This document shows, piece by piece, positions 1-52,888 of a stretch of 52,888 nucleotides of DNA. The stretch spans positions 1 through 52,888 of the forward strand of contig QHZD01000038.1 in NCBI GenBank assembly GCA_003225315.1. The letters are read 5' to 3'. Each line of letters opens with the position of its first letter. Position 1 is the stretch's first letter. Below the pieces are notes generated by a model. The model was not told the DNA's origin and searched no databases. It saw nothing but the letters and a program-made list of their open reading frames with translations. This stretch comes from Acidobacteriota bacterium (GTDB taxonomy: Bacteria; Acidobacteriota; Terriglobia; Acidiferrales; UBA7541). The position numbers and the translations under genes are program-made.

Positions 1-67
1 TGATGGCCCGCAAAATCACTTCCTGTACTTTCATCGCCCGCTCCATGGCGACCCTGGTGTAAACCAT
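1..67 (-). CDS. ISNCY-type transposase, N-terminal 22 residues only (partial)
   Basis: Read on the minus strand from the ATG at 67-65, the first residues are MVYTRVAMERAMKVQEVILR, which I recognise as the typical start of ISNCY-family DDE transposases with an N-terminal helix-turn-helix. A GGAGG ribosome binding site lies at 80-76, 8-9 bases upstream of the start. The gene leaves the window at position 1, so catalytic residues cannot be seen. It is the only coding part of the insertion sequence visible here. Recognition rests on a short peptide, hence moderate confidence. Confidence 0.6.
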   Translation of the reverse strand, partial: MVYTRVAMERAMKVQEVILRAI

Positions 68-114
68 CCCGGCAACCTCCCGGAATGCGGTCTACACCCA
101 GCCGCCTCTCAAAA

Positions 115-158
115 GCGGACATTTCACATGCTAATCAAGCGGACATATCATGTGCTAA
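115..158. repeat. Two tandem 20-bp GCGGACAT motifs at the IS end
   Basis: Copies start at 115 and 139 (24-bp period). Both begin GCGGACAT and end GCTAA, with the middle differing (TTCACAT versus ATCATGT). They lie between the transposase start and the IS boundary and are probably transposase binding sites; that role is inference. Confidence 0.6.
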
Positions 159-183
159 CGACATTGTAGGGGTTTTTCTGTTG

Positions 184-474
184 ATGGTACCGACTTATTT
201 CATTACGATGTCCGGCCTGCGGTACGACACTCCTGGCTTGCAATTCTTCAATAGCCCCATTCTCATCCTCGGGACTTTGGCAATCGCATTCGCGCTGAAC
301 GCACGATCTATTCTTTCGCTGAAGCTCGAACGGGAGAAGCCGCCGGTACTAAGGATTGCTCTGTCGCTCCGGGTATGGAACCTCGTGGAAATCCTGATTG
401 CACTGTTTCTCTTAGGTGCGTTGCTCACATATGCGTTCGTAGAGAATTTTGAGCCACGCTTATCAGATATGTAA
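184..474 (+). CDS. Small membrane protein, probably 5'-truncated by the IS
   Basis: The frame gives 96 residues from the ATG at 184 with three hydrophobic stretches (about residues 1-9, 24-41 and 68-90) and a charged C-terminus. It resembles small three- or four-segment membrane proteins of unknown function in Acidobacteria (recalled similarity). The same frame is open upstream through hydrophobic codons (VGVFLL) right up to the IS end at 163, and there is no good ribosome binding site before 184. This suggests that the native N-terminus was removed by the insertion and that what remains may be non-functional. The downstream 475-598 stretch holds no gene I can support. Confidence 0.5.
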   Translation: MVPTYFITMSGLRYDTPGLQFFNSPILILGTLAIAFALNARSILSLKLEREKPPVLRIALSLRVWNLVEILIALFLLGALLTYAFVENFEPRLSDM

Positions 475-598
475 TGGGAGGGAACCACCGGATGCCATCG
501 CGGCAGTTCACGTGGTTATGAACAGAAACTGCCTCCCGGCAAAACAGTTTCTTCAGGAGCCGAAGTTCAGTCTGTGCCGCTCGCTACTGGATTGAACG

Positions 599-644
599 AA
601 AAACCCCGAACCGCAGCCAACTTTTGTTGGCCGGGCCCGGGGTT
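599..644 (-). terminator. Intrinsic terminator of the minus-strand lipoprotein gene
   Basis: AACCCCG (602-608) pairs with CGGGGTT (638-644), enclosing an inner perfect hairpin GCCAAC-TTTT-GTTGGC (616-631). On the minus strand the outer stem is followed by a run of five T (603-599). It lies 13 bases beyond the stop codon of the gene ending at 658. Confidence 0.7.
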
Positions 645-657
645 AGCAATTATCCGA

Positions 658-1221
658 TTATCCCTTGAGGGGGATGGTTGCCGGCTTGGCGAGCTTGAAC
701 GTCAACTTGCTCTTGGCAGCGAGCAGGGTTACGTCCTTGTTCGCCTTGGACTTGTCGGCGTTCTTGGCATGGGTTTTCGGTCCGGTGATTGAATTGGAGT
801 CCAGCGGGTAAGATTTCCCGTGGATGACCACCGAAGCGAGCGTCACCTTCAGTTCGTTCTTTCTGACCTTGACTATGCGACAGGTGACTTGGGTACCCTT
901 GGGAATCACCGTCTTTCCATCCACCTGGATCGGCTCGGTGAGGCTGGCGGCAAAGGTGTCACCGACCTTGTTCTTGTCGGTGGCTAGCGTTTGCCTGGCC
1001 GCCGCGCTGATCGCCGTGCCTTTCGGCAAGGTGATCATCGTTGCCGGCTCCGGTGCTTTGGCCACGACGGCAGGCTTTGCAGCCGCAGGTTTTGCTGCCG
1101 CGGGCTTCCGGGGAGCGCTAGCTGTTTCGTTAGTGGCCTTGTCCGAGCAGCCGGCTACGGCTAAAACGGCCGCCCCTGCCAAGACAAGCCAGAGGTTTCG
1201 ATGGGCTTGAGACTTGATCAC
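658..1221 (-). CDS. Secreted lipoprotein with Ala/Pro/Lys linker and small beta domain
   Basis: 187 residues from a GTG at 1221 preceded by GGAGG six bases upstream; the ATG further upstream (1281) lacks such a site. The N-terminus has a lipoprotein signal (LAVAGC lipobox). It is followed by a low-complexity PAAAKPAAAKPA linker and then a domain of the form PKGTAIS...DKNKVGDTFAASL...DGKTVIPKGTQV. That pattern is common in acidobacterial hypothetical envelope proteins and resembles the beta-rich fold of TrbI/VirB10-like pilus proteins, but I assign no function. The gene stands alone, is followed by an intrinsic terminator and is divergent from the region upstream of the sigma operon. The low-complexity linker explains the long spurious frame on the other strand. 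Confidence 0.75.
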   Translation of the reverse strand: MIKSQAHRNLWLVLAGAAVLAVAGCSDKATNETASAPRKPAAAKPAAAKPAVVAKAPEPATMITLPKGTAISAAARQTLATDKNKVGDTFAASLTEPIQVDGKTVIPKGTQVTCRIVKVRKNELKVTLASVVIHGKSYPLDSNSITGPKTHAKNADKSKANKDVTLLAAKSKLTFKLAKPATIPLKG

Positions 1222-1473
1222 TTCACACCTCCAAAGGGGCACCCTTAGGGTGAAAGGGATGAGGTGGCTGGTTGGACCCATTCCCCCGCTTAGAAATCAG
1301 CTGCGAATCGACGGGCACCCTGCTTTCGATAAATCATACAGAATTCGATGGTTGGAGTCTTTGGGCATTTGTGACAGGCGTTTCCTTCCCGGCACCGGTC
1401 ATTCGGTCAGTGGTCCATGTGATCTGTGGAAGACTGCCCTCGCCCGTGGCGTTTTGTGACCAAACGCAATGCC

Positions 1474-1701
1474 TGACCTCCCCCCCAGTTTCTTGTAAAT
1501 GTTGCATCTAAAGAACTTAGTGTTAATGTAAGTCGTTTAGAATCAACATTTGCGGGCACTCCTGCAAGTGTTGATTTTACAGGGAGTTACGTTGTAGCAA
1601 ATCCCCTTTCTCCTAAGGGTCTTCAAGGTGCCAAAACATTAGGCACAGAAACAGGAGCAGGCGGGCAGGGCGGAAATAACGCAGGTTTACCTACGAACTA
1701 G
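1474..1701 (+). pseudogene. AT-rich orphan reading frame without a start, probable gene remnant
   Basis: A frame is open from just after a TGA near 1473 to a TAG at 1699-1701, about 75 codons, with no plausible start codon. The peptide looks protein-like (for example SVNVSRLESTFAG and GAGGQGGNNAGLPTN), and its codons are clearly richer in A/T than those of neighbouring genes. A hairpin ATCAACA-T-TTGC (1542-1553) pairing with GCAA-G-TGTTGAT (1564-1575) lies inside it. I do not recognise the protein. It could be the C-terminal remnant of a transferred surface protein gene, or chance. The rest of the 1222-1837 gap shows nothing I can name. Confidence 0.3.
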
Positions 1702-1837
1702 GGTATCAGGACAGTAGAAGAAGTCAAGGAAATCATCGATGGCAGCCGGAAACTAAGGGTTTGCCGACACAAGCGTCCTTTGGCGGACATGCCTGACATT
1801 TGACCATTCCCTGTCGTCTATACCTCAGGAGGCAGCA

Positions 1838-2509
1838 ATGGGAACAATGGGACTTGCGCTGCCTTGGAAGGCTAGAATCTCTTCCGTGCCGCGCGAATGG
1901 GGGACGCGAGTGGAACCTTCCGAGCACTTTGTCGGCGGCCCCAACCTAGCCGCCGAGGGTGCGCAGAGCGAGGATGCCGCACTGGCTGCTGCCTGCCGGT
2001 CCGGCGACCTGCGCGCTTACGAACGTCTGTATGCGATACATGGCGCGCGCATGAAGAACCTGGCGCGGAATCTTCTTGGCAATCCCGTTGACGCTGAAGA
2101 CGCCGTGCAGGAGACGTTTTTGAAAATCCATCGCAGTATCGCCGGTTTTCGTGGGCAATCGAGTTTTGTCACCTGGACGTACCGGATCCTCATTAACACC
2201 TGCTACGACGCTCGGCGCAGCCGGTTGCGGAAGAAAGAAGTCGCGAACGAGGATTCCAAGGAGTCACCCGGAATTGAGCCGCGCGCGCCTGGAGCACACC
2301 CAACACTCCACATGGCGCTGGAGCGCGCACTGGCCGAGCTCACGCAACACCAGCGCGATGTTTTTCTGTTATACGAAGTCGAAGGCTTTCGTCATGCGGA
2401 GATTGCAGGGATGCTGGAGATGACGGAGACAGCTTCAAAGAACACGCTTTTTCAAGCGAAGAAAAGTCTTCGCCAAATGCTGGAACCGCCGCACGGCAGC
2501 GCAGCGTAG
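1838..2509 (+). CDS. ECF-type RNA polymerase sigma factor
   Basis: 223 residues. Region 2 lies at about residues 45-115 (DAEDAVQETFLKIHRSI and FVTWTYRILINTCYDARRSR). Region 4 is at about 150-205, with the helix-turn-helix around HAEIAGMLEMTETASKNTLF. The N-terminus is about 40 residues longer than usual, but AGGAGG at 1827-1832, five bases before the ATG, supports this start. It begins a three-gene operon with a zinc anti-sigma factor (15 bases on) and a DUF4097 protein, so it probably responds to an envelope signal. The promoter is not clear from the sequence. Confidence 0.92.
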   Translation: MGTMGLALPWKARISSVPREWGTRVEPSEHFVGGPNLAAEGAQSEDAALAAACRSGDLRAYERLYAIHGARMKNLARNLLGNPVDAEDAVQETFLKIHRSIAGFRGQSSFVTWTYRILINTCYDARRSRLRKKEVANEDSKESPGIEPRAPGAHPTLHMALERALAELTQHQRDVFLLYEVEGFRHAEIAGMLEMTETASKNTLFQAKKSLRQMLEPPHGSAA

Positions 2510-2524
2510 GCACGGTGAACCGCG

Positions 2525-3193
2525 ATGAATGTCACTTGTAACGATCGAGATAGGATTTTTGAGGACGGCACGTCCGCCGAATGGGCGGCACTTGAGGCAC
2601 ATGCCGCCTCCTGCCCGGTGTGTAAAGAAGAGGTTCGCGCCTGGAAGTCGTTGAGTGTCGCAGCGGAAGAGTTGCGCGATTCTTCGGATAGTCCTTCGTT
2701 TTGGCCACGGATCGAACGCGCGCTGGAGGAAGAAACGACGAAAAAAGCGCAACGTGCCGGGCTGCGCCGTTGGTTCTCGTTCTTACCTGAGATCTCGCTG
2801 GGATGGCAAACGGCTCTGGCGGGCGCGCTCGTTCTGATTCTGACGGTTTCAGGAGGCTGGATCTTACATCGCCAGCGCTTTGTTGAGCCAAATCCCGATG
2901 ACCAATCTCTCTTAAAAAGCAAAGCCCTCAAGGAAGTGGAAAGCGCGGAAACTGCCTACGAGCGGGCGATTGACAAGCTCGCCGCTGAGGCCAAGCCGCA
3001 ACTCGACAATCCCGCGACGCCACTGCTCGCAAATTACCGCGAGAAATTGCTAGTGCTGGATAGCGCCATCGCGGATCTGCGGGCACAAGCCGGATTGAAT
3101 CCCTCGAACGCGCAACTGCGCTATCAACTGCTGGCCATGTACCAGGAGAAGCAGCGCACGCTGGAAGAAGTCTTGGAGGCAAGACAACGATGA
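2525..3193 (+). CDS. Zinc-binding transmembrane anti-sigma factor
   Basis: 222 residues. The N-terminal cytoplasmic domain carries HAASCPVC at about residues 26-33, the H-x3-C-x2-C zinc motif of ZAS-type anti-sigma factors. One membrane segment follows at about 97-115 (LAGALVLILTVSGGWIL), then a periplasmic part with a coiled-coil look near the C-terminus (about 125-220, rich in E, K, L and A). It lies 15 bases after the sigma gene and overlaps the next gene by ATGA, as expected for a sigma/anti-sigma pair. It presumably holds the upstream sigma factor at the membrane; the releasing signal is unknown. Confidence 0.88.
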   Translation: MNVTCNDRDRIFEDGTSAEWAALEAHAASCPVCKEEVRAWKSLSVAAEELRDSSDSPSFWPRIERALEEETTKKAQRAGLRRWFSFLPEISLGWQTALAGALVLILTVSGGWILHRQRFVEPNPDDQSLLKSKALKEVESAETAYERAIDKLAAEAKPQLDNPATPLLANYREKLLVLDSAIADLRAQAGLNPSNAQLRYQLLAMYQEKQRTLEEVLEARQR

Positions 3194-4833
3194 ATCGCAC
3201 CCAGTCCATTTTTCGGAGAGGACTGTTGCGTCTCGCACCAGTTGCGGGCATGCTCTCCGTGCTCCTCGCGGGTGAGCCGATGTTTGGCGCAAATGCTCAG
3301 GAGCAGGTCACGAAAGATTTTCAGAAGAGCGTGACGCTGGGCGCCGGGCAGTCCGTGCGCGTCGAGCACAAGTTTGGCGAGGTCCGTCTCCACGGCGAGC
3401 CCGGCAGGGAGGTGAAAATCTCAGCGACGATTCGCGTGCAAGCCAGCACGCGCGACGAGGCGGAATCCTTCGCGCAAAAAATTCAGATTGATGTGCAGCA
3501 GACGGGAGAAGGCGTGCGCATCAAGACGAATTACCCTGAGGAAGAAAAGCATTTATTCATCCGCCTTGGCAAGAGTCCTTCTTACTCGGTCAACTACGAC
3601 ATCGCGATGCCCTCGGACGCTCCGCTGAACGTCCGCAACAGCTTCGGTAGCGTGGACGCCGGCCGCATTCACGGTGCAATGGACATTGAGAATAGCCATG
3701 GGTCGCTTATGGTCCGCGATACCGGCGGAGCCCGGCTGTACAACTCATTCGGGAGCATCGAGCTCGCGGGCGCCGCGGGAAATGTGACCATCAATGACAA
3801 CAACGGTTCGGTGCAGGCTGCCGACGTAAAGGGCACACTTGAAGTTCACAACCGGTTTGGAAGCATCACCACGCGGAACATTCAAGGCGCGGCGACCGTC
3901 AACGGAGGCAACGGGACGGTTTCGTTGATTGAAGCCGCCTCGGCGAGCATCACGACTTCTTTCGGAAGTGTGGAGGCGCGCAACATTCGCGGCGACCTCC
4001 TGGTCCGCGACAACAATGGCAACGTCGAATTCTCCAATATTGGCGGTTCCGCAGACATCACCAACAGTTTTGGCAACGTCACTTTTTCCGACGTGCGCGG
4101 CCGCGTGAATTGCGTCACCAACAACGCACGGGTTAACGGGAGGTCGGCTCTGGGCGCTTCCGTGACGATTCGCGATTCCTTCGGCAACATCGAGCTGGAC
4201 ACCATCAGCGGAGCGCTTGACGCGGAAACCTCCAACGGCAAAGTGCTAGTGCGCGATGCGCGTGGGAGTGTGACGCTTAAGTCTTCTTTTGGCGCTATCG
4301 AGGCTTCCAATATCCCAAAAGGAATTCGCGCGGTTACGGGTAACGGCGGAATTACACTCACCGACATTGGCGGAGACGCATTTGCGAAGACGAGTTTCGG
4401 CAGTGTGCTGGCCGAAGGCATTAATGGGAGCCTAACAGCGGAAAACAGCAATGGTTCCGTGACCGCACGAAACGTTAAAGGTGAAGTCAGAGTGAACACT
4501 TCATTCGCCGGCGTTACGCTGGACACTGTGGGGGGGCGAATTACCGTGGACAATCAGAACGGAGCAATTTCTGTGACGACCATGCGACCGGCCAGCGGTT
4601 GCCGGGACATTTCGCTCAAGACGTCGTTCTCATCCATCCGCGTGCGCATTCCAGAAGGCTTGGGCTACAACCTCACGGCCAGGACGTCTTTCGGCCGGAT
4701 TTCCTCGGAGTTGCCAGTCACTTCAACGGGCAGCATCGGCGGCGATACGATGAACGGCACGATCGGCCCGGGCGGCTGCCAGCTTCAGCTTACAGATTCG
4801 AACGGAAGCATTGAAATCGCCAAGGCCCCTTGA
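3190..4833 (+). CDS. Secreted DUF4097-type beta-repeat protein
   Basis: 547 residues with a signal peptide (about residues 1-36, cleavage near GANAQEQ). The rest is a long series of about 20-residue beta repeats in which the turn alternates between NSFGS-like and NSNGS/NDNNGS-like motifs. This suggests a right-handed beta-solenoid of the DUF4097 (adhesin-like) type. It overlaps the anti-sigma gene by ATGA at 3190-3193, so it is translationally coupled and likely the effector or sensor partner of that sigma system in the periplasm or at the surface. It is longer than many DUF4097 proteins. A large frame on the opposite strand is a shadow of the repeats. Confidence 0.8.
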   Translation: MNRTQSIFRRGLLRLAPVAGMLSVLLAGEPMFGANAQEQVTKDFQKSVTLGAGQSVRVEHKFGEVRLHGEPGREVKISATIRVQASTRDEAESFAQKIQIDVQQTGEGVRIKTNYPEEEKHLFIRLGKSPSYSVNYDIAMPSDAPLNVRNSFGSVDAGRIHGAMDIENSHGSLMVRDTGGARLYNSFGSIELAGAAGNVTINDNNGSVQAADVKGTLEVHNRFGSITTRNIQGAATVNGGNGTVSLIEAASASITTSFGSVEARNIRGDLLVRDNNGNVEFSNIGGSADITNSFGNVTFSDVRGRVNCVTNNARVNGRSALGASVTIRDSFGNIELDTISGALDAETSNGKVLVRDARGSVTLKSSFGAIEASNIPKGIRAVTGNGGITLTDIGGDAFAKTSFGSVLAEGINGSLTAENSNGSVTARNVKGEVRVNTSFAGVTLDTVGGRITVDNQNGAISVTTMRPASGCRDISLKTSFSSIRVRIPEGLGYNLTARTSFGRISSELPVTSTGSIGGDTMNGTIGPGGCQLQLTDSNGSIEIAKAP

Positions 4834-4845
4834 TGGTATGCCGCA

Positions 4846-5319
4846 TCATTTGGCGGCTCGTCGCGCGCGATCCATAGCGAACGCTTTCCTCAGGACGCGG
4901 GTTGCGGTTTCGGTGAGGTGAAATTTGGCGAGTTCCTCTTCACGCGCGAACGCGACATCGGTGACATCGCTGCCCGCGCGGGGCTCGCCGCCGAGCCGTT
5001 CGCAAAGATAATCAACGATAACGAAGTGGAATCGCGGTTTTCGTTTCGCCTCCGCGCCAGTTGCGCCATCCTCGGGGAAAATTCGGTCGAACACCTCGAT
5101 CAGGTCGAGGACGCGAACCTCGATTCCAGTTTCTTCCAGCAATTCACGAACGACGCCTTCTTGCAGACTTTCGCCTAGCTCCAAAGTTCCGCCAGGAATA
5201 GACCATTCGCCAAGCAGCGGTTCGCTGCCACGTCGAATCAGGAGCGTGCGGCCCTGGTCGATGACCACGCCCCCGATACCAACCACTGGCCGTTCGGGGT
5301 ATTCTCTGGAAGAGGCCAT
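4846..5319 (-). CDS. Nudix hydrolase
   Basis: 157 residues from the ATG at 5319, preceded by GGAAGGA eight bases upstream; an upstream extension to 5427 would run into the divergent promoter. The full Nudix box G-x5-E-x7-RE-x2-EE-x-G is present at about residues 44-66 (GGTLELGE ... RELLEETGI). This Mg-dependent motif hydrolyses a nucleoside diphosphate linked to another group. The short length and the IPGG-T-LE context resemble ADP-ribose or NADH pyrophosphatase-like housekeeping enzymes; the substrate cannot be told. It is convergent with the DUF4097 gene and divergent from the LysW-like gene. Confidence 0.88.
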   Translation of the reverse strand: MASSREYPERPVVGIGGVVIDQGRTLLIRRGSEPLLGEWSIPGGTLELGESLQEGVVRELLEETGIEVRVLDLIEVFDRIFPEDGATGAEAKRKPRFHFVIVDYLCERLGGEPRAGSDVTDVAFAREEELAKFHLTETATRVLRKAFAMDRARRAAK

Positions 5320-5400
5320 TCGGGTGATCCTTCCACTTGCGGAGTGGTGATGCTCAAAGCAGTGCTGCCACGTACGGGAGTTGACTTCATACCCGCGGTA

Positions 5401-5445
5401 TATAATACGCTGCACAGTGGCGGGCACGGTCCTCGTACCGCCACT
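5401..5445 (+). promoter_or_regulatory. -10 box and leader stem-loop of the LysW-like gene
   Basis: TATAAT at 5401-5406 is a perfect -10 box. TTGACT at 5381-5386 is close to it (14-base spacing, shorter than ideal). The leader then contains AGTGGCGG (5416-5423) pairing perfectly with CCGCCACT (5438-5445), with an inner ACG/CGT pair. A GGAGGGTGG site follows at 5462-5470. The stem-loop is strong, but no ligand or attenuation role is evident. Confidence 0.45.
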
Positions 5446-5474
5446 TTACAAACGACTTTACGGAGGGTGGAGCC

Positions 5475-5720
5475 GTGATCCGTTGCCCTGAATGTTCCGC
5501 CGAGATCGATGTGGACGAAGACGAAGTCGAAGAAGGCGAGATTCTGAGCTGCCCTGAATGCGAATCCGAGCTCGAGGTTTCGCAGACGCATCCCGTCCAC
5601 CTGAATCTCATCTCCGACGACCTGGACGAAGAGGACGATGAAGAGGAAGAGGATAAGACCGGGGAAAATGGCGACCTGATCGACGATGACGAGGAAGATG
5701 AAGAAGAGGACGAGGAGTAA
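5475..5720 (+). CDS. LysW-like acidic zinc-ribbon protein
   Basis: 81 residues from a GTG at 5475 with a strong GGAGG just upstream. Four cysteines (C4, C7, C26, C29, in two CPEC knuckles) form a zinc ribbon with the spacing and acidic character of LysW, the amino-group carrier of alpha-aminoadipate lysine biosynthesis. The C-terminal half is an extreme Asp/Glu tract that ends EDEE. True LysW ends in EDWGE, whose terminal Glu carries the substrate, and no lysX, argB or argC partners are in the window. A carrier role is therefore doubtful, and a general acidic zinc-ribbon protein is as likely. Confidence 0.7.
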   Translation: MIRCPECSAEIDVDEDEVEEGEILSCPECESELEVSQTHPVHLNLISDDLDEEDDEEEEDKTGENGDLIDDDEEDEEEDEE

Positions 5721-5790
5721 GTGCAAGACTCATGCCGTCTGGCATCCTACCGTGTCCGTGCTGCCATCTAACTTTGTAAGGAGCAACAGA

Positions 5791-6246
5791 ATGCAGCGCC
5801 CGCAGTGGATTTCGATTCTCTGCACGGCAGCGCTTGTCGCTTCCTTCAGCGTAGCGTTTGGGAAGGCTCAGGAACCCGCCTCACCGCCGCCTGGTTCTGC
5901 AACCACTCCGCAGGCTCCCACGTCCTTAACCGGCAAGCCAGTCAAGCAAAGATACAGCCACGCAAATGACTTCCTGATTCGCGGAACCGTGTTTACGGAG
6001 AAGGCGCTTTCTTTTCCGGGCGTGGAACTTCGCATCCGGCGGGCCGGAGAAAAGAAATTCCGGTGGGAAAGTTACACGAACTCCCGTGGGGAATTTGCAG
6101 TCCGCGTGCCTCAGGGCTCAGACTATGAGATGGTAGTCCGCGCAAAGGGTTACTCAGAACAGACGCGCGCTATTGATGCAAAAACCGGCGGAAACGAGCA
6201 AAACATAGTGTTCCGTATGCAGCCAACTGCGGGAGGCAAAGGATGA
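5791..6246 (+). CDS. Secreted carboxypeptidase-regulatory-like domain protein
   Basis: 151 residues. The start at 5791 is chosen because AAGGAG lies seven bases upstream and a signal peptide begins there (MQRPQWISILCTAALVAS...AFGKAQ). After a Pro/Thr-rich linker, a single CarboxypepD_reg-like beta-sandwich covers about residues 55-150 (FLIRGTVFTEKALSFPGVELRIRR... with GEFAVRVP and YEMVVRAKGY). Such domains bind or present surface components and are abundant in Acidobacteria. It overlaps the next gene by ATGA, and that gene has the same domain, so the two probably act together; the role is unknown. Confidence 0.7.
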   Translation: MQRPQWISILCTAALVASFSVAFGKAQEPASPPPGSATTPQAPTSLTGKPVKQRYSHANDFLIRGTVFTEKALSFPGVELRIRRAGEKKFRWESYTNSRGEFAVRVPQGSDYEMVVRAKGYSEQTRAIDAKTGGNEQNIVFRMQPTAGGKG

Positions 6247-6605
6247 ATGTGCAGCGACGCATCTGTGGTCTGGCACTGATTCTCGCAGTGTTTGCGGGCG
6301 TTGGGGTTGCTCAGGACAAGAAGCGCGAAGCTCAGCTCCGCACGGTCCGCGGCGTGGTGTCTGACAAGTCCGATAGCCCTCTTTCCGGCAGTGTTGTTTT
6401 TCTCAAAAACGTGCGCACTAATTCCGTCCGCAGCAGTTACACGGATGACACCGGCAGCTACCGGTTCAGCGGACTGGACCCGAATGCGGATTACGAACTG
6501 CACGCGGAAAAAGAGGGCGCCAAGTCGCCTACACGCACGGTCTCCAGCTTCGACAGTCGCAAGGACATCGTCCTGAATTTGAAAATCGACAAGAAAAAGA
6601 GCTGA
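6243..6605 (+). CDS. Secreted carboxypeptidase-regulatory-like domain protein
   Basis: 120 residues with a signal peptide (about 1-23, cleavage after GVGVAQ). A single CarboxypepD_reg domain follows: VRGVVSDKSDSPLSGSVVFLK, then TDDTGSYRFSGLDPNADYELHAEKEG. It is translationally coupled to the preceding gene (ATGA at 6243-6246), and the two look like an ancient tandem duplication of one domain. It probably encodes a small periplasmic or outer-surface protein; no enzymatic residues are present. The 6606-6826 stretch that follows holds no supported gene. Confidence 0.72.
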   Translation: MNVQRRICGLALILAVFAGVGVAQDKKREAQLRTVRGVVSDKSDSPLSGSVVFLKNVRTNSVRSSYTDDTGSYRFSGLDPNADYELHAEKEGAKSPTRTVSSFDSRKDIVLNLKIDKKKS

Positions 6606-6826
6606 ATTCACTTTCTTCCCGCCAGTCAGCTATGCCAGCGAGCGTGCTGAAGTGTGTGCGCTCAGCTTAAGCTATGAGTCACGCTTGCCGCAACCTTTCC
6701 CGTGGCGATATTCGAGTAAAACCATTTCTTCGCGCAGTGAATCTAAGTGAGAACCTGGCGCTGTGGAACGTCGTCATCCCTTTGTTGCGGGAATAGCAAA
6801 CCCTCTGGGAGACAATTGGTGATGTC

Positions 6827-7627
6827 ATGATCAGACAAATTGGGGTGCAGCGCCAAATCGTGTTTTTGCTCCTAGTTGGATTATTGAGCGCCGCCATGCC
6901 TGCGTTGGCACAGCAGGAAGAGACTCAACAGCCCACCCCGGTCCCGTCTGATCCGCAAACAGCAAATGAGAAAGATGGGAAGGAATACAGACCCGGAGAG
7001 ACAATCGGGAAGAGTAAACTGGAAAGAGAAACAGGAACGATTAACGATCGCATCTTCGAGGTTCTGCCTAACTACGGCACCGTCGAAAATGCCATCAACC
7101 TTCCTCCTCTCACCACGGGACAGAAATTCAGATTGGCTACCGCTGGCGTATTCGATTGGGGGGCGTATCCGTTCAACGGCATCCTTGCTGGAGTAGAACA
7201 AGCGAGAAATGATCCCAAGGCTTGGGGACAGGGGTGGGACGCCTTTGGAAAACGTTACGGCGCATCGTTTGCCGACAACAGTATCGGCACCTATATGACG
7301 ACAGCGATCTTCCCGAGCTTGCTCCATGAAGATCCGAGGTACTACCAGATGGGAAATGGGAGTTTCGCTCGTCGGGCCTACCATGCCGTCAACCGGCTCT
7401 TTGTCAGCCGAACGGATTCAGGGCACGATCACTTCAACTACTCGGAATCGATTGGCAATGCCGTGGCCGCCGCCATGTCAAATGTGTACCACGTACCGGA
7501 GGATCGGACGGCTTCGCGCAATGCGTCCACTTTTGGTTTTCTGATTCTGTATGACGGAATGAACAACGAACTGAAGGAATTCTGGCCGGATATTCGCCGC
7601 AAGGTGTTTCATAAGAACATGCCGTAG
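6827..7627 (+). CDS. Secreted acidobacterial protein of unknown function
   Basis: 266 residues with a signal peptide (hydrophobic LLLVGLLSAAMPALAQ at about 12-29). The mature part has a charged linker and then a conserved-looking domain with LPNYGTVENA, GWDAFGKRYGASFADN, HEDPRYYQMG and a His/Asp-rich HDHFNYSESIGNAVA. I recall similar hypothetical proteins in Acidobacteria, often near receptors of the type that follows, but no function. The ribosome binding site is weak (GGGAG about 14 bases upstream). It precedes the Oar-like receptor gene by 165 bases. Confidence 0.65.
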   Translation: MIRQIGVQRQIVFLLLVGLLSAAMPALAQQEETQQPTPVPSDPQTANEKDGKEYRPGETIGKSKLERETGTINDRIFEVLPNYGTVENAINLPPLTTGQKFRLATAGVFDWGAYPFNGILAGVEQARNDPKAWGQGWDAFGKRYGASFADNSIGTYMTTAIFPSLLHEDPRYYQMGNGSFARRAYHAVNRLFVSRTDSGHDHFNYSESIGNAVAAAMSNVYHVPEDRTASRNASTFGFLILYDGMNNELKEFWPDIRRKVFHKNMP

Positions 7628-7792
7628 TTCAGCCTGACCTACTGCTGGCAAGGGCTCCTGTGCGGTATTGGCGCACCAGTGGGTAATTTGGATACGCCTG
7701 TAAAAATGTCACGCAACTGCCAGGGGGCATAGGGCGTCGAATCATCAGTCTGGGGTGGGAGTTTCATCTTTGGAGTTTTGACTGCAAACACA

Positions 7793-10357
7793 ATGAAAAT
7801 CGCTCGAAGAATTGTGTCCAATGCTTTCTGTGCGATTTCTATCGCGCTGATTTTGTTCGCGTTCCCGACTGTGGCTCGACAGTTACAGGGTACAAATTCA
7901 ACTGCTTCCAGGGCCTCCATCTCTGGCAGGATCACGGCCATATCCGGAGAGGGGGCAACCAACGTTCTTCCTGGAGTCACGGTAAAACTGACGAGTCCGT
8001 CCGTTGGACCAGCGCCGCAATCGACGGCGACCGATGCGGAAGGGCATTACCAGTTCACGCAACTAGCCGCGGGAACCTACACAATAGAAGCGAGTGCCGA
8101 TGGCTTCAAAACATGGTCCACAACGATAACGCTCGGCGCAAACCAGGCCCTTGTCAAAGACATCGTTCTGCAGATCAGTTCCGTCAATCAGCAGGTTGAG
8201 GTTCAGGGAGAAGCTGCCGAAATTGCCACCCAGAACGTGGCGATCACTGCAACGGTAAACACCGATCAATTGGAGAGCCTGCCTTTGCCGACGCAGAAAT
8301 TTACTGAGGCTCTCTCTTTGATACCAGGGGTCGTTCGAACTCACACAGGTAAGCTGACGTTCAAGGGCCAGGCAGAAAGCCAGGGGATGCTGGTGGTGGA
8401 CTCCGCGGAGAACGTGGACCCTGTTTCCGGAAGCTTCTCGATTCCCATTCCGGTGGACATCATTCAATCCATGACCGTTTACAGTTTGCCGGAGAGTTCG
8501 CAGTACGGAGGCTTCACAGGTGGCCTGACAACCATCGAAACGATGCCTCCATCCGGCACATGGGAATACAAGCTGCGCGATTTTATCCCGGCGTTCCGCG
8601 GGAAAAACGATAGCCTCGTAGGACTCGCCAACTGGACACCGCGGTTTGAGTTCGGTGGCCCGCTCATCAAGAACAAGGTGAATTTCTCCGAAGAGGTTAC
8701 GTACGAATTGCGGAAACAGCCTGTGCGAGGGTTGTCGTTTCCCGTGAATGAGATCAAAACGCGAAGCTTTACTTCCCTCACCAACGTTCAGGTGATTCTT
8801 TCGCCTCGGCACGTGTTGAATTTCAATGTCAACACCTTCCCGATGGAGCTCGATTTCGCCAACATCAATGCGTTGATCCCCCAAAGCGCGTCTACGAGCT
8901 ATGGCCGAAGCGGAGTATCGGGCGGGTTCTCCGATTCGTATCAGTTTGTCTCTGGGGCAGTCTTGAACACCATGGTTCGGTACACTTTTTTCGACAGTAA
9001 CGCCCATGGGCAGGGCCCTGCCGACATGCAAATCTCGCCGGAAGGATGGGGCGGCAATTACTTCAATCGTTGGGACCGTAAGGCGAACCAATTGGAAGTT
9101 TTGCCCGCGTATCAACTTTCAGCGAAGTCCTGGCATGGCAGCCATGAAGTGAGATTTGGCGCCGACCTCCTATATCGTCAGTATGACGGTAGCAGCATTT
9201 CCCATCCGATTGATTTGGTCGCGCAGGATGGCTCAGTCGCTGAGCGGATTGATTTTCAAGGCGCGGGCCTGTTGAGCGCAACGGATACGGAGGTGGCTGA
9301 GTTTATCCAGGATCGCTGGACGCTGAACGGTCACTTGACAATCAACTACGGCGCACGCCTGACCACACAATCCATCGGTCGCACTGCCGCGTTTGCTCCC
9401 CGCATCGGCGCGGCCTATTCGCTGAACGGGGGAAACACGGTAATTCGTGCCGGCGCCGCCGAGGTCTACGGCCATGTCCCGTTGCTGGCCGCAGACTTCA
9501 CCAGCAATCAAGAGCGCATGCTTAGCTTCTTCGATTCTACTGGTGCGCTGATAGGACAGCCCATAGTCCTGGTAAATACCTATCTTCTTTCGGGCGCACC
9601 GCCGAGTACGCCTGGCGTCCCGCGCGAGCCTGGATCAAGTCCTCGCACATTTAGCTGGAACGTGGTGCTGGAACACCAATTCCGAAAGAATCTCAACCTG
9701 CGGGCCAGCTATCTTGACAGCCACACCGTGGACCTCTTTCTTCTGGATCAGATAGTCGATATGGCCAGCGGAACCGGCTTATTAGCTGTGAGGAACACGG
9801 GGACTGCAAACTATCGCCAGGCCGACATTACTGCCCACTATCGGTTTGGTAACCGCGCTGACATGAGCTTGTCCTACACCTGGAGCCGGGGGCGCGGTGA
9901 TCTCAACACTTTGTCGGACACACTTGTACCTTTCCAGATTCCGGTAATCCGGCCGAATGTCACGGGTATCGTGTCTTCGGATGTTCCTCATCGCGTTGTG
10001 GCCTCGGGGTTCTTCGGTCTGCCGTGGAAGATGGTTATCAGCCCGGTGCTAGATGTGCACTCCGGACTGCCCTATTCAAACGTGGATGTTCTTCAGAATT
10101 ATGCCGGCGTGCCCGATAGCCAGCGTTTCCCTGTTTATTTCTCGCTTGATGTCAGGCTGTACCGCGAGTTTGGATTCCACATACCGCGGACGGAGCATTC
10201 CAAAACTCACAAGGCGCGTCTTGGCGTGTATTCGACCGACATTACGAACCGCCTGAACCCGCACGACGTATTCAACAACATTACGTCTCCTTTCTTTGGT
10301 CAGTTCGCGGGCTTCCAGCGACGATACACAGGTCTGGTATTAGACCTGGTTCAGTAA
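7793..10357 (+). CDS. Oar-like TonB-dependent receptor with carboxypeptidase-regulatory domain
   Basis: About 854 residues from the ATG at 7793; a TTG at 7778 is an alternative and no ribosome site decides. A signal peptide is followed by a CarboxypepD_reg domain (about residues 40-135: ISGRITAISGEG...AEGHYQFTQLAAGTYTIEASADGF). Next comes a plug-like region (LPLPTQKFTEALSLIPGVVR) and a long beta-barrel with alternating aromatic strands (for example ADMSLSYTWSRGRGDL). It is shorter than the usual 1000-1200 residue Oar family member. It likely sits in the outer membrane and takes up a large substrate or acts in adhesion; the ligand is unknown. Confidence 0.8.
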   Translation: MKIARRIVSNAFCAISIALILFAFPTVARQLQGTNSTASRASISGRITAISGEGATNVLPGVTVKLTSPSVGPAPQSTATDAEGHYQFTQLAAGTYTIEASADGFKTWSTTITLGANQALVKDIVLQISSVNQQVEVQGEAAEIATQNVAITATVNTDQLESLPLPTQKFTEALSLIPGVVRTHTGKLTFKGQAESQGMLVVDSAENVDPVSGSFSIPIPVDIIQSMTVYSLPESSQYGGFTGGLTTIETMPPSGTWEYKLRDFIPAFRGKNDSLVGLANWTPRFEFGGPLIKNKVNFSEEVTYELRKQPVRGLSFPVNEIKTRSFTSLTNVQVILSPRHVLNFNVNTFPMELDFANINALIPQSASTSYGRSGVSGGFSDSYQFVSGAVLNTMVRYTFFDSNAHGQGPADMQISPEGWGGNYFNRWDRKANQLEVLPAYQLSAKSWHGSHEVRFGADLLYRQYDGSSISHPIDLVAQDGSVAERIDFQGAGLLSATDTEVAEFIQDRWTLNGHLTINYGARLTTQSIGRTAAFAPRIGAAYSLNGGNTVIRAGAAEVYGHVPLLAADFTSNQERMLSFFDSTGALIGQPIVLVNTYLLSGAPPSTPGVPREPGSSPRTFSWNVVLEHQFRKNLNLRASYLDSHTVDLFLLDQIVDMASGTGLLAVRNTGTANYRQADITAHYRFGNRADMSLSYTWSRGRGDLNTLSDTLVPFQIPVIRPNVTGIVSSDVPHRVVASGFFGLPWKMVISPVLDVHSGLPYSNVDVLQNYAGVPDSQRFPVYFSLDVRLYREFGFHIPRTEHSKTHKARLGVYSTDITNRLNPHDVFNNITSPFFGQFAGFQRRYTGLVLDLVQ

Positions 10358-10395
10358 TGCCCCTGCTCTTGCCACATCATAGGCCAGCGAATGTC

Positions 10396-11337
10396 CTAAC
10401 GCTGTGAAGGCGACAAGATTTGGATGGCCCTGGGCACAACTTCGATTTCTACCGGGGTTGATCCAATGATCTCACCATCTCCGTGAAACGCGGTTGGTTG
10501 ATGCGTTGTAAGCCGCACCTTCTTCACCTGCCAGCGCTTCACACGCGAAGTTCGAAGTTCACCACTCCCCATCAATCGCGGCAGAGGCCGCATAATTCCC
10601 AAGGCGCCGATGTCTTCGATTAGAACCACGTGCAGACAACCGTCATCGACTGTCGCTTCGGGAGCCAGCCTGACACCAGCTCCGTAGCTCGGTGAATTCA
10701 GCGCTGCTAGCAGCAGCGCATTCGCCTCCCATGAAGGGATATCACTGTCCGGAAAGTCGACTCGCACTGGGATAGCCGCGAACCCCACTAACGCTCGCAG
10801 CGCTGACGCGATATAACGCAAGCGTCCCGGAAGCCAGCTGTACGCGCCACTCGCATAGCGCGCGGCCTGGGCGTCTAGTCCAATGCCTCCTCCACCGGCA
10901 TACAAACGCATTCGACTCTCGGCCGTTCGCACTCTCGCAAGGTCTACAAAACGTGGATGGCCCCGCAGGACTGCTTCCGCCCTAACTGGATCGCCCGGCA
11001 ACCCGAGTGCGGCGGCAAAATCGTTTCCTCCTCCGACAGGGAGAACACCCAAGACCACGTGTGCTCCGAAAGTTGCATTCGCCAATGCCTGAAATGTTCC
11101 GTCACCGCCCATCGCGAAGAGCGTACGCTGCCCATGCGAAATGGCGTCCTGTGCGGATGCCTCAAGTTCCGCTGCACAGTTCGTCATTACAAACTGCGCA
11201 TCAACGTGGAATGATTCGAATAGTTTCTGAATTGGTGAAAGGCAAGAACGTGAGCGGCCTCCGCCAGCTACGGAGTTGACAAATACAGTAACCGAAGATT
11301 CGCGCAGAATGGAGGAAGCTTCAGAGCGATCATTCAT
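10396..11337 (-). CDS. Diacylglycerol/sphingosine kinase-family lipid kinase (YegS/DgkB-like)
   Basis: 313 residues. The nucleotide-binding hallmark GGDGTFQ sits at about residues 78-84. VFVNSVAGGGRS near the N-terminus and VLPVGGGNDFA complete the NAD-kinase-like fold of the DAGK catalytic domain. The second domain ends with FHGDGE, typical of the family. It would phosphorylate a lipid such as diacylglycerol for phospholipid recycling. The ATG at 11337 has GAGGAA about eight bases upstream. The gene is convergent with the receptor gene and lies downstream of tRNA-Met on the same strand. Confidence 0.88.
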   Translation of the reverse strand: MNDRSEASSILRESSVTVFVNSVAGGGRSRSCLSPIQKLFESFHVDAQFVMTNCAAELEASAQDAISHGQRTLFAMGGDGTFQALANATFGAHVVLGVLPVGGGNDFAAALGLPGDPVRAEAVLRGHPRFVDLARVRTAESRMRLYAGGGGIGLDAQAARYASGAYSWLPGRLRYIASALRALVGFAAIPVRVDFPDSDIPSWEANALLLAALNSPSYGAGVRLAPEATVDDGCLHVVLIEDIGALGIMRPLPRLMGSGELRTSRVKRWQVKKVRLTTHQPTAFHGDGEIIGSTPVEIEVVPRAIQILSPSQR

Positions 11338-11423
11338 GCAGCTGTTCCTCAGCTACAGCCGCTGGAATCATGTGAGGCTATTTTGGCACGAGATAGCTGG
11401 GCGTATGCATGGAGGGTCAGAAT

Positions 11424-11498
11424 TGGTGCCGGCGGGGGGAATCGAACCCACGGCCTAGGGATTATGAGACCCTCGCTCTACCACTGAGCTACGCCGGC
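11424..11498 (-). tRNA. tRNA-Met (CAT anticodon), CCA encoded
   Basis: On the minus strand the acceptor GCCGGCG pairs perfectly with CGCCGGC. The D arm contains GCTCAGTGGTAGAGC. The anticodon loop is CTCATAA, giving CAT. The T loop is TTCGATT, and the discriminator A is followed by an encoded CCA. The first pair is G-C, so it is not the initiator. A CAT anticodon could also be lysidine-modified tRNA-Ile, which sequence reading alone cannot exclude. Confidence 0.9.
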
Positions 11499-11887
11499 AT
11501 GAGGCAGCCCTTTATGCTACGGATTCGTCTGCAAAAGTGTCAAGGCGTTCTGAGCCATGGGAGAGTTGCCCCGATTGCGTACAGGACGTGTACACGCCCA
11601 ACTTCGATGATGCAAATGGAATCAACTAAGTGGAATTGCTAGCCGGACCGAGAAGAACAACCACGCTCTGCCTAACTCGCCCGAAAATCAAGCCAGCTTT
11701 CACCTGCTCCGACGGGAGAGTCAGTCCTATAATCGTTAGTACTAGGGTACTGTTGACCCGAACAGTCGTAAAACCTATCCTCAGTGGGATCGAACACTGT
11801 CCCACCTATCGGGTAGGCGAAGGCTTATCGAAACGATGGGACGGGAGGGTGTGTATCGTTTCGCAACAGGCTCAAATCCTGAGCTGC

Positions 11888-11915
11888 TTGACATTGCTGC
11901 ACTAAGGAATACAAT
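11888..11915 (+). promoter_or_regulatory. Strong sigma-70-type promoter of the repeat peptide
   Basis: A consensus TTGACA (11888-11893) and a TACAAT (11910-11915) are separated by 16 bases, placing a start site near 11922. The transcript would have a short leader with CGGAGG at 11939-11944, four bases before the ATG at 11949. The remainder of the 11499-11887 gap shows nothing I can support. Confidence 0.65.
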
Positions 11916-11948
11916 GCCACCGGGGTTGTTTCTTACCTCGGAGGCACA

Positions 11949-12167
11949 ATGTCACGCAAACTCACGGTTGTTTTCCTCGCCATGCTCGTTCTGGTCGGGG
12001 CTATGAGCCTAAAAACGGTAGTCGTCGCACATGGCGACGGCTCCGTGATCATGGCAAACGGTGGAGCACCTGCTCCTCCGGTGCCTTGGAAGAATGGCGG
12101 CGCACCAGCACCTCCAGTACCTTGGAAGAATGGCGGCGCGCCGGCTCCTCCGGTGCCCTGGAAGTAG
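11949..12167 (+). CDS. Short secreted peptide with three NGGAPAPPVPWK repeats
   Basis: 72 residues. A signal-like hydrophobic N-terminus (about 1-28) is followed by a short linker and then exactly three perfect copies of the 12-residue NGGAPAPPVPWK (residues 37-72), ending directly at the stop. CGGAGG four bases before the start and a near-consensus promoter point to strong expression. The three DNA repeats differ at several third-codon positions but not in any residue. No Cys, no leader-peptide motif and no modification enzyme is evident nearby, so a modified-peptide role is only speculation. A cell-wall or surface proline-rich peptide is equally possible. I recall related GGAPAPP peptides in Acidobacteria. 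Confidence 0.65.
   Translation: MSRKLTVVFLAMLVLVGAMSLKTVVVAHGDGSVIMANGGAPAPPVPWKNGGAPAPPVPWKNGGAPAPPVPWK
12057..12164 (+). repeat. Three 36-bp tandem coding repeats
   Basis: Units at 12057-12092, 12093-12128 and 12129-12164 each encode NGGAPAPPVPWK. Differences among units (for example GCA/GCG, CCT/CCA/CCG, GTG/GTA) are all synonymous. The opposite strand also stays open through the array, which is a by-product of the repeat. Confidence 0.9.
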
Positions 12168-12224
12168 TTCAACACGGCCGAATAAGCTAACTCGGCGTGG
12201 ACCAGGGCGCGTGGAAAGGTAAAC

Positions 12225-12923
12225 GTGCTCGGTCCTTTCGAATGCTTTGTTTGGTTGCTCTGCACCCTTCTTGAGGCGGGCGTGGTGGTGTGCGCGGTCA
12301 GGACCCGTTCCTTCCGACGTTATTTCCTTCTGAATGTGTATATGGGGCTTTCGTTCCTGGTGAGCGTTGGTCGCTACACGGTTCTTAGACATTCTGGAGT
12401 GGACTCCCTGGAGTACGCGTACTTCTATTTTTACTCCGATGCTTTGCTTACCATCGGTTTGTATTTCGCCCTTCTTAGCTTGTATTCCCTCGTCTTTGAT
12501 GAAATGAAGGCTGAACGCTATTTGCGACTGGGAGCATTTCTCCTGCTGGGTGCCACCGCGTGGTTCTCCTACGAAATCGTGAACCAATCCACGCACCGGA
12601 TGCTGACGCATTTCGCGTTTGAGCTGTCGCAGAACCTTTACTTTGTTGGTCTCGTCCTCACCTATGTCCTTTGGGGAGCTATCTTCAAGCTCCGGGAAAG
12701 CCGCACTCGCTTGATTCAGCTTGTCTTGGCACTGGGCATCTATTTCAGCGCCTTCGCTGCGAATTATGCGCTCCGGAATTTGTACCCCAACCTTCAGCCG
12801 GTTTGGCACTTCGTAACGCCGCTACTTGGCTGCATTTTGCCTGCGACATGGATGTTTGCGTTCCTGCGGGTGCCTGAGGAAGCGCGGCTTGTGCCTGCGC
12901 GCCTTGCGGTGGTGCCTCGATGA
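12225..12923 (+). CDS. Seven-segment integral membrane protein, unknown function
   Basis: 232 residues from a GTG at 12225 with GAAAGG five bases upstream. About seven hydrophobic segments are visible (for example WLLCTLLEAGVVVCAV, YFLLNVYMGLSFLVSV, LGAFLLLGATAWFSY, LIQLVLALGIYFSAFAA, PLLGCILPATWMFAFL). The arrangement resembles the seven-helix membrane proteins of unknown role often found in Acidobacteria. It overlaps the next gene by ATGA. It lies 57 bases after the repeat-peptide gene with no terminator between, so all three genes may share the strong upstream promoter. Confidence 0.65.
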   Translation: MLGPFECFVWLLCTLLEAGVVVCAVRTRSFRRYFLLNVYMGLSFLVSVGRYTVLRHSGVDSLEYAYFYFYSDALLTIGLYFALLSLYSLVFDEMKAERYLRLGAFLLLGATAWFSYEIVNQSTHRMLTHFAFELSQNLYFVGLVLTYVLWGAIFKLRESRTRLIQLVLALGIYFSAFAANYALRNLYPNLQPVWHFVTPLLGCILPATWMFAFLRVPEEARLVPARLAVVPR

Positions 12924-13321
12924 CGGCAGCTATCATTTTCGTTATCTCGATGGCGGCCCTGCTGCAGTTTTTCATCTCTTATTGCCGCTCTTTGATTGCC
13001 GCGTCCTCGAAGCAGGTTCTCTCGCCCGAAGTGAAGGATGTTACGGGCATCCAAAAGTTCGCTTCCGGCGAGGATTTCAACCGAGTAATGCAGCTTCTGC
13101 AGCTGTGCCCGGAACGGCCGGAAGACCGCAACAGCGTCCAGGCGATCGGCGCTTATTTCAAGATCTTGAATTTCCTTCGCTCGACAGTCGCCCGGATTGT
13201 TCCTTCCATGCAGGTCTGGACGGAATTAGAACGAGGACACTGCGCGTACTTTGCCGCAGTCGCCTTGGAGCGCCGCATCTCGTTCAGCCGGGATATGCTC
13301 GCCCAGCAAATGGACGCCTGA
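12920..13321 (+). CDS. Small membrane-anchored protein, unknown
   Basis: 133 residues with one N-terminal membrane helix (about 2-24, AAIIFVISMAALLQFFISYC). A mostly helical cytoplasmic part contains DVTGIQKFASGEDFNRVMQLLQLCPERPEDRN. It is translationally coupled to the seven-segment protein (ATGA at 12920-12923), which suggests a membrane complex. I do not recognise a family with a known activity. Confidence 0.6.
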   Translation: MTAAIIFVISMAALLQFFISYCRSLIAASSKQVLSPEVKDVTGIQKFASGEDFNRVMQLLQLCPERPEDRNSVQAIGAYFKILNFLRSTVARIVPSMQVWTELERGHCAYFAAVALERRISFSRDMLAQQMDA

Positions 13322-13469
13322 AACGTCTTTCCTGGCCTTCACCCCCTCTGCACGCTGTTTCTTTCGCTACCGTCCGCCTATTTTTTCTGATTGACATTTC
13401 AAGATAATGGTATTCTTGAGATGTTCCCTCCTCACCGGAGTGGAAGCGTCCGCAGCGCAAAACTAACCG

Positions 13470-14459
13470 GTGACTAAAACTTGCTCGCAGTGTGGCGCAG
13501 TATTGCCGTCGGGCGTACGCGCCTGTAATTTTTGCGATTCGTCCTTTTCCGTGGGCCCTTCCGTCTGGGAAGAATCCTCGGACATCTCCACAAGGGTGGA
13601 TCTCGCTTCGAATACGAATATTGCCGTCGACGGCGTCGATCAATTCAACCGGCCTGCAGTTTTGCATGATTCTGGACAAAAAGACGCTGGCTGGCGTGGT
13701 GAACTCTCACAATGTCTCGAAACTTATCGCACGCGGCGCAAAAAGTTTGTGCCAAACGAAGCTCAATCTCAATTCTCTTTTGATGACCATTCCCGCAAGA
13801 CACGGCCGCATACTGCCGCCGTAGTTGCGGACGCTTCGGCGCCCGTTGAGGACGACTTTTCATTTACGATCGCCATCGGCCGCTCTTCGAATAAGAGCAC
13901 ACCCGAAGAATCGCGAATGGTGATTGATGTTTCCTTACCCCCCGATTCAGAAACTGGCTCGCCAACCCATGTGGCGGAAGACCAAAGAAAATCATTGCCC
14001 GGTCTTCATCCGCTGGCTTCGCTTGACGACAGACGACTCGCGGGATTGCTCGATCTCTTCTGCCTGCTGTTTGCCTATGGTGGATTCCTGATGCTCTTCG
14101 GCTCTCTCGGCGGCCAATTCACTCTGAGCAAGCTGAGCGCCGCAGTGTACGTCGCTACTTTCGGCATTGTCTATCTGCAATATTTTGCGCTCTTCACCAG
14201 CTTCGGTGGCACGACTCCGGGAATGATGCTGCGAGGATTGCAGGTTGTCAGCTTTTCCGGGGAACCGCCCACGCCCCGGCAAATGCTGCTGCGCAGCGCC
14301 GGCTACATGCTTTCTGCCGGGACTTTTTTCCTGGGCTTCCTTTGGGTGATGTGGGACGAGGACGAGCTCGCCTGGCACGACCGGCTATCGCGCACCTATC
14401 TGAGCCCCGTGCAAACTCTGGCTGAATTTGAGAATCCAGGCGTGGCGCCCAGTCGTTAG
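13470..14459 (+). CDS. Zinc-ribbon plus RDD-family membrane protein
   Basis: 329 residues from a GTG at 13470. The N-terminus carries a two-knuckle zinc ribbon, CSQCGAVLPSGVRACNFC (about residues 5-22). A long disordered linker leads to an RDD domain with three membrane helices (about 190-310): LDDRRLAGLLDLFCLLF with the characteristic Arg/Asp, then FTSFGGTTPGMMLRGLQVV and DELAWHDRLSRTYL. RDD proteins are implicated in small-molecule or ion transport, but the substrate is unknown. Zinc-ribbon plus RDD fusions are common in this phylum (recalled). It is convergent with the decarboxylase gene. Confidence 0.82.
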   Translation: MTKTCSQCGAVLPSGVRACNFCDSSFSVGPSVWEESSDISTRVDLASNTNIAVDGVDQFNRPAVLHDSGQKDAGWRGELSQCLETYRTRRKKFVPNEAQSQFSFDDHSRKTRPHTAAVVADASAPVEDDFSFTIAIGRSSNKSTPEESRMVIDVSLPPDSETGSPTHVAEDQRKSLPGLHPLASLDDRRLAGLLDLFCLLFAYGGFLMLFGSLGGQFTLSKLSAAVYVATFGIVYLQYFALFTSFGGTTPGMMLRGLQVVSFSGEPPTPRQMLLRSAGYMLSAGTFFLGFLWVMWDEDELAWHDRLSRTYLSPVQTLAEFENPGVAPSR

Positions 14460-14509
14460 ATTGTTCGGACAATTCCGGGATGTCGTGCGGCTTGTACTCT
14501 TGCGGCAAT

Positions 14510-15901
14510 CTACATAGAATGGCAGTCGTTCGCGATGCGGATAATCGCATGTAGACTGCGTTTCACGTCCGTCTCCGTGGTCGCCCAGGAGGATACGCTG
14601 ATCCGCATCGCGGTCTTTCCTTGCCACACTGTTCCCCCACACCAGCAAGTTCCGTCCTCCTGGATGCGCCGGATCACTTCTCGTGTCACTTCGGGGCGGC
14701 CAAAGGACACTAGCACCTGGTTGATCACCACGTCATTCAGCACCTCGAAATCGCTCTCTTTCAACCCTTGAGCAAACCGTTGCGCGTGGGCGCACGTTCG
14801 CTCAATTAGCGCACGTAGTCCCGAGCGGCCGAGAGATTTCAAGGCCGCCCATGACTCCACGCCCCGCGCGCGCCTCGAGGCTTCCGGCGTGTGATGCATG
14901 GGCTCGCGGAGTAAACCAGGCTCGAGATACGCCGCTGTGATTCCCATCGAGGCACGCAGCGCAGTTCCATCTCTGACGATGGCGATCCCGCTGTCATAGC
15001 CGACATTGGGCCACTTATGCGCGTCGGTGGCCCAAGAGTCGGCTTGATCGAATCCCTGCGTCAAGTGTTCGTACTTGGGCGAGATTCTGGCCCACAATCC
15101 GAACGCGCCATCCACGTGCACCCAGGCGCCTTGTTCTCGAGCCGCTTTGCAGACTTCTACCGCAGGATCGAATGCTCCCGTATTCACATTGCCCGCCTGT
15201 ATGCACACAATCGTTTGGTCCGATAGGCGCGGCAATTTGTCGGCACGCATTCGTCCCTGGCCATCGGCCTCGACAATGGTCACGCGTTTCCTTCCAAATC
15301 CCGCCAGATTCAATGCTTTAAGCATCGACGCGTGCACTTCCCCGCCCACGACCACCTCGATCGGCGGAGCGCCAAACATCCCGTCAGCCACGACATCCCA
15401 TCCCGAACGCGCCAAGAGCGCATGACGTGCCGTGACGAGCGCCGTAAAATTAGCCATGGTTGCGCAGGTAACCAGGCCTCCTGAGCACTCCGGTGGTAAT
15501 CCAAGCGCCTCACAAACCCAGCGCAGAACAACTTCCTCCAATTCCGCCGCGATTGGAGACATCACGCGCAATGCCGCATTCTGGTTCCACGCCCCCGCTA
15601 GCCAATTGGCGGCCAGCGCTGCCGGCACCATTCCGCCATTCACAAAACCGAAGTAACGCCCGCCGGTCGTTGCCACGGTCGCTGCCGAGCCAATCTCGTC
15701 GAGCCTTTTTATTACGGCCATTGGGTCGCAGGGTGAAAGTGGGAATGGTTCGTGGAGTTCGGCAAGAGCAGCAACCGCAGCTTCGGAAGGCCCCACCCTG
15801 CGTTCACCCGCGCCTCGAACGTAACTTCGCGCCTTGTATGCGGCAAGACTCAGCACGTCCTCGCTCTTAGATTGCGCTCCTACTGCCGTATCGGTCGCCA
15901 T
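14510..15901 (-). CDS. PLP-dependent group II amino-acid decarboxylase family protein
   Basis: 463 residues, the usual length for the aromatic amino-acid/glutamate decarboxylase family. The Schiff-base lysine is in TDAHKWPNVGYDSG at about residue 296. The PLP-phosphate region is GGLVTCATMANFTAL, and the pyridine-ring Asp lies in WVHVDGAFGLW. AAGGAAG precedes the ATG at 15901. The substrate is not deducible; annotations such as L-tyrosine, tryptophan or aspartate decarboxylase would all be guesses. It is followed by a convergent RDD gene, and the ABC genes lie upstream on the same strand with a 130-base gap. Confidence 0.88.
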   Translation of the reverse strand: MATDTAVGAQSKSEDVLSLAAYKARSYVRGAGERRVGPSEAAVAALAELHEPFPLSPCDPMAVIKRLDEIGSAATVATTGGRYFGFVNGGMVPAALAANWLAGAWNQNAALRVMSPIAAELEEVVLRWVCEALGLPPECSGGLVTCATMANFTALVTARHALLARSGWDVVADGMFGAPPIEVVVGGEVHASMLKALNLAGFGRKRVTIVEADGQGRMRADKLPRLSDQTIVCIQAGNVNTGAFDPAVEVCKAAREQGAWVHVDGAFGLWARISPKYEHLTQGFDQADSWATDAHKWPNVGYDSGIAIVRDGTALRASMGITAAYLEPGLLREPMHHTPEASRRARGVESWAALKSLGRSGLRALIERTCAHAQRFAQGLKESDFEVLNDVVINQVLVSFGRPEVTREVIRRIQEDGTCWCGGTVWQGKTAMRISVSSWATTETDVKRSLHAIIRIANDCHSM

Positions 15902-16031
15902 TCGGCTCTTCCTTTCTGCTCCAGATGCATCTCAAACGCAGTCAAAGACACCCATGCGCGAGCGGCTTTCTTTTCGCCGGTGAAAATACTTTATTCAGTT
16001 TTCGGTGGAGTAAAAGAGCCGAATTGTCCGC

Positions 16032-16775
16032 TTATTTCTTGACGACCGCTTCATCGGAAGCGATCTTGCCGTCACGGATGTGGATAATGCGGTGCGCATG
16101 TTGCGCAATGTCGTGTTCGTGAGTCACAAGAATGATGGTATTCCCTTGCCGGTACAGGTTCTCAAAGAGCGTCATGATCTCTTCGCCGGTTTTCGAATCG
16201 AGGTTTCCGGTCGGCTCGTCCGCCAGGACGATTGACGGGGAGTTGACCAGCGCTCGCGCAACGGCCACACGCTGCCTCTGGCCGCCGGAAAGCTCATTGG
16301 GCTTATGGTTCATCCGGTCCATCAGGTCCACGCGCTCCAGAGCTTTTTTCGCTTTTTCAATGCGTTCTTCCGCCGGGGTACCGTTGTAGATCAGGGGCAA
16401 TTCGACGTTGTGCAGCGCTGTCGCGCGTGGCAATAGATTGAAAGTTTGAAACACGAAGCCAATCTCTTTGTTGCGAATGTATGCGAGCTCATCATCATCC
16501 AGCTCGCTCACGAGTCTACCCGCCAGCCAATACCTTCCGGAGCTCGGCGAATCGAGGCAGCCGATCAAATTCATCAGCGTCGATTTGCCCGACCCGGATG
16601 GCCCCATGATGGCCACATATTCGCCCTTGCGGATCTCCACATCCACACCGCGTAGCGCGTGCACCTGCTCAGCGCCCATTTCGTATACTTTGGCTAGCGC
16701 TTCGGTCTTGATTACTAGGCCGGAATTGACCAGGTCTTCCCGGTAAGAATCTGCGGCTGGTGTCTCGACAGGCAT
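16032..16775 (-). CDS. ABC transporter ATP-binding protein (MacB/LolD type)
   Basis: 247 residues. It has Walker [10 protein letters not shown] (about residue 55), Q-loop FQTFNLLP, signature LSGGQRQR, Walker [14 protein letters not shown] and the H-loop THEHD. These features put it in the MacB/LolD/FtsE group that powers mechanotransmission-type exporters. GAGGAG precedes the ATG. It lies 27 bases after the periplasmic adaptor gene. No MacB/FtsX permease follows; the next gene is a decarboxylase. Confidence 0.92.
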
Positions 16776-16802
16776 TCGAATCTCCTCGTCCTTGGCTGCG
16801 CG

Positions 16803-18212
16803 TCAGCTCTGTTGATCTTCCTGCTTCTTCGGTGCGCTGTTGTCCACCTTCACCTGCGCCTCCGGCTTCAGGGTGCGCAGCGCTTTGTAGCTGCCCACGA
16901 CGATCTCATCGCCTGCTTTCAATCCCTTGGTGATTTCAATATCGGTCACGCCGGCAATACCGGTCTCGACGGGCAGAAACACCGCCTTAGTTCCGTTGAC
17001 TACGAATACGCCCTGTACTTCATCCTTTTTGGGATCGCCTGGCGCCGGGGGTGGCGGCGCGGCCAGTGTCACGCTGGAACTGCTCTGTTTCTTTGCATTC
17101 TTTGCCGCTTCTTCCAAATCCTTGCGCGTCCGCACCGCCAGTGCCTGGATAGGAATCGCAACTACGTTCTTCTTTTCCGCCGTCTTGATCTTGGCGGTGG
17201 TCGACAAACCGGGCCGCAGATTCTCCGGGGGATTGGCCAGCGTCACGACGACTTTGAAATCCTTCGCTTCCTGCGTACTCGTCGTGGTCTGCGTGGTGGT
17301 GAGTCCGGAACTGCGCAGCACGGCTTGTGACCCGATCTCGGTTACTTTGCCCTTGAAAATCTTCCCAGGCACCGCGTCGATCGTCACGTCGGCTTCCTGA
17401 CCCATTTTTACGTTGACGATGTCCGTCTCGTCAACTTTCACTTCCGCCGTCACCACGGACATGTCCGAAAGCGTCATCAGGAAGCTGCCATTCGAATTCT
17501 GAATGCCGGGCACAACATAGTCGCCCACGCGCTCCGGCAAATAGCTCACGATCCCATTGATCGGAGAGGTGTACGTTGTCTTTTGCAAAACATCCTTCAA
17601 ACGCAACCCCACCGCCCGGCCCTGATTCACCTGCGACCGCGTCTGCTCCAATTGCGCCTTGAGGGACAGTACACGCGCGCGCGCCGATTCGACCGTAGCT
17701 GTTGCCGCATCATAGGCCGTTTTCCGTTGATCGAAATCCTGCTTGGGAATCAAGCCGTCCTTGTAAAGACCTTGTCCGCGGTCGTAATCCAGCTTGGCCC
17801 GCTCCAGATTTGCCTGTTGCGAGGTCAAGTCCGATTGCGCCGCCCTGTAGCTGGCTTCCGCAGCCTGCACTCCGGACTCCATCGAATTAACGGCCGCTGA
17901 CTGCGCTTGCACGTCCGCATTTGCCTGGACGTTTTCTTGCAGCAGCAACTTGTCGCCCTTCTTGACATGGTCGCCCTCTCTAACAAGGATCGCGGTGATC
18001 CTGCCGAATCCTTGGGCAGTCACGTTCGTATAGGTTGTCGGCTTGATCTCACCCGAGGCCGTCACCAACGACACCAGGCTCTCCTGGTTGGCCACTTTGG
18101 CCGTTTGTACGGTGACCACACCCTTGTGCGCCTGGTTCACGCTGAACAGCACAATTCCGCCCAGCACTACCACAGCGCCCGCGCCAATCGCTACTTTATG
18201 CCACGTCTTCAT
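16803..18212 (-). CDS. Periplasmic adaptor (HlyD/MacA-like membrane fusion protein)
   Basis: 469 residues. An N-terminal membrane anchor (about 7-25) is followed by a lipoyl/barrel half (IKPTTYTNVTAQGFGRITAILVREGDHVKKGDKLL), a long alpha-hairpin (about 95-210), the second lipoyl half (YTSPINGIVSYLPERVGDYV) and a beta-barrel. A Ser/Pro insert and a C-terminal membrane-proximal domain complete the MacA-like layout. AAGGGGA lies upstream of the ATG. Together with the ATPase it would drive tripartite export with a TolC-like channel, but a permease is missing here. Confidence 0.88.
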   Translation of the reverse strand: MKTWHKVAIGAGAVVVLGGIVLFSVNQAHKGVVTVQTAKVANQESLVSLVTASGEIKPTTYTNVTAQGFGRITAILVREGDHVKKGDKLLLQENVQANADVQAQSAAVNSMESGVQAAEASYRAAQSDLTSQQANLERAKLDYDRGQGLYKDGLIPKQDFDQRKTAYDAATATVESARARVLSLKAQLEQTRSQVNQGRAVGLRLKDVLQKTTYTSPINGIVSYLPERVGDYVVPGIQNSNGSFLMTLSDMSVVTAEVKVDETDIVNVKMGQEADVTIDAVPGKIFKGKVTEIGSQAVLRSSGLTTTQTTTSTQEAKDFKVVVTLANPPENLRPGLSTTAKIKTAEKKNVVAIPIQALAVRTRKDLEEAAKNAKKQSSSSVTLAAPPPPAPGDPKKDEVQGVFVVNGTKAVFLPVETGIAGVTDIEITKGLKAGDEIVVGSYKALRTLKPEAQVKVDNSAPKKQEDQQS

Positions 18213-18688
18213 GCGATTCCCCTTCGACTCACCACTCTATTCTCGCCAGTTCAAACGTCCGCCGCGGACTTCGCTTCAAGCGATGCTGAGAACGAACAAA
18301 CCGCAGGGGAACAGATGTCAGTCCGGCTGCCTCTACCCTACATACGCCCATCCGGGGCGAAATGTTTCGCGGGAGGGTTGCTCCACTTTAGCGGTTCGGG
18401 CTTCAAAGCAGGGGACTTACTGGAACCGGTGGCTCCATTGGGTCAGCCGCACCCTCCATGGAGGTGTAGCCAGCCCCTGAAGCCATTCTATGTTCAAAAC
18501 GCGAGAAAGGAAAGACTTCCCATACCGCCAGGGAACTCTCCCAGCAGCCGACCCACTTCATGAGACGCAAAGAGAAATGAAATGGTCAACCGAAGATAAA
18601 GGCTGCTCGGAGAACTGACCCCGTTTGCGATCTTCCTTTAATGATATACTGAGGGCCGTCGGCCGATTTTTTCGGTCGAACCGTCCGC
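18213..18688. other. Gene-free stretch between the adaptor gene and tRNA-Ser
   Basis: No supported gene. It contains a 12-bp perfect palindrome CCTCCATGGAGG at 18453-18464 and a -10-like TATACT at 18645-18650 that probably serves tRNA-Ser. A short inverted repeat (CGGCCGA with TCGGTCG, about 18660-18680) lies in the tRNA leader. Confidence 0.4.
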
Positions 18689-18782
<94 letters not shown>

Positions 18783-18837
18783 GATTCTGTATCTTGTTCT
18801 AACATCGAATCTTGGAGGTACACGCAACAGCGCGATT

Positions 18838-20130
18838 TCAATTGCTTCCGACGTAACTTGAAAAAATCTGCTGGCCATCTGCTGGCCTCACCGTCGAGAG
18901 GTGCAAAAGACCGTTGGGAGTTGAGCATTCGGATGCTGTCGTCGCTGGTTGCCCATCGTCAAATCTCAACTCCAGTTGTTGGCGATCTCCCTTCGCCTTT
19001 CTTAATTCTTCGATCTGGGCCTGCATCCTTTCGACGGCTTCCACCATGGTTCGATCAAAGACTTTGATGTAATGTTCCTTGGTAACGTGTGGTTTTGAGT
19101 GGCGCAAGATGCGTTGCACCACCTTATCCGGAGCTCCCATCGCATACAAGTTCGAGGCGAGTCCTCGGCGGAACGCGTGCCATCCGTACCACGGCAGATG
19201 AATAGCCTTAAGAGTTAGCCGAATCACCCGCCGCCCGACTTTATCCGCGTTGATCGGAAGCCTGTTACCGGAGTGAAAAACGACACCGGTTTCCGGATTA
19301 CCTACGGACCTGCGGTATTCGTCTAAGATTTCGGCCAAAGCCGGAATTACCGGTACGGAATTGCGGCTGGCACGCGTCTTCGGAGGGTTGACCACAGATC
19401 TCCAAATCGAACGGTTGATCGTCAATTCGGCGCCAGTGTAATCGGTCCACTCGAGTCCACGCAGCTCACCTAGGCGTAACCCGACAAAGGCCGCGGTCGC
19501 CACCAGACTCTTTGCGAGGAGCGGGAGCCGATCGAGCATTTGGAGAACTTGGCTGAGATCGTAGGCATGCGTCTCTCCCGGTTCTCTGGCATCCCAGGGG
19601 ATCAAGACGCCATCAACTGGATTTGCCCCATCGAACGCTCCGTCATTTTTGGCGAAGGTGAAGATGGTGCTGAGCACTGACTTGATGTGTTGCAACGTGG
19701 TTTTCGTAAGATCCCGCTCTTTCGCGATCGCGCGTAACATTCGGCTGGCGTCCACGGTGCGGAATTCTCGCAAACGAAGCTCCCCGACACGATTGCGGAG
19801 GTAATTGATCCAGATTTCCTCATGCCCCTTGCTGGTGCTCGCTCGACGCTCTTCCTTGGTCCAAGGCAAGTAAGCTCCCTCGACAAAGGCGGTTAACGTG
19901 ATCCTTGAATTTGCACTGAGCCTATCGCGATTGACGGTTTGCATGAAGGATTCCCGACACTGCTCGACTTCAAAAATATTGGAGAAGTCATTCGAGCGGC
20001 CGAGATACTTGGAGACGCGCTTAAGCTCGCTGGATCCGTCGGCTTGCGAGATTCGCTGGCGGTATTGCACGTACCAGGCGCCGTGGTCTTCGTATAGATA
20101 GCCCTTTTGATAATGGAAATTTACTTTCAT
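18838..20130 (-). CDS. Tyrosine-type site-specific integrase
   Basis: 430 residues from the ATG at 20130, with GGGGGCTAG just upstream; a GTG 36 bases earlier overlaps a palindrome and is less likely. An N-terminal Arm/SAM-like region is followed by the catalytic domain. The first Arg is in FVGLRLGELRGLEW, the HxxR box is WHAFRRGLAS, and the nucleophile Tyr is in HVTKEHYIKV after LRHSK. The C-terminus has a helix with a coiled-coil look and an extra 50-residue tail. It reads toward tRNA-Ser, ending 55 bases from it, and should catalyse integration and excision between the two att copies. Confidence 0.92.
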   Translation of the reverse strand: MKVNFHYQKGYLYEDHGAWYVQYRQRISQADGSSELKRVSKYLGRSNDFSNIFEVEQCRESFMQTVNRDRLSANSRITLTAFVEGAYLPWTKEERRASTSKGHEEIWINYLRNRVGELRLREFRTVDASRMLRAIAKERDLTKTTLQHIKSVLSTIFTFAKNDGAFDGANPVDGVLIPWDAREPGETHAYDLSQVLQMLDRLPLLAKSLVATAAFVGLRLGELRGLEWTDYTGAELTINRSIWRSVVNPPKTRASRNSVPVIPALAEILDEYRRSVGNPETGVVFHSGNRLPINADKVGRRVIRLTLKAIHLPWYGWHAFRRGLASNLYAMGAPDKVVQRILRHSKPHVTKEHYIKVFDRTMVEAVERMQAQIEELRKAKGDRQQLELRFDDGQPATTASECSTPNGLLHLSTVRPADGQQIFSSYVGSN

Positions 20131-20144
20131 GGCTAGCCCCCATC

Positions 20145-20160
20145 TGCGGCTTAAGCCGCA
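20145..20160. promoter_or_regulatory. 16-bp perfect palindrome before the integrase gene
   Basis: TGCGGCTTAAGCCGCA is its own reverse complement. It lies 15 bases upstream of the integrase start, so it overlaps the leader or promoter. It is a candidate binding site for a dimeric repressor or an excisionase-like factor; the binder is unknown. Confidence 0.45.
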
Positions 20161-20250
20161 CACCAATCATTTGTTGGTAGTAACGGCGGATAGTCAAAAA
20201 TCCTGGCCTGGCGGTTTTGTTTGGATCAGGCTACGGGCGGAAGGCTTAAG

Positions 20251-20499
20251 TCAAATTGGCGCCACAATCGTGTCCATAATGAATGCTTGAACTCCGCCAT
20301 CCCAACCGACATTCACGAATCCAACAAGAACCTCCTCGACGTTCGCGCACACCCATCCCAGGCTGTACCGGTTCACGTGAGCCCACCAGTCATCATTGAG
20401 AATCGGTCGCTCAAAAGCTTGGGCATGCAAGGCGTTCAGCGCCTCATTGCTGAACTGACCGCGCCAGGAGTATGAAACCGGCAGAAGCATAGTCGACAT
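20251..20499 (-). pseudogene. GNAT N-acetyltransferase, C-terminally truncated remnant
   Basis: 82 residues matching the first half of a GNAT protein: ALNALHAQAFERPILNDDWW, then SLGWVCANVEEVLVGFVNVGWDGGVQAFIMDTIVAP. The frame then stops where the acetyl-CoA-binding R/Q-x2-G-x-G/A loop should follow. Without motif A it cannot bind acetyl-CoA. It lies between the integrase and the efflux operon within the island and is probably a leftover from an earlier rearrangement. The 20500-20743 sequence beyond it shows no gene and no remaining GNAT half that I can see. Confidence 0.6.
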
Positions 20500-20743
20500 C
20501 TTAAGTTAAGGCGCCGACGCGTACCAATCCAGCAAGCCTGCCAATACAACGAGGGAAAAGATTAACGTTTCGGGGTGTTTGTGGCGCCTGCGTGATATCA
20601 GGGGCAGTGGGACTGGCGCCCGAATATTGATCCATCACAACGCCACGTTTCGGCGGTTGCTGGCTCAAGACAATTCCGTCTGAGAACCAACAAATCGGGT
20701 TTTAGCAACCTGGTTCTAACGGGTGATCGGATTAAGAATGGCC

Positions 20744-20759
20744 CACTGTCGTGACAGTG
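20744..20759. terminator. Inverted repeat after the efflux operon
   Basis: CACTGTC (20744-20750) and GACAGTG (20753-20759) are perfectly inverted with a two-base centre, 22 bases past the channel gene stop on the minus strand. There is no T run, so it may be a weak terminator or a binding site. Confidence 0.3.
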
Positions 20760-20781
20760 ATCGACTTCGTGGTTTGAAACT

Positions 20782-22173
20782 TTATCCGGGCACTCCGCCC
20801 AAAGCCTTATACACGGCGATGACGGCGACGTACACGTCTCGTTCGCTTTGCGCGACGGCATCCTCAGCTTGCAGCTGAGTTCGCTCGGCATCCAGCAGCG
20901 AAAGAAAATCAATCACGCCCTCGCGATAACGAAGCCGCGCAATGTCTGCCGCGCGCTTGCTCTCGCGCGCCTGGTCGTTCAGTTTGATCAGCCGGGCTTG
21001 CTCAGTGTGATAGCTCGCAAAAGAACTTTCTGTTTCTTCGAGTGCCCGCAGAACGGTTTCTTCATATGTCGCTAGAGCTTCATCCGTTACCGCGCTGGAC
21101 CCGTGAACTCGAGCGCGCGCACGTCCCAAATCAAACGCCGACCAGGACAGCCCTGGAGTTACCGAGTACGCTTTGGAATCGCCGGTAAAGAAGGTGGTGC
21201 CCCTGCCGGCAAGGAAGCCCACAAAACCGGAGACGCTGACTTGCGGAAACAGGCCCGCGGAAGCAACTCCTTGACGTTCCGTTGCCGCAGCGAGTCTACG
21301 TTCCGCCGCGCGTACGTCGGGCCGGCGCTTCAGCAATTCGCCGGGATCGCCGATGGGCAGAACCTTTGCGATCGCCGGATAATCACGCGGAGTTAAATCT
21401 GCGTTGAGTTCCCCGGGCCGCGTTCCAGTCAGCACGGCCATGTGATATTGCGCGCGAGTAATTTCAAATTCGATGGATGGAATGCTGGCCTCAATTGCAG
21501 CCACGCGAGCCGCGGCGCTTGCTACGTCCTGTTCCTCGCCGACGCCCGCATCTCTGCGAAGCTGTGTGAGCCGCAACGTCTCGCGCTGGTTCGTAAGGCT
21601 TCGCTCAGCAACCGCAAGTTGCCACTGCGCGCCCCGCAATTCGAAATAATTGCGCGCCAGCTCGGCAACGACGCTCACTTGCACGTCTCGAAGATCGGCT
21701 TCCGCCGCTTGATTGTTGGCTTGAGCCGCGGCCACGTTGTGTCGCACTCTGCCAAAAAGATCCGCTTCCCAAAAGGCGTCAAATCCCGAACGGAACGTGT
21801 TAACCACTTGCCGCTGATCTCCAAAACCGGGAATCTGCTCCTTGGTGTATTGATAGGACCCGTCCACCGTTACCGTGGGCACGCGATCCAATTTCCGCTC
21901 ATCGAAGACGGCGCGAGATTCCGCGAGCCGGGCCCGCGCGATGCGAATGGTATTGTTCGCGGTGAGGGCGCGATCCATAAGGGTATCGAGCACGGGATCC
22001 TCAAACTGACCCCACCAGCGCGCGTCCAGTGGCGCCTCCGAGAGAAGATTCCCATCCACTCCACGGAATTTCACAGCCGCAGGTTGTGGCGCCTTGTAAT
22101 GCGGCCCGAGGGAGCAGCCTGCGAGGAGAGTGCTCGAAGTTAAGAGTGCGCCAATCCTAAATTGCGTTGGCAT
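20782..22173 (-). CDS. RND efflux outer-membrane lipoprotein (NodT/OprM type)
   Basis: 463 residues with a lipoprotein signal (LLAGC lipobox, Cys at about 19) and the family opening GPHYKAPQP. Two repeated outer-membrane efflux domains follow (about 60-250 and 270-455), with typical phrases WELDLFG-like WEADLFGRVR, DVQVSVVAELARNYF, LLKRRPDVRAAERRLAAATE and RYREGVIDFLSLLDAERT. It is the trimeric TolC-like channel of the tripartite pump. It starts three bases after the RND gene stop, forming the last gene of the operon. Confidence 0.93.
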   Translation of the reverse strand: MPTQFRIGALLTSSTLLAGCSLGPHYKAPQPAAVKFRGVDGNLLSEAPLDARWWGQFEDPVLDTLMDRALTANNTIRIARARLAESRAVFDERKLDRVPTVTVDGSYQYTKEQIPGFGDQRQVVNTFRSGFDAFWEADLFGRVRHNVAAAQANNQAAEADLRDVQVSVVAELARNYFELRGAQWQLAVAERSLTNQRETLRLTQLRRDAGVGEEQDVASAAARVAAIEASIPSIEFEITRAQYHMAVLTGTRPGELNADLTPRDYPAIAKVLPIGDPGELLKRRPDVRAAERRLAAATERQGVASAGLFPQVSVSGFVGFLAGRGTTFFTGDSKAYSVTPGLSWSAFDLGRARARVHGSSAVTDEALATYEETVLRALEETESSFASYHTEQARLIKLNDQARESKRAADIARLRYREGVIDFLSLLDAERTQLQAEDAVAQSERDVYVAVIAVYKALGGVPG

Positions 22174-22176
22174 GTC

Positions 22177-25100
22177 TTAAGCCCCCGCCGAACTGGCGGA
22201 AGAAAGTTGCGAACCCACGATCGCTTTTTTCTCTTCGCACGCCTCTACCAGTTTCCGCACGACCACGTAAAACACAGGAGTCAACACCAGACCGAATGCC
22301 GTAACGCCGAGCATGCCGAAAAAAACGGCAATCCCAATCGCCTGTCGCATCTCCGAACCGGCTCCCGAAGAAAGCATCAGGGGAATCACGCCCATCGTGA
22401 AGGCGAGGGACGTCATCAAAATAGGACGCAAACGCAGGCGGCAAGCTTCAAGAACCGCCTCCACGCGGTTAAGGCCCTCCTTCTGTTTTTCGCGGGCAAA
22501 CTCCACAATCAGAATTGCGTTCTTGCAGGCCAGGCCGACAAGCACGATCAAGCTGATCTGGGTGAAGACGTTGTTGTCGCCGCGCAGCAGCCAGACACCC
22601 GCGATCGCGGAAAACAGCGTCATCGGAACAATCAAAATAACGACTAGCGGAAGCGACCAGCTTTCATACTGGGCTGCGAGAACTAAGTAAACGAGGAAAA
22701 CGGAAAGCGGAAAAATGTAGACCATCGTATTTCCGGCAAGAATTTTTTGGTAAGTGAGTTCCGTCCATTCGAACTTCATGCCGTTTGGCAATTGCGAGTC
22801 CAAAAGCTCACTCATCGCCGCTTCCGACTGCCCCGAGCTGTAGCCCGGCGCGGGAGCCCCGTTGATTTCGGCGGCGGGGAAGCCGTTGTAATGCATCACG
22901 CGGTCGGGCCCGTATGTCGGCTTGACACTGACCACGGCGCCGAGAGGAATCATCTGCCCAGCGGCATTTCTGGTTTTTAGCTGAACGATGTCCTCCGGAT
23001 GCAATCGGTACGGCGATTCCGCCTGGACATTTACTTGGTATGTACGCCCAAAACGGTTGAAGTCGTTCACGTACAGCGACCCCAGATACACCTGCATGGT
23101 TTCGAAAACATTATTCAGATCGATTCCATACGTCTTCGCTTTTTCGCGATCCACGTGGGAATTGATTTGAGGCACGTTAACGTCGAAACTGGAAAACAAT
23201 CCGGCAAGTGCCGGCGTTTGATTGCCCTTTTGCAACGCGGATTTGGTCTCGCCGTAGAGCGATTCAAGCCCAGAGCCGCCGCGATCCTCGATGTAGAGTT
23301 TGAATCCTCCAACTGTCCCAAGGCCCTGCACGGGCGGCGGAGGGAAAATGGCGATAAACGCCTCTTGTATCGAGCCAAACTCCTGATTGAGATCGGCTGC
23401 GATCGGGTTTGCGGACAACGCCTTTGATTTGCGTTCTTCAGACGGCTTTAGCGTGACAAAAACGATTCCCGAATTCGGGCTGTTCGTAAACCCGTTGATG
23501 GAAAGGCCCGGGAACGCGACGGAGCTTTCGACGCCCGGATGTTTCAGAGCGATATTCGACATCTTTCGGATGACGTCTTCCGTTCGATCTAAAGTGGCGC
23601 CGTTGGGCAATTGTGCGAACGAAACGAGATATCCCTTGTCTTGAGTCGGCACAAACCCCGTCGGCACTTTCGAAAACCCTATGCCAGTAACGGCGATGAG
23701 CACGCCGTAGATTACGAGCGCAATGGCACTCGCTCGCACCGTGTGTGTGACGAATTTTCCGTAGCCCGTCGATGCTCGCCCAAAAAAGCGATTGAATATC
23801 CTGAAAAACCAGCCAAATGCAAAATCAATGACGCGCGTTAGCCGGTCTTTTGGCGCACCGTGCGGCTTGAGTAGCAGAGCGGCTAGCGCGGGACTCAGCG
23901 TGAGTGAGTTAAACGCCGAAATGACCGTCGAGATCGCAATCGTCAGCGCAAATTGCTTGTAGAACTGGCCCGAAAGCCCAACGATAAACGCCGTCGGTAT
24001 GAACACGGCGGACAACACCAGGGCGATTGCAATGATCGGGCCGCTAACTTCTTCCATCGCGCGCTCCGTCGCTTCCACAGGCTTCAGTCCAAGTGCAATG
24101 TTGCGCTCGACGTTCTCTACAACAACGATGGCGTCGTCCACCACGATGCCGATCGCCAGCACCAGCCCAAACAGCGAAAGTGTATTCAGCGAAAACCCGA
24201 GCGCCAGCATCACCGAGAACGTGCCGACGAGCGACACGGGCAGCGCGAGAAGCGGAATAATGGACGCCCGCCACGTCTGCAGGAAAACCAAGACCACAAT
24301 CACCACAAGAATCAGCGCTTCCACAAACGTGTGCCCGACGGCCTGAATCGACTCGCGCACAAACACCGTCGGGTCGTAAACGATGCTGTAGTCAACGCCA
24401 TCGGGAAAACTCTTCTTCAAGCGCTCCATTGTTTCCCGGACCTGGCGCGACGTCTCCAGAGCGTTCGAACCGGGCCGCTGAGAAATCGGAATAGCCGCCG
24501 CCGGCTTATTGTCGAGAAGACTTCGCAGGGCGTAAGTGCTTGAGCCGAGCTCGACCGGGCCAACGTCGCGAACACGCGTGATTTGCCCGTCTTTTGCAGC
24601 TCGAACGATGATGTTGCCAAACTCTTCCTCGGTTGTGAGACGGCCCTGTGTGTTCACGAGCAACTGAAACGCAGTGCTGCCCGTATTTGTGGGAGGTGCG
24701 CCGAGCACACCTGCGGCAACCTGAACGTTTTGCTCGCGAATCGCTTGTACAACGTCCGTGGCGGTCAGGTTGTGGGCCGCCAACTGGTTCGGATTCAGCC
24801 AGACCCGCATGCTGAAATCGCCGGCGCCAAAAACTTGCACATTTCCAACGCCGGGAATGCGGTTCAACTCATCCTTGACCTGCAGAATCGCAAGATTCGC
24901 CAGATACAACATGTTGTAGCGGTTGCCAGGAGATTCGAGGTGCACAACCATCAGCAAGTCCGGAGAAGTTTTTTCTGTTGTCACGCCGATCCGCTGCACA
25001 TCTTGCGGCAAGCGGGGAAGCGCCTGCGATACTCGGTTCTGAACTTGTACTTGCGCCTTGTCGAGATCCGTGCCGAGGCCAAACGTAATCGTCAGCGTCA

Positions 25101-25368
25101 TCACGCCGTCCGCCGTCGCCTGCGAAAACATGTACAGCATGCCTTCGACGCCATTGATCTGCTGTTCGAGCGGCGATGCGACCGTATCGGCAATCACGGT
25201 CGGATTCGCGCCGGGATACGTCGTGCGCACCACCACCGTGGGCGGAACTACTTCGGGGTACTCGCTCAGCGGCAGCCGGAAATACGCCAGCGCACCGATC
25301 ACGAAGATCACGATGGAACTAACCGCGGCAAAAATTGGGCGTTCAATAAAAAAGTTTGAAATCTTCAC
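22177..25368 (-). CDS. RND efflux inner-membrane pump (AcrB/MexB family)
   Basis: 1063 residues from a GTG at 25368 with GAGGAA about six bases upstream. It starts MKISNFFIERPIFAAVSSIV and shows the HAE1 family features. These are the first helix, the porter domain (TYPGANPTVIADTVASPLEQQINGVE), the proton-relay helix with the Asp pair in GIVVDDAIVVVENVERN, and the C-terminal half with GLACKNAILIVEFAREKQ. A trimeric drug/proton antiporter is expected. Length and motifs look intact. It lies 32 bases after the adaptor gene. Confidence 0.95.
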   Translation of the reverse strand: MKISNFFIERPIFAAVSSIVIFVIGALAYFRLPLSEYPEVVPPTVVVRTTYPGANPTVIADTVASPLEQQINGVEGMLYMFSQATADGVMTLTITFGLGTDLDKAQVQVQNRVSQALPRLPQDVQRIGVTTEKTSPDLLMVVHLESPGNRYNMLYLANLAILQVKDELNRIPGVGNVQVFGAGDFSMRVWLNPNQLAAHNLTATDVVQAIREQNVQVAAGVLGAPPTNTGSTAFQLLVNTQGRLTTEEEFGNIIVRAAKDGQITRVRDVGPVELGSSTYALRSLLDNKPAAAIPISQRPGSNALETSRQVRETMERLKKSFPDGVDYSIVYDPTVFVRESIQAVGHTFVEALILVVIVVLVFLQTWRASIIPLLALPVSLVGTFSVMLALGFSLNTLSLFGLVLAIGIVVDDAIVVVENVERNIALGLKPVEATERAMEEVSGPIIAIALVLSAVFIPTAFIVGLSGQFYKQFALTIAISTVISAFNSLTLSPALAALLLKPHGAPKDRLTRVIDFAFGWFFRIFNRFFGRASTGYGKFVTHTVRASAIALVIYGVLIAVTGIGFSKVPTGFVPTQDKGYLVSFAQLPNGATLDRTEDVIRKMSNIALKHPGVESSVAFPGLSINGFTNSPNSGIVFVTLKPSEERKSKALSANPIAADLNQEFGSIQEAFIAIFPPPPVQGLGTVGGFKLYIEDRGGSGLESLYGETKSALQKGNQTPALAGLFSSFDVNVPQINSHVDREKAKTYGIDLNNVFETMQVYLGSLYVNDFNRFGRTYQVNVQAESPYRLHPEDIVQLKTRNAAGQMIPLGAVVSVKPTYGPDRVMHYNGFPAAEINGAPAPGYSSGQSEAAMSELLDSQLPNGMKFEWTELTYQKILAGNTMVYIFPLSVFLVYLVLAAQYESWSLPLVVILIVPMTLFSAIAGVWLLRGDNNVFTQISLIVLVGLACKNAILIVEFAREKQKEGLNRVEAVLEACRLRLRPILMTSLAFTMGVIPLMLSSGAGSEMRQAIGIAVFFGMLGVTAFGLVLTPVFYVVVRKLVEACEEKKAIVGSQLSSASSAGA

Positions 25369-25400
25369 AGGAGATTCCTCTTGTTGTCAGGCTCTGTTTT

Positions 25401-26708
25401 CTATTCCCGGCGGCTGGACGGGTTTGAAGAATTGCGAACGATGGAGGCAGTGGTTTTGCTCTCAGCGGAATCTCTGCCGGATGTGGAACCGTTGCTCGTA
25501 CTCGTTATGGAGACGCGAACCGGCGTCACAACCGCGCCCGGCCGCGCGCGTTGTAAACCGTTGACGACGATCGAATCTCCTGGCTGCAATCCTTCTCGAA
25601 CCACGCGCAGCCCCTCCGTCATCGGCCCCAGTTTCACGGCGCGATACTCCAGCTTGTTGTCCTTCCCAAGTGCCAGCACATACTTCTGGTTCAAGTCCGT
25701 AACAATGGCTTCGTCTTTGGCAAGGCAGCCGGCATACTTGCCCGAGCCTTGCAATTTGAGTCGCGCAAACAATCCCGGCGTCAGAACAAGATTCTTGTTC
25801 GGGAAAGTTCCGCGGACGCGAATCGTGCCCGTCGAAGTGCTCACTTGGTTGTCCACGAAGTTCACGCGGCCCGAGTGCGGAAAATCCGTTTCATCGGCCA
25901 ATCCAAGAAACACGGCGTTCCTCAGTTCGCGGGAACTGCTGGATTGTGTTTGCGCTAGCCTCGAATATTTCAAATAGGTTTGCTCATCAACATCGAAGAA
26001 GGCGTAAATTGGGTCGAGAGAAACGACGGTCGTCAGTGGTTTGACCTGAGCTGCTCCACTCTCCACCAGATTCCCCGCGGTGATCTCCGCCCGGCTTACG
26101 CGGCCTGCAATGGGAGCTGTAACGCGCGTGAACTCCAAATTGAGTTCCGCGCCTCGAAGCGCCGCAGCCGTGGATGCAATTCGCGCTTCGGTTTCGTTCC
26201 GCACCGCCGCTCGGCGATCGTATTCCTCAGCGGACATCCCGTCATTATTGTGAAGGCGCTCGGCCCGCTCGAAATCGCTCTGCGCTCTAGCGAGTTGCGC
26301 TTTCGCCTGCGCCAAGTCTCCCTTTAAGCGGTCCACTTCCGCCTGAAACGGCCGCGGATCAATTTGGAATAGAAGGTCGCCCTGCCGAACGATCGCTCCT
26401 TCTTGGAAATGCACACTTTGCAAATAACCTGAAACCCGCGGACGAACCTCCACCGTCGTGACCGCTTCCAGGCGTCCGGTAAACACGTCGATATCCCCCA
26501 ATTGCTTGCATATAACTTCCGCAACGCTAACTTGCGGCGGAGCTGGCGCGGCCTGCTTGGCTTCCCCCGAGCATCCTGCCGCTATCCCGGCTAGGATCAA
26601 AACGGCCATAGCAAACGAAGCCGCTCGAAGCGTTGCAGCGTGCCTCTTGCTGCCATCTTCTTCTTCTTTCGACTGGGAATTCTTGTAATCCCTGTAATCG
26701 AAACCCAT
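25401..26708 (-). CDS. RND efflux periplasmic adaptor (AcrA/MexA family)
   Basis: About 435 residues from the ATG at 26708, which has GGGGA seven bases upstream. An ATG six bases earlier is possible, while the long frame reaching 27014 would cover the divergent regulator and is rejected. A membrane/lipoprotein signal ends near LAGIAAGCSG. It is followed by the lipoyl half VEVRPRVSGYLQSVHFQEGAIVRQGDLLF, alpha-hairpin (DLAQAKAQLARAQSDFERAERL), second lipoyl half and barrel domains. The C-terminal Ser/Thr tail is low complexity. First gene of the tripartite pump operon. Confidence 0.92.
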   Translation of the reverse strand: MGFDYRDYKNSQSKEEEDGSKRHAATLRAASFAMAVLILAGIAAGCSGEAKQAAPAPPQVSVAEVICKQLGDIDVFTGRLEAVTTVEVRPRVSGYLQSVHFQEGAIVRQGDLLFQIDPRPFQAEVDRLKGDLAQAKAQLARAQSDFERAERLHNNDGMSAEEYDRRAAVRNETEARIASTAAALRGAELNLEFTRVTAPIAGRVSRAEITAGNLVESGAAQVKPLTTVVSLDPIYAFFDVDEQTYLKYSRLAQTQSSSSRELRNAVFLGLADETDFPHSGRVNFVDNQVSTSTGTIRVRGTFPNKNLVLTPGLFARLKLQGSGKYAGCLAKDEAIVTDLNQKYVLALGKDNKLEYRAVKLGPMTEGLRVVREGLQPGDSIVVNGLQRARPGAVVTPVRVSITSTSNGSTSGRDSAESKTTASIVRNSSNPSSRRE

Positions 26709-26805
26709 TTGCATTTCCCCGGAACCTGGTTGGTCCTTTCTGCTCGCCTCTGCTGGGGCGTGCCGTATAGATGTATCCTTGCAGCTCGCGGTTATATCCA
26801 AATAC

Positions 26806-26848
26806 TTGGCGACGAAGTCGTAGGTGGTATACAATATGGCACCAAGTA
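26806..26848 (+). promoter_or_regulatory. Promoter and candidate operator between efflux operon and HxlR-type gene
   Basis: TTGGCG (26806-26811) and TACAAT (26830-26835) with 18-base spacing give a likely promoter for the regulator, starting about 10 bases before its ATG. TGGT at 26825-26828 and ACCA at 26840-26843 form inverted ends around the -10 box. CGAC-GAA-GTCG at 26811-26821 is a second small palindrome. Both are candidate sites for autoregulation by the HxlR-type protein. Confidence 0.4.
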
Positions 26849-26852
26849 ACAG

Positions 26853-27212
26853 ATGAGACAGCAGTCTGAGCTTTGCCCTGTGGAAACCACCGCTCGCATT
26901 GTCGGCGGGCGTTGGAAAGCTGCAGTCCTCGAACAGCTCTTTGAGGGGACCAAGCGCTTTTCGCAGATTAAACGCAATATTCCAGGCATGACGCAGCGTT
27001 CGCTGGCCCGTCACCTTCGCGACCTGCGAGCCGCAGGAATCGTCGAGCGTGCCGTCTATCCCGAGACACCGCCTCGCGTAATGTACACAATCACTTCCCT
27101 TGGAAAATCTCTGCGGCCGTTATTGGATGAGATGTGCCATTGGGGTAAGTCCCATTCGGCTGCTATGGCTTTGAAAAAGCTACAATCCTCGGATCGCGAA
27201 CGCGAGGCCTGA
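26853..27212 (+). CDS. HxlR/HypR-family winged-helix regulator
   Basis: 119 residues. It shows the family opening C-P-V-E (Cys at about residue 8), IVGGRWKAAVLEQLFEGTKRFSQIKRNIPGMTQRSLARHLRDL (helix-turn-helix) and the wing in PPRVMYTITSLGKSL. HxlR-type proteins are dimeric and often sense electrophiles or redox change through that Cys. Being divergent from the RND operon, it most likely controls the pump. Its TGA lies two bases before the right att copy, so it is the last gene of the island. Confidence 0.9.
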   Translation: MRQQSELCPVETTARIVGGRWKAAVLEQLFEGTKRFSQIKRNIPGMTQRSLARHLRDLRAAGIVERAVYPETPPRVMYTITSLGKSLRPLLDEMCHWGKSHSAAMALKKLQSSDREREA

Positions 27213-27214
27213 AG

Positions 27215-27235
27215 CGAATCCCTCCCTCTCCGCCA
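27215..27235 (+). repeat. attR: 21-bp copy of the tRNA-Ser end
   Basis: CGAATCCC-T-CCC-TCTCCGCCA matches the tRNA 3' end except for one C-to-T change in the T-stem. The sequence diverges immediately on both sides. It marks the right border of the element. Confidence 0.75.
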
Positions 27236-27537
27236 AACTTAAGTTAACTCGTTGCTGTGGCTTAGCGCGTGTCCGTTAGAAACGGCGGACGAAACGGCGC
27301 AACAGCCTTTATCCCAATTTATCCCAATGCGAGTACGGCGGTCCGCGAAACCGTCTGATTCGACGCTCTCTCGGTCTCGGAGATCGTTCCCATCCTGAAT
27401 TCGTGCGTGAAGGCTTCATGCGAGGATTTTGAATGTAAAATAGCCTGGCGGACTGTGCCCGAGGTATTTGCTACTGCACGCGACGTTACGCAACTTCCAA
27501 AACTGCCGAAATTGACAGAGAAAATTGGAGGGTGAGC

Positions 27538-27723
27538 ATGCCCAACTCACAAGCTCCTGCACACGGTGACGGGCACGAATGCAATTTAACCCACTTTCAA
27601 AACACGTCAGGGTTACAACGGTCTAGGGAACCGTCGCCTCTTACACGACTTGAGTCGACGGGCGAAGATGTAGTCGCCGAGCGAAACTCTATTTGTGGTC
27701 ATCACGAGCACGCTTTCGGTTGA
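27538..27723 (+). CDS. Possible small protein (61 residues), unrecognised
   Basis: A good ribosome binding site GGAGGG (27527-27532) lies five bases before an ATG. The frame runs 61 codons, with His/Cys residues (HGDGHEC, ICGHHEHAFG) but no recognisable domain. The composition is hydrophilic and possibly disordered. It sits in the otherwise gene-free stretch 27236-27795 just outside the island. Support is only the ribosome site, so it may be chance. Confidence 0.25.
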   Translation: MPNSQAPAHGDGHECNLTHFQNTSGLQRSREPSPLTRLESTGEDVVAERNSICGHHEHAFG

Positions 27724-27795
27724 CTCCGAAAGAGCGTTCGGTTACCTGACTCAATTGTGCGTCGCTCTTCGGCATACGTTGACCGGACAAGTCCT

Positions 27796-28194
27796 TCAAT
27801 AGGCCGACCATGTGCCCGGCGTGGCGAGTTCGACTAAATGGCGATCCGGGTCTCGAAAGTACAGGCTCCAGCCTCCCAATTCCCACGTCCGCTTCTCTTC
27901 CACTGCGATTCCTCGCGTTTGGAGCCACGACTCCCAGTTGGCCAATTCAGCGGATGGGATGGCGAACGCCACGTGTAATTCGCCGTTCCCGTCATGAGGC
28001 GATTGGATCGCGCGCGAAGCTCCCTTCTTGAACAGCAGCAGCACCTGGCGTGTACCCGCGCGCATAGCGCAACCACGCTCGCCGAAATCGCTGATGACGT
28101 TGAACCCAAAAGTCTGCTCGTAAAAGCGAATTGAGCGAGGCACATCGCTCACGTACAAAGACGTTTCAAGAATGCCATCCGTTTTTGGATGCAT
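27796..28194 (-). CDS. VOC-family (glyoxalase-fold) protein
   Basis: 132 residues with one VOC module pair: ETSLYVSDVPRSIRFYEQTFGFNVI (beta-alpha start), GELHVAFAIP and SLYFRDPDRHLVELATPG at the C-terminus, where the Glu is a usual metal ligand with the His in HVAF. This is the length of lactoylglutathione lyase-like or fosfomycin-resistance-like metalloenzymes; substrate not deducible. The gene stands alone. The 28195-28454 stretch upstream holds nothing I can support. Confidence 0.8.
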   Translation of the reverse strand: MHPKTDGILETSLYVSDVPRSIRFYEQTFGFNVISDFGERGCAMRAGTRQVLLLFKKGASRAIQSPHDGNGELHVAFAIPSAELANWESWLQTRGIAVEEKRTWELGGWSLYFRDPDRHLVELATPGTWSAY

Positions 28195-28454
28195 CGAGCC
28201 CTCCGGCCTGGGCGGTGATCGTAACAGCTTTGTGACTCCTGATAACCCTCACCGGACAAATGAAAAACCACATGTCAGATAACCCGATTTATCAGGATTC
28301 AGTCCGTGGTCTGGTGATAAGTTACGAGTAGTCGACCATCCGGGAATGACCTGTTTTGTCGGAGTTTTAGGTACAAGCCAAAGGCGGTACCCTGACCTTC
28401 CGAGGCCCCATAGCGAGATCACCAATGTGAGCAATCTGAAGTACTTCGTTGACC

Positions 28455-29015
28455 CTACGAATGTTCTCCGACTGCCGCTCTCGAGTCGGCACACGCTAGA
28501 CCAATCGCTTTGACAAAAGTGGCGAGGGCACATTCGATTCGCTTAGGAAGATCTGCATTCGAGCTCACGTGCGGCGCACCATCCCCCATCCCTTGTGTCA
28601 CGTTGATGGACGCTTCGGGAATGAGTCTGGCGGTCATCACCGTGAGTGTTTCCGTGAGGGAGGCTTGCGCGTAGCTGGCACGAGGTGAGGCGTTGAAAAG
28701 CACGATGGGCTTTTCGTAAAGCTCACCACTAGCGACGAGCCAGTCCAAGGCGTTCTTCAACACGCCTGGAATTCCGTGCGCATATTCTGGACTGGAGATG
28801 ATTACACCGGCCGAGCTCTTCAATTGAGATCGGAAATCCGTGACGGCGAGTGGCAGAGGCTCCGTGTCCAATTCGGGGTTGAAATGTGGAAGATTGCCAA
28901 TCCCATCATAAATAACGAGCTTCACATTGTAGGGCGTTAAAGACGCCGCTGCTCTTAGAAGACTCGTATTTACGGAAGCGGTTCGAAGGCTTCCGGAGAT
29001 ACCAATGATTTTCAT
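28455..29015 (-). CDS. NADPH-dependent FMN reductase family flavoprotein
   Basis: 186 residues from the ATG at 29015 with CGGAG five bases upstream. The flavodoxin-like fold shows IIGISGSLRTASVNTSLLRAA (FMN phosphate loop), SPEYAHGIPGVLKNALDWLV (the typical SPEY-N motif) and VLFNASPRASYAQ. Family members reduce quinones, chromate, azo dyes or FMN using NAD(P)H. It is monocistronic. The C-terminus is slightly extended. Confidence 0.88.
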   Translation of the reverse strand: MKIIGISGSLRTASVNTSLLRAAASLTPYNVKLVIYDGIGNLPHFNPELDTEPLPLAVTDFRSQLKSSAGVIISSPEYAHGIPGVLKNALDWLVASGELYEKPIVLFNASPRASYAQASLTETLTVMTARLIPEASINVTQGMGDGAPHVSSNADLPKRIECALATFVKAIGLACADSRAAVGEHS

Positions 29016-29235
29016 AGTGGCTCCGGTGAGGCTTGTCTCATACGGTCTCGAACTTTCCTGAGGTGAACTCAAAGGCCAAATTCCCTGCTGGCAAAAATCG
29101 ACATGCACGCTGTCCAGCACTCTTCAGACGCGGTCTCGGTTTGGGATCTGAAGAAGGACCAGTACAATCCCTGCCCCAATATGCAGCTTGCCCAGAAGAA
29201 TGATTCAATCATCTCGTTGCATCCCGTGACGGTAT

Positions 29236-31377
29236 TTATTGCACCGTAACCATAACAGTTGATGTATGTGAGATGGCTCCCGATTGAGCGGTGACCATGA
29301 CCGAGGCTGTGCCTCGATTTGCGTTCGTGGTGCTTCCGTATCCCCCGCAACCGGCGAGCGTGACCGAAAGCGCTGCGATGGCGAGAACGGCCGTGGCAGT
29401 GAGAAGAGAAGCCCGGCCGCTAGGGAGGCTTGCACCGTGCCTGAGCAGTAGAGCAAACAGCAAGAGCGCGGACAGAAGAGCTGCAGGACCAATCAGGGAA
29501 AACGGCAGAAGCCCATAGCGTGGGACGCTGGCGGAAGTGGTTACCGTCAACGTCGTGCTCGCGGCTCCGTTGGCAGGGGTTACGATCGCAGGACTAAAGG
29601 TGCAGGTGATGCCAGTAATTGGCGCGCAAGAGAACGTGACGTTGTCCGCGAAGCCTCCGGCGGGAGTCACGGTCACCATGAATTGAGTCGACTGACCGGC
29701 AACGACCGTGGCGCTGATGGGGGCTGCACCAAGGGAGAAATCGGCGTTGGCTATAGTAATGGTTACTGCCGCCGACGTGCTGGCTCCGAATTTGTCATCT
29801 CCGGTATAGGACGCCGTAAGAGAATTGGCACCGGCGCTCAGAGTGTTGATCCTGAGCGTGGCAACACCAGTGCCGTCCAGGGGAGCCGTTCCCAAGCTCG
29901 TGTTTCCGTCGTGAAATACAATCTGGCCGGTGGGTATTCCTTGCATCGAGTTAACGGTCGCCGTCAACGTCACCGCCGAGCCGGGGGCGGCATTTGCGGG
30001 CGCCACGAGATTCAGCATTGTGGGTAGAGCCGTCACTGGCACCGCAATGTTGTCGCTGCTCGCTAAGAAAACCGCGTCTCCTGTATACGATGCGGCGATG
30101 TTATGGCTACGCACGCCGCTGAGAACGGCGTCGACGGCGGCTGATCCGTTGACTAATGGCGCGGTTCCCAGCGAGATAGACCCGTCTAGAAATGTGACCG
30201 TGCCAGTCGGGTTGCCGAAATTGCCAGGCGCGGCCGCGACGTTGGCTGTGATCCTGGCGCTGCTGTCTGTCGGGGTAGTCGGAGCAAATATTCTAGTTAT
30301 GCTCACCAGGCCCGTGGTGATGGCGCCGAACAATCCACCTTGCCCCCTATTGACTCCCGCGCTGAAGTACAGCGTGTTCGGGTCCCCAACTCCGTCAGAT
30401 CGAAAAGCCAGCGCATGAAGACCACTCTCGACTATCGCTACTCCATCTCCGTCGGTCAGCTGTCCGACGAAATTTCCAGTCACCGGATCAAATGCATTGA
30501 TGGTCCCGTCACCAAAGTTGCCGATCAAGATCTTACTGCTGAACGGCCCAAAATTAGCACTGGCAAGCCCAGTGACTCCCCACGGCGCGTTTAGTGCTCC
30601 TCCGGTGGCAAATCGCTCTAGGAAGTTACCCTGGGTGTCGAAAAGGCTGACGATGCCATTTCCGGGTCCGATGACCGGGTCGTGCTTAGCGGCGTCCTGC
30701 AGCGCATAGGTTACGACAACTATTTGACCAACCACCTGGATTCCGAAAGGCGCGTAACCCGCCGGGAGGTTCGGATCCGTAAACGAACCGGGCAGTGCCA
30801 CTCCAGCGAATCCGGGAAGGAATGTCTCGATGAATCCATTGTGGAAATCCGTGACCGCTACCACTGGTTGAGTTACCCCAGAGTTTAGGATCGCCGCGCC
30901 CTTGTAAACCGCGCTTGCTCTACGACGACGCGGTGTTGCGTGCTGCGGAAGGTTGCCATTAGCGTCCGGGCCCCAGGTGAGAATTGTTCCCTCTTCGGTG
31001 ACCAGGATGAAAGGTCTGACAAGCGACGGACCGCCAAAAAATGAATTCTGATCGGCGACAATTCCGGTCGGATTGTCCAAACCCGTGCCGGCGGCGTCCG
31101 GAACTGTGAAAAAAGGCAGCCCGAGGCTGGAACCCGAGGCGTCATGAGATGTCACACTTCCAGACTTGTTGTTCGCAATAAAAAATGGCTGCCCCGAGAG
31201 AAATGCAATTCCCCAGGGATTGATCAAGTCTGGCGTGACATTGTTGGCCACGTCCGGAAGGTTCGACGACAGATTCGTCTGCCGGTAGCCTATGGTTTGC
31301 GCCCTTGTGCTAGCCGCGACAAGTAGAAAGCCGAGAAAAATGAGGCGAGAGAAATTTAAAGCAATTTTGGATTTCAC
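29236..31377 (-). CDS. TIGR03118-type secreted protein with Ig-like repeats
   Basis: 713 residues from a GTG at 31377 with GAGGAG eight bases upstream. A signal peptide precedes a beta-propeller-like region of the TIGR03118 family (YRQTNLSSNLPDVANNVTPDLINPWGIAF, WGVTGLASANFG, LHALAFR). Two Ig-like bacterial domains follow (about 370-470 and 470-555: GTVTFLDGSISLGTAPL, GQIVFHDGNTSLGTAPL), then a third beta domain, a hydrophobic segment and LAGCGGYG near the C-terminus. It is likely surface-exposed. A degenerate copy of the regional promoter element lies about 100-130 bases upstream. Confidence 0.8.
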   Translation of the reverse strand: MKSKIALNFSRLIFLGFLLVAASTRAQTIGYRQTNLSSNLPDVANNVTPDLINPWGIAFLSGQPFFIANNKSGSVTSHDASGSSLGLPFFTVPDAAGTGLDNPTGIVADQNSFFGGPSLVRPFILVTEEGTILTWGPDANGNLPQHATPRRRRASAVYKGAAILNSGVTQPVVAVTDFHNGFIETFLPGFAGVALPGSFTDPNLPAGYAPFGIQVVGQIVVVTYALQDAAKHDPVIGPGNGIVSLFDTQGNFLERFATGGALNAPWGVTGLASANFGPFSSKILIGNFGDGTINAFDPVTGNFVGQLTDGDGVAIVESGLHALAFRSDGVGDPNTLYFSAGVNRGQGGLFGAITTGLVSITRIFAPTTPTDSSARITANVAAAPGNFGNPTGTVTFLDGSISLGTAPLVNGSAAVDAVLSGVRSHNIAASYTGDAVFLASSDNIAVPVTALPTMLNLVAPANAAPGSAVTLTATVNSMQGIPTGQIVFHDGNTSLGTAPLDGTGVATLRINTLSAGANSLTASYTGDDKFGASTSAAVTITIANADFSLGAAPISATVVAGQSTQFMVTVTPAGGFADNVTFSCAPITGITCTFSPAIVTPANGAASTTLTVTTSASVPRYGLLPFSLIGPAALLSALLLFALLLRHGASLPSGRASLLTATAVLAIAALSVTLAGCGGYGSTTNANRGTASVMVTAQSGAISHTSTVMVTVQ

Positions 31378-31478
31378 TGTGCTGTCTCCTCGAAGCGCAC
31401 TGGCGCTTACAATCAATCGCGGGTCCTATCTAGCCTGCCCACCGGGGCGCACGCGAAGAGCACCGATCCTGGCGCGCC

Positions 31479-31510
31479 TTCGCGTGCACATTCCGAACCT
31501 TCCGTGACAG
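31479..31510 (-). promoter_or_regulatory. Degenerate fifth copy of the regional promoter element
   Basis: The plus-strand sequence TTCGCGTGC...TTCCG...TTCCGTGACAG resembles copy 32399-32431 in order and spacing but lacks the GGTCCAA core and the outer GTGACG. Like the others it sits just past the stop of the upstream gene and about 100-130 bases before a minus-strand start (31377). It may be a decayed relative. Confidence 0.3.
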
Positions 31511-31520
31511 CGGGAAGTTT

Positions 31521-32234
31521 TTACTGTTCGTTGCGGAAGAAGAAGTAGTCAGCGCTGTACGGCACCAGCACCTGATGACCAACGTCGTTGGAGGCCAAAC
31601 AGCCGGTGGCCGGATTAGCCGGAGCAGATCCGCCTTTTGTGTTCAGTCGCTGAATAAAAGTCGTCTTCGTGAGCGATTTGCCGCCCGCAGGTCCCTCATC
31701 AGAGCCGATCACCTGCAGCAACAGGCAGTCAATCGCGCCGCCATTGGGGCAACTTGCGTCGGTTCCCGCGGTAATGAAATCTTTTTTTTGCGCCCACACC
31801 CGGCTGCTATCAAAAGAACTCTGCCAGGTTGCATCACCGAAACGTGGCGGCTTCGGCCCGACGTCATTCGGATTCACCACCGGGCTCAGGAAGTGAGTGA
31901 TGATCTGTACCGCTTCTCCGAAAATGTGCGTGAAGAGAGTTGCTTCGGGGCGAGCATTGTTGACGGTCCAGGATACGCCGCCTGCTGGGTTGGGCAGGCA
32001 AACATATCCCTGTGTGCCGACTCCGTGACCCAGTAGGAATGCAGAGGTTCCCACCGGTGGCGTGATCCGGTCTGGTGTCGTCGGGCTTGGAATCGAGCCA
32101 AACTTGATTCTTTCGTTTTTGTCTTGGTTTTCTTGCGCATAGACTGTGCCGGAGAAAACCAGAACTGCGAGAGCCGCCAACCATCCGCGAAGGATGCCAG
32201 CGCCCCAGAACTTCTTGCCACAATTGTTGTTCAC
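31521..32234 (-). CDS. Secreted DUF3455-type protein
   Basis: 237 residues from a GTG at 32234, with AAGGAG ten bases upstream; an ATG at 32303 is an alternative. A signal peptide (about 10-33, ending TVYAQ) is followed by a domain like the DUF3455 family: PPVGTSAFLLGHGVGTQGYVC, SWTVNNARPEATLF, HFLSP, SFDSSRVWAQKKDF and TFIQRLNTKGGSAP...GHQVLVPYSADYFFFR. The family has no known function. Two Cys pairs may form disulfides. It lies 159 bases downstream of promoter-like copy 32393-32431. Confidence 0.78.
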   Translation of the reverse strand: MNNNCGKKFWGAGILRGWLAALAVLVFSGTVYAQENQDKNERIKFGSIPSPTTPDRITPPVGTSAFLLGHGVGTQGYVCLPNPAGGVSWTVNNARPEATLFTHIFGEAVQIITHFLSPVVNPNDVGPKPPRFGDATWQSSFDSSRVWAQKKDFITAGTDASCPNGGAIDCLLLQVIGSDEGPAGGKSLTKTTFIQRLNTKGGSAPANPATGCLASNDVGHQVLVPYSADYFFFRNEQ

Positions 32235-32392
32235 GTCTTTCTTTCTCCTTGTCTTTCGATTAAGAAGGGCCGCTGATCTTTCGCGTGTCGGTACAGACTT
32301 CATGGCGACTCACCGCCTCGATTGAAATCTTGCCTAGCTGCAGCAAGACCGCTGGCCCATGTAGAAGCTAAACTGTGCAGGCCAATCGATAC

Positions 32393-32431
32393 GTGACGTT
32401 CGCGTGCCTTTCCGGTCCAATTTCCGTGACG
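32393..32431 (-). promoter_or_regulatory. Regional ECF-like promoter element, copy A
   Basis: On the minus strand: GTCAC-N2-AAATTGGACCG, 14 bases, then CGTCAC (32398-32393). It precedes the DUF3455 gene by about 160 bases from its chosen start (90 from the alternative). On the plus strand this is GTGACG (32393), CGGTCCAA (32413) and GTGACG (32426). Confidence 0.6.
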
Positions 32432-32445
32432 GCCGGCTGCGAGGG

Positions 32446-33822
32446 TCACCGGCCCAGGGCCGTGCGAGCGCGCGCCAGGTGGTGCCAGCTGTGCCGTAGT
32501 GCGTGGTCTTCAACGACGAACTGCGCGGTGACAGGCGCGCCGAAGCTCAGCGAGAAGGACGCCGCCCGGTCCAACTCGTCATCCGTGAACGCGCGCACTG
32601 CGGCGGCCGCCTCACGACTGTTCCGGCGCAAGAGTTCCAGCGCGGCGGCCTTCGTTACCTCCGCCTGGTCCTGGGCATGCTTGGCATTCAACTCCGCGAC
32701 AACCTCCCACGTGACGTCCGTAACCGCCTTGCCGCTGGCGATTGCTCGCGCGAGATCAATTTCAATAGGGTAGACGCTGGCTACATGGTGCACGATGACG
32801 CCGACCGAATGGCCGGGCTTTCCACCTTCCGGCACCGCTGTACGCCACTCCGCTTCCGTGAGTCCTTCGGCAAAAGCAGCCAAGCCGGCAGCGCCTTCCT
32901 CGATTCGCGCAGCCAGAGATTCAGCACGACGACTCAGGGAGCCTCTTTTTTTGCAAGTAGCAGGGGTCCGTGGCACGTCCGAAATGCTCCCGCTCCGAGT
33001 CGCAATGACCTCAAGGTATTCGGCGTCGACCTTAGTGGCATTGCCATCCGCCTTGTTGTGTCCGGACCACAGGCGGACAAGCTCACTCCGGAGTTTCCCT
33101 TGTCCTTCCGCGTCGAGAGATGCGAACGCGCGTGACATCGGACCGTAGGTGGTACGATAGAATTCCACTACGGCTTCCGGTGGGAAGGGATAGTCAAAGT
33201 GATAGACGCGAAGTGCGCACTTCAGATCGGCAATTCCTTCATGCAGACGCTCCCGAACCGTGGCTTCATCCCCCCACAGGACCGGCGCGGGCATGCCGGA
33301 CGGAGCGATATGGTTGGAAATCACTTTGAACATTTGCCCAACGAACCCACCGGGCGTCCAATTCGCCATGGCAATCATTCCGCCTGGGCGGCACACGCGG
33401 ATGAGTTCGGCCGCGACGACATCAGGTCGAGGCGCAAACATCGCTCCGATCAAGCTGACCACTGCGTCAAACTGGCCATCTCCATATGGCAGCGATTCGG
33501 CGTCCTCCTCTTCAAAGGTGATCTCAAGTCCCTCGGCGGCCGCGCGGGCACGGGCTTTCTCGACCCAGGAAGTGGAAATGTCACAACCAGTTACCCGTGT
33601 GCCAGCTCTGGCCGCAATCAGGGGCAGTTGCCCGGCGCCGCAGCCCACGTCCAGCAGCCGCGTCCCCGGTGTGACGCCGAGCCGCTGGAAAAACAACTCC
33701 GCGTCCTTTTCCATATAGCGGGAGAAAACGTCGTAGTCTCCCGTCATCCATGTCGTCTTCAGGCGAATCTTGAGTTCGTCAAGCTCCGCTGTCGTCGGTG
33801 TCGCTTTCGCAATCGCATTCAT
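32446..33822 (-). CDS. SAM methyltransferase fused to a DinB-like domain
   Basis: 458 residues from the ATG at 33822 with AAGGAG nine bases upstream. The N-terminal half is a class I methyltransferase: motif I LLDVGCGAGQ (about 56-65), CDIS acidic loop, DAVVSLIGAMFAPRPDVVAAELIRVCRPGG. The C-terminal part (about 300-458) has a DinB/MDMPI-like four-helix bundle look, with VIVHHVASVYPIEIDLARAIA and a terminal HALRHSWHHLARAR that supplies His ligands. DinB_2 domains are thiol- or metal-linked transferase folds. The fusion suggests a two-step modification of a small substrate. No frameshift is needed to join them. Confidence 0.82.
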   Translation of the reverse strand: MNAIAKATPTTAELDELKIRLKTTWMTGDYDVFSRYMEKDAELFFQRLGVTPGTRLLDVGCGAGQLPLIAARAGTRVTGCDISTSWVEKARARAAAEGLEITFEEEDAESLPYGDGQFDAVVSLIGAMFAPRPDVVAAELIRVCRPGGMIAMANWTPGGFVGQMFKVISNHIAPSGMPAPVLWGDEATVRERLHEGIADLKCALRVYHFDYPFPPEAVVEFYRTTYGPMSRAFASLDAEGQGKLRSELVRLWSGHNKADGNATKVDAEYLEVIATRSGSISDVPRTPATCKKRGSLSRRAESLAARIEEGAAGLAAFAEGLTEAEWRTAVPEGGKPGHSVGVIVHHVASVYPIEIDLARAIASGKAVTDVTWEVVAELNAKHAQDQAEVTKAAALELLRRNSREAAAAVRAFTDDELDRAASFSLSFGAPVTAQFVVEDHALRHSWHHLARARTALGR

Positions 33823-33917
33823 GCTGGCAATCTCCTTCTCTATAGGTACAGACCCTTGTGGCATTGCTTTCACTAGAATCTCGTCTAGTCGCGGTAAGAC
33901 GCCTACCCACGTACAAG

Positions 33918-34619
33918 CTAGACGGTCGTGCTTAATCGATACGTGACGTCCGGGTATCTTTCCGGTCCAATTTCGGTGACGGCCGCATCTCTGCCCTCAA
34001 CGGAAACGGAGCCAAGATCGCGTGCTGCTGGCCCTTGTTCCCCATACAGCAGCAGCTGCAGGCGTTTACGGGCCTTGTGCACCTGGGACTTCAAGCAACC
34101 AATCGAGCATCCAACGAGGGTCGCAATTTCACTGTGTTGGTATCCCATAACGTCATGCAACAAGAAAAGCCGTTTGTAACCGGCCGGTAACTTGCGAATC
34201 GCGCGCATGAGGTTCAGCCGCTCAATTGCACCTAGCATCGAAGTGTCGCTGGTGCCGAATTCATTGGAAGCATCGAGATTTGCGGGAGCCTGATTTGAAC
34301 TGTGAGGATGGATCTCAGGGGCTCTCTTCCGGCGCAGATGCATCAACACGGCGTTGACGGCCACTCGGTGCAGCCAGGTCGAAAAGCAGGAATCACCACG
34401 GAATGTGCCGATCTTGCGAAATACCCGCAGAAATATCTGTTGGGTCAGGTCCTCTGCGTCAGGTGTATTCTTGAGCATTCGTAAACAGACGCTGTACACT
34501 CGCTTGCTGTGCTCCTTGTACAGGTATTCAAAAGCCGCAGCGTCGCCATGCTGGGCGCGGCGGATAGCTTCTGGTTCAGTCAGCTCGCGCCTCGGTTCCT
34601 CCGTGAATGTACGCCTCAT
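33918..34619 (-). CDS. ECF-type sigma factor, last gene of a coupled operon
   Basis: 233 residues. Region 2 is at about 35-105 (YKEHSKRVYSVCLRMLKN, DAEDLTQQIFLRVFRKI, FSTWLHRVAVNAVLMHLRRKR) and region 4 at about 140-195 (LPAGYKRLFLLHDVMGYQHSEIATLVGCSIGCLKSQVHKARKRL split by the turn). The ATG overlaps the stop of the 58-residue gene (ATGA). No classical anti-sigma gene is adjacent. The final 20 codons lie within promoter-like copy B, so the C-terminus (AVTEIGPER...) is shaped by that element. It is the natural candidate to recognise the repeated promoter. Confidence 0.92.
   Translation of the reverse strand: MRRTFTEEPRRELTEPEAIRRAQHGDAAAFEYLYKEHSKRVYSVCLRMLKNTPDAEDLTQQIFLRVFRKIGTFRGDSCFSTWLHRVAVNAVLMHLRRKRAPEIHPHSSNQAPANLDASNEFGTSDTSMLGAIERLNLMRAIRKLPAGYKRLFLLHDVMGYQHSEIATLVGCSIGCLKSQVHKARKRLQLLLYGEQGPAARDLGSVSVEGRDAAVTEIGPERYPDVTYRLSTTV
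33943..33981 (-). promoter_or_regulatory. Regional ECF-like promoter element, copy B (inside the sigma gene end)
   Basis: Minus strand: GTCAC-N2-AAATTGGACCG, 14 bases, CGTCAC (33948-33943), about 120 bases before the methyltransferase/DinB start. It overlaps the last codons of the sigma gene. Plus-strand landmarks: GTGACG 33943, CGGTCCAA 33963, GTGACG 33976. Confidence 0.6.
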
Positions 34620-34792
34620 GCCGATTTACCTTCCTTCAAGTAGACTTCCCAGCAGTCCCCGCTACGAAATCTGCGGTGGAAGAAGTGGTAGCCCTCCTTG
34701 CCGGGAATCTTGAAGCAGACGTAGCCGAAGCCTTCTCCCGGGACAATGGGCTGCTGACATTTGCTGCAGATGACGACTGTCCTGAATTTCAT
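34616..34792 (-). CDS. 58-residue zinc-binding-type protein upstream of sigma
   Basis: A 58-residue frame from the ATG at 34792, with GGGGAGG seven bases upstream. It starts MKFRTVVICSKCQQPIVPGE and ends overlapping the sigma ATG (ATGA at 34616-34619). It has a CxxC knuckle (C9, C12), further Cys at about 27 and 46, and an aromatic/His-rich YHFFHRRFRSGDCWEVYL, so it looks like a small zinc-ribbon protein. Its coupling to sigma makes it a candidate anti-sigma or co-regulator, but that is inference; no family with known activity is recognised. Confidence 0.7.
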   Translation of the reverse strand: MKFRTVVICSKCQQPIVPGEGFGYVCFKIPGKEGYHFFHRRFRSGDCWEVYLKEGKSA

Positions 34793-34795
34793 AGG

Positions 34796-35170
34796 TTACC
34801 TCCCCAGCTTTGCTTGCTCTTCCTTGTAGGACAGCTCGTTTCGTAGCGTTTCCAGATCCCTATCGGCTTTCTGTAGACGAGCTCGTGCCTGGTCAATGGC
34901 CTTGAACACTTCGAGGTCGTAGATACCGACTCTCACTTCGGTCTCGTGCGCTTTGAGAAACTTCTGGATAACGAGCATTTCTTTGTCGAGCGAATCTTGC
35001 GGAGAGTCGTCTGGCAAGAACTTGATCTGGGTTATGAAGTCATTCCATGCAACGTTGCGCACGATGTGAACGACTGAGGGACGCTCTTTCCCATACGTTA
35101 GGTAAACATACGAGCTGATCAAGGTGACCAGCAGGAAAGTGCGAAAGAGTCGAGTGCGTATGATGTTCAT
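34796..35170 (-). CDS. Membrane-anchored coiled-coil protein, unknown
   Basis: 124 residues. A short N-terminal hydrophobic anchor or signal (about 8-25, LFRTFLLVTLISSYVYLTYG) is followed by a soluble region and a C-terminal heptad-rich helix (AIDQARARLQKADRDLETLRNELSYKEEQAKL, about 90-120). The start overlaps the upstream gene by ATGA, and three bases separate its stop from the 58-residue gene. Position before the sigma gene and a single anchor would fit a signal-transducing or anti-sigma-like partner; no family recognised. Confidence 0.65.
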   Translation of the reverse strand: MNIIRTRLFRTFLLVTLISSYVYLTYGKERPSVVHIVRNVAWNDFITQIKFLPDDSPQDSLDKEMLVIQKFLKAHETEVRVGIYDLEVFKAIDQARARLQKADRDLETLRNELSYKEEQAKLGR

Positions 35171-35460
35171 GGCGAACCTCTTTCCTTACAGGAGCTCTTC
35201 TTCCTAGGTGGGACCTGTTCGCTTCTGTTACCCGCTCGGGCCTTGTCGGCTGAAGCCACGACCAAGTCAAAACGCTGCCCCAGAAACTTCAGCAGCTCCT
35301 CGGTCGAGCGGAATCGTCGCTCGGTGCAGGAATCAACCTCCTCGACCCAGCCTTCGAATAAGTCGTCGGCGGGCCGGGAGCCATTTCCAAGTCGAACTAC
35401 AAATGCGAGTCGCATATCTAAACGCCGAACCCCGGCTCCATCGAATTCATCCTTAGACAT
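35167..35460 (-). CDS. Small acidic/basic protein of unknown function in the sigma operon
   Basis: 97 residues from the ATG at 35460 (weak AAGAAG upstream); the frame continues further upstream through a hairpin, which argues against a longer start. It has LAFVVRLGNG...LFEGWVEEVDSCTERRFRSTEELLKFLGQRF, a pattern I recall in small hypothetical proteins of many bacteria, and a basic tail. It overlaps the next gene by ATGA. No function can be given. Confidence 0.6.
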   Translation of the reverse strand: MSKDEFDGAGVRRLDMRLAFVVRLGNGSRPADDLFEGWVEEVDSCTERRFRSTEELLKFLGQRFDLVVASADKARAGNRSEQVPPRKKSSCKERGSP

Positions 35461-35473
35461 CAGATCTTCTTGA

Positions 35474-35498
35474 AGGGGCCTCGACCACCGAGGCCCCT
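35474..35498 (-). terminator. Strong hairpin between the lipoprotein and the small genes
   Basis: AGGGGCCTC (35474-35482) pairs perfectly with GAGGCCCCT (35490-35498) around a seven-base loop. It lies 26 bases beyond the lipoprotein stop and 14 bases before the next start. There is no T run, so it is better read as an intra-operon processing, stabilising or partial-termination structure than as a full terminator. Confidence 0.5.
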
Positions 35499-35523
35499 CC
35501 AAGTCTGCCCAACGCTTCTGCGA

Positions 35524-36807
35524 CTAGGGGTTGAGGGTAAGGTTCTGCCCGCTTTGAGACGGACTGATGGTGACGATGCCTCGGGTGACCCCAGTGCGTC
35601 CAAACGTGTCCGTGACCTTGGCCGTGATGGTCACCGTCTTCTTGTCGGCCGGCACCAGGAGAGCTGTACCCACCACCCAGTCCGCGGTGACGCGAATGCG
35701 GCCGTTTGCGTCAATCTCCGAACCGGCAATATTGAACAGCGGGGCGAGGTTCACTCCCGCAAGAACGATGTTGCCGTTGGCCTGACGGATGGGATCTGAG
35801 AACGTGAGTTCGAGGCCCGGGAAGTTGCGATTCGGCCCGCCCGTAGCACCCGTGGTTGGGTTGGGGATCTGCGAACCGTCGGCGATGAGCCCAACGGTAG
35901 GATTCACAACGCCCTGGCGGATGCCATTCTCGCTGACTCCAATCTCGGCGTCGCCCTGAGCCACGGCGCTGACTTGAATGAAGAACAGAGCACCGTTGGT
36001 GGCGTTGAGCGTATTGTCCTGCGCGCCGTGCGCGATCGAGGTTGGCACGCGCGGCGCGATGATCGTGACTTCGGGCGCGCCCGGAAGGCCTTCGGTGCCA
36101 CTCACGGCGGAAGGCTCCGGCGTAAGGGATTGGCCAGAAGACCTGGAACGATCCACTTTCAGTGTGATCCGATCCATGCCGATCCGGCCTGCGTCATCCA
36201 CAAAGGCGGCAGTTAGTGTGAACTGGTCCACATCCTCAGGCACCGACTCCAGCACGTGCCAGCCGAACCAGGTCGTCACGCCGTCGCCGGGAGTGTCGTC
36301 CGTGCCAGCGACGTTGAATGCGCCGGCGAAATTGTTGAATTTAGGCAGAACTTTGCCATCCGGAGTGATGAGGTCAGTATCGAAGAAGACGTAAAGCCCC
36401 GGTGCGTCAGGGTTGAGCCCGCCGGCATTGAGGACGTCCACGTGTCTGATGTTGGTCGCTTCCTTCACGCGCAGAGCCGTTTTGTCGCGAGTGACCACTT
36501 CCAAGTTCACAGCGAAGCCCGCGCCGTTGGGGCTCCCGTTACCTTCCCCTGTTCTGGATTCGCCAGGGGCCACGCGGGAGTCGGCCAGCGGCGAAACGAT
36601 GCGCACAACCGGAGCCAAGTCGCCTTTCACGCCGTCGCGTGGCCCAATTTGAATCACGTTCGTGTAATTGATTGGTTGCGTGTGCGGAGTCGGGGGGTCG
36701 TCACCCCGTGCAACCGCGCACCCGTACACAAACACCAGTGCGAGGGGACTTAACGCGAGGATTTTCTTCAGGCAAATGCCTTTCCACAGATTCTTCTTGA
36801 AAACCAC
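35524..36807 (-). CDS. Secreted lipoprotein, first gene of the sigma operon
   Basis: 427 residues from a GTG at 36807 with AAGGAGG nine bases upstream. A lipoprotein signal (ILALSPLALVFVYGC, Cys about residue 30) is followed by beta-rich regions with YTNVIQIGPRDGVKGDLAP, VVRIVSPLADSRVAPGES, AEIGVSENGIRQGV and repeated Ig-like turns; the C-terminus ends ITAKVTDTFGRTGVTRGIVTISPS. I recognise no enzymatic motif. Copy C of the promoter element lies 89 bases upstream, so this gene probably leads the operon that ends in the sigma gene. Confidence 0.7.
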   Translation of the reverse strand: MVFKKNLWKGICLKKILALSPLALVFVYGCAVARGDDPPTPHTQPINYTNVIQIGPRDGVKGDLAPVVRIVSPLADSRVAPGESRTGEGNGSPNGAGFAVNLEVVTRDKTALRVKEATNIRHVDVLNAGGLNPDAPGLYVFFDTDLITPDGKVLPKFNNFAGAFNVAGTDDTPGDGVTTWFGWHVLESVPEDVDQFTLTAAFVDDAGRIGMDRITLKVDRSRSSGQSLTPEPSAVSGTEGLPGAPEVTIIAPRVPTSIAHGAQDNTLNATNGALFFIQVSAVAQGDAEIGVSENGIRQGVVNPTVGLIADGSQIPNPTTGATGGPNRNFPGLELTFSDPIRQANGNIVLAGVNLAPLFNIAGSEIDANGRIRVTADWVVGTALLVPADKKTVTITAKVTDTFGRTGVTRGIVTISPSQSGQNLTLNP

Positions 36808-36895
36808 GAGTGCATTCCTCCTTGAAATTGATTACCGGTTTAAGCCCGCAGGCCGACCGGCACGGGCAGAGTATGAGAATGGAACGATGGAGGGC

Positions 36896-36935
36896 GTGAC
36901 GTGCCGGTGACGATTTCGGTCCAATTTTGGTGACG
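36896..36935 (-). promoter_or_regulatory. Regional ECF-like promoter element, copy C (sigma operon)
   Basis: Minus strand: GTCAC-N2-AAATTGGACCG, 15 bases, CGTCAC (36901-36896). The 15-base spacer contains a further CGTCAC. On the plus strand GTGACG occurs at 36896, 36907 and 36930. It lies 89 bases before the GTG of the operon that encodes the sigma factor. Confidence 0.65.
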
Positions 36936-37038
36936 CTAAGCCATGAGGGCGGCGAGAATTCGATAGCCTCACCAGGAGGAGTTCACTCTCTTGAGGAAGG
37001 CCGTGGCGCAATCAGGCAGGGTTGCACAAGGGGGGACT

Positions 37039-37713
37039 CTACTCCGCTGCTGAGAGTTCTGTGCCGCTCGCTGAAGGCCATTTCCCTCCAGCGACAGCCA
37101 CGCAGAGCTTCTCTGTCATCCGGTGCGACTGTGATTTAGTAAAAAGCAGCAAGCCCTTGTTGGCACGTGCCAACTCCCCCAGGTTCCAGTGCGCACGCAT
37201 GATCCCCCATGGTGAGTGTGAATTATTCCCCAGCAATAGGTGTCCAATCTCGTGAGCTGCAACGTGCCCAAGAATGATTGCTGGGTCCACGAATGTTTCG
37301 TGGCGCAGTTTTTCGATTCCTTCATAAAAGATGTCGGCTTGACAACCAGTCCCGTCAGACAAGAGATAGGAAATCCCTAAAGTAGAGTCTTTTAAACTGA
37401 GAGAACGTCGCACAATGCGCAGGTGGAGATGCTGTGGGAAAGCGGCCTGCCGGCACGCTACCTCGCCGCCGGGAGCCTCTTCCGCCGGGAAACAATTGAC
37501 CCAGTCAACATGTATTCCCGATTCTTCGAATACTTGAGACGAGACCTTTTCTGCCTCCTTCAGTATTTCGGAGGAAATGCCCGAATCGTTGAAAACAGAG
37601 ATCGTTACGCTTGGGCTTTCTTGCGGTAAGTTCTTGGCCCAAACTGCCGCGCTTGAGAAAGCAATAAATAGTCCCAACTTAATGGATATCCGGAGCATCT
37701 TTTTGAGATTCAC
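37039..37713 (-). CDS. Secreted metzincin-like zinc metalloprotease candidate
   Basis: 224 residues from a GTG at 37713 with GGAGG upstream. A signal peptide (about 1-27, ending AAVWAK) is followed by a domain containing HEIGHLLLGNNSHSPWGIM. This is the HExxHxxGxxH zinc site followed by a Met (GIM) that could be the Met-turn, as in metzincins. Several Cys in CFPAEEAPGGEVACRQAA and DGTGCQAD could form disulfides. The family is small (about 200 residues) and not a known named protease. Copy D of the promoter element lies about 100 bases upstream. Substrate unknown. Confidence 0.72.
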   Translation of the reverse strand: MNLKKMLRISIKLGLFIAFSSAAVWAKNLPQESPSVTISVFNDSGISSEILKEAEKVSSQVFEESGIHVDWVNCFPAEEAPGGEVACRQAAFPQHLHLRIVRRSLSLKDSTLGISYLLSDGTGCQADIFYEGIEKLRHETFVDPAIILGHVAAHEIGHLLLGNNSHSPWGIMRAHWNLGELARANKGLLLFTKSQSHRMTEKLCVAVAGGKWPSASGTELSAAE

Positions 37714-37815
37714 GGCGCTCACCTCCCGGGTGGAGCTGACCATGCGCGCTCGAGCCGAATCACGAAAGTTCTGCGCAGGACGACCGCAGAGTAGGGGGTG
37801 CGGGAGAAAAAAGGC

Positions 37816-37855
37816 ATGACGCCTCGGTGACGTTTTCGGTCCAATTTTCGTGACG
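37816..37855 (-). promoter_or_regulatory. Regional ECF-like promoter element, copy D (between divergent genes)
   Basis: Minus strand: GTCAC-N2-AAATTGGACCG, 15 bases, CGTCAT (37821-37816). Plus-strand landmarks: ATGACG 37816, GTGACG 37827, CGGTCCAA 37837, GTGACG 37850. It separates the metalloprotease gene from the divergent regulator gene. Confidence 0.6.
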
Positions 37856-38006
37856 CGAGCCCACAGGGGGGACAGAGTTGCTCTTCCTCGGGGCGGGCCT
37901 AGTAGGCCGCAGAAGGGAGTGCAAACTCAGGATGGGTGCCGTAAGATACAGACCGTACCGAGTTGTGGCCGCGTCACTCCGTTTAAGGTCAAAGCGGGTT
38001 CGGGAG

Positions 38007-41000
38007 ATGAAGGTATTCCAGCCATTCCGGCTTGATACGGTAAACCACTGCTTGTGGCGCGGGGAAGAACGTATGTCGCTCACCCCAAAGGCTTTCGATG
38101 TACTGCGCTACCTTGTCGAGCACGCGGATCGGCTCGTAACCCAGGATGAGATACTCGGGGCTCTCTGGCCGGAAACGTATGTAAACCCAGAGGTCATCAA
38201 GAAATATATCCTGGGAATCCGGAGGGCCTTGGGTGATCGTCACGGCAAACCTGAATTCATTGAAACGTTTCCGCGGAGGGGATATCAGTTCGTAGCCTCG
38301 GTGAGTGAAGTGAGCGCTGGTGCGCCCTCAGACGTGAGCCTCAGCGCCGAGCGGAAAATGGTCGGTCGCGAAGCCGCTATGGCCCAACTGGACGGCTACT
38401 TCGGCCAGGCCCTGAAAGCTCAGCGGCAGGTGATCTTCATCACTGGAGAGGCGGGAGTCGGAAAGACAACCCTGGTTGATGAGTTTCATCGAACAGCTAC
38501 TCGCCGTCCGAATCTGCGAGTAGTCCGCGGGCAGTGTGTCGAGGGTTTCGGCGGCAAGGAAGCGTACTATCCCGTGCTGGAAGCGCTCGGCCAATGGGTT
38601 CGCGAGGCGAGCGGCGGCCCCGTGGTCCATACCCTGGCGAAACAAGCCCCCACGTGGCTGATTCAGTTCCCTTCGCTCGTAAAGGCAGAACAAAGGGAAG
38701 CGCTGCAAAAGGAAATACTCGGAGCTACGCGCGAACGAATGGTGCGTGAAATTTGCGAGGCCTTGGAATCATTGACAGCGCAAGATCCGCTCGTCATTGT
38801 CCTGGAAGACCTCCATTGGGTGGATCCGTCCACTCTTGATTTCATCTCCGCGCTGGCCCGCCGCCGTGGGCCGGCGAAGTTGCTGTTGTTGGGAACCTAC
38901 CGCCCCGCTGATGTCATCATTTCGCAGAGTCCATTGAAAGCACTGAAGCAGGATTTGGTACTCCACAATCTGAGTCAAGAAATTGCTCTTGAACGGCTTG
39001 AAGAGTCCGATGTCGCCGAATATCTGGCCATCAAGTTCGTTGACGGGGGCTTTCCCCCCCGATTTGCGAAGCTGATCTACCACCACTCCGGCGGCAACGC
39101 GCTTTTCATGGTGACCATCCTCCAGGATATGGTGAAAAAGGGAGTAATTGCACAAGCTAATGGGAAATGGACACTCAGTGTGGCGCTTGAAGATGTTGGC
39201 CCGAGTGTCCCGGAGACATTGGATCAACTCATAGACGCGCAATTCCAGCAGTTGAGTGCCGTAGAGCAGTGCATTCTGAGAAGCGCCAGTGTGGCCGGAG
39301 AGCGTTTCTCCGTATGGGCGCTTAGCATTACGGCCGAATTCGAAAGTGGCAGCATTGACGAAGCTTGCGAGGGACTCGCCGACAGGCTGCAATTTATAAA
39401 GGCCGCCGGAATTCACAAGTTGGCGAACGGCCAGATTTCCGCGCACTATGATTTCCGTCATTCGCTTTATCGGGAGGTTCTGTATCGTCGGCTTTCCGAA
39501 GTCGCCCGCTCGAAATTACATCTGTTGTTGGCTCAGAGGCTCAAAGCGTTTTGCGATCCCTGCGAACAGGAACTGGCAACGGAACTCGCCCAGCACTTCG
39601 AGGGAGGGCACGACTACGAGCAGGCCATCCATTATCTGATACTTGCGGCCGAGAATGCGGTGAGGCGATTCGCTTACCGCGATTGCGTCGAGATACTGCA
39701 CCATGCGCGTGAACTAGTGCCGAAGCTTACTCCTTCCCTTCGAGCCGAAATTGAGGTTCGCATCCTTGAGTTTATGGGCGATGCTCATTTCGCCTTGGGC
39801 GCTCTGACAGAATCCGCCCAGGCGTATGCGGCCGCCGCGGCACGCGCGCAACAAGCTGGCCTCAAAGCGGCTCAAATGCATGCGTTAACCTCCGCAATGT
39901 ATCCACTGGGCTTCATTGATCCCGAAAAAGGTGTCGCGGCAATGGATGAGGCCGTGAAAATCAGCATGAGTGTGAACGATCCCCCAAGTTTAGCGCTCAC
40001 ACAAATGCTGGCAGCAGGTTTCCGCCTGGTGTTTGATTCCTGGACCCATACAAATGCTGAACTGTGTACGTCCGCTTACGAAACTTTGCTTCGTCTGTCT
40101 CCCGCGGAGTTGGATCCCTATCAGCGAATTGTGTATGCGCATATTTTAATGGTTCAAGGCAAGTACACAGAAGCATTGGATCTATGCGAACGCGGCGTAT
40201 CCGAAGCCAGCGTATCCGGGGTGGGTCAAGTAGTGAACTTTCTGGCGCACTTTGGTGCACTGAGCGCAGAGACAATGATCTTTCTCCGCAAAGGGCAACT
40301 TGGAAAAGTGTTGCAGATTACTAAAGCCGGCAGAGCCTCTCCGGACGAGAATATGTCGCTTTATTGGCTACTCACTCTCCGCGAGACCATGCTTCGCACA
40401 ATCGCTTTCGACTTCGAGGGTGCAAGGCAAATTTGTCAAGCAGCCCATAATGTCAAGGGGAGAGAATTTCCGGACGCACAGTACTACTCGATTGATCAGA
40501 TAGCCGCCGGAAATCTCGCGCTGCAGCAACGGAAATACTCTGAAGCACTTGAACATTTCAAGCACGTACAAGACCTTGATGTGCACGCAAAATTCTTCAT
40601 GAATTGGGAGTGGCGTATGATGGCAGACCTTGAATCGGGCAATGCCTGGCTCCTGTCCGGAAACGTCGTGAACGCGCGCACTCCGGCTGATGGTCTTCTA
40701 AAGTCCGCGCTGGCTACCAGCGATCCGTATCTGCAGGCGCTCGCGTGGGATCTGCAGGCGAGAGTGGCCATCGCCGAAAACGATTTGCCAGGTGCCCGCG
40801 AGTCGATTCAGGAAGCTCTCGCAATTATCGATAGATTTGAAATTTTGTTCGCAGCCTGGCAAGTCTGTGGCACGGCTTGGCAGTTGTACCAGCGCGTAAA
40901 GGAACACAAAACGGCGCAAACGAATCGCGAGCGCGCCGAAGCATGCATCCTCAAGATTGCTAATTCGTTCGACCCTGATGAACCTCTTCGCACAACGTTC

Positions 41001-41081
41001 CTCGCCGCAGCTCCTGTCCGCCGAATCTTGCGTGAAAGTGTCGTGAAGAAGGCCACGCGTCAACATCACGCGTCAGCATAG
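38007..41081 (+). CDS. Winged-helix regulator with AAA-type ATPase and TPR-like repeats
   Basis: 1024 residues from the ATG at 38007, where the winged helix begins; an in-frame TTG at 37878 or ATG at 37932 are alternatives. An OmpR/CadC-type winged helix is at about 1-105 (LTPKAFDVLRYLVEHADRLVTQDEIL, RRGYQFVA). A STAND/AAA-like ATPase follows, with Walker A GEAGVGKTT at about 149 and Walker B VIVLEDLHWVDPST. A long alpha-helical C-terminus (about 480-1000) resembles TPR repeats. Such proteins (AfsR/MalT-like logic) activate transcription after ligand binding. It is divergent from the protease gene across copy D. Confidence 0.88.
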   Translation: MKVFQPFRLDTVNHCLWRGEERMSLTPKAFDVLRYLVEHADRLVTQDEILGALWPETYVNPEVIKKYILGIRRALGDRHGKPEFIETFPRRGYQFVASVSEVSAGAPSDVSLSAERKMVGREAAMAQLDGYFGQALKAQRQVIFITGEAGVGKTTLVDEFHRTATRRPNLRVVRGQCVEGFGGKEAYYPVLEALGQWVREASGGPVVHTLAKQAPTWLIQFPSLVKAEQREALQKEILGATRERMVREICEALESLTAQDPLVIVLEDLHWVDPSTLDFISALARRRGPAKLLLLGTYRPADVIISQSPLKALKQDLVLHNLSQEIALERLEESDVAEYLAIKFVDGGFPPRFAKLIYHHSGGNALFMVTILQDMVKKGVIAQANGKWTLSVALEDVGPSVPETLDQLIDAQFQQLSAVEQCILRSASVAGERFSVWALSITAEFESGSIDEACEGLADRLQFIKAAGIHKLANGQISAHYDFRHSLYREVLYRRLSEVARSKLHLLLAQRLKAFCDPCEQELATELAQHFEGGHDYEQAIHYLILAAENAVRRFAYRDCVEILHHARELVPKLTPSLRAEIEVRILEFMGDAHFALGALTESAQAYAAAAARAQQAGLKAAQMHALTSAMYPLGFIDPEKGVAAMDEAVKISMSVNDPPSLALTQMLAAGFRLVFDSWTHTNAELCTSAYETLLRLSPAELDPYQRIVYAHILMVQGKYTEALDLCERGVSEASVSGVGQVVNFLAHFGALSAETMIFLRKGQLGKVLQITKAGRASPDENMSLYWLLTLRETMLRTIAFDFEGARQICQAAHNVKGREFPDAQYYSIDQIAAGNLALQQRKYSEALEHFKHVQDLDVHAKFFMNWEWRMMADLESGNAWLLSGNVVNARTPADGLLKSALATSDPYLQALAWDLQARVAIAENDLPGARESIQEALAIIDRFEILFAAWQVCGTAWQLYQRVKEHKTAQTNRERAEACILKIANSFDPDEPLRTTFLAAAPVRRILRESVVKKATRQHHASA

Positions 41082-41132
41082 GTTAGCAGCCCGTGGTACA
41101 AGTCGCACGCCAGACTAGAACGTCCCTCTCTG

Positions 41133-41582
41133 ATGATGAAGAACATTGCCTGCCAACTTGAGCATTCAGTGGAAGCCGATGTTAGTCTGTCGTTCGCCTG
41201 GAGCTGGCGGACCGACTTAAAGAACTGGGACGATCCACCCGCTCATTTCCAACTCGATGGTCCATTTACCAGCGGCGCGTGGGGAGCGACCGTGTTTCCT
41301 GGACAGGAGCCCCTGCGCTGGCGCATCCGTGACGTTCGGCCCGGCATGTCCTTCATCATCGAGATGCCGCTCGACCGAGCGGTACTATCGTTTGAGTGGT
41401 CGTTTGAGGCCGTGTCGTACGGCCGAACACGAATTACGCAACGCATTATCCCGTCGGGCGACAACGCTACCGCATATGCGCCTCAAGTGCGCGACAGTTT
41501 CGGATTGACGCTTGTCGACGGCATGAAGCGGATCGCCGACGCGATGGCGAGCGCAGAGCGTTCAGCGGAGGCAAGCCCATGA
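41133..41582 (+). CDS. SRPBCC (START-like) family protein
   Basis: 149 residues. The profile VEADVSLSFAWSWRTDLKNWDDPP, PLRWRIRDVRPGMSFIIEMPLDRAVLSFEWSFEAV, TRITQRII and C-terminal helix LTLVDGMKRIADAM fits the polyketide cyclase/SRPBCC ligand-binding fold. No catalytic residues assigned. It overlaps the following VOC gene by ATGA, so the pair is probably one unit. Start at 41133 (ATG ATG doublet). Confidence 0.75.
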   Translation: MMKNIACQLEHSVEADVSLSFAWSWRTDLKNWDDPPAHFQLDGPFTSGAWGATVFPGQEPLRWRIRDVRPGMSFIIEMPLDRAVLSFEWSFEAVSYGRTRITQRIIPSGDNATAYAPQVRDSFGLTLVDGMKRIADAMASAERSAEASP

Positions 41583-41959
41583 CGTTCCCCACCCCTGTCC
41601 CGGAGATCCCCGTGGCCAACGTCGACAAAGCCGCAGCCTACTACATCAACATGCTAGGCTTCACCTTCGATTGGGGGGACGACCAAGGCGGCATTGCGGG
41701 CATCTCAAGAGGGGATTTCAGACTGTTTATTACTAATCGCTCCTTCCGAGAGTCCTATGGCAACATAGGGCCTATTCTTTTCTGGTTCAATCTCGACAGC
41801 AAGGCGGAGGTGGATGAACTCTTCGCACAGTGGAAGGCCGCGCAAGCGAAGATCGTTTCCGAGCTCGAGGACAAACCGTAGAAGCTGCGCGAGTTTATCG
41901 CCGCCGATCTTGATGGCAACCTCATTCGTGTCTTCTATGATTTCCGGGGCGTCATGTAA
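41579..41959 (+). pseudogene. VOC-family protein gene with in-frame TAG
   Basis: The frame begins MTFPTPVPEIPVANVDKAAAY and shows a bleomycin-resistance/VOC fold. After EDKP a TAG (41879-41881) interrupts, yet the same frame continues KLREFIAADLDGNLIRVFYDF to a TAA at 41957-41959. In relatives the interrupted position is typically Trp (KPW...LREF), so one TGG-to-TAG change explains it. The lost C-terminal strand carries the last metal-site region. Readthrough, sequencing error or true decay are all possible. It is coupled to the SRPBCC gene by ATGA. Confidence 0.72.
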
Positions 41960-42278
41960 AAGAACCAGACGTCGCGCAAAGTCGGGAAGGGTTTACTAAT
42001 CGACGATCCGCCCAGAACATCGTCTTCACGTTTTTTTCCTTTGGCTTGCCGCAAGGCGGTTTGTGGACCCATAGTCCTGTGTGCCAATTCTGCCGCGATT
42101 CTCGCCGTGGCCTGCACTGGTGGCAAATTCGTTGTGCCGTGGGCAGGAGAAGCGTAAGATGCACTAACTGGGAGTCCATATCGGAAATTCCTCCTTTTTA
42201 CACTGTTCCCGACTTGGAAAAGCCGAAGGATGATTCCAGGGTGCCGGCCCCAAAAAACACGACACCAGGAGATAAAGC
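41960..42278. other. Gene-free stretch before the peroxiredoxin gene
   Basis: About 320 bases with no frame I can support and no clear promoter. The peroxiredoxin ribosome site (AGGAGAT) lies at its right end. Confidence 0.4.
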
Positions 42279-42965
42279 ATGTTGCGCATAAACGACGAAG
42301 CTCCCAATTTCACCGCCGAAACTTCGCAGGGAACGATCAACTTCCACGAATGGATCGGCAACGGCTGGGCCATCTTGTTCTCGCACCCCAAGGACTTTAC
42401 CCCGGTGTGCACCACGGAACTGGGTTACATGGCCGGGCTGCAACCGGAATTCGAGAAGCGTAACTGCAAGATCATCGGGTTGAGCGTGGACCCGGTGAGC
42501 AGTCACAGTAAGTGGGCCGTAGACATCGAAGAGACGCAAGGCCACAAGGTGAAATACCCGATGATTGGTGACCCGCAGCTCAAGGTAGCCAAGTTGTATG
42601 ACATGCTGCCGGCGGAAGCAGGCGAAACTTGCGAGGGACGCACCGCGGTCAATAATGCGACGGTGCGCACGGTATTCGTGGTGGGTCCGGACAAAAAGAT
42701 CAAGCTGATGCTCAGCTATCCGATGAGCACCGGCCGCAACTTCGACGAAGTGCTGCGGGTGGTCGATTCCTTGCAACTCACGGCCAAGCACAGGGTGGCT
42801 ACGCCAGTGAACTGGAAACAGGGCGACGATGTAATCATCCTGCCGGCGGTTACGGACGATGAGGCCAAACAGATATATCCTAGCGGCTGGAAAGCACCCC
42901 GGCCTTATCTGCGGATCGTTCCCCAGCCGACGCAGGATTCCGCAAAGAAGGTTAGCGCAACTTGA
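42279..42965 (+). CDS. 1-Cys type peroxiredoxin (Prx6/AhpC-TSA family)
   Basis: 228 residues. The peroxidatic Cys is in DFTPVCTTELG (about residue 47). Conserved LSVDPVSSHSKW follows, and the C-terminal extension (about 170-228, TPVNWKQGDDVIILPAVTDDEAKQ and PYLRIVPQP) is that of the Prx6 group, which reduces hydroperoxides with a single catalytic Cys. AGGAGAT lies five bases before the ATG. It overlaps the persulfide-dioxygenase-like gene (TTGA), suggesting a shared role in reactive sulfur and oxygen defence. Confidence 0.92.
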   Translation: MLRINDEAPNFTAETSQGTINFHEWIGNGWAILFSHPKDFTPVCTTELGYMAGLQPEFEKRNCKIIGLSVDPVSSHSKWAVDIEETQGHKVKYPMIGDPQLKVAKLYDMLPAEAGETCEGRTAVNNATVRTVFVVGPDKKIKLMLSYPMSTGRNFDEVLRVVDSLQLTAKHRVATPVNWKQGDDVIILPAVTDDEAKQIYPSGWKAPRPYLRIVPQPTQDSAKKVSAT

Positions 42966-44365
42966 TCTTCAAGCAGTTCTATCTGCCGTGTCTGGCGCAC
43001 GCTTCCTACATTATTGGAGACGAGCCGACAGGCACGGCAGCCGTGGTCGACCCGCAACGGGACACCGACCAATACATTGCGTTTGTCGCCGAGCACGCCC
43101 TGAAGATTAAGCACGTATTCCTGACGCATCTCCACGCCGATTTCGTCGCCGGGCATTTAGAGTTGCGTGATCGCGTGGGCGCTACGATCTATCTCGGCAG
43201 TGCGGCTAAGGCGGGATACGTGTTTACTCCTCTTCGCGATGGCGGCATTCTCGAATTCGGACGGGTACGCCTGAAGGTGCTCGAAACGCCCGGCCACACT
43301 CCAGAGTCGATCTCCATTCTGGTTTACGACCTGAACGCCAGCGATACGCAACCACATGCCGTCCTCACCGGGGATACATTGTTCATAGGAGACGTGGGGC
43401 GGCCCGACTTACGCGCGGCGCTAGGCTGGTCGGCAACCGAACTGGGCAGCCTATTGTTCGATTCGCTGCACAACAAACTGCTGGCCCTGCCGGACCAGAG
43501 CCTGGTCTATCCGGCTCACGGTGCGGGTTCGCTGTGCGGGAAAGCCATCAGCAAGGAGACGGTATCAACCCTGGGAGAGCAACGGCGATTGAACTACGCG
43601 CTGCAGCCCATGAGCAAGGAAGCATTCATCCAGGTGGTGACGGCCGATCAACCAGAAGCTCCGCCCTACTTCACCTATGACGCCGTGCTGAACAGCGAAG
43701 AGAGGCCCACTCTGGACGAAGCGCTGGCGCGTGAGATGAACCCGCTGACGCTCGAGGCTGTGCTGGCATTGCAAGCGGATGGTGCGCAGATCCTGGACAC
43801 GCGTGATCCCGACGAATTTGCGGCGGCGCACCTGGCGGGCAGCATCAATATCGGACTCGGCGGCCAGTATGCAACATGGGCCGGAACCGTGCTCGATCGA
43901 ACGCATCCAATCGTAATCATCGCGGACCCTGGCCGGGAGAACGAATCGGCAATCCGGCTTGGGCGCATCGGGTTCGATCACGTGGCCGGGTATTTGCAAA
44001 ACGGATTACACAGCCTCAAATCGAGGCCGGAAATGGTAGCGTTCACCGAGCGCCTCAGCGCGCAGTTCGCCGCTGAACTTCTGTCATCGAGTCAGCCGCC
44101 GCTGGCCATCGACGTCCGCGCGCCGCGCGAGCGAGAACAGAAACACATTGGCGGCAGCTTGGGCATCCCGCTCAATCGTCTGGTGGAAAATCTGGAAACG
44201 CTGCCAAAAAGCCGTCCTCTGCTGGTCTACTGTGCGGGCGGCTACCGGTCGTCCATCGCCGCGAGCTTATTGCAGGGCAGCGGAATCACTCCTGTCAGTG
44301 AAATTGCTGGCGGCATCGCCGCGTGGGAGGCGGCGAAATTGCCCATTTGCAGTGCCCAAGTTTAG
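42962..44365 (+). CDS. CstB-like persulfide dioxygenase with two rhodanese domains
   Basis: 467 residues from a TTG overlapping the peroxiredoxin stop. An N-terminal metallo-beta-lactamase domain has THLHADFVAGH, TPGHTPES, GDTLFIGDVGRPDL and YPAHGAGSLCGK, as in ETHE1-type persulfide dioxygenases. A first rhodanese-like domain (about 255-350) has VIIADPG where the catalytic Cys should be, so it is inactive. A second (about 365-467) has the active VYCAGGYRSS loop. This three-domain order matches CstB, which oxidises persulfides and makes thiosulfate. A role in sulfide/persulfide detoxification is likely. Confidence 0.9.
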   Translation: MIFKQFYLPCLAHASYIIGDEPTGTAAVVDPQRDTDQYIAFVAEHALKIKHVFLTHLHADFVAGHLELRDRVGATIYLGSAAKAGYVFTPLRDGGILEFGRVRLKVLETPGHTPESISILVYDLNASDTQPHAVLTGDTLFIGDVGRPDLRAALGWSATELGSLLFDSLHNKLLALPDQSLVYPAHGAGSLCGKAISKETVSTLGEQRRLNYALQPMSKEAFIQVVTADQPEAPPYFTYDAVLNSEERPTLDEALAREMNPLTLEAVLALQADGAQILDTRDPDEFAAAHLAGSINIGLGGQYATWAGTVLDRTHPIVIIADPGRENESAIRLGRIGFDHVAGYLQNGLHSLKSRPEMVAFTERLSAQFAAELLSSSQPPLAIDVRAPREREQKHIGGSLGIPLNRLVENLETLPKSRPLLVYCAGGYRSSIAASLLQGSGITPVSEIAGGIAAWEAAKLPICSAQV

Positions 44366-44461
44366 AGAGCTACGGAGCGTAAGAGCTCTGGCAACGCGCT
44401 TATCGAAGAACTGGAATCGACCTGTCGTTTCGAGAGACAAGGAAAGTACGACAGCGAGACT

Positions 44462-45076
44462 TCATTCGAGCCGGCAGTAGCAGTAAAGGAATTGCTGCGT
44501 GGTTCCAAACGGTGTTTGGTGCAGTTCCTGGGAACTCTCTACCAAGCGGAAGCCCCCACCAAACTCGCCATGGAGCGATTCGGCGTCATAGCGCATCACT
44601 TCGAGCCCGCTGCATTTCGTAGGGCCTTCTGGGCCAAATGTGCTGACAATCACGTGGCCACCGGGCTTGACAGCGCGGGTAACCTGGCGAACGTAGGCAA
44701 GACGTCGCTCTGGAATCGTAAGAAAATGGAATACCGCTCGGTCATGCCAGAGATCGTAGGCGTGTGGTTCCAGTTCGATTTCGACGATATCGCCGACCAA
44801 CCAACGCACTTGCTCCGCAGTCGAACCCAATCGCTTTTTCGTGACCTCGATTGCGGTCTGCGAGACATCCAGTACGGTGAGGTTTTGGTATCCGCGAAAA
44901 AGAAGGTCGTCAACGAGCGTTGATTCGCCGCCACCAATGTCAATGATGGAGGATGAGCGTGCAACTGCAGCTCGCTCGATCAGCGCAAGCGATGTTTCCA
45001 GGTGCGCGCGATACCAGCTGACCGATTCTGGTGCCTTGGTCGTGTAGACCTTTTCCCAATGCGTCTTTACATCCAT
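44462..45076 (-). CDS. Class I SAM-dependent methyltransferase
   Basis: 204 residues. It shows a methyltransferase layout: HWEKVYTTKAPESVSWYRAHLETSL, motif I IIDIGGGESTLVDDLL, VLDVSQTAIEVTKKRL, DLWHDRAVFHFLT and a typical C-terminal strand. The opening with WEKVY...VSWY is seen in small-molecule methyltransferases of the UbiE/thiopurine type. Substrate unknown. It lies between the persulfide-dioxygenase gene (convergent) and the cysteine desulfurase gene (same strand, about 50 bases apart). Confidence 0.85.
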   Translation of the reverse strand: MDVKTHWEKVYTTKAPESVSWYRAHLETSLALIERAAVARSSSIIDIGGGESTLVDDLLFRGYQNLTVLDVSQTAIEVTKKRLGSTAEQVRWLVGDIVEIELEPHAYDLWHDRAVFHFLTIPERRLAYVRQVTRAVKPGGHVIVSTFGPEGPTKCSGLEVMRYDAESLHGEFGGGFRLVESSQELHQTPFGTTQQFLYCYCRLE

Positions 45077-45130
45077 GGAAGCACTGTTTCTGCTCGATAG
45101 TCGAGATTAGACGTCCGCTCAACACGCGAG

Positions 45131-46258
45131 TCAAGCCATCAAACTTAGGTCCTCGACTACAGCTTCGATCTCCCTTCGGGTCGTTGTGCGGCCGAGACTG
45201 AACCGAATCGCGCCCATTCCGACCTCAGGCGCGACTCCCATGGCGCGCAGGACTGGGGACAATTCTACCGATCCGGCATGGCACGCGGAACCGGTGGACG
45301 CGGCCACTCCGGGCAAGCGCCCCAGAATCTCCGCCCCAACCCGTGCCACGAAGCTGACGTTGAGAGTGTTGGGCAACCGTTCGATCGGATGCCCGTTCAG
45401 GACCACTCGATCTCCAAACTTGTTTTGAAGGAGGTCCCAGAATAGATCGCGAAGTTCACGAACTGAGTCCGTGCCTCTCCACGTGCGGGCCAACTCGCAA
45501 GCCGCTCCCAAAGCCACATCTAACAGCACATTCTCTGTCCCAGCTCGGCGGCCGGATTCGTGGCTCGCGCCGTGAATCAGCGGCTCGAGAGAAACACCGT
45601 CGCGGATATAGAGCGCGCCCACCCCCTTGGGAGCGTAAAGCTTGTGACCTGCAACGGACAGCAAATCGACCCCGAGCCCCTGAACAGTGACACTGATCTT
45701 GCCTACTGATTGCGCGGTGTCACTATGTAGAAGGATCCCAGCTTCGTGCGCGATCTGTACAATCTCTTCGATTGGCTGAATGGTGCCAACTTCGTTGTTG
45801 GCATGCATTATGGAAATAAGGACTGTGCTCTGTCGCAGGGCACGCCGGACATCATCAGGGTCGACGCGTCCAAAACTATCAACTCGCAAGTACGTTACCT
45901 TCGCCCCAAGCCGTTCGAGGAACCGACAGGGATTGATAACTGCTGGATGTTCCACTTGGGTGGTAATGATATGAGCATCTGCTCTTCCGGTCGCGAAGAA
46001 CACCCCCTTGAGAGCGTGATTGTTGGCTTCACTTCCACCACTGGTGAATATGATTTCATTTACTTTGCAGGCGAGCAGCCCAGCAACCTGCATTCGAGCT
46101 TTGTCGACCGCCTCCCTCGCCGGGCTCCCAGCCCAGTGGCCGCTCGAAGGATTACCGTATGGCTCCTCGAGGATGACCCTCATGGCATCGATGACTTCTG
46201 GCGCAACGGGAGTACTGGCGTTGAAATCCAGGTAAATGTGCTGATACGTTCCAGGCAT
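45131..46258 (-). CDS. Cysteine desulfurase (IscS/NifS family)
   Basis: 375 residues from the ATG at 46258; a GTG at 46276 is an alternative and neither has a strong ribosome site. It opens YLDFNASTPVAPEV. The PLP lysine is in VAGHKLYAPKGVGALYIR, the GG-SEANN motif is SGGSEANNHALKG, and the catalytic Cys loop is ASTGSACHAGS. The short active-site loop indicates a group I IscS/NifS type enzyme supplying sulfur. No iscU/nifU or regulator is adjacent, so it may serve tRNA or other sulfur transfer, or connect with the nearby persulfide genes. Confidence 0.93.
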   Translation of the reverse strand: MPGTYQHIYLDFNASTPVAPEVIDAMRVILEEPYGNPSSGHWAGSPAREAVDKARMQVAGLLACKVNEIIFTSGGSEANNHALKGVFFATGRADAHIITTQVEHPAVINPCRFLERLGAKVTYLRVDSFGRVDPDDVRRALRQSTVLISIMHANNEVGTIQPIEEIVQIAHEAGILLHSDTAQSVGKISVTVQGLGVDLLSVAGHKLYAPKGVGALYIRDGVSLEPLIHGASHESGRRAGTENVLLDVALGAACELARTWRGTDSVRELRDLFWDLLQNKFGDRVVLNGHPIERLPNTLNVSFVARVGAEILGRLPGVAASTGSACHAGSVELSPVLRAMGVAPEVGMGAIRFSLGRTTTRREIEAVVEDLSLMA

Positions 46259-46276
46259 GCAGGGAGGATAGTACAC

Positions 46277-46628
46277 GCTTCCCGGAACTGAGTGAAGGTG
46301 AGGTGGTTCTTCGTCCTTTTGACAATTCTGCTTGCGCTGGGCATCGGGGCCGATTGGGCCGAAGAAGCCATTTGGTAGTTCTTACAGCCGTTTCACGGAC
46401 GTCGAGGACAGTCCTTTGGGAGTGGATGACGGGCAACCGGGAAGTCATCGGTTCGTGCGTCGGATTAATACCGACAAACGGGCTACGTCCAAACGCGCTT
46501 CCGTTGACCGGCCTGGCCAAACTTGCAGGTGGTCGGCAACTCATTTCGTAACGATTTCGAGTGTCTTGGTTGTATCGTTTCCTAAAATGTCGATCAACGA
46601 TGGTCACCACGCCCGCTTGTGGGCACCA
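46277..46628. other. Gene-free stretch
   Basis: About 350 bases between the cysteine desulfurase and the first of three VOC genes. Frames here are short and show no protein-like pattern, and no clear promoter or repeat is seen. Confidence 0.4.
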
Positions 46629-47207
46629 TCATCGGCTGGAAGAGCCCGGTTTTGGTCGGAAACTTTCGACGACGAAGACGTTTCCATAGAGGTCCTCAAA
46701 CATCGCCTCCGTGACACCCCAGACCTGATCCACGGGAGTTTCGACAAACTTAACGCCGCGCTTCGACGCGAGCTCATAGAATTTGCGACAATCTTCCACT
46801 TCGAAGACCCACCTGGTTTCCTTGCCAATGCGAGCTTTGTAGTTGTGAATTGAATCGCTCGGAGAAAAAGGTTTGGCAATTTCCAAAATGATGCCAACGT
46901 CCCGTCGTCCACGTGGGGCGACGACAAGCCAGCGCTTCGCCTTCTTGTTCGCTGCTGCCTTTCCTACCTGCAGAGGATCCGAAGGTGTCGCGCCCGGCGC
47001 GAACGTGCCATCTTCCACCTTTTCCAGCCCCAGAACGTTCGTGTACCAATTCAACGCCTCGTCGTAATCGGGCACCACGATCGTGACATATCGCACGCGA
47101 ACAATCCCCAGGTCTTTGTTCTCCGACTGAGACAACGTGATTACCGGCAGCAGTGCCATGCCCAGGAGCAGAACCGCAATTCTGAAACGGTGTTGGCTTG
47201 TAGTCAT
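46629..47207 (-). CDS. VOC-family protein with a signal peptide
   Basis: 192 residues from the ATG at 47207 (AAGGA upstream). An N-terminal signal sequence (IAVLLLGMALLPVITLSQ) is followed by a single VOC unit: VRVRYVTIVVPDYDEALNWYTNVLGLEKVED, then WVFEVEDCRKFYELASKRGVKFVETP and AMFEDLYGNVFVVESF. VOC proteins are usually cytoplasmic; export is unusual. It may bind or modify an extracellular substrate. It is the first-read of three minus-strand VOC genes only by position (46.6-48.2 kb); spacing suggests separate starts. Confidence 0.8.
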   Translation of the reverse strand: MTTSQHRFRIAVLLLGMALLPVITLSQSENKDLGIVRVRYVTIVVPDYDEALNWYTNVLGLEKVEDGTFAPGATPSDPLQVGKAAANKKAKRWLVVAPRGRRDVGIILEIAKPFSPSDSIHNYKARIGKETRWVFEVEDCRKFYELASKRGVKFVETPVDQVWGVTEAMFEDLYGNVFVVESFRPKPGSSSR

Positions 47208-47264
47208 TTTTTCCTTGCCTTTCAATCAACTCTGACGGCCTGATTTTCAGGCCGGGCCTTCTTC

Positions 47265-47639
47265 TTACTTGCGACGTTCCTCCATGACGCCTAAAAGATT
47301 CTCCTCTGAGTCGCGAACCCACATCAGCCACACGTCGCGATCTGGCAGGCTTGCAATGACGTGCGGCGGCTGATGCACCGTCACACCTCGTTCCTTAAAG
47401 GCGGAGTGAGCCCGCTCAATGTTTGCTGCCCGGAAGTAAATCATCGAGTTCTTGCCAGCCTCGACGGTCCCCGGATTCGCATCCAGGTAGATCCGAATGC
47501 CGCCACAATCGAGAAACGCCATGTTCGGACCGTTCATCAGAAGCTGAAGACCGAGCTTGTCACGATAAAACGCACTCGCACGCTCGATGTCTTTTACCGG
47601 AATGGCTATCTGTAATACACTTGTCAACTCGCTGGCCAT
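47265..47639 (-). CDS. VOC-family (glyoxalase-fold) protein
   Basis: 124 residues from the ATG at 47639; a GTG at 47648 is an alternative. The VOC unit reads LQIAIPVKDIERASAFYRDKLGLQLL, with NMAFLDCGGIRIYLD, MIYFRAANIERAHSAFKERGVTV and a final LMWVRDSEENLLGVME. This is the compact single-unit size that dimerises to form the metal site. Substrate unknown. Second of three VOC genes in tandem. Confidence 0.8.
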   Translation of the reverse strand: MASELTSVLQIAIPVKDIERASAFYRDKLGLQLLMNGPNMAFLDCGGIRIYLDANPGTVEAGKNSMIYFRAANIERAHSAFKERGVTVHQPPHVIASLPDRDVWLMWVRDSEENLLGVMEERRK

Positions 47640-47794
47640 CGCGCACACCGTTCCGTTCGAAAGAGTCTCCCGAATCTTGTAATCATTCTTTCCTCGCTCT
47701 CGATTAGCTCTGGCGGCTTCGAATCCAGCTGTTTACAGGTCAGGAGTCCTGTGTTCCTGACTCAATCTGCTAATCACGATTCAGGGAACTTTCA

Positions 47795-48166
47795 CTAACC
47801 GAGCTTGTTCGACAGGACGAACTGATTGCCGTCGACGTCCTTGAAGATGGCCATGGTTCCCCAAACCTCCGTTTTTGGCTCGGCGGCGAACTCAACGCCT
47901 TTGGATTTCAGCACCTTGGATGTCGCCACCACGTCGTCACACCAGAACGTTAGCGGCTGAAAACCACCGATCCGATTCTCATGACCTTCCGGTGTAAACA
48001 GCGCAAGCTTCGATTCCGCGCCAGGAATGAGAAGCTCAATCCAGCGCTGCTTGGGAGTGAACGGTTGGTCCGTAAGAAGTTTGAATCCCAATTTCTCTGT
48101 ATAAAACTTCAGTGCGGCGTCCTGATTGCGAACAGGAACGCTGGCAACGCTGATTCCACGAATCAT
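47795..48166 (-). CDS. VOC-family (glyoxalase-fold) protein
   Basis: 123 residues from the ATG at 48166, preceded by GAGGAGGAG. The unit contains ASVPVRNQDAALKFYTEKLGFKLLTD, LALFTPEGHENRIGGFQPLTFWCDDV, KGVEFAAEPKTEVWGTMAIFKDVDGNQFVLS. It resembles lactoylglutathione-lyase-like dioxygenase-fold proteins; substrate unknown. It is divergent from the small winged-helix gene, which may control it. Confidence 0.82.
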   Translation of the reverse strand: MIRGISVASVPVRNQDAALKFYTEKLGFKLLTDQPFTPKQRWIELLIPGAESKLALFTPEGHENRIGGFQPLTFWCDDVVATSKVLKSKGVEFAAEPKTEVWGTMAIFKDVDGNQFVLSNKLG

Positions 48167-48227
48167 CTGGCTCCTCCTCGTAAAACGCAGCCTAACTTGC
48201 ACGGCCCGGCTGTTGCAATCAGCCAGA

Positions 48228-48246
48228 GACTGCTATAGTAACAGTC
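48228..48246. promoter_or_regulatory. Candidate operator before the small winged-helix gene
   Basis: GACTG (48228-48232) and CAGTC (48242-48246) form an inverted repeat around CTATAG, 10 bases before the ATG at 48256 and between divergent genes. It could be an autoregulatory site; the binder is assumed, not shown. Confidence 0.3.
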
Positions 48247-48255
48247 GGTATAGGA

Positions 48256-48579
48256 ATGATCTCTGTGGATGACTACGTCATCGACGTCTTGATGCGCGAT
48301 TTGGTCGCTCATGATCGCCGACCCGTCAGTTTCTTGGTGTACCTGTGGCTTGCCAGGGAACAACAGCGTCGTGCGCGAGCAGTTCAAGTGAGTTATCGAG
48401 AGATGGCGGAATCAGTCGGCGTCTCCAAAAGTTCCGCACAAGCAGCCGTGAATTGGCTCACGCGACGCAAATTGGTTACAGTCGCGAAAGAAAATTCGAC
48501 GGCGATTCCTTGTTACACCGTACTGCGTCCTTGGACTACGGGCGGGCAACGCTCGCGGTCGGCTTCAAGCACACTCTAA
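48256..48579 (+). CDS. Small winged-helix DNA-binding protein
   Basis: 107 residues. A helix-turn-helix is visible in SYREMAESVGVSKSSAQAAVNWLTRRKLVTVAKENSTAIPCYTVLRPW, preceded by a helical SFLVYLWLAREQQRRARAV. The layout fits the replication-initiator/GntR-like winged helix group found as stand-alone regulators. Ribosome site weak. It is divergent from the VOC gene at 48166, so it may regulate itself and that gene. Confidence 0.75.
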   Translation: MISVDDYVIDVLMRDLVAHDRRPVSFLVYLWLAREQQRRARAVQVSYREMAESVGVSKSSAQAAVNWLTRRKLVTVAKENSTAIPCYTVLRPWTTGGQRSRSASSTL

Positions 48580-48651
48580 GTATCCGCTTGTATTCAATGG
48601 ATTGTTGAAACGTAATCCGTTATTGAAAACGGCAGAGTCCAAGCGGGGCAC

Positions 48652-48750
48652 ATGATCTACCGGGAAGCGATGATATCTGACGTACCCGCTCTCGCGCGTA
48701 TCCGCGCCGCCGAATGCCCGGCGAAGCCGCGCAGGTCAATCAGCAGCTGA
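48652..48750 (+). pseudogene. GNAT acetyltransferase, N-terminal remnant
   Basis: 33 codons, MIYREAMISDVPALARIRAAE then a divergent short tail and a TGA. The start is the common GNAT opening (IREA...DVPALARIRA). Nothing after the stop in any frame resembles the rest of the family, so the gene is a remnant. The following 48751-49077 stretch has no supported gene; a GGCCCA-TTTT-TGGGCC hairpin lies at 48798-48813. Confidence 0.55.
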
Positions 48751-49077
48751 TCGAAACCTCTCCACGGGGGCGACGGGCTCTGTCTTTTCGAACTGCGGGC
48801 CCATTTTTGGGCCATTGATTCTCGTTTCGTCTCCCTTTGCTTTTTCGTGCTCGCCGTCGCCTTGCCGGCCTTGGAGCGAGGCGCACAATGAAACCCAACT
48901 ATTTTTCCATGGAGGTGTGGCAGAGGGAGACGACACCGTTCCCCTGCACCCCATTCCCAAAAAACAAACCATGGCCGTTTACACGGAAGAATCGACGCAC
49001 CCTCCAGTGCATGAACGCGAACTTCTCCGCTGATTACTCGTCGTCATGTATAGGCTTGAACCCGTCGTCACAAAATA

Positions 49078-49106
49078 TTGACATGCTGCTAAAGAAGCTT
49101 TCTACT
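49078..49106 (+). promoter_or_regulatory. Sigma-70-type promoter, likely for the receptor gene
   Basis: TTGACA (49078-49083) and TCTACT (49101-49106) with 17-base spacing. The start site would be near 49113, giving a leader of about 210 bases before the receptor ATG at 49322. The leader shows no obvious regulatory fold. Confidence 0.4.
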
Positions 49107-49321
49107 TGTCGCGGCAGAGTGTACCGACGCTTGTGGTCTGTCTTGCTGCACTCATTTGCTTTTCTGAGCCAAACCGCGGCGCTCCAAACCTAGGAGTTAG
49201 TTTCGGTTGTATACCTCAGGCGGGCACTGGCAAGCAAATCGCATGCTGTCGCCCCCTGTTCTCGGTCCTAAACAATCCCTGCCCTCGACAGCTTTGGGCA
49301 CGCTGAGATTCGGGAGGGAAG

Positions 49322-52300
49322 ATGAAGAAGGCAAGCGTCCTATCAGCGGTTCTTTTCGTTGCGTCATCTTTGGCGTTCGGGCAGGTTAACACCGCAAGCC
49401 TTACGGGGCTCGTCACCGACCCATCCGACGCCCCCGTTTCTGACGCGAATGTCACGTTGACAAACACTGCCACCAATGTGGCACAAACTACGAAAACAGG
49501 TGCAGCCGGCTATTATGAGTTCCCCGTGATTCAGGTGGGCGCCTACAAACTTAAGGTAGAGCGACAGGGATTCCAGACGGTAATCTCAGCACTCACGCTC
49601 GATATCGGCCAGCGCGCACGGTTCGACATTCCGTTGAAGATCGGCTCTTCGACCGAATCCGTAACGGTGGAAAGCACTGCCCCATTGCTCTCCACGCAGG
49701 ACGCTATGCCTGGCGCTGTGGTAGAAAATGAGCTCATCAACGGCGCGCCACTTAGCGCACGCAACTGGGATGACCTGCTGGGCCTGGTTCCCGGTGTTCA
49801 GGGAGATCGCTATACCGAGCAGGGAGGCGGCACAGCCTCCGGGCGCACAGGCGCTGTGAATGTACATGGCGTGCGTTCCCTGCAAAACAATTTCGTTCTC
49901 GACGGGGTTGACAACAACTCTTTTTCCGAAAACGTTCAAGAGCTTACGACCCAGATCGTTCGGCCGTCCGTAGATGCAATTCAGGAATTCAAGATTGCCA
50001 CTAACCCTTATTCCGCTGAGAACGGCCGTAGTCCCGGGTCGCTGGTCACCGTCACGACAAAGAGCGGCGCCAACGCCTTCCACGGGCTGGCTTACGAATA
50101 TCTGCGCAACAAAGTTTTCGATGCCAATGACTTTTTCACGAACCGTGTGGGCCGCCCGCGGCCAAAGCATGTGCAGAACCAATACGGAGGGCAAATTGGC
50201 GGACCGGTAGTTAAGAACAAGGCGTTTTTCTTTTTCAATTATGAGGGGACGCGCATTCGCCGCGGCCGTTTCTATCAGGCAAACGTGCCTACCGCTGAGG
50301 AACGGATTGGCGATTTTTCGCTCGCGACAGCCACTAAGTACAACATCAAGGCTGATACCGTCAGTCCCGGCTGCTCGTCGTCTTCGCCATGCACCGGCTT
50401 TTTGCCGATGGTTGACCGCGTCGGCGACTGTGTTGGCGCCGGCAATCCCTTTCCTGGAAACCAGATTCCCGCCGGTTGCATTGATCCGATAGCCGCCAAA
50501 ATCCTGGCGCTGGTCCCACCGCCGAACTTTACGCCCACGGGCGGTGCCCTCAACATCGGAAACTTCATCAATGTGCGCAACCTTCAGGACGACAGCAACA
50601 ACTACGTCGGCCGCTTCGATTGGAGTCCCACGAATAGCGATACCGTCTGGGTGCGCTATAACTACGTCCATCGCTTCCGGTTTGTGCCCGGCACTTTTGG
50701 CGGCATCCTCGACGGCACCAGTTCATCCGCGAATGGCCGTCTAACGATGAACGGCCAGGGCACGTCCATTGGCTGGAACCATATCTTCACACCCAGGTTG
50801 GTCAATGAATTCAGGGTCGGCTGGGGCCGCAACTGGTCAAGGGGTGTGCAGGACCCGTTTGGACTGAATACGCTGGCGGACTTCGGGTTCCAGGGCGTAC
50901 CTGATAGCTCGCTTTATAGCGGCGGCATTCCGCGCATTGCCGTCAGTGGACGTGGAGGAGCGCAATCCAACACGACCCTTTCCATTGGCGGCGTGGACAA
51001 CTGGGGCTCGCCCGACTTCCTGCCCAAGTTCCAATACACCAACGAATATCAATGGGTTGACACCTTCAATATTTCCCTAAGCAAGCACCAGATTAAGGTC
51101 GGCGTGGATGCCCGCATGCCCATGCGCAACATCTTCCTTGACGTCCCCGCCCTCCGGGGCCAGATGAGCTTCGATGGCGCTCGTACCGGCATCGGCCTGG
51201 CTGACTTCCTGCTTGGCTACCCGCAGGCTGCCCAGCTTTCGAATCTTGCCGTCTCTGATGCGCGCTTGTGGATGCTTTCAGAATTCGTGCAGGATGACTG
51301 GAAGATTCTCCCCAAGCTAACCCTCAATCTCGGCCTGCGCTACGACTACGCCACCTGGCCTTACAGTGGTGCCGACCGCATGACCAACCTGCTCGACCCG
51401 AATCCCACTGCCACGGCCGCGACCGGTGTGCTCTTCTGTTCCGGAACTGTCGTTTCCCCTTGCAGCGCCAAGTCCACCGTTGGCCGTACGCTGGTAAAAT
51501 CAGACAAGAACAACTTCGCCCCCCGCATCGGCATTGCTTGGCGTCTGTCGGAAAAGTGGGTAGTGCGCTCGGGATACGGTCGCTTCTATATGCTGTTTGA
51601 GCGTGCCGGCAGCGAAGACCAGATGTATTTGAATCCTCCCTGGTTGATCAACAACTCCGTAACCGCAGCCAACACAGCCTCGACCGCAAACAACATGCGG
51701 CTCGACACCGGCTTCAACCTCTCGCTCAATCCCGCCACGCTGAACCTGACCACGATTCGTCTCCGCGCTGTCAATCCCAACAACGTGCAGCCGGAAGTGG
51801 ACCAGTGGAGCCTCGGCGTCGAGAGGCAAATGCCTTGGCAAACCGTGTTGACTGCAGAATATGTCGGGACCAAAGGCACGCACCTTTCGATTCTTCGCAA
51901 CTTGAACCAGCAGTATTTCGACCCCGGCGGATTTCCCACTGGCGTCATTCCGTACGCGAATCTCGGCGCCATCGAATTTCGCGACAATGTGGGCAACTCT
52001 ACGTATCACGGCCTGGAGTTAAGCGCCCAGAAGCGCTTCAGCCATGACTTCTCGCTCACGGCCGCCTACACGTGGTCTCACTCGATTGATCAGGTGCAAG
52101 AACATCTGATCAGTGGCAGCGGTTCCAACAGCTTCCTGCAGAACGAGCACGACCTGGCCCAGCAGCGTGGAAACAGCGACTTCGATTTCCGGCAGCGGCT
52201 CTCCTTCAGCTATCTGTACGAACTTCCTTTTGGTCCGGGGAAGCATCTGGTCCAACAAGGCCCAGTCTCGCACATCCTCCGCGGTTGGCGCGCCAGCGGT

Positions 52301-52738
52301 ATCGCCGCCTTCCACACCGGTCGTCCCTTCACGATCTTCTCCAGCAACAACAACGGCATCGTGCAGGTACGTGGCGGACTCACGAATGCCCTGGCCGACT
52401 GCCTCAGCGGCGGCACCTTGCCTTCCGACCAGCGGACTGTGGATAAGTGGTTTGACACCAGCAGATTCGCCACGCCACCGGGCCGGCTGGGCACGTGCGG
52501 GCGAAATCAGGACCTGCGCGGCCCGGGCATGTCTGATGTGGATTTTGCGCTTTCGCGAACCTTCAGCTACTTCGGCGAGGGACGCAGCCTCGAATTCCGC
52601 TGGGAGACTTTCAATCTTCTGAATACGGCGTATTTCGGGCTTCCCACGAACAATGTGAACTCTGGCAGCTTTGGCAAAATCACAAGTCTTGCCGGCGATC
52701 CGCGCGTGATGCAGTTTGCACTTCGCTTCGCCTTCTGA
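49322..52738 (+). CDS. Oar-like TonB-dependent receptor with carboxypeptidase-regulatory domain
   Basis: 1138 residues, the typical size for acidobacterial Oar-like receptors. GGGAGGG precedes the ATG. A signal peptide is followed by a CarboxypepD_reg domain at about 25-110 (TGLVTDPSDAPVSDANVTL, GAAGYYEFPVIQVGAYKLKVERQGF), a plug with GALAVNVHGVRSLQNNFVLDGVDNN-like sequence, and a long 22-strand-like barrel ending LRFAF with a terminal aromatic residue as needed for outer-membrane assembly. TonB-powered uptake of a large substrate is expected; no specific ligand can be named. A strong terminator follows. Confidence 0.88.
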   Translation: MKKASVLSAVLFVASSLAFGQVNTASLTGLVTDPSDAPVSDANVTLTNTATNVAQTTKTGAAGYYEFPVIQVGAYKLKVERQGFQTVISALTLDIGQRARFDIPLKIGSSTESVTVESTAPLLSTQDAMPGAVVENELINGAPLSARNWDDLLGLVPGVQGDRYTEQGGGTASGRTGAVNVHGVRSLQNNFVLDGVDNNSFSENVQELTTQIVRPSVDAIQEFKIATNPYSAENGRSPGSLVTVTTKSGANAFHGLAYEYLRNKVFDANDFFTNRVGRPRPKHVQNQYGGQIGGPVVKNKAFFFFNYEGTRIRRGRFYQANVPTAEERIGDFSLATATKYNIKADTVSPGCSSSSPCTGFLPMVDRVGDCVGAGNPFPGNQIPAGCIDPIAAKILALVPPPNFTPTGGALNIGNFINVRNLQDDSNNYVGRFDWSPTNSDTVWVRYNYVHRFRFVPGTFGGILDGTSSSANGRLTMNGQGTSIGWNHIFTPRLVNEFRVGWGRNWSRGVQDPFGLNTLADFGFQGVPDSSLYSGGIPRIAVSGRGGAQSNTTLSIGGVDNWGSPDFLPKFQYTNEYQWVDTFNISLSKHQIKVGVDARMPMRNIFLDVPALRGQMSFDGARTGIGLADFLLGYPQAAQLSNLAVSDARLWMLSEFVQDDWKILPKLTLNLGLRYDYATWPYSGADRMTNLLDPNPTATAATGVLFCSGTVVSPCSAKSTVGRTLVKSDKNNFAPRIGIAWRLSEKWVVRSGYGRFYMLFERAGSEDQMYLNPPWLINNSVTAANTASTANNMRLDTGFNLSLNPATLNLTTIRLRAVNPNNVQPEVDQWSLGVERQMPWQTVLTAEYVGTKGTHLSILRNLNQQYFDPGGFPTGVIPYANLGAIEFRDNVGNSTYHGLELSAQKRFSHDFSLTAAYTWSHSIDQVQEHLISGSGSNSFLQNEHDLAQQRGNSDFDFRQRLSFSYLYELPFGPGKHLVQQGPVSHILRGWRASGIAAFHTGRPFTIFSSNNNGIVQVRGGLTNALADCLSGGTLPSDQRTVDKWFDTSRFATPPGRLGTCGRNQDLRGPGMSDVDFALSRTFSYFGEGRSLEFRWETFNLLNTAYFGLPTNNVNSGSFGKITSLAGDPRVMQFALRFAF

Positions 52739-52771
52739 CCATTTCGCAATGTATGTGACCAAATACTCGCG

Positions 52772-52806
52772 CCCGGGAGAACGGCTAAGTTCGCCGGGAT
52801 TTTTTC
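52772..52806 (+). terminator. Intrinsic terminator of the receptor gene
   Basis: CCCGG (52772-52776) pairs with CCGGG (52794-52798), enclosing GAAC/GTTC, and is followed by a run of T (52800-52805). It lies 34 bases past the receptor stop. Confidence 0.7.
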
Positions 52807-52884
52807 TGCGTTTCTGTTCCAGCCGCTTTTGTCAAAATCGTTTATATTGAATCTCCTTAAGACTCATTCGCTGCTGGAGACTCC

Positions 52885-52888
52885 ATGA
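52885..52888 (+). CDS. Start of a following gene (partial, first codon only)
   Basis: An ATG at 52885-52887 with GGAG five to six bases upstream (CTGGAGACTCC) ends the window. TATATT near 52842 may be its -10 box. Nothing can be said about the product. Confidence 0.3.

Follow-up and report, generated by a model that had tools for sequence, protein, structure and literature searches.

Gene content of the region

The window (the whole 52,888-nucleotide stretch of acidobacterial DNA analysed here) contains a run of minus-strand genes and, divergent from the last of them, a plus-strand gene termed TRC (Table 1). TRC encodes 1024 aa from ATG 38007, a start set by homology within an ORF that is open from 37878. 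Its winged helix matches PF00486 (Pfam, E 8.2e-16), and the AAA_16 match begins about 22 residues past the winged-helix match. Against the PDB, the winged helix is closest to CadC (5ju7, 3.4e-10), with PhoB at 6.6e-8. TRC showed no match in Pfam to a BTA/BTAD family at E<=0.01 or to a receiver domain.

On the minus strand, the DUF3455 gene probably starts at GTG 32234, as judged from homologs, and the methyltransferase and metzincin-like genes start probably at ATG 33822 and possibly at GTG 37713, both by ribosome-site-like sequence only. The ECF sigma factor has 233 aa, compared with 205 and 207 aa in its relatives from two congeners (G009 and G022), and about 15 of the ~28 extra residues are encoded by copy 2 of the element described below. 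Its matches on plasmids were all distant (<60% identity). Homologs of p98 lie near TRC homologs in five of 12 loci, and a search of the 88 other genomes of the family at E 1e-8 returned nothing for the lipoprotein-like protein. Between the lipoprotein and p98 genes lies a hairpin, which might uncouple the sigma from copy 3. None of the 10 proteins scanned could be assigned to an anti-sigma family.

Table 1. Features of the region, in positions of the window. The 11-bp boxes of each copy are given in order.
Feature	Position	Strand	Remarks
DUF3455 protein	31521..32234	-	Pfam PF11937; signal-like N-terminus; homologs in G009 and G022
Copy 1, predicted -10	32365..32370	-	TAGCTT; 23 nt after CGTCA
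Copy 1	32387..32430	-	GTCACGGAAAT, TGGACCGGAAA, GGCACGCGAAC, GTCACGTATCG; ahead of DUF3455 gene
SAM methyltransferase fused to DinB_2 domain	32446..33822	-	Pfam
Copy 2, predicted -10	33915..33920	-	TAGCTT
ECF sigma factor	33918..34619	-	about 15 of the last ~28 codons inside copy 2
Copy 2	33937..33980	-	GTCACCGAAAT, TGGACCGGAAA, GATACCCGGAC, GTCACGTATCG; ahead of methyltransferase/DinB gene; within 3' end of sigma ORF
zn58	34616..34792	-	58-aa Cys/His-rich protein, from sequence; overlaps sigma start
p124	34796..35170	-	ORF; small protein, N-terminal hydrophobic segment; homolog adjoins zn58 in G006
p98	35167..35415	-	start ATG 35415 by homology; ORF from 35463
Lipoprotein-like protein	35524..36807	-	
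Copy 3, predicted -10	36868..36873	-	TACTCT
Copy 3	36890..36934	-	GTCACCAAAAT, TGGACCGAAATC, GTCACCGGCAC, GTCACGCCCTC; ahead of lipoprotein-to-sigma gene string
Metzincin-like protein (HEIGHLLLGNNSHSPWGIM)	37039..37743	-	no Pfam match
Copy 4, predicted -10	37788..37793	-	TACTCT
Copy 4	37810..37854	-	GTCACGAAAAT, TGGACCGAAAAC, GTCACCGAGGC, GTCATGCCTTT; ahead of metzincin-like gene, divergent from TRC
TRC	38007..41081	+	OmpR-type winged helix (PF00486), AAA_16 ATPase, TPR-like region; proposed array-binding activator

A four-copy element built of 11-bp boxes

A sequence-only reading of this DNA had listed four minus-strand copies of GTCAC-N2-AAATTGGACCG, each followed by CGTCA(C/T), and all of them are present: the 18-mer has four exact occurrences in 5.5 kb (32413-32430, 33963-33980, 36917-36934 and 37837-37854), each time ahead of a minus-strand gene. 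The gap between GGACC and CGTCA is by our own count 15 nt in copies 1 and 2 and 16 nt in copies 3 and 4. That copy 2 lies within the sigma ORF, at its 3' end, had been overlooked. With up to three mismatches, the 18-mer has six matches in the window against 0.53 expected, a count reached in none of 100 shuffles. A search of the whole genome (4.98 Mb) returned four exact copies, all in the window, none at one mismatch, one at two and 23 at three; since this total of 28 is close to the 30 of a reversed control, the four exact copies alone are exceptional genome-wide. The 45 nt downstream of copies 1 and 2 are 69% identical, a similarity that raised the possibility of a mobile repeat or an RNA leader there, whereas the downstream flanks compared between the pairs (1/2 against 3/4) are 24-33% identical, near chance, around an element that is itself nearly invariant. 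Copies 1/2 and 3/4 are related by duplication, so the four amount to about two independent samples.

Apart from the GTCAC and CGTCA boxes, which the earlier description had right, the copies contain further periodic boxes and a constant downstream TANNNT, both of which it had missed. Each copy could be parsed as four head-to-tail boxes of ~11 bp with the consensus GTCACCGAAAN, in which the GTCAC of the first box is invariant among the window copies and box 2 (TGGACCG) deviates from the consensus in all of them. Self-matching was best at lag 11 in copies 1-3 (0.48, 0.42 and 0.48), and in copy 4 lag 11 came second to lag 12 (0.39 vs 0.41). TANNNT, a predicted sigma70-type -10, occurs once per copy in the 45 nt past CGTCA, always at offset 23. 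Two tests, both framed after the sequence had been seen, gave shuffle p values for the 11-bp period of 0.003, 0.017, 0.004 and 0.036 in copies 1-4, which are not independent, and a shared TANNNT offset in five of 100,000 trials when columns were shuffled within related pairs. The distance from box 4 to the predicted -10 is 16 nt in the window copies and 15-16 nt in the orthologs described below. Same-strand tandem repeats one turn apart, a feature of OmpR/PhoB-type operators, and direct repeats with a step of 11 or 22 bp, a feature of SARP sites, are both found in the window arrays. A search for a TTGACA/TATAAT promoter in 31400-38100 found none against 2.0 expected by chance, which is weak evidence either way.

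Occurrence beside TRC orthologs and not near two sigma relatives

TRC orthologs were found at L116-L118 and L120 (49-54% identity) and at L110 (50%); the ortholog loci with upstream DNA number five. In a search of 12 TRC loci with the 18-mer, L116 carried it at one mismatch, between divergent TRC and p98 genes, and L110 at two and four mismatches, ahead of two divergent genes with signal-like N-termini. At all three sites TANNNT, which was not part of the 18-mer search, follows at 22 nt; the remaining two matches (L114 and L121, four mismatches) lie inside coding sequence. In L116, CGTCA is broken (TTTCA) with the array and TACTCT kept, and more generally TANNNT persists in orthologs that have lost CGTCA or TTGGAC. 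The exact extended pattern had no match in genome_contigs and viral_contigs, and it misses L116 because it is too strict, box 4 there being TTCAC.

A matrix built from the four window copies alone, -10 included, had its best scores at L116 (50.5), L110 (39.7 and 34.2), L118 (36.8) and L117 (23.9), and all these sites precede ORFs in the TRC neighbourhood (an ORF of 48 codons at L117). The highest score on control loci was 23.0 (n=131, 873,663 bases), so that four of the five orthologs with upstream DNA score above all 131 controls, L117 barely; L120, at 8.5, does not. The element-bearing orthologs have in common the recognition helix PExx[KR]KYIL and are 62-79% identical in the DNA-binding domain. 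Seven other TRC homologs have helices of the DAVLK-like, EAVLK, DAALK, DSVLK or PTVLR kinds, with 44-54% identity in that domain, and score at most 11.4 (L122 being without upstream DNA). The array and the recognition helix thus go together.

Four orthologous p98 promoters have the start codon, as set by homology, 9-10 nt past TANNNT, the spacing of leaderless genes with a -10 at this position. Counting from the last box's first base, TANNNT stands 26-27 nt away in 12 of 12 promoters, five of the eight ortholog promoters among them having been picked by eye or by TANNNT-containing rules; the -10 of the p98 sites at L117, L118 and L120 and of the divergent site at L117 is therefore not independent evidence. 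The array also recurs beside TRC in G523, a genome of another class. The phylum search for TRC scored at most two candidates per genome, and a further search in the class of G523 gave no new ortholog locus (three of 41 genomes, all at loci already known). Among the family genomes searched, no TRC ortholog was found outside the source genome with at most eight candidates per genome scored, and the element was not found outside it either.

The sigma factor has relatives in G009 and G022 (62% and 53% identity) with the gene order DUF3455-zn58-sigma, and TTKGAC-N13-18-CGTC was present in none of the eight upstream or intergenic regions near them. These relatives have a different conserved upstream block, found also at a second G009 gene. 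At E 1e-3 the 12 TRC loci contained nothing homologous to the window sigma; they span only 3.6-13.1 kb, and a sigma gene farther off would have escaped notice. In these loci and regions the element was found with TRC orthologs and not with the sigma factor. Genome-wide, TTKGACS-N14,15-CGTCAY matched copies 1 and 2 and two other sites, against three in the control (its gap is one base short for copies 3 and 4); matches at the control level speak against a wider regulon of that form.

Proposed regulation and its alternatives

On this comparative evidence TRC is the likeliest reader of the arrays, and we consider it likely that each element joins an activator operator to a sigma70-type promoter and is read by TRC, with the ECF sigma as a target. 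The four boxes, one helical turn each, would bind successive TRC winged-helix domains. Taking TANNNT as the -10 (T at -12) would put the last box at about -39 to -29, in the place of a -35, with the other three reaching upstream to about -72. We infer that bound TRC would recruit RNA polymerase with the housekeeping sigma to a promoter whose own -35 is poor, and that the AAA/TPR part may gate this activity on a signal. The targets would be four local units, namely the DUF3455 protein, the methyltransferase-DinB protein, the lipoprotein-p98-p124-zn58-sigma string and the metzincin-like protein, with transcript starts predicted at about 32358, 33908, 36861 and 37781. The retained 15-16-nt ECF promoter geometry of TTGGACC and the last box counts against TRC as reader, as do the deviating box 2, a box spacing from the -10 unlike that of AfsR and a related geometry ahead of metzincin-like genes in congeners.

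The sequence-only reading took the element for an ECF promoter with TTGGACC as -35 and CGTCA as -10. The sigma at 33918-34619 would read it and thereby drive its own operon and a local regulon from starts a few bases past CGTCA (~32387, 33937, 36890 and 37810), ~29 nt from those predicted for TRC. The local regulon of that reading fits the shared element at the head of contiguous units with several exported-looking products, and the sigma-ending string behind copy 3 probably belongs to that regulon; it is the sigma as reader and as driver of its own operon that probably has to be given up. The asymmetric boxes 15-16 nt apart and the sigma gene downstream of copy 3, overlapping copy 2, speak for such a promoter, as do the CGT-type -10 and autoregulation, named as ECF hallmarks in PMC8103513. 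However, TTGGACC is without the AAC that the same paper gives as a hallmark of the -35, no anti-sigma family turned up among the 10 proteins, and the invariant first GTCAC, the 11-bp period and the constant TANNNT are left unexplained. Combined with the broken CGTCA of L116, the sigma relatives without the element in two genomes and the TRC orthologs that carry it with no sigma homolog in loci of 3.6-13.1 kb, this makes the ECF reading unlikely. A hybrid, with TRC on the upstream boxes and an ECF holoenzyme on TTGGACC/CGTCA, as one element or as two overlapping promoters, would account for both geometries in the four window copies, but box 4 could hardly be TRC-occupied and a -10 at once, and the orthologs keep TANNNT where the ECF boxes decay; we regard it as very unlikely.

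There is a slim chance that the arrays are bound not by TRC but by a different OmpR-type regulator encoded in the genome. In 11 of 14 congener loci a CadC-like Trans_reg_C gene is divergent from the metzincin-like gene, so other such regulators do act on this kind of gene; yet the arrays adjoin TRC orthologs, track the recognition helix and occur also in G523, and within the family, with at most eight TRC candidates scored per genome, neither a TRC ortholog nor the element was found outside the source genome. That the conservation reflects nothing but the recent copying of a promoter segment, without any special regulator, is hardly credible: the similarity downstream of copies 1 and 2 would fit it, but the flanks diverge between the pairs around a nearly invariant element, which recurs beside TRC in another class.

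Comparison with known regulators

AfsR of Streptomyces coelicolor, a large SARP with the order ODB-BTA-NOD-TPR, binds the afs box (PMC10936776). Like TRC, it joins an OmpR-type winged helix to an NTPase and a TPR region, and the afs box likewise consists of 11-bp direct repeats at a sigma70-type promoter with a poor -35. The upstream one of these repeats (-40 to -30) falls almost where the last window box would lie. In contrast to TRC, AfsR has a BTA domain, and it occupies two repeats (-40 to -19), whereas here four boxes reach upstream. In SARP sites the distance to the -10 is 8 bp, and here the last box ends 15-16 nt before the predicted -10. In the PimR-type SARP-LAL system, the pimM operator has three 7 + 4 bp repeats upstream of the -35 box (PMC5930380). 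The upstream repeats and the large ATP-binding regulator, which binds as cooperative monomers, resemble our case, but the repeat is CGGCAAG, a SARP domain is present and there is one target gene. In autoregulated ECF promoters two boxes are also 15-16 nt apart, the second being CGTCA; the window differs by its extra periodic boxes, the constant sigma70-type -10 and the association with TRC instead of the sigma. PhoB/OmpR and CadC share the fold family of the TRC DNA-binding domain, while TRC has an AAA/TPR effector part in place of a receiver domain. PhoB recognises TGTCA-type direct repeats with an 11-bp step.

Our literature searches turned up no account of such sites for acidobacterial regulators of the winged-helix/AAA/TPR build. 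With about an even chance, in our judgement, scattered BTA-less winged helix-AAA(STAND-like)-TPR activators read arrays of three to four 11-bp boxes about one turn farther upstream than AfsR sites and drive small resident regulons of exported-looking proteins and the neighbouring p98, sometimes from leaderless promoters; here such an activator would have captured an ECF sigma operon by operator spread. Under the TRC reading as such, what looked like ECF sigma autoregulation would become a regulator-operator pair that is recognisable by sequence in other genomes, with a concrete target site, starts 29 nt from those of the rival and a helix correlation testable by helix swap. The case also cautions that two conserved boxes at ECF spacing may be just a pair of repeats within a longer array.

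In the congeners, metzincin-like genes are preceded by a related geometry, TTTGAC-N16-GTCA. The pattern TTTGACG-N9-TTATCTNGTCA is exact in five of 36 genus genomes and has two mismatches in G022 and G035, all seven upstream of the metzincin-like gene; three more two-mismatch matches lie elsewhere, and control matches number 10 in all. This congener element has a geometry like that of the ECF reading, yet its sequence sets it apart from the window element, and the regulator next to it is another, CadC-like one.

The four-box element and its distribution

All four copies of the element that the sequence-only reading had placed at 32393-37855 on the minus strand, GTCAC-N2-AAATTGGACCG followed by CGTCA(C/T), are present. 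In the whole genome carrying the window (G000; 4,975,678 bases, 97.6% complete) the element matched exactly at four sites; no site differed at a single base, one differed at two and a further 23 at three. Because this total of 28 does not exceed that of a reversed control (30), nothing apart from the exact copies is distinctive. Six of 88 family relatives (completeness 55-99%) had one 1-mismatch match each, and the control gave three matches. Searched this strictly, the element is confined to the locus described here, without any counterpart found among close relatives.

Counted from the first GTCAC, every copy splits into four head-to-tail boxes, and self-similarity peaks at a lag of 11 in copies 1-3 and of 12, followed by 11, in copy 4. 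One TANNNT per copy was found within 45 nt past CGTCA, always at a distance of 23 nt. The window copies are not independent of one another: these 45 nt are 69% identical between copies 1 and 2, 47% between copies 3 and 4, and 24-33% between the pairs. With columns shuffled within each pair, a common TANNNT offset of any value arose in 5 of 100,000 trials, in a test designed after the sequences had been inspected. The lack of TTGACA/TATAAT-type promoters in 31400-38100 says little, because only 2.0 were expected by chance.

Features of the window and of the compared loci (L, extracted locus; G, genome)
Feature	Location	Description
Copy 1	(-)	GTCACGGAAAT, TGGACCGGAAA, GGCACGCGAAC, GTCACGTATCG; TAGCTT
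Copy 2	(-)	GTCACCGAAAT, TGGACCGGAAA, GATACCCGGAC, GTCACGTATCG; TAGCTT
Copy 3	(-)	GTCACCAAAAT, TGGACCGAAATC, GTCACCGGCAC, GTCACGCCCTC; TACTCT
Copy 4	(-)	GTCACGAAAAT, TGGACCGAAAAC, GTCACCGAGGC, GTCATGCCTTT; TACTCT
TRC gene	38007-41081(+)	winged helix, AAA, TPR-like
zn58 gene	34616-34792(-)	58 aa, CxxC...HxFFH...C
Hairpin	~35469-35503(-)	lipoprotein/p98 gap
TRC ortholog L110	genome G523	same phylum, another class
TRC ortholog L116	JAIQFW010000036.1	Terriglobia MAG contig
TRC ortholog L117	JAIQFS010000037.1	Terriglobia MAG contig
TRC ortholog L118	JAIQFE010000003.1	Terriglobia MAG contig
TRC ortholog L120	JANXXL010000178.1	Bryobacterales MAG contig; residues 44-671 only
TRC homolog L119	QHZR01000399.1	78% identity; C-terminal half of TRC only
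GTTACCGAAAC-like repeats	L113 870-960; L114 1405-1510	upstream of more distant TRC homologs
Related ECF sigma	G000:C29:89844-90425	53%
G022 sigma	L066 9832-10455	anomalous stretch
TGTCGTCTTT... block	L065 11540-11620, 13580-13650; L066 8530-8600	upstream of DUF3455 genes and second G009 gene

TRC orthologs and their arrays

The TRC regulator, transcribed divergently from copy 4, matched an OmpR-type winged helix (PF00486, 8e-16), AAA_16 (3e-26) and TPR-like domains in Pfam. Within the family, where up to 8 candidates were scored per genome, the only relative at E 1e-100 was a 30% match in G056. Outside it, orthologs of 49-54% identity were found in L110, L116, L117, L118 and L120, a lower bound for the phylum because two candidates were scored per genome. 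The relatives of TRC that carry a name suggest an acidobacterial host. The winged helices of these five are 62-79% identical to that of TRC and all contain PExx[KR]KYIL; those of seven other homologs are 44-54% identical with different recognition helices, and those of CadC-like regulators adjoining metzincin-like or zn58 genes in congeners 34-39%.

When the 18-mer on its own, with as many as 4 mismatches allowed, was searched against 12 TRC loci, it matched once in L116 (1 mismatch), in the gap separating p98 from the divergent TRC gene, and twice in L110 (2 and 4 mismatches), upstream of two divergent ORFs with signal-like N-termini; the remaining matches, in L114 and L121 (4 mismatches each), lie within coding sequence. 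The L116 site reads GTCACCGAAAT, TGGACCAAAAC, GTCACCAGGAT, TTCACGCCTTG, then CATTCTCATACTCT. TANNNT lies 22 nt downstream in all three sites of L116 and L110; that of the L117, L118 and L120 sites is not independent evidence, because they were found by eye or by a rule containing it. This rule, which asks for TANNNT and for three [ACG]AC boxes at steps of ~11 bp, matched eight times in 145,625 bases versus 1.6 in shuffled sequence, each time with an ORF downstream: at copies 1 and 3 (copies 2 and 4 were missed), twice in L110, and once each in L116, L117 (at p98), L118 and L120.

A matrix of the four window copies only, -10 included, was run on 13 TRC-homolog loci and 131 control loci (L005-L034, L036-L064, L123-L194; 873,663 bases). 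It scored highest in L116 (50.5), L110 (39.7 and 34.2), L118 (36.8) and L117 (23.9, before a 48-codon ORF); the best control, a locus chosen earlier for its near match to the 18-mer, reached 23.0, and L120 (8.5) was not above the controls. None of the seven homologs whose recognition helices differ, among them L122 with no upstream DNA, exceeded 11.4. L119, whose locus lacks the upstream part, reached 8.4. The sites in L114 (11.4, TRC-p98 gap) and L113 (11.3, ~0.55 kb upstream of TRC) contain GTTACCGAAAC-like 11-bp repeats, which suggests that operators of this kind form a broader family.

Of the 12 TRC loci, 5 have a homolog of p98 close to the TRC homolog; in the window, p98 belongs to the gene string under copy 3. 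In L116, L117, L118 and L120 the p98 start, set by homology, lies 9-10 nt past TANNNT, a spacing that fits a leaderless gene with TANNNT as the predicted -10.

Sigma or TRC as reader of the element

The sequence-only reading took the element for an autoregulated ECF promoter read by the sigma encoded at 33918-34619(-), with box 2 as "-35" and box 4 as "-10", but this leaves boxes 1 and 3 without an obvious role. At the L116 site the supposed ECF "-10" reads TTTCA, and TACTCT is retained as in copy 3. Sigma relatives in the same operon (DUF3455-zn58-sigma) of G009 (62%) and G022 (53%) have sigma2 and sigma4 helices closely resembling those of the window sigma, and TTKGAC-N13-18-CGTC, GTCAC-N2-AAA and paired GTCAC boxes were absent from all eight of their upstream and intergenic regions. 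No homolog of the window sigma was found at E 1e-3 in the 12 TRC loci, each only 3.6-13.1 kb long. The ECF reading is probably wrong.

TRC is instead quite probably the activator that reads the arrays, as predicted from comparative evidence throughout, with ortholog loci few and short; the negative findings, drawn from loci of limited length and from a capped number of candidates scored per genome, lower this probability slightly. It most likely works like a SARP, or like PhoB. The nearest case on record is AfsR, which has an OmpR-type domain, BTA, NTPase and TPR, and a pair of 11-bp repeats spanning -40 to -19, with contacts to sigma region 4 (PMC10936776). With TANNNT as -10, the last box would lie at ~-39 to -29, overlapping the upstream AfsR repeat, and three further boxes would extend up to ~-72. 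PimR acts through three 7+4-bp repeats located upstream of -35 (PMC5930380). TRC is not classed as a SARP, because Pfam gave no BTA match and the AAA match begins only ~22 residues past the winged helix. A search of the open-access literature for acidobacterial regulators of OmpR/AAA/TPR build and their repeats found nothing on this system.

Sigma neighbours and possible formation of the regulon

Of the 89 family genomes, the window's own included, 87 contain a match to the window sigma at E<=1e-30, the best in each genome mostly at 51-57% identity. The G022 sigma has a stretch ahead of its sigma4 helix unlike homologs, as if locally out of frame through either sequencing error or decay. L116 carries a different ECF-like ORF together with a kinase gene. 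Both G009 and G022 have a different conserved block, TGTCGTCTTT...GATATCTCAAGT...CAATAGTT, ahead of their DUF3455 genes, and in G009 it also precedes a second gene.

Among 399 sampled genomes of the class, the Cys/His protein zn58 turned up in 5, each belonging to the window's genus, and with two different ECF types; its gene lies directly upstream of an ECF sigma in G000, G009, G022 and G006 and one gene away in G021, and it could be a sigma partner. The genes of G022 run DUF3455-zn58-sigma-TIGR03118. Both TIGR03118 and DUF3455 are downstream of sigma in the window; the methyltransferase gene and copies 1 and 2 separate sigma from DUF3455, and the end of the sigma gene is overlapped by copy 2, an order that looks like rearrangement plus operator spread. 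The strong lipoprotein/p98 hairpin (-42.7 kcal/mol over 101 nt, no T-run) may separate expression of the sigma genes from copy 3, which may supply only part of the sigma mRNA.

Metzincin-like genes of congeners (L079-L085) have TTTGACG-N9-TTATCTNGTCA upstream in 7 of 36 genus genomes (five exact, two with two mismatches). They are divergent from CadC-like regulators, and motif and regulator probably form another regulator-operator pair.
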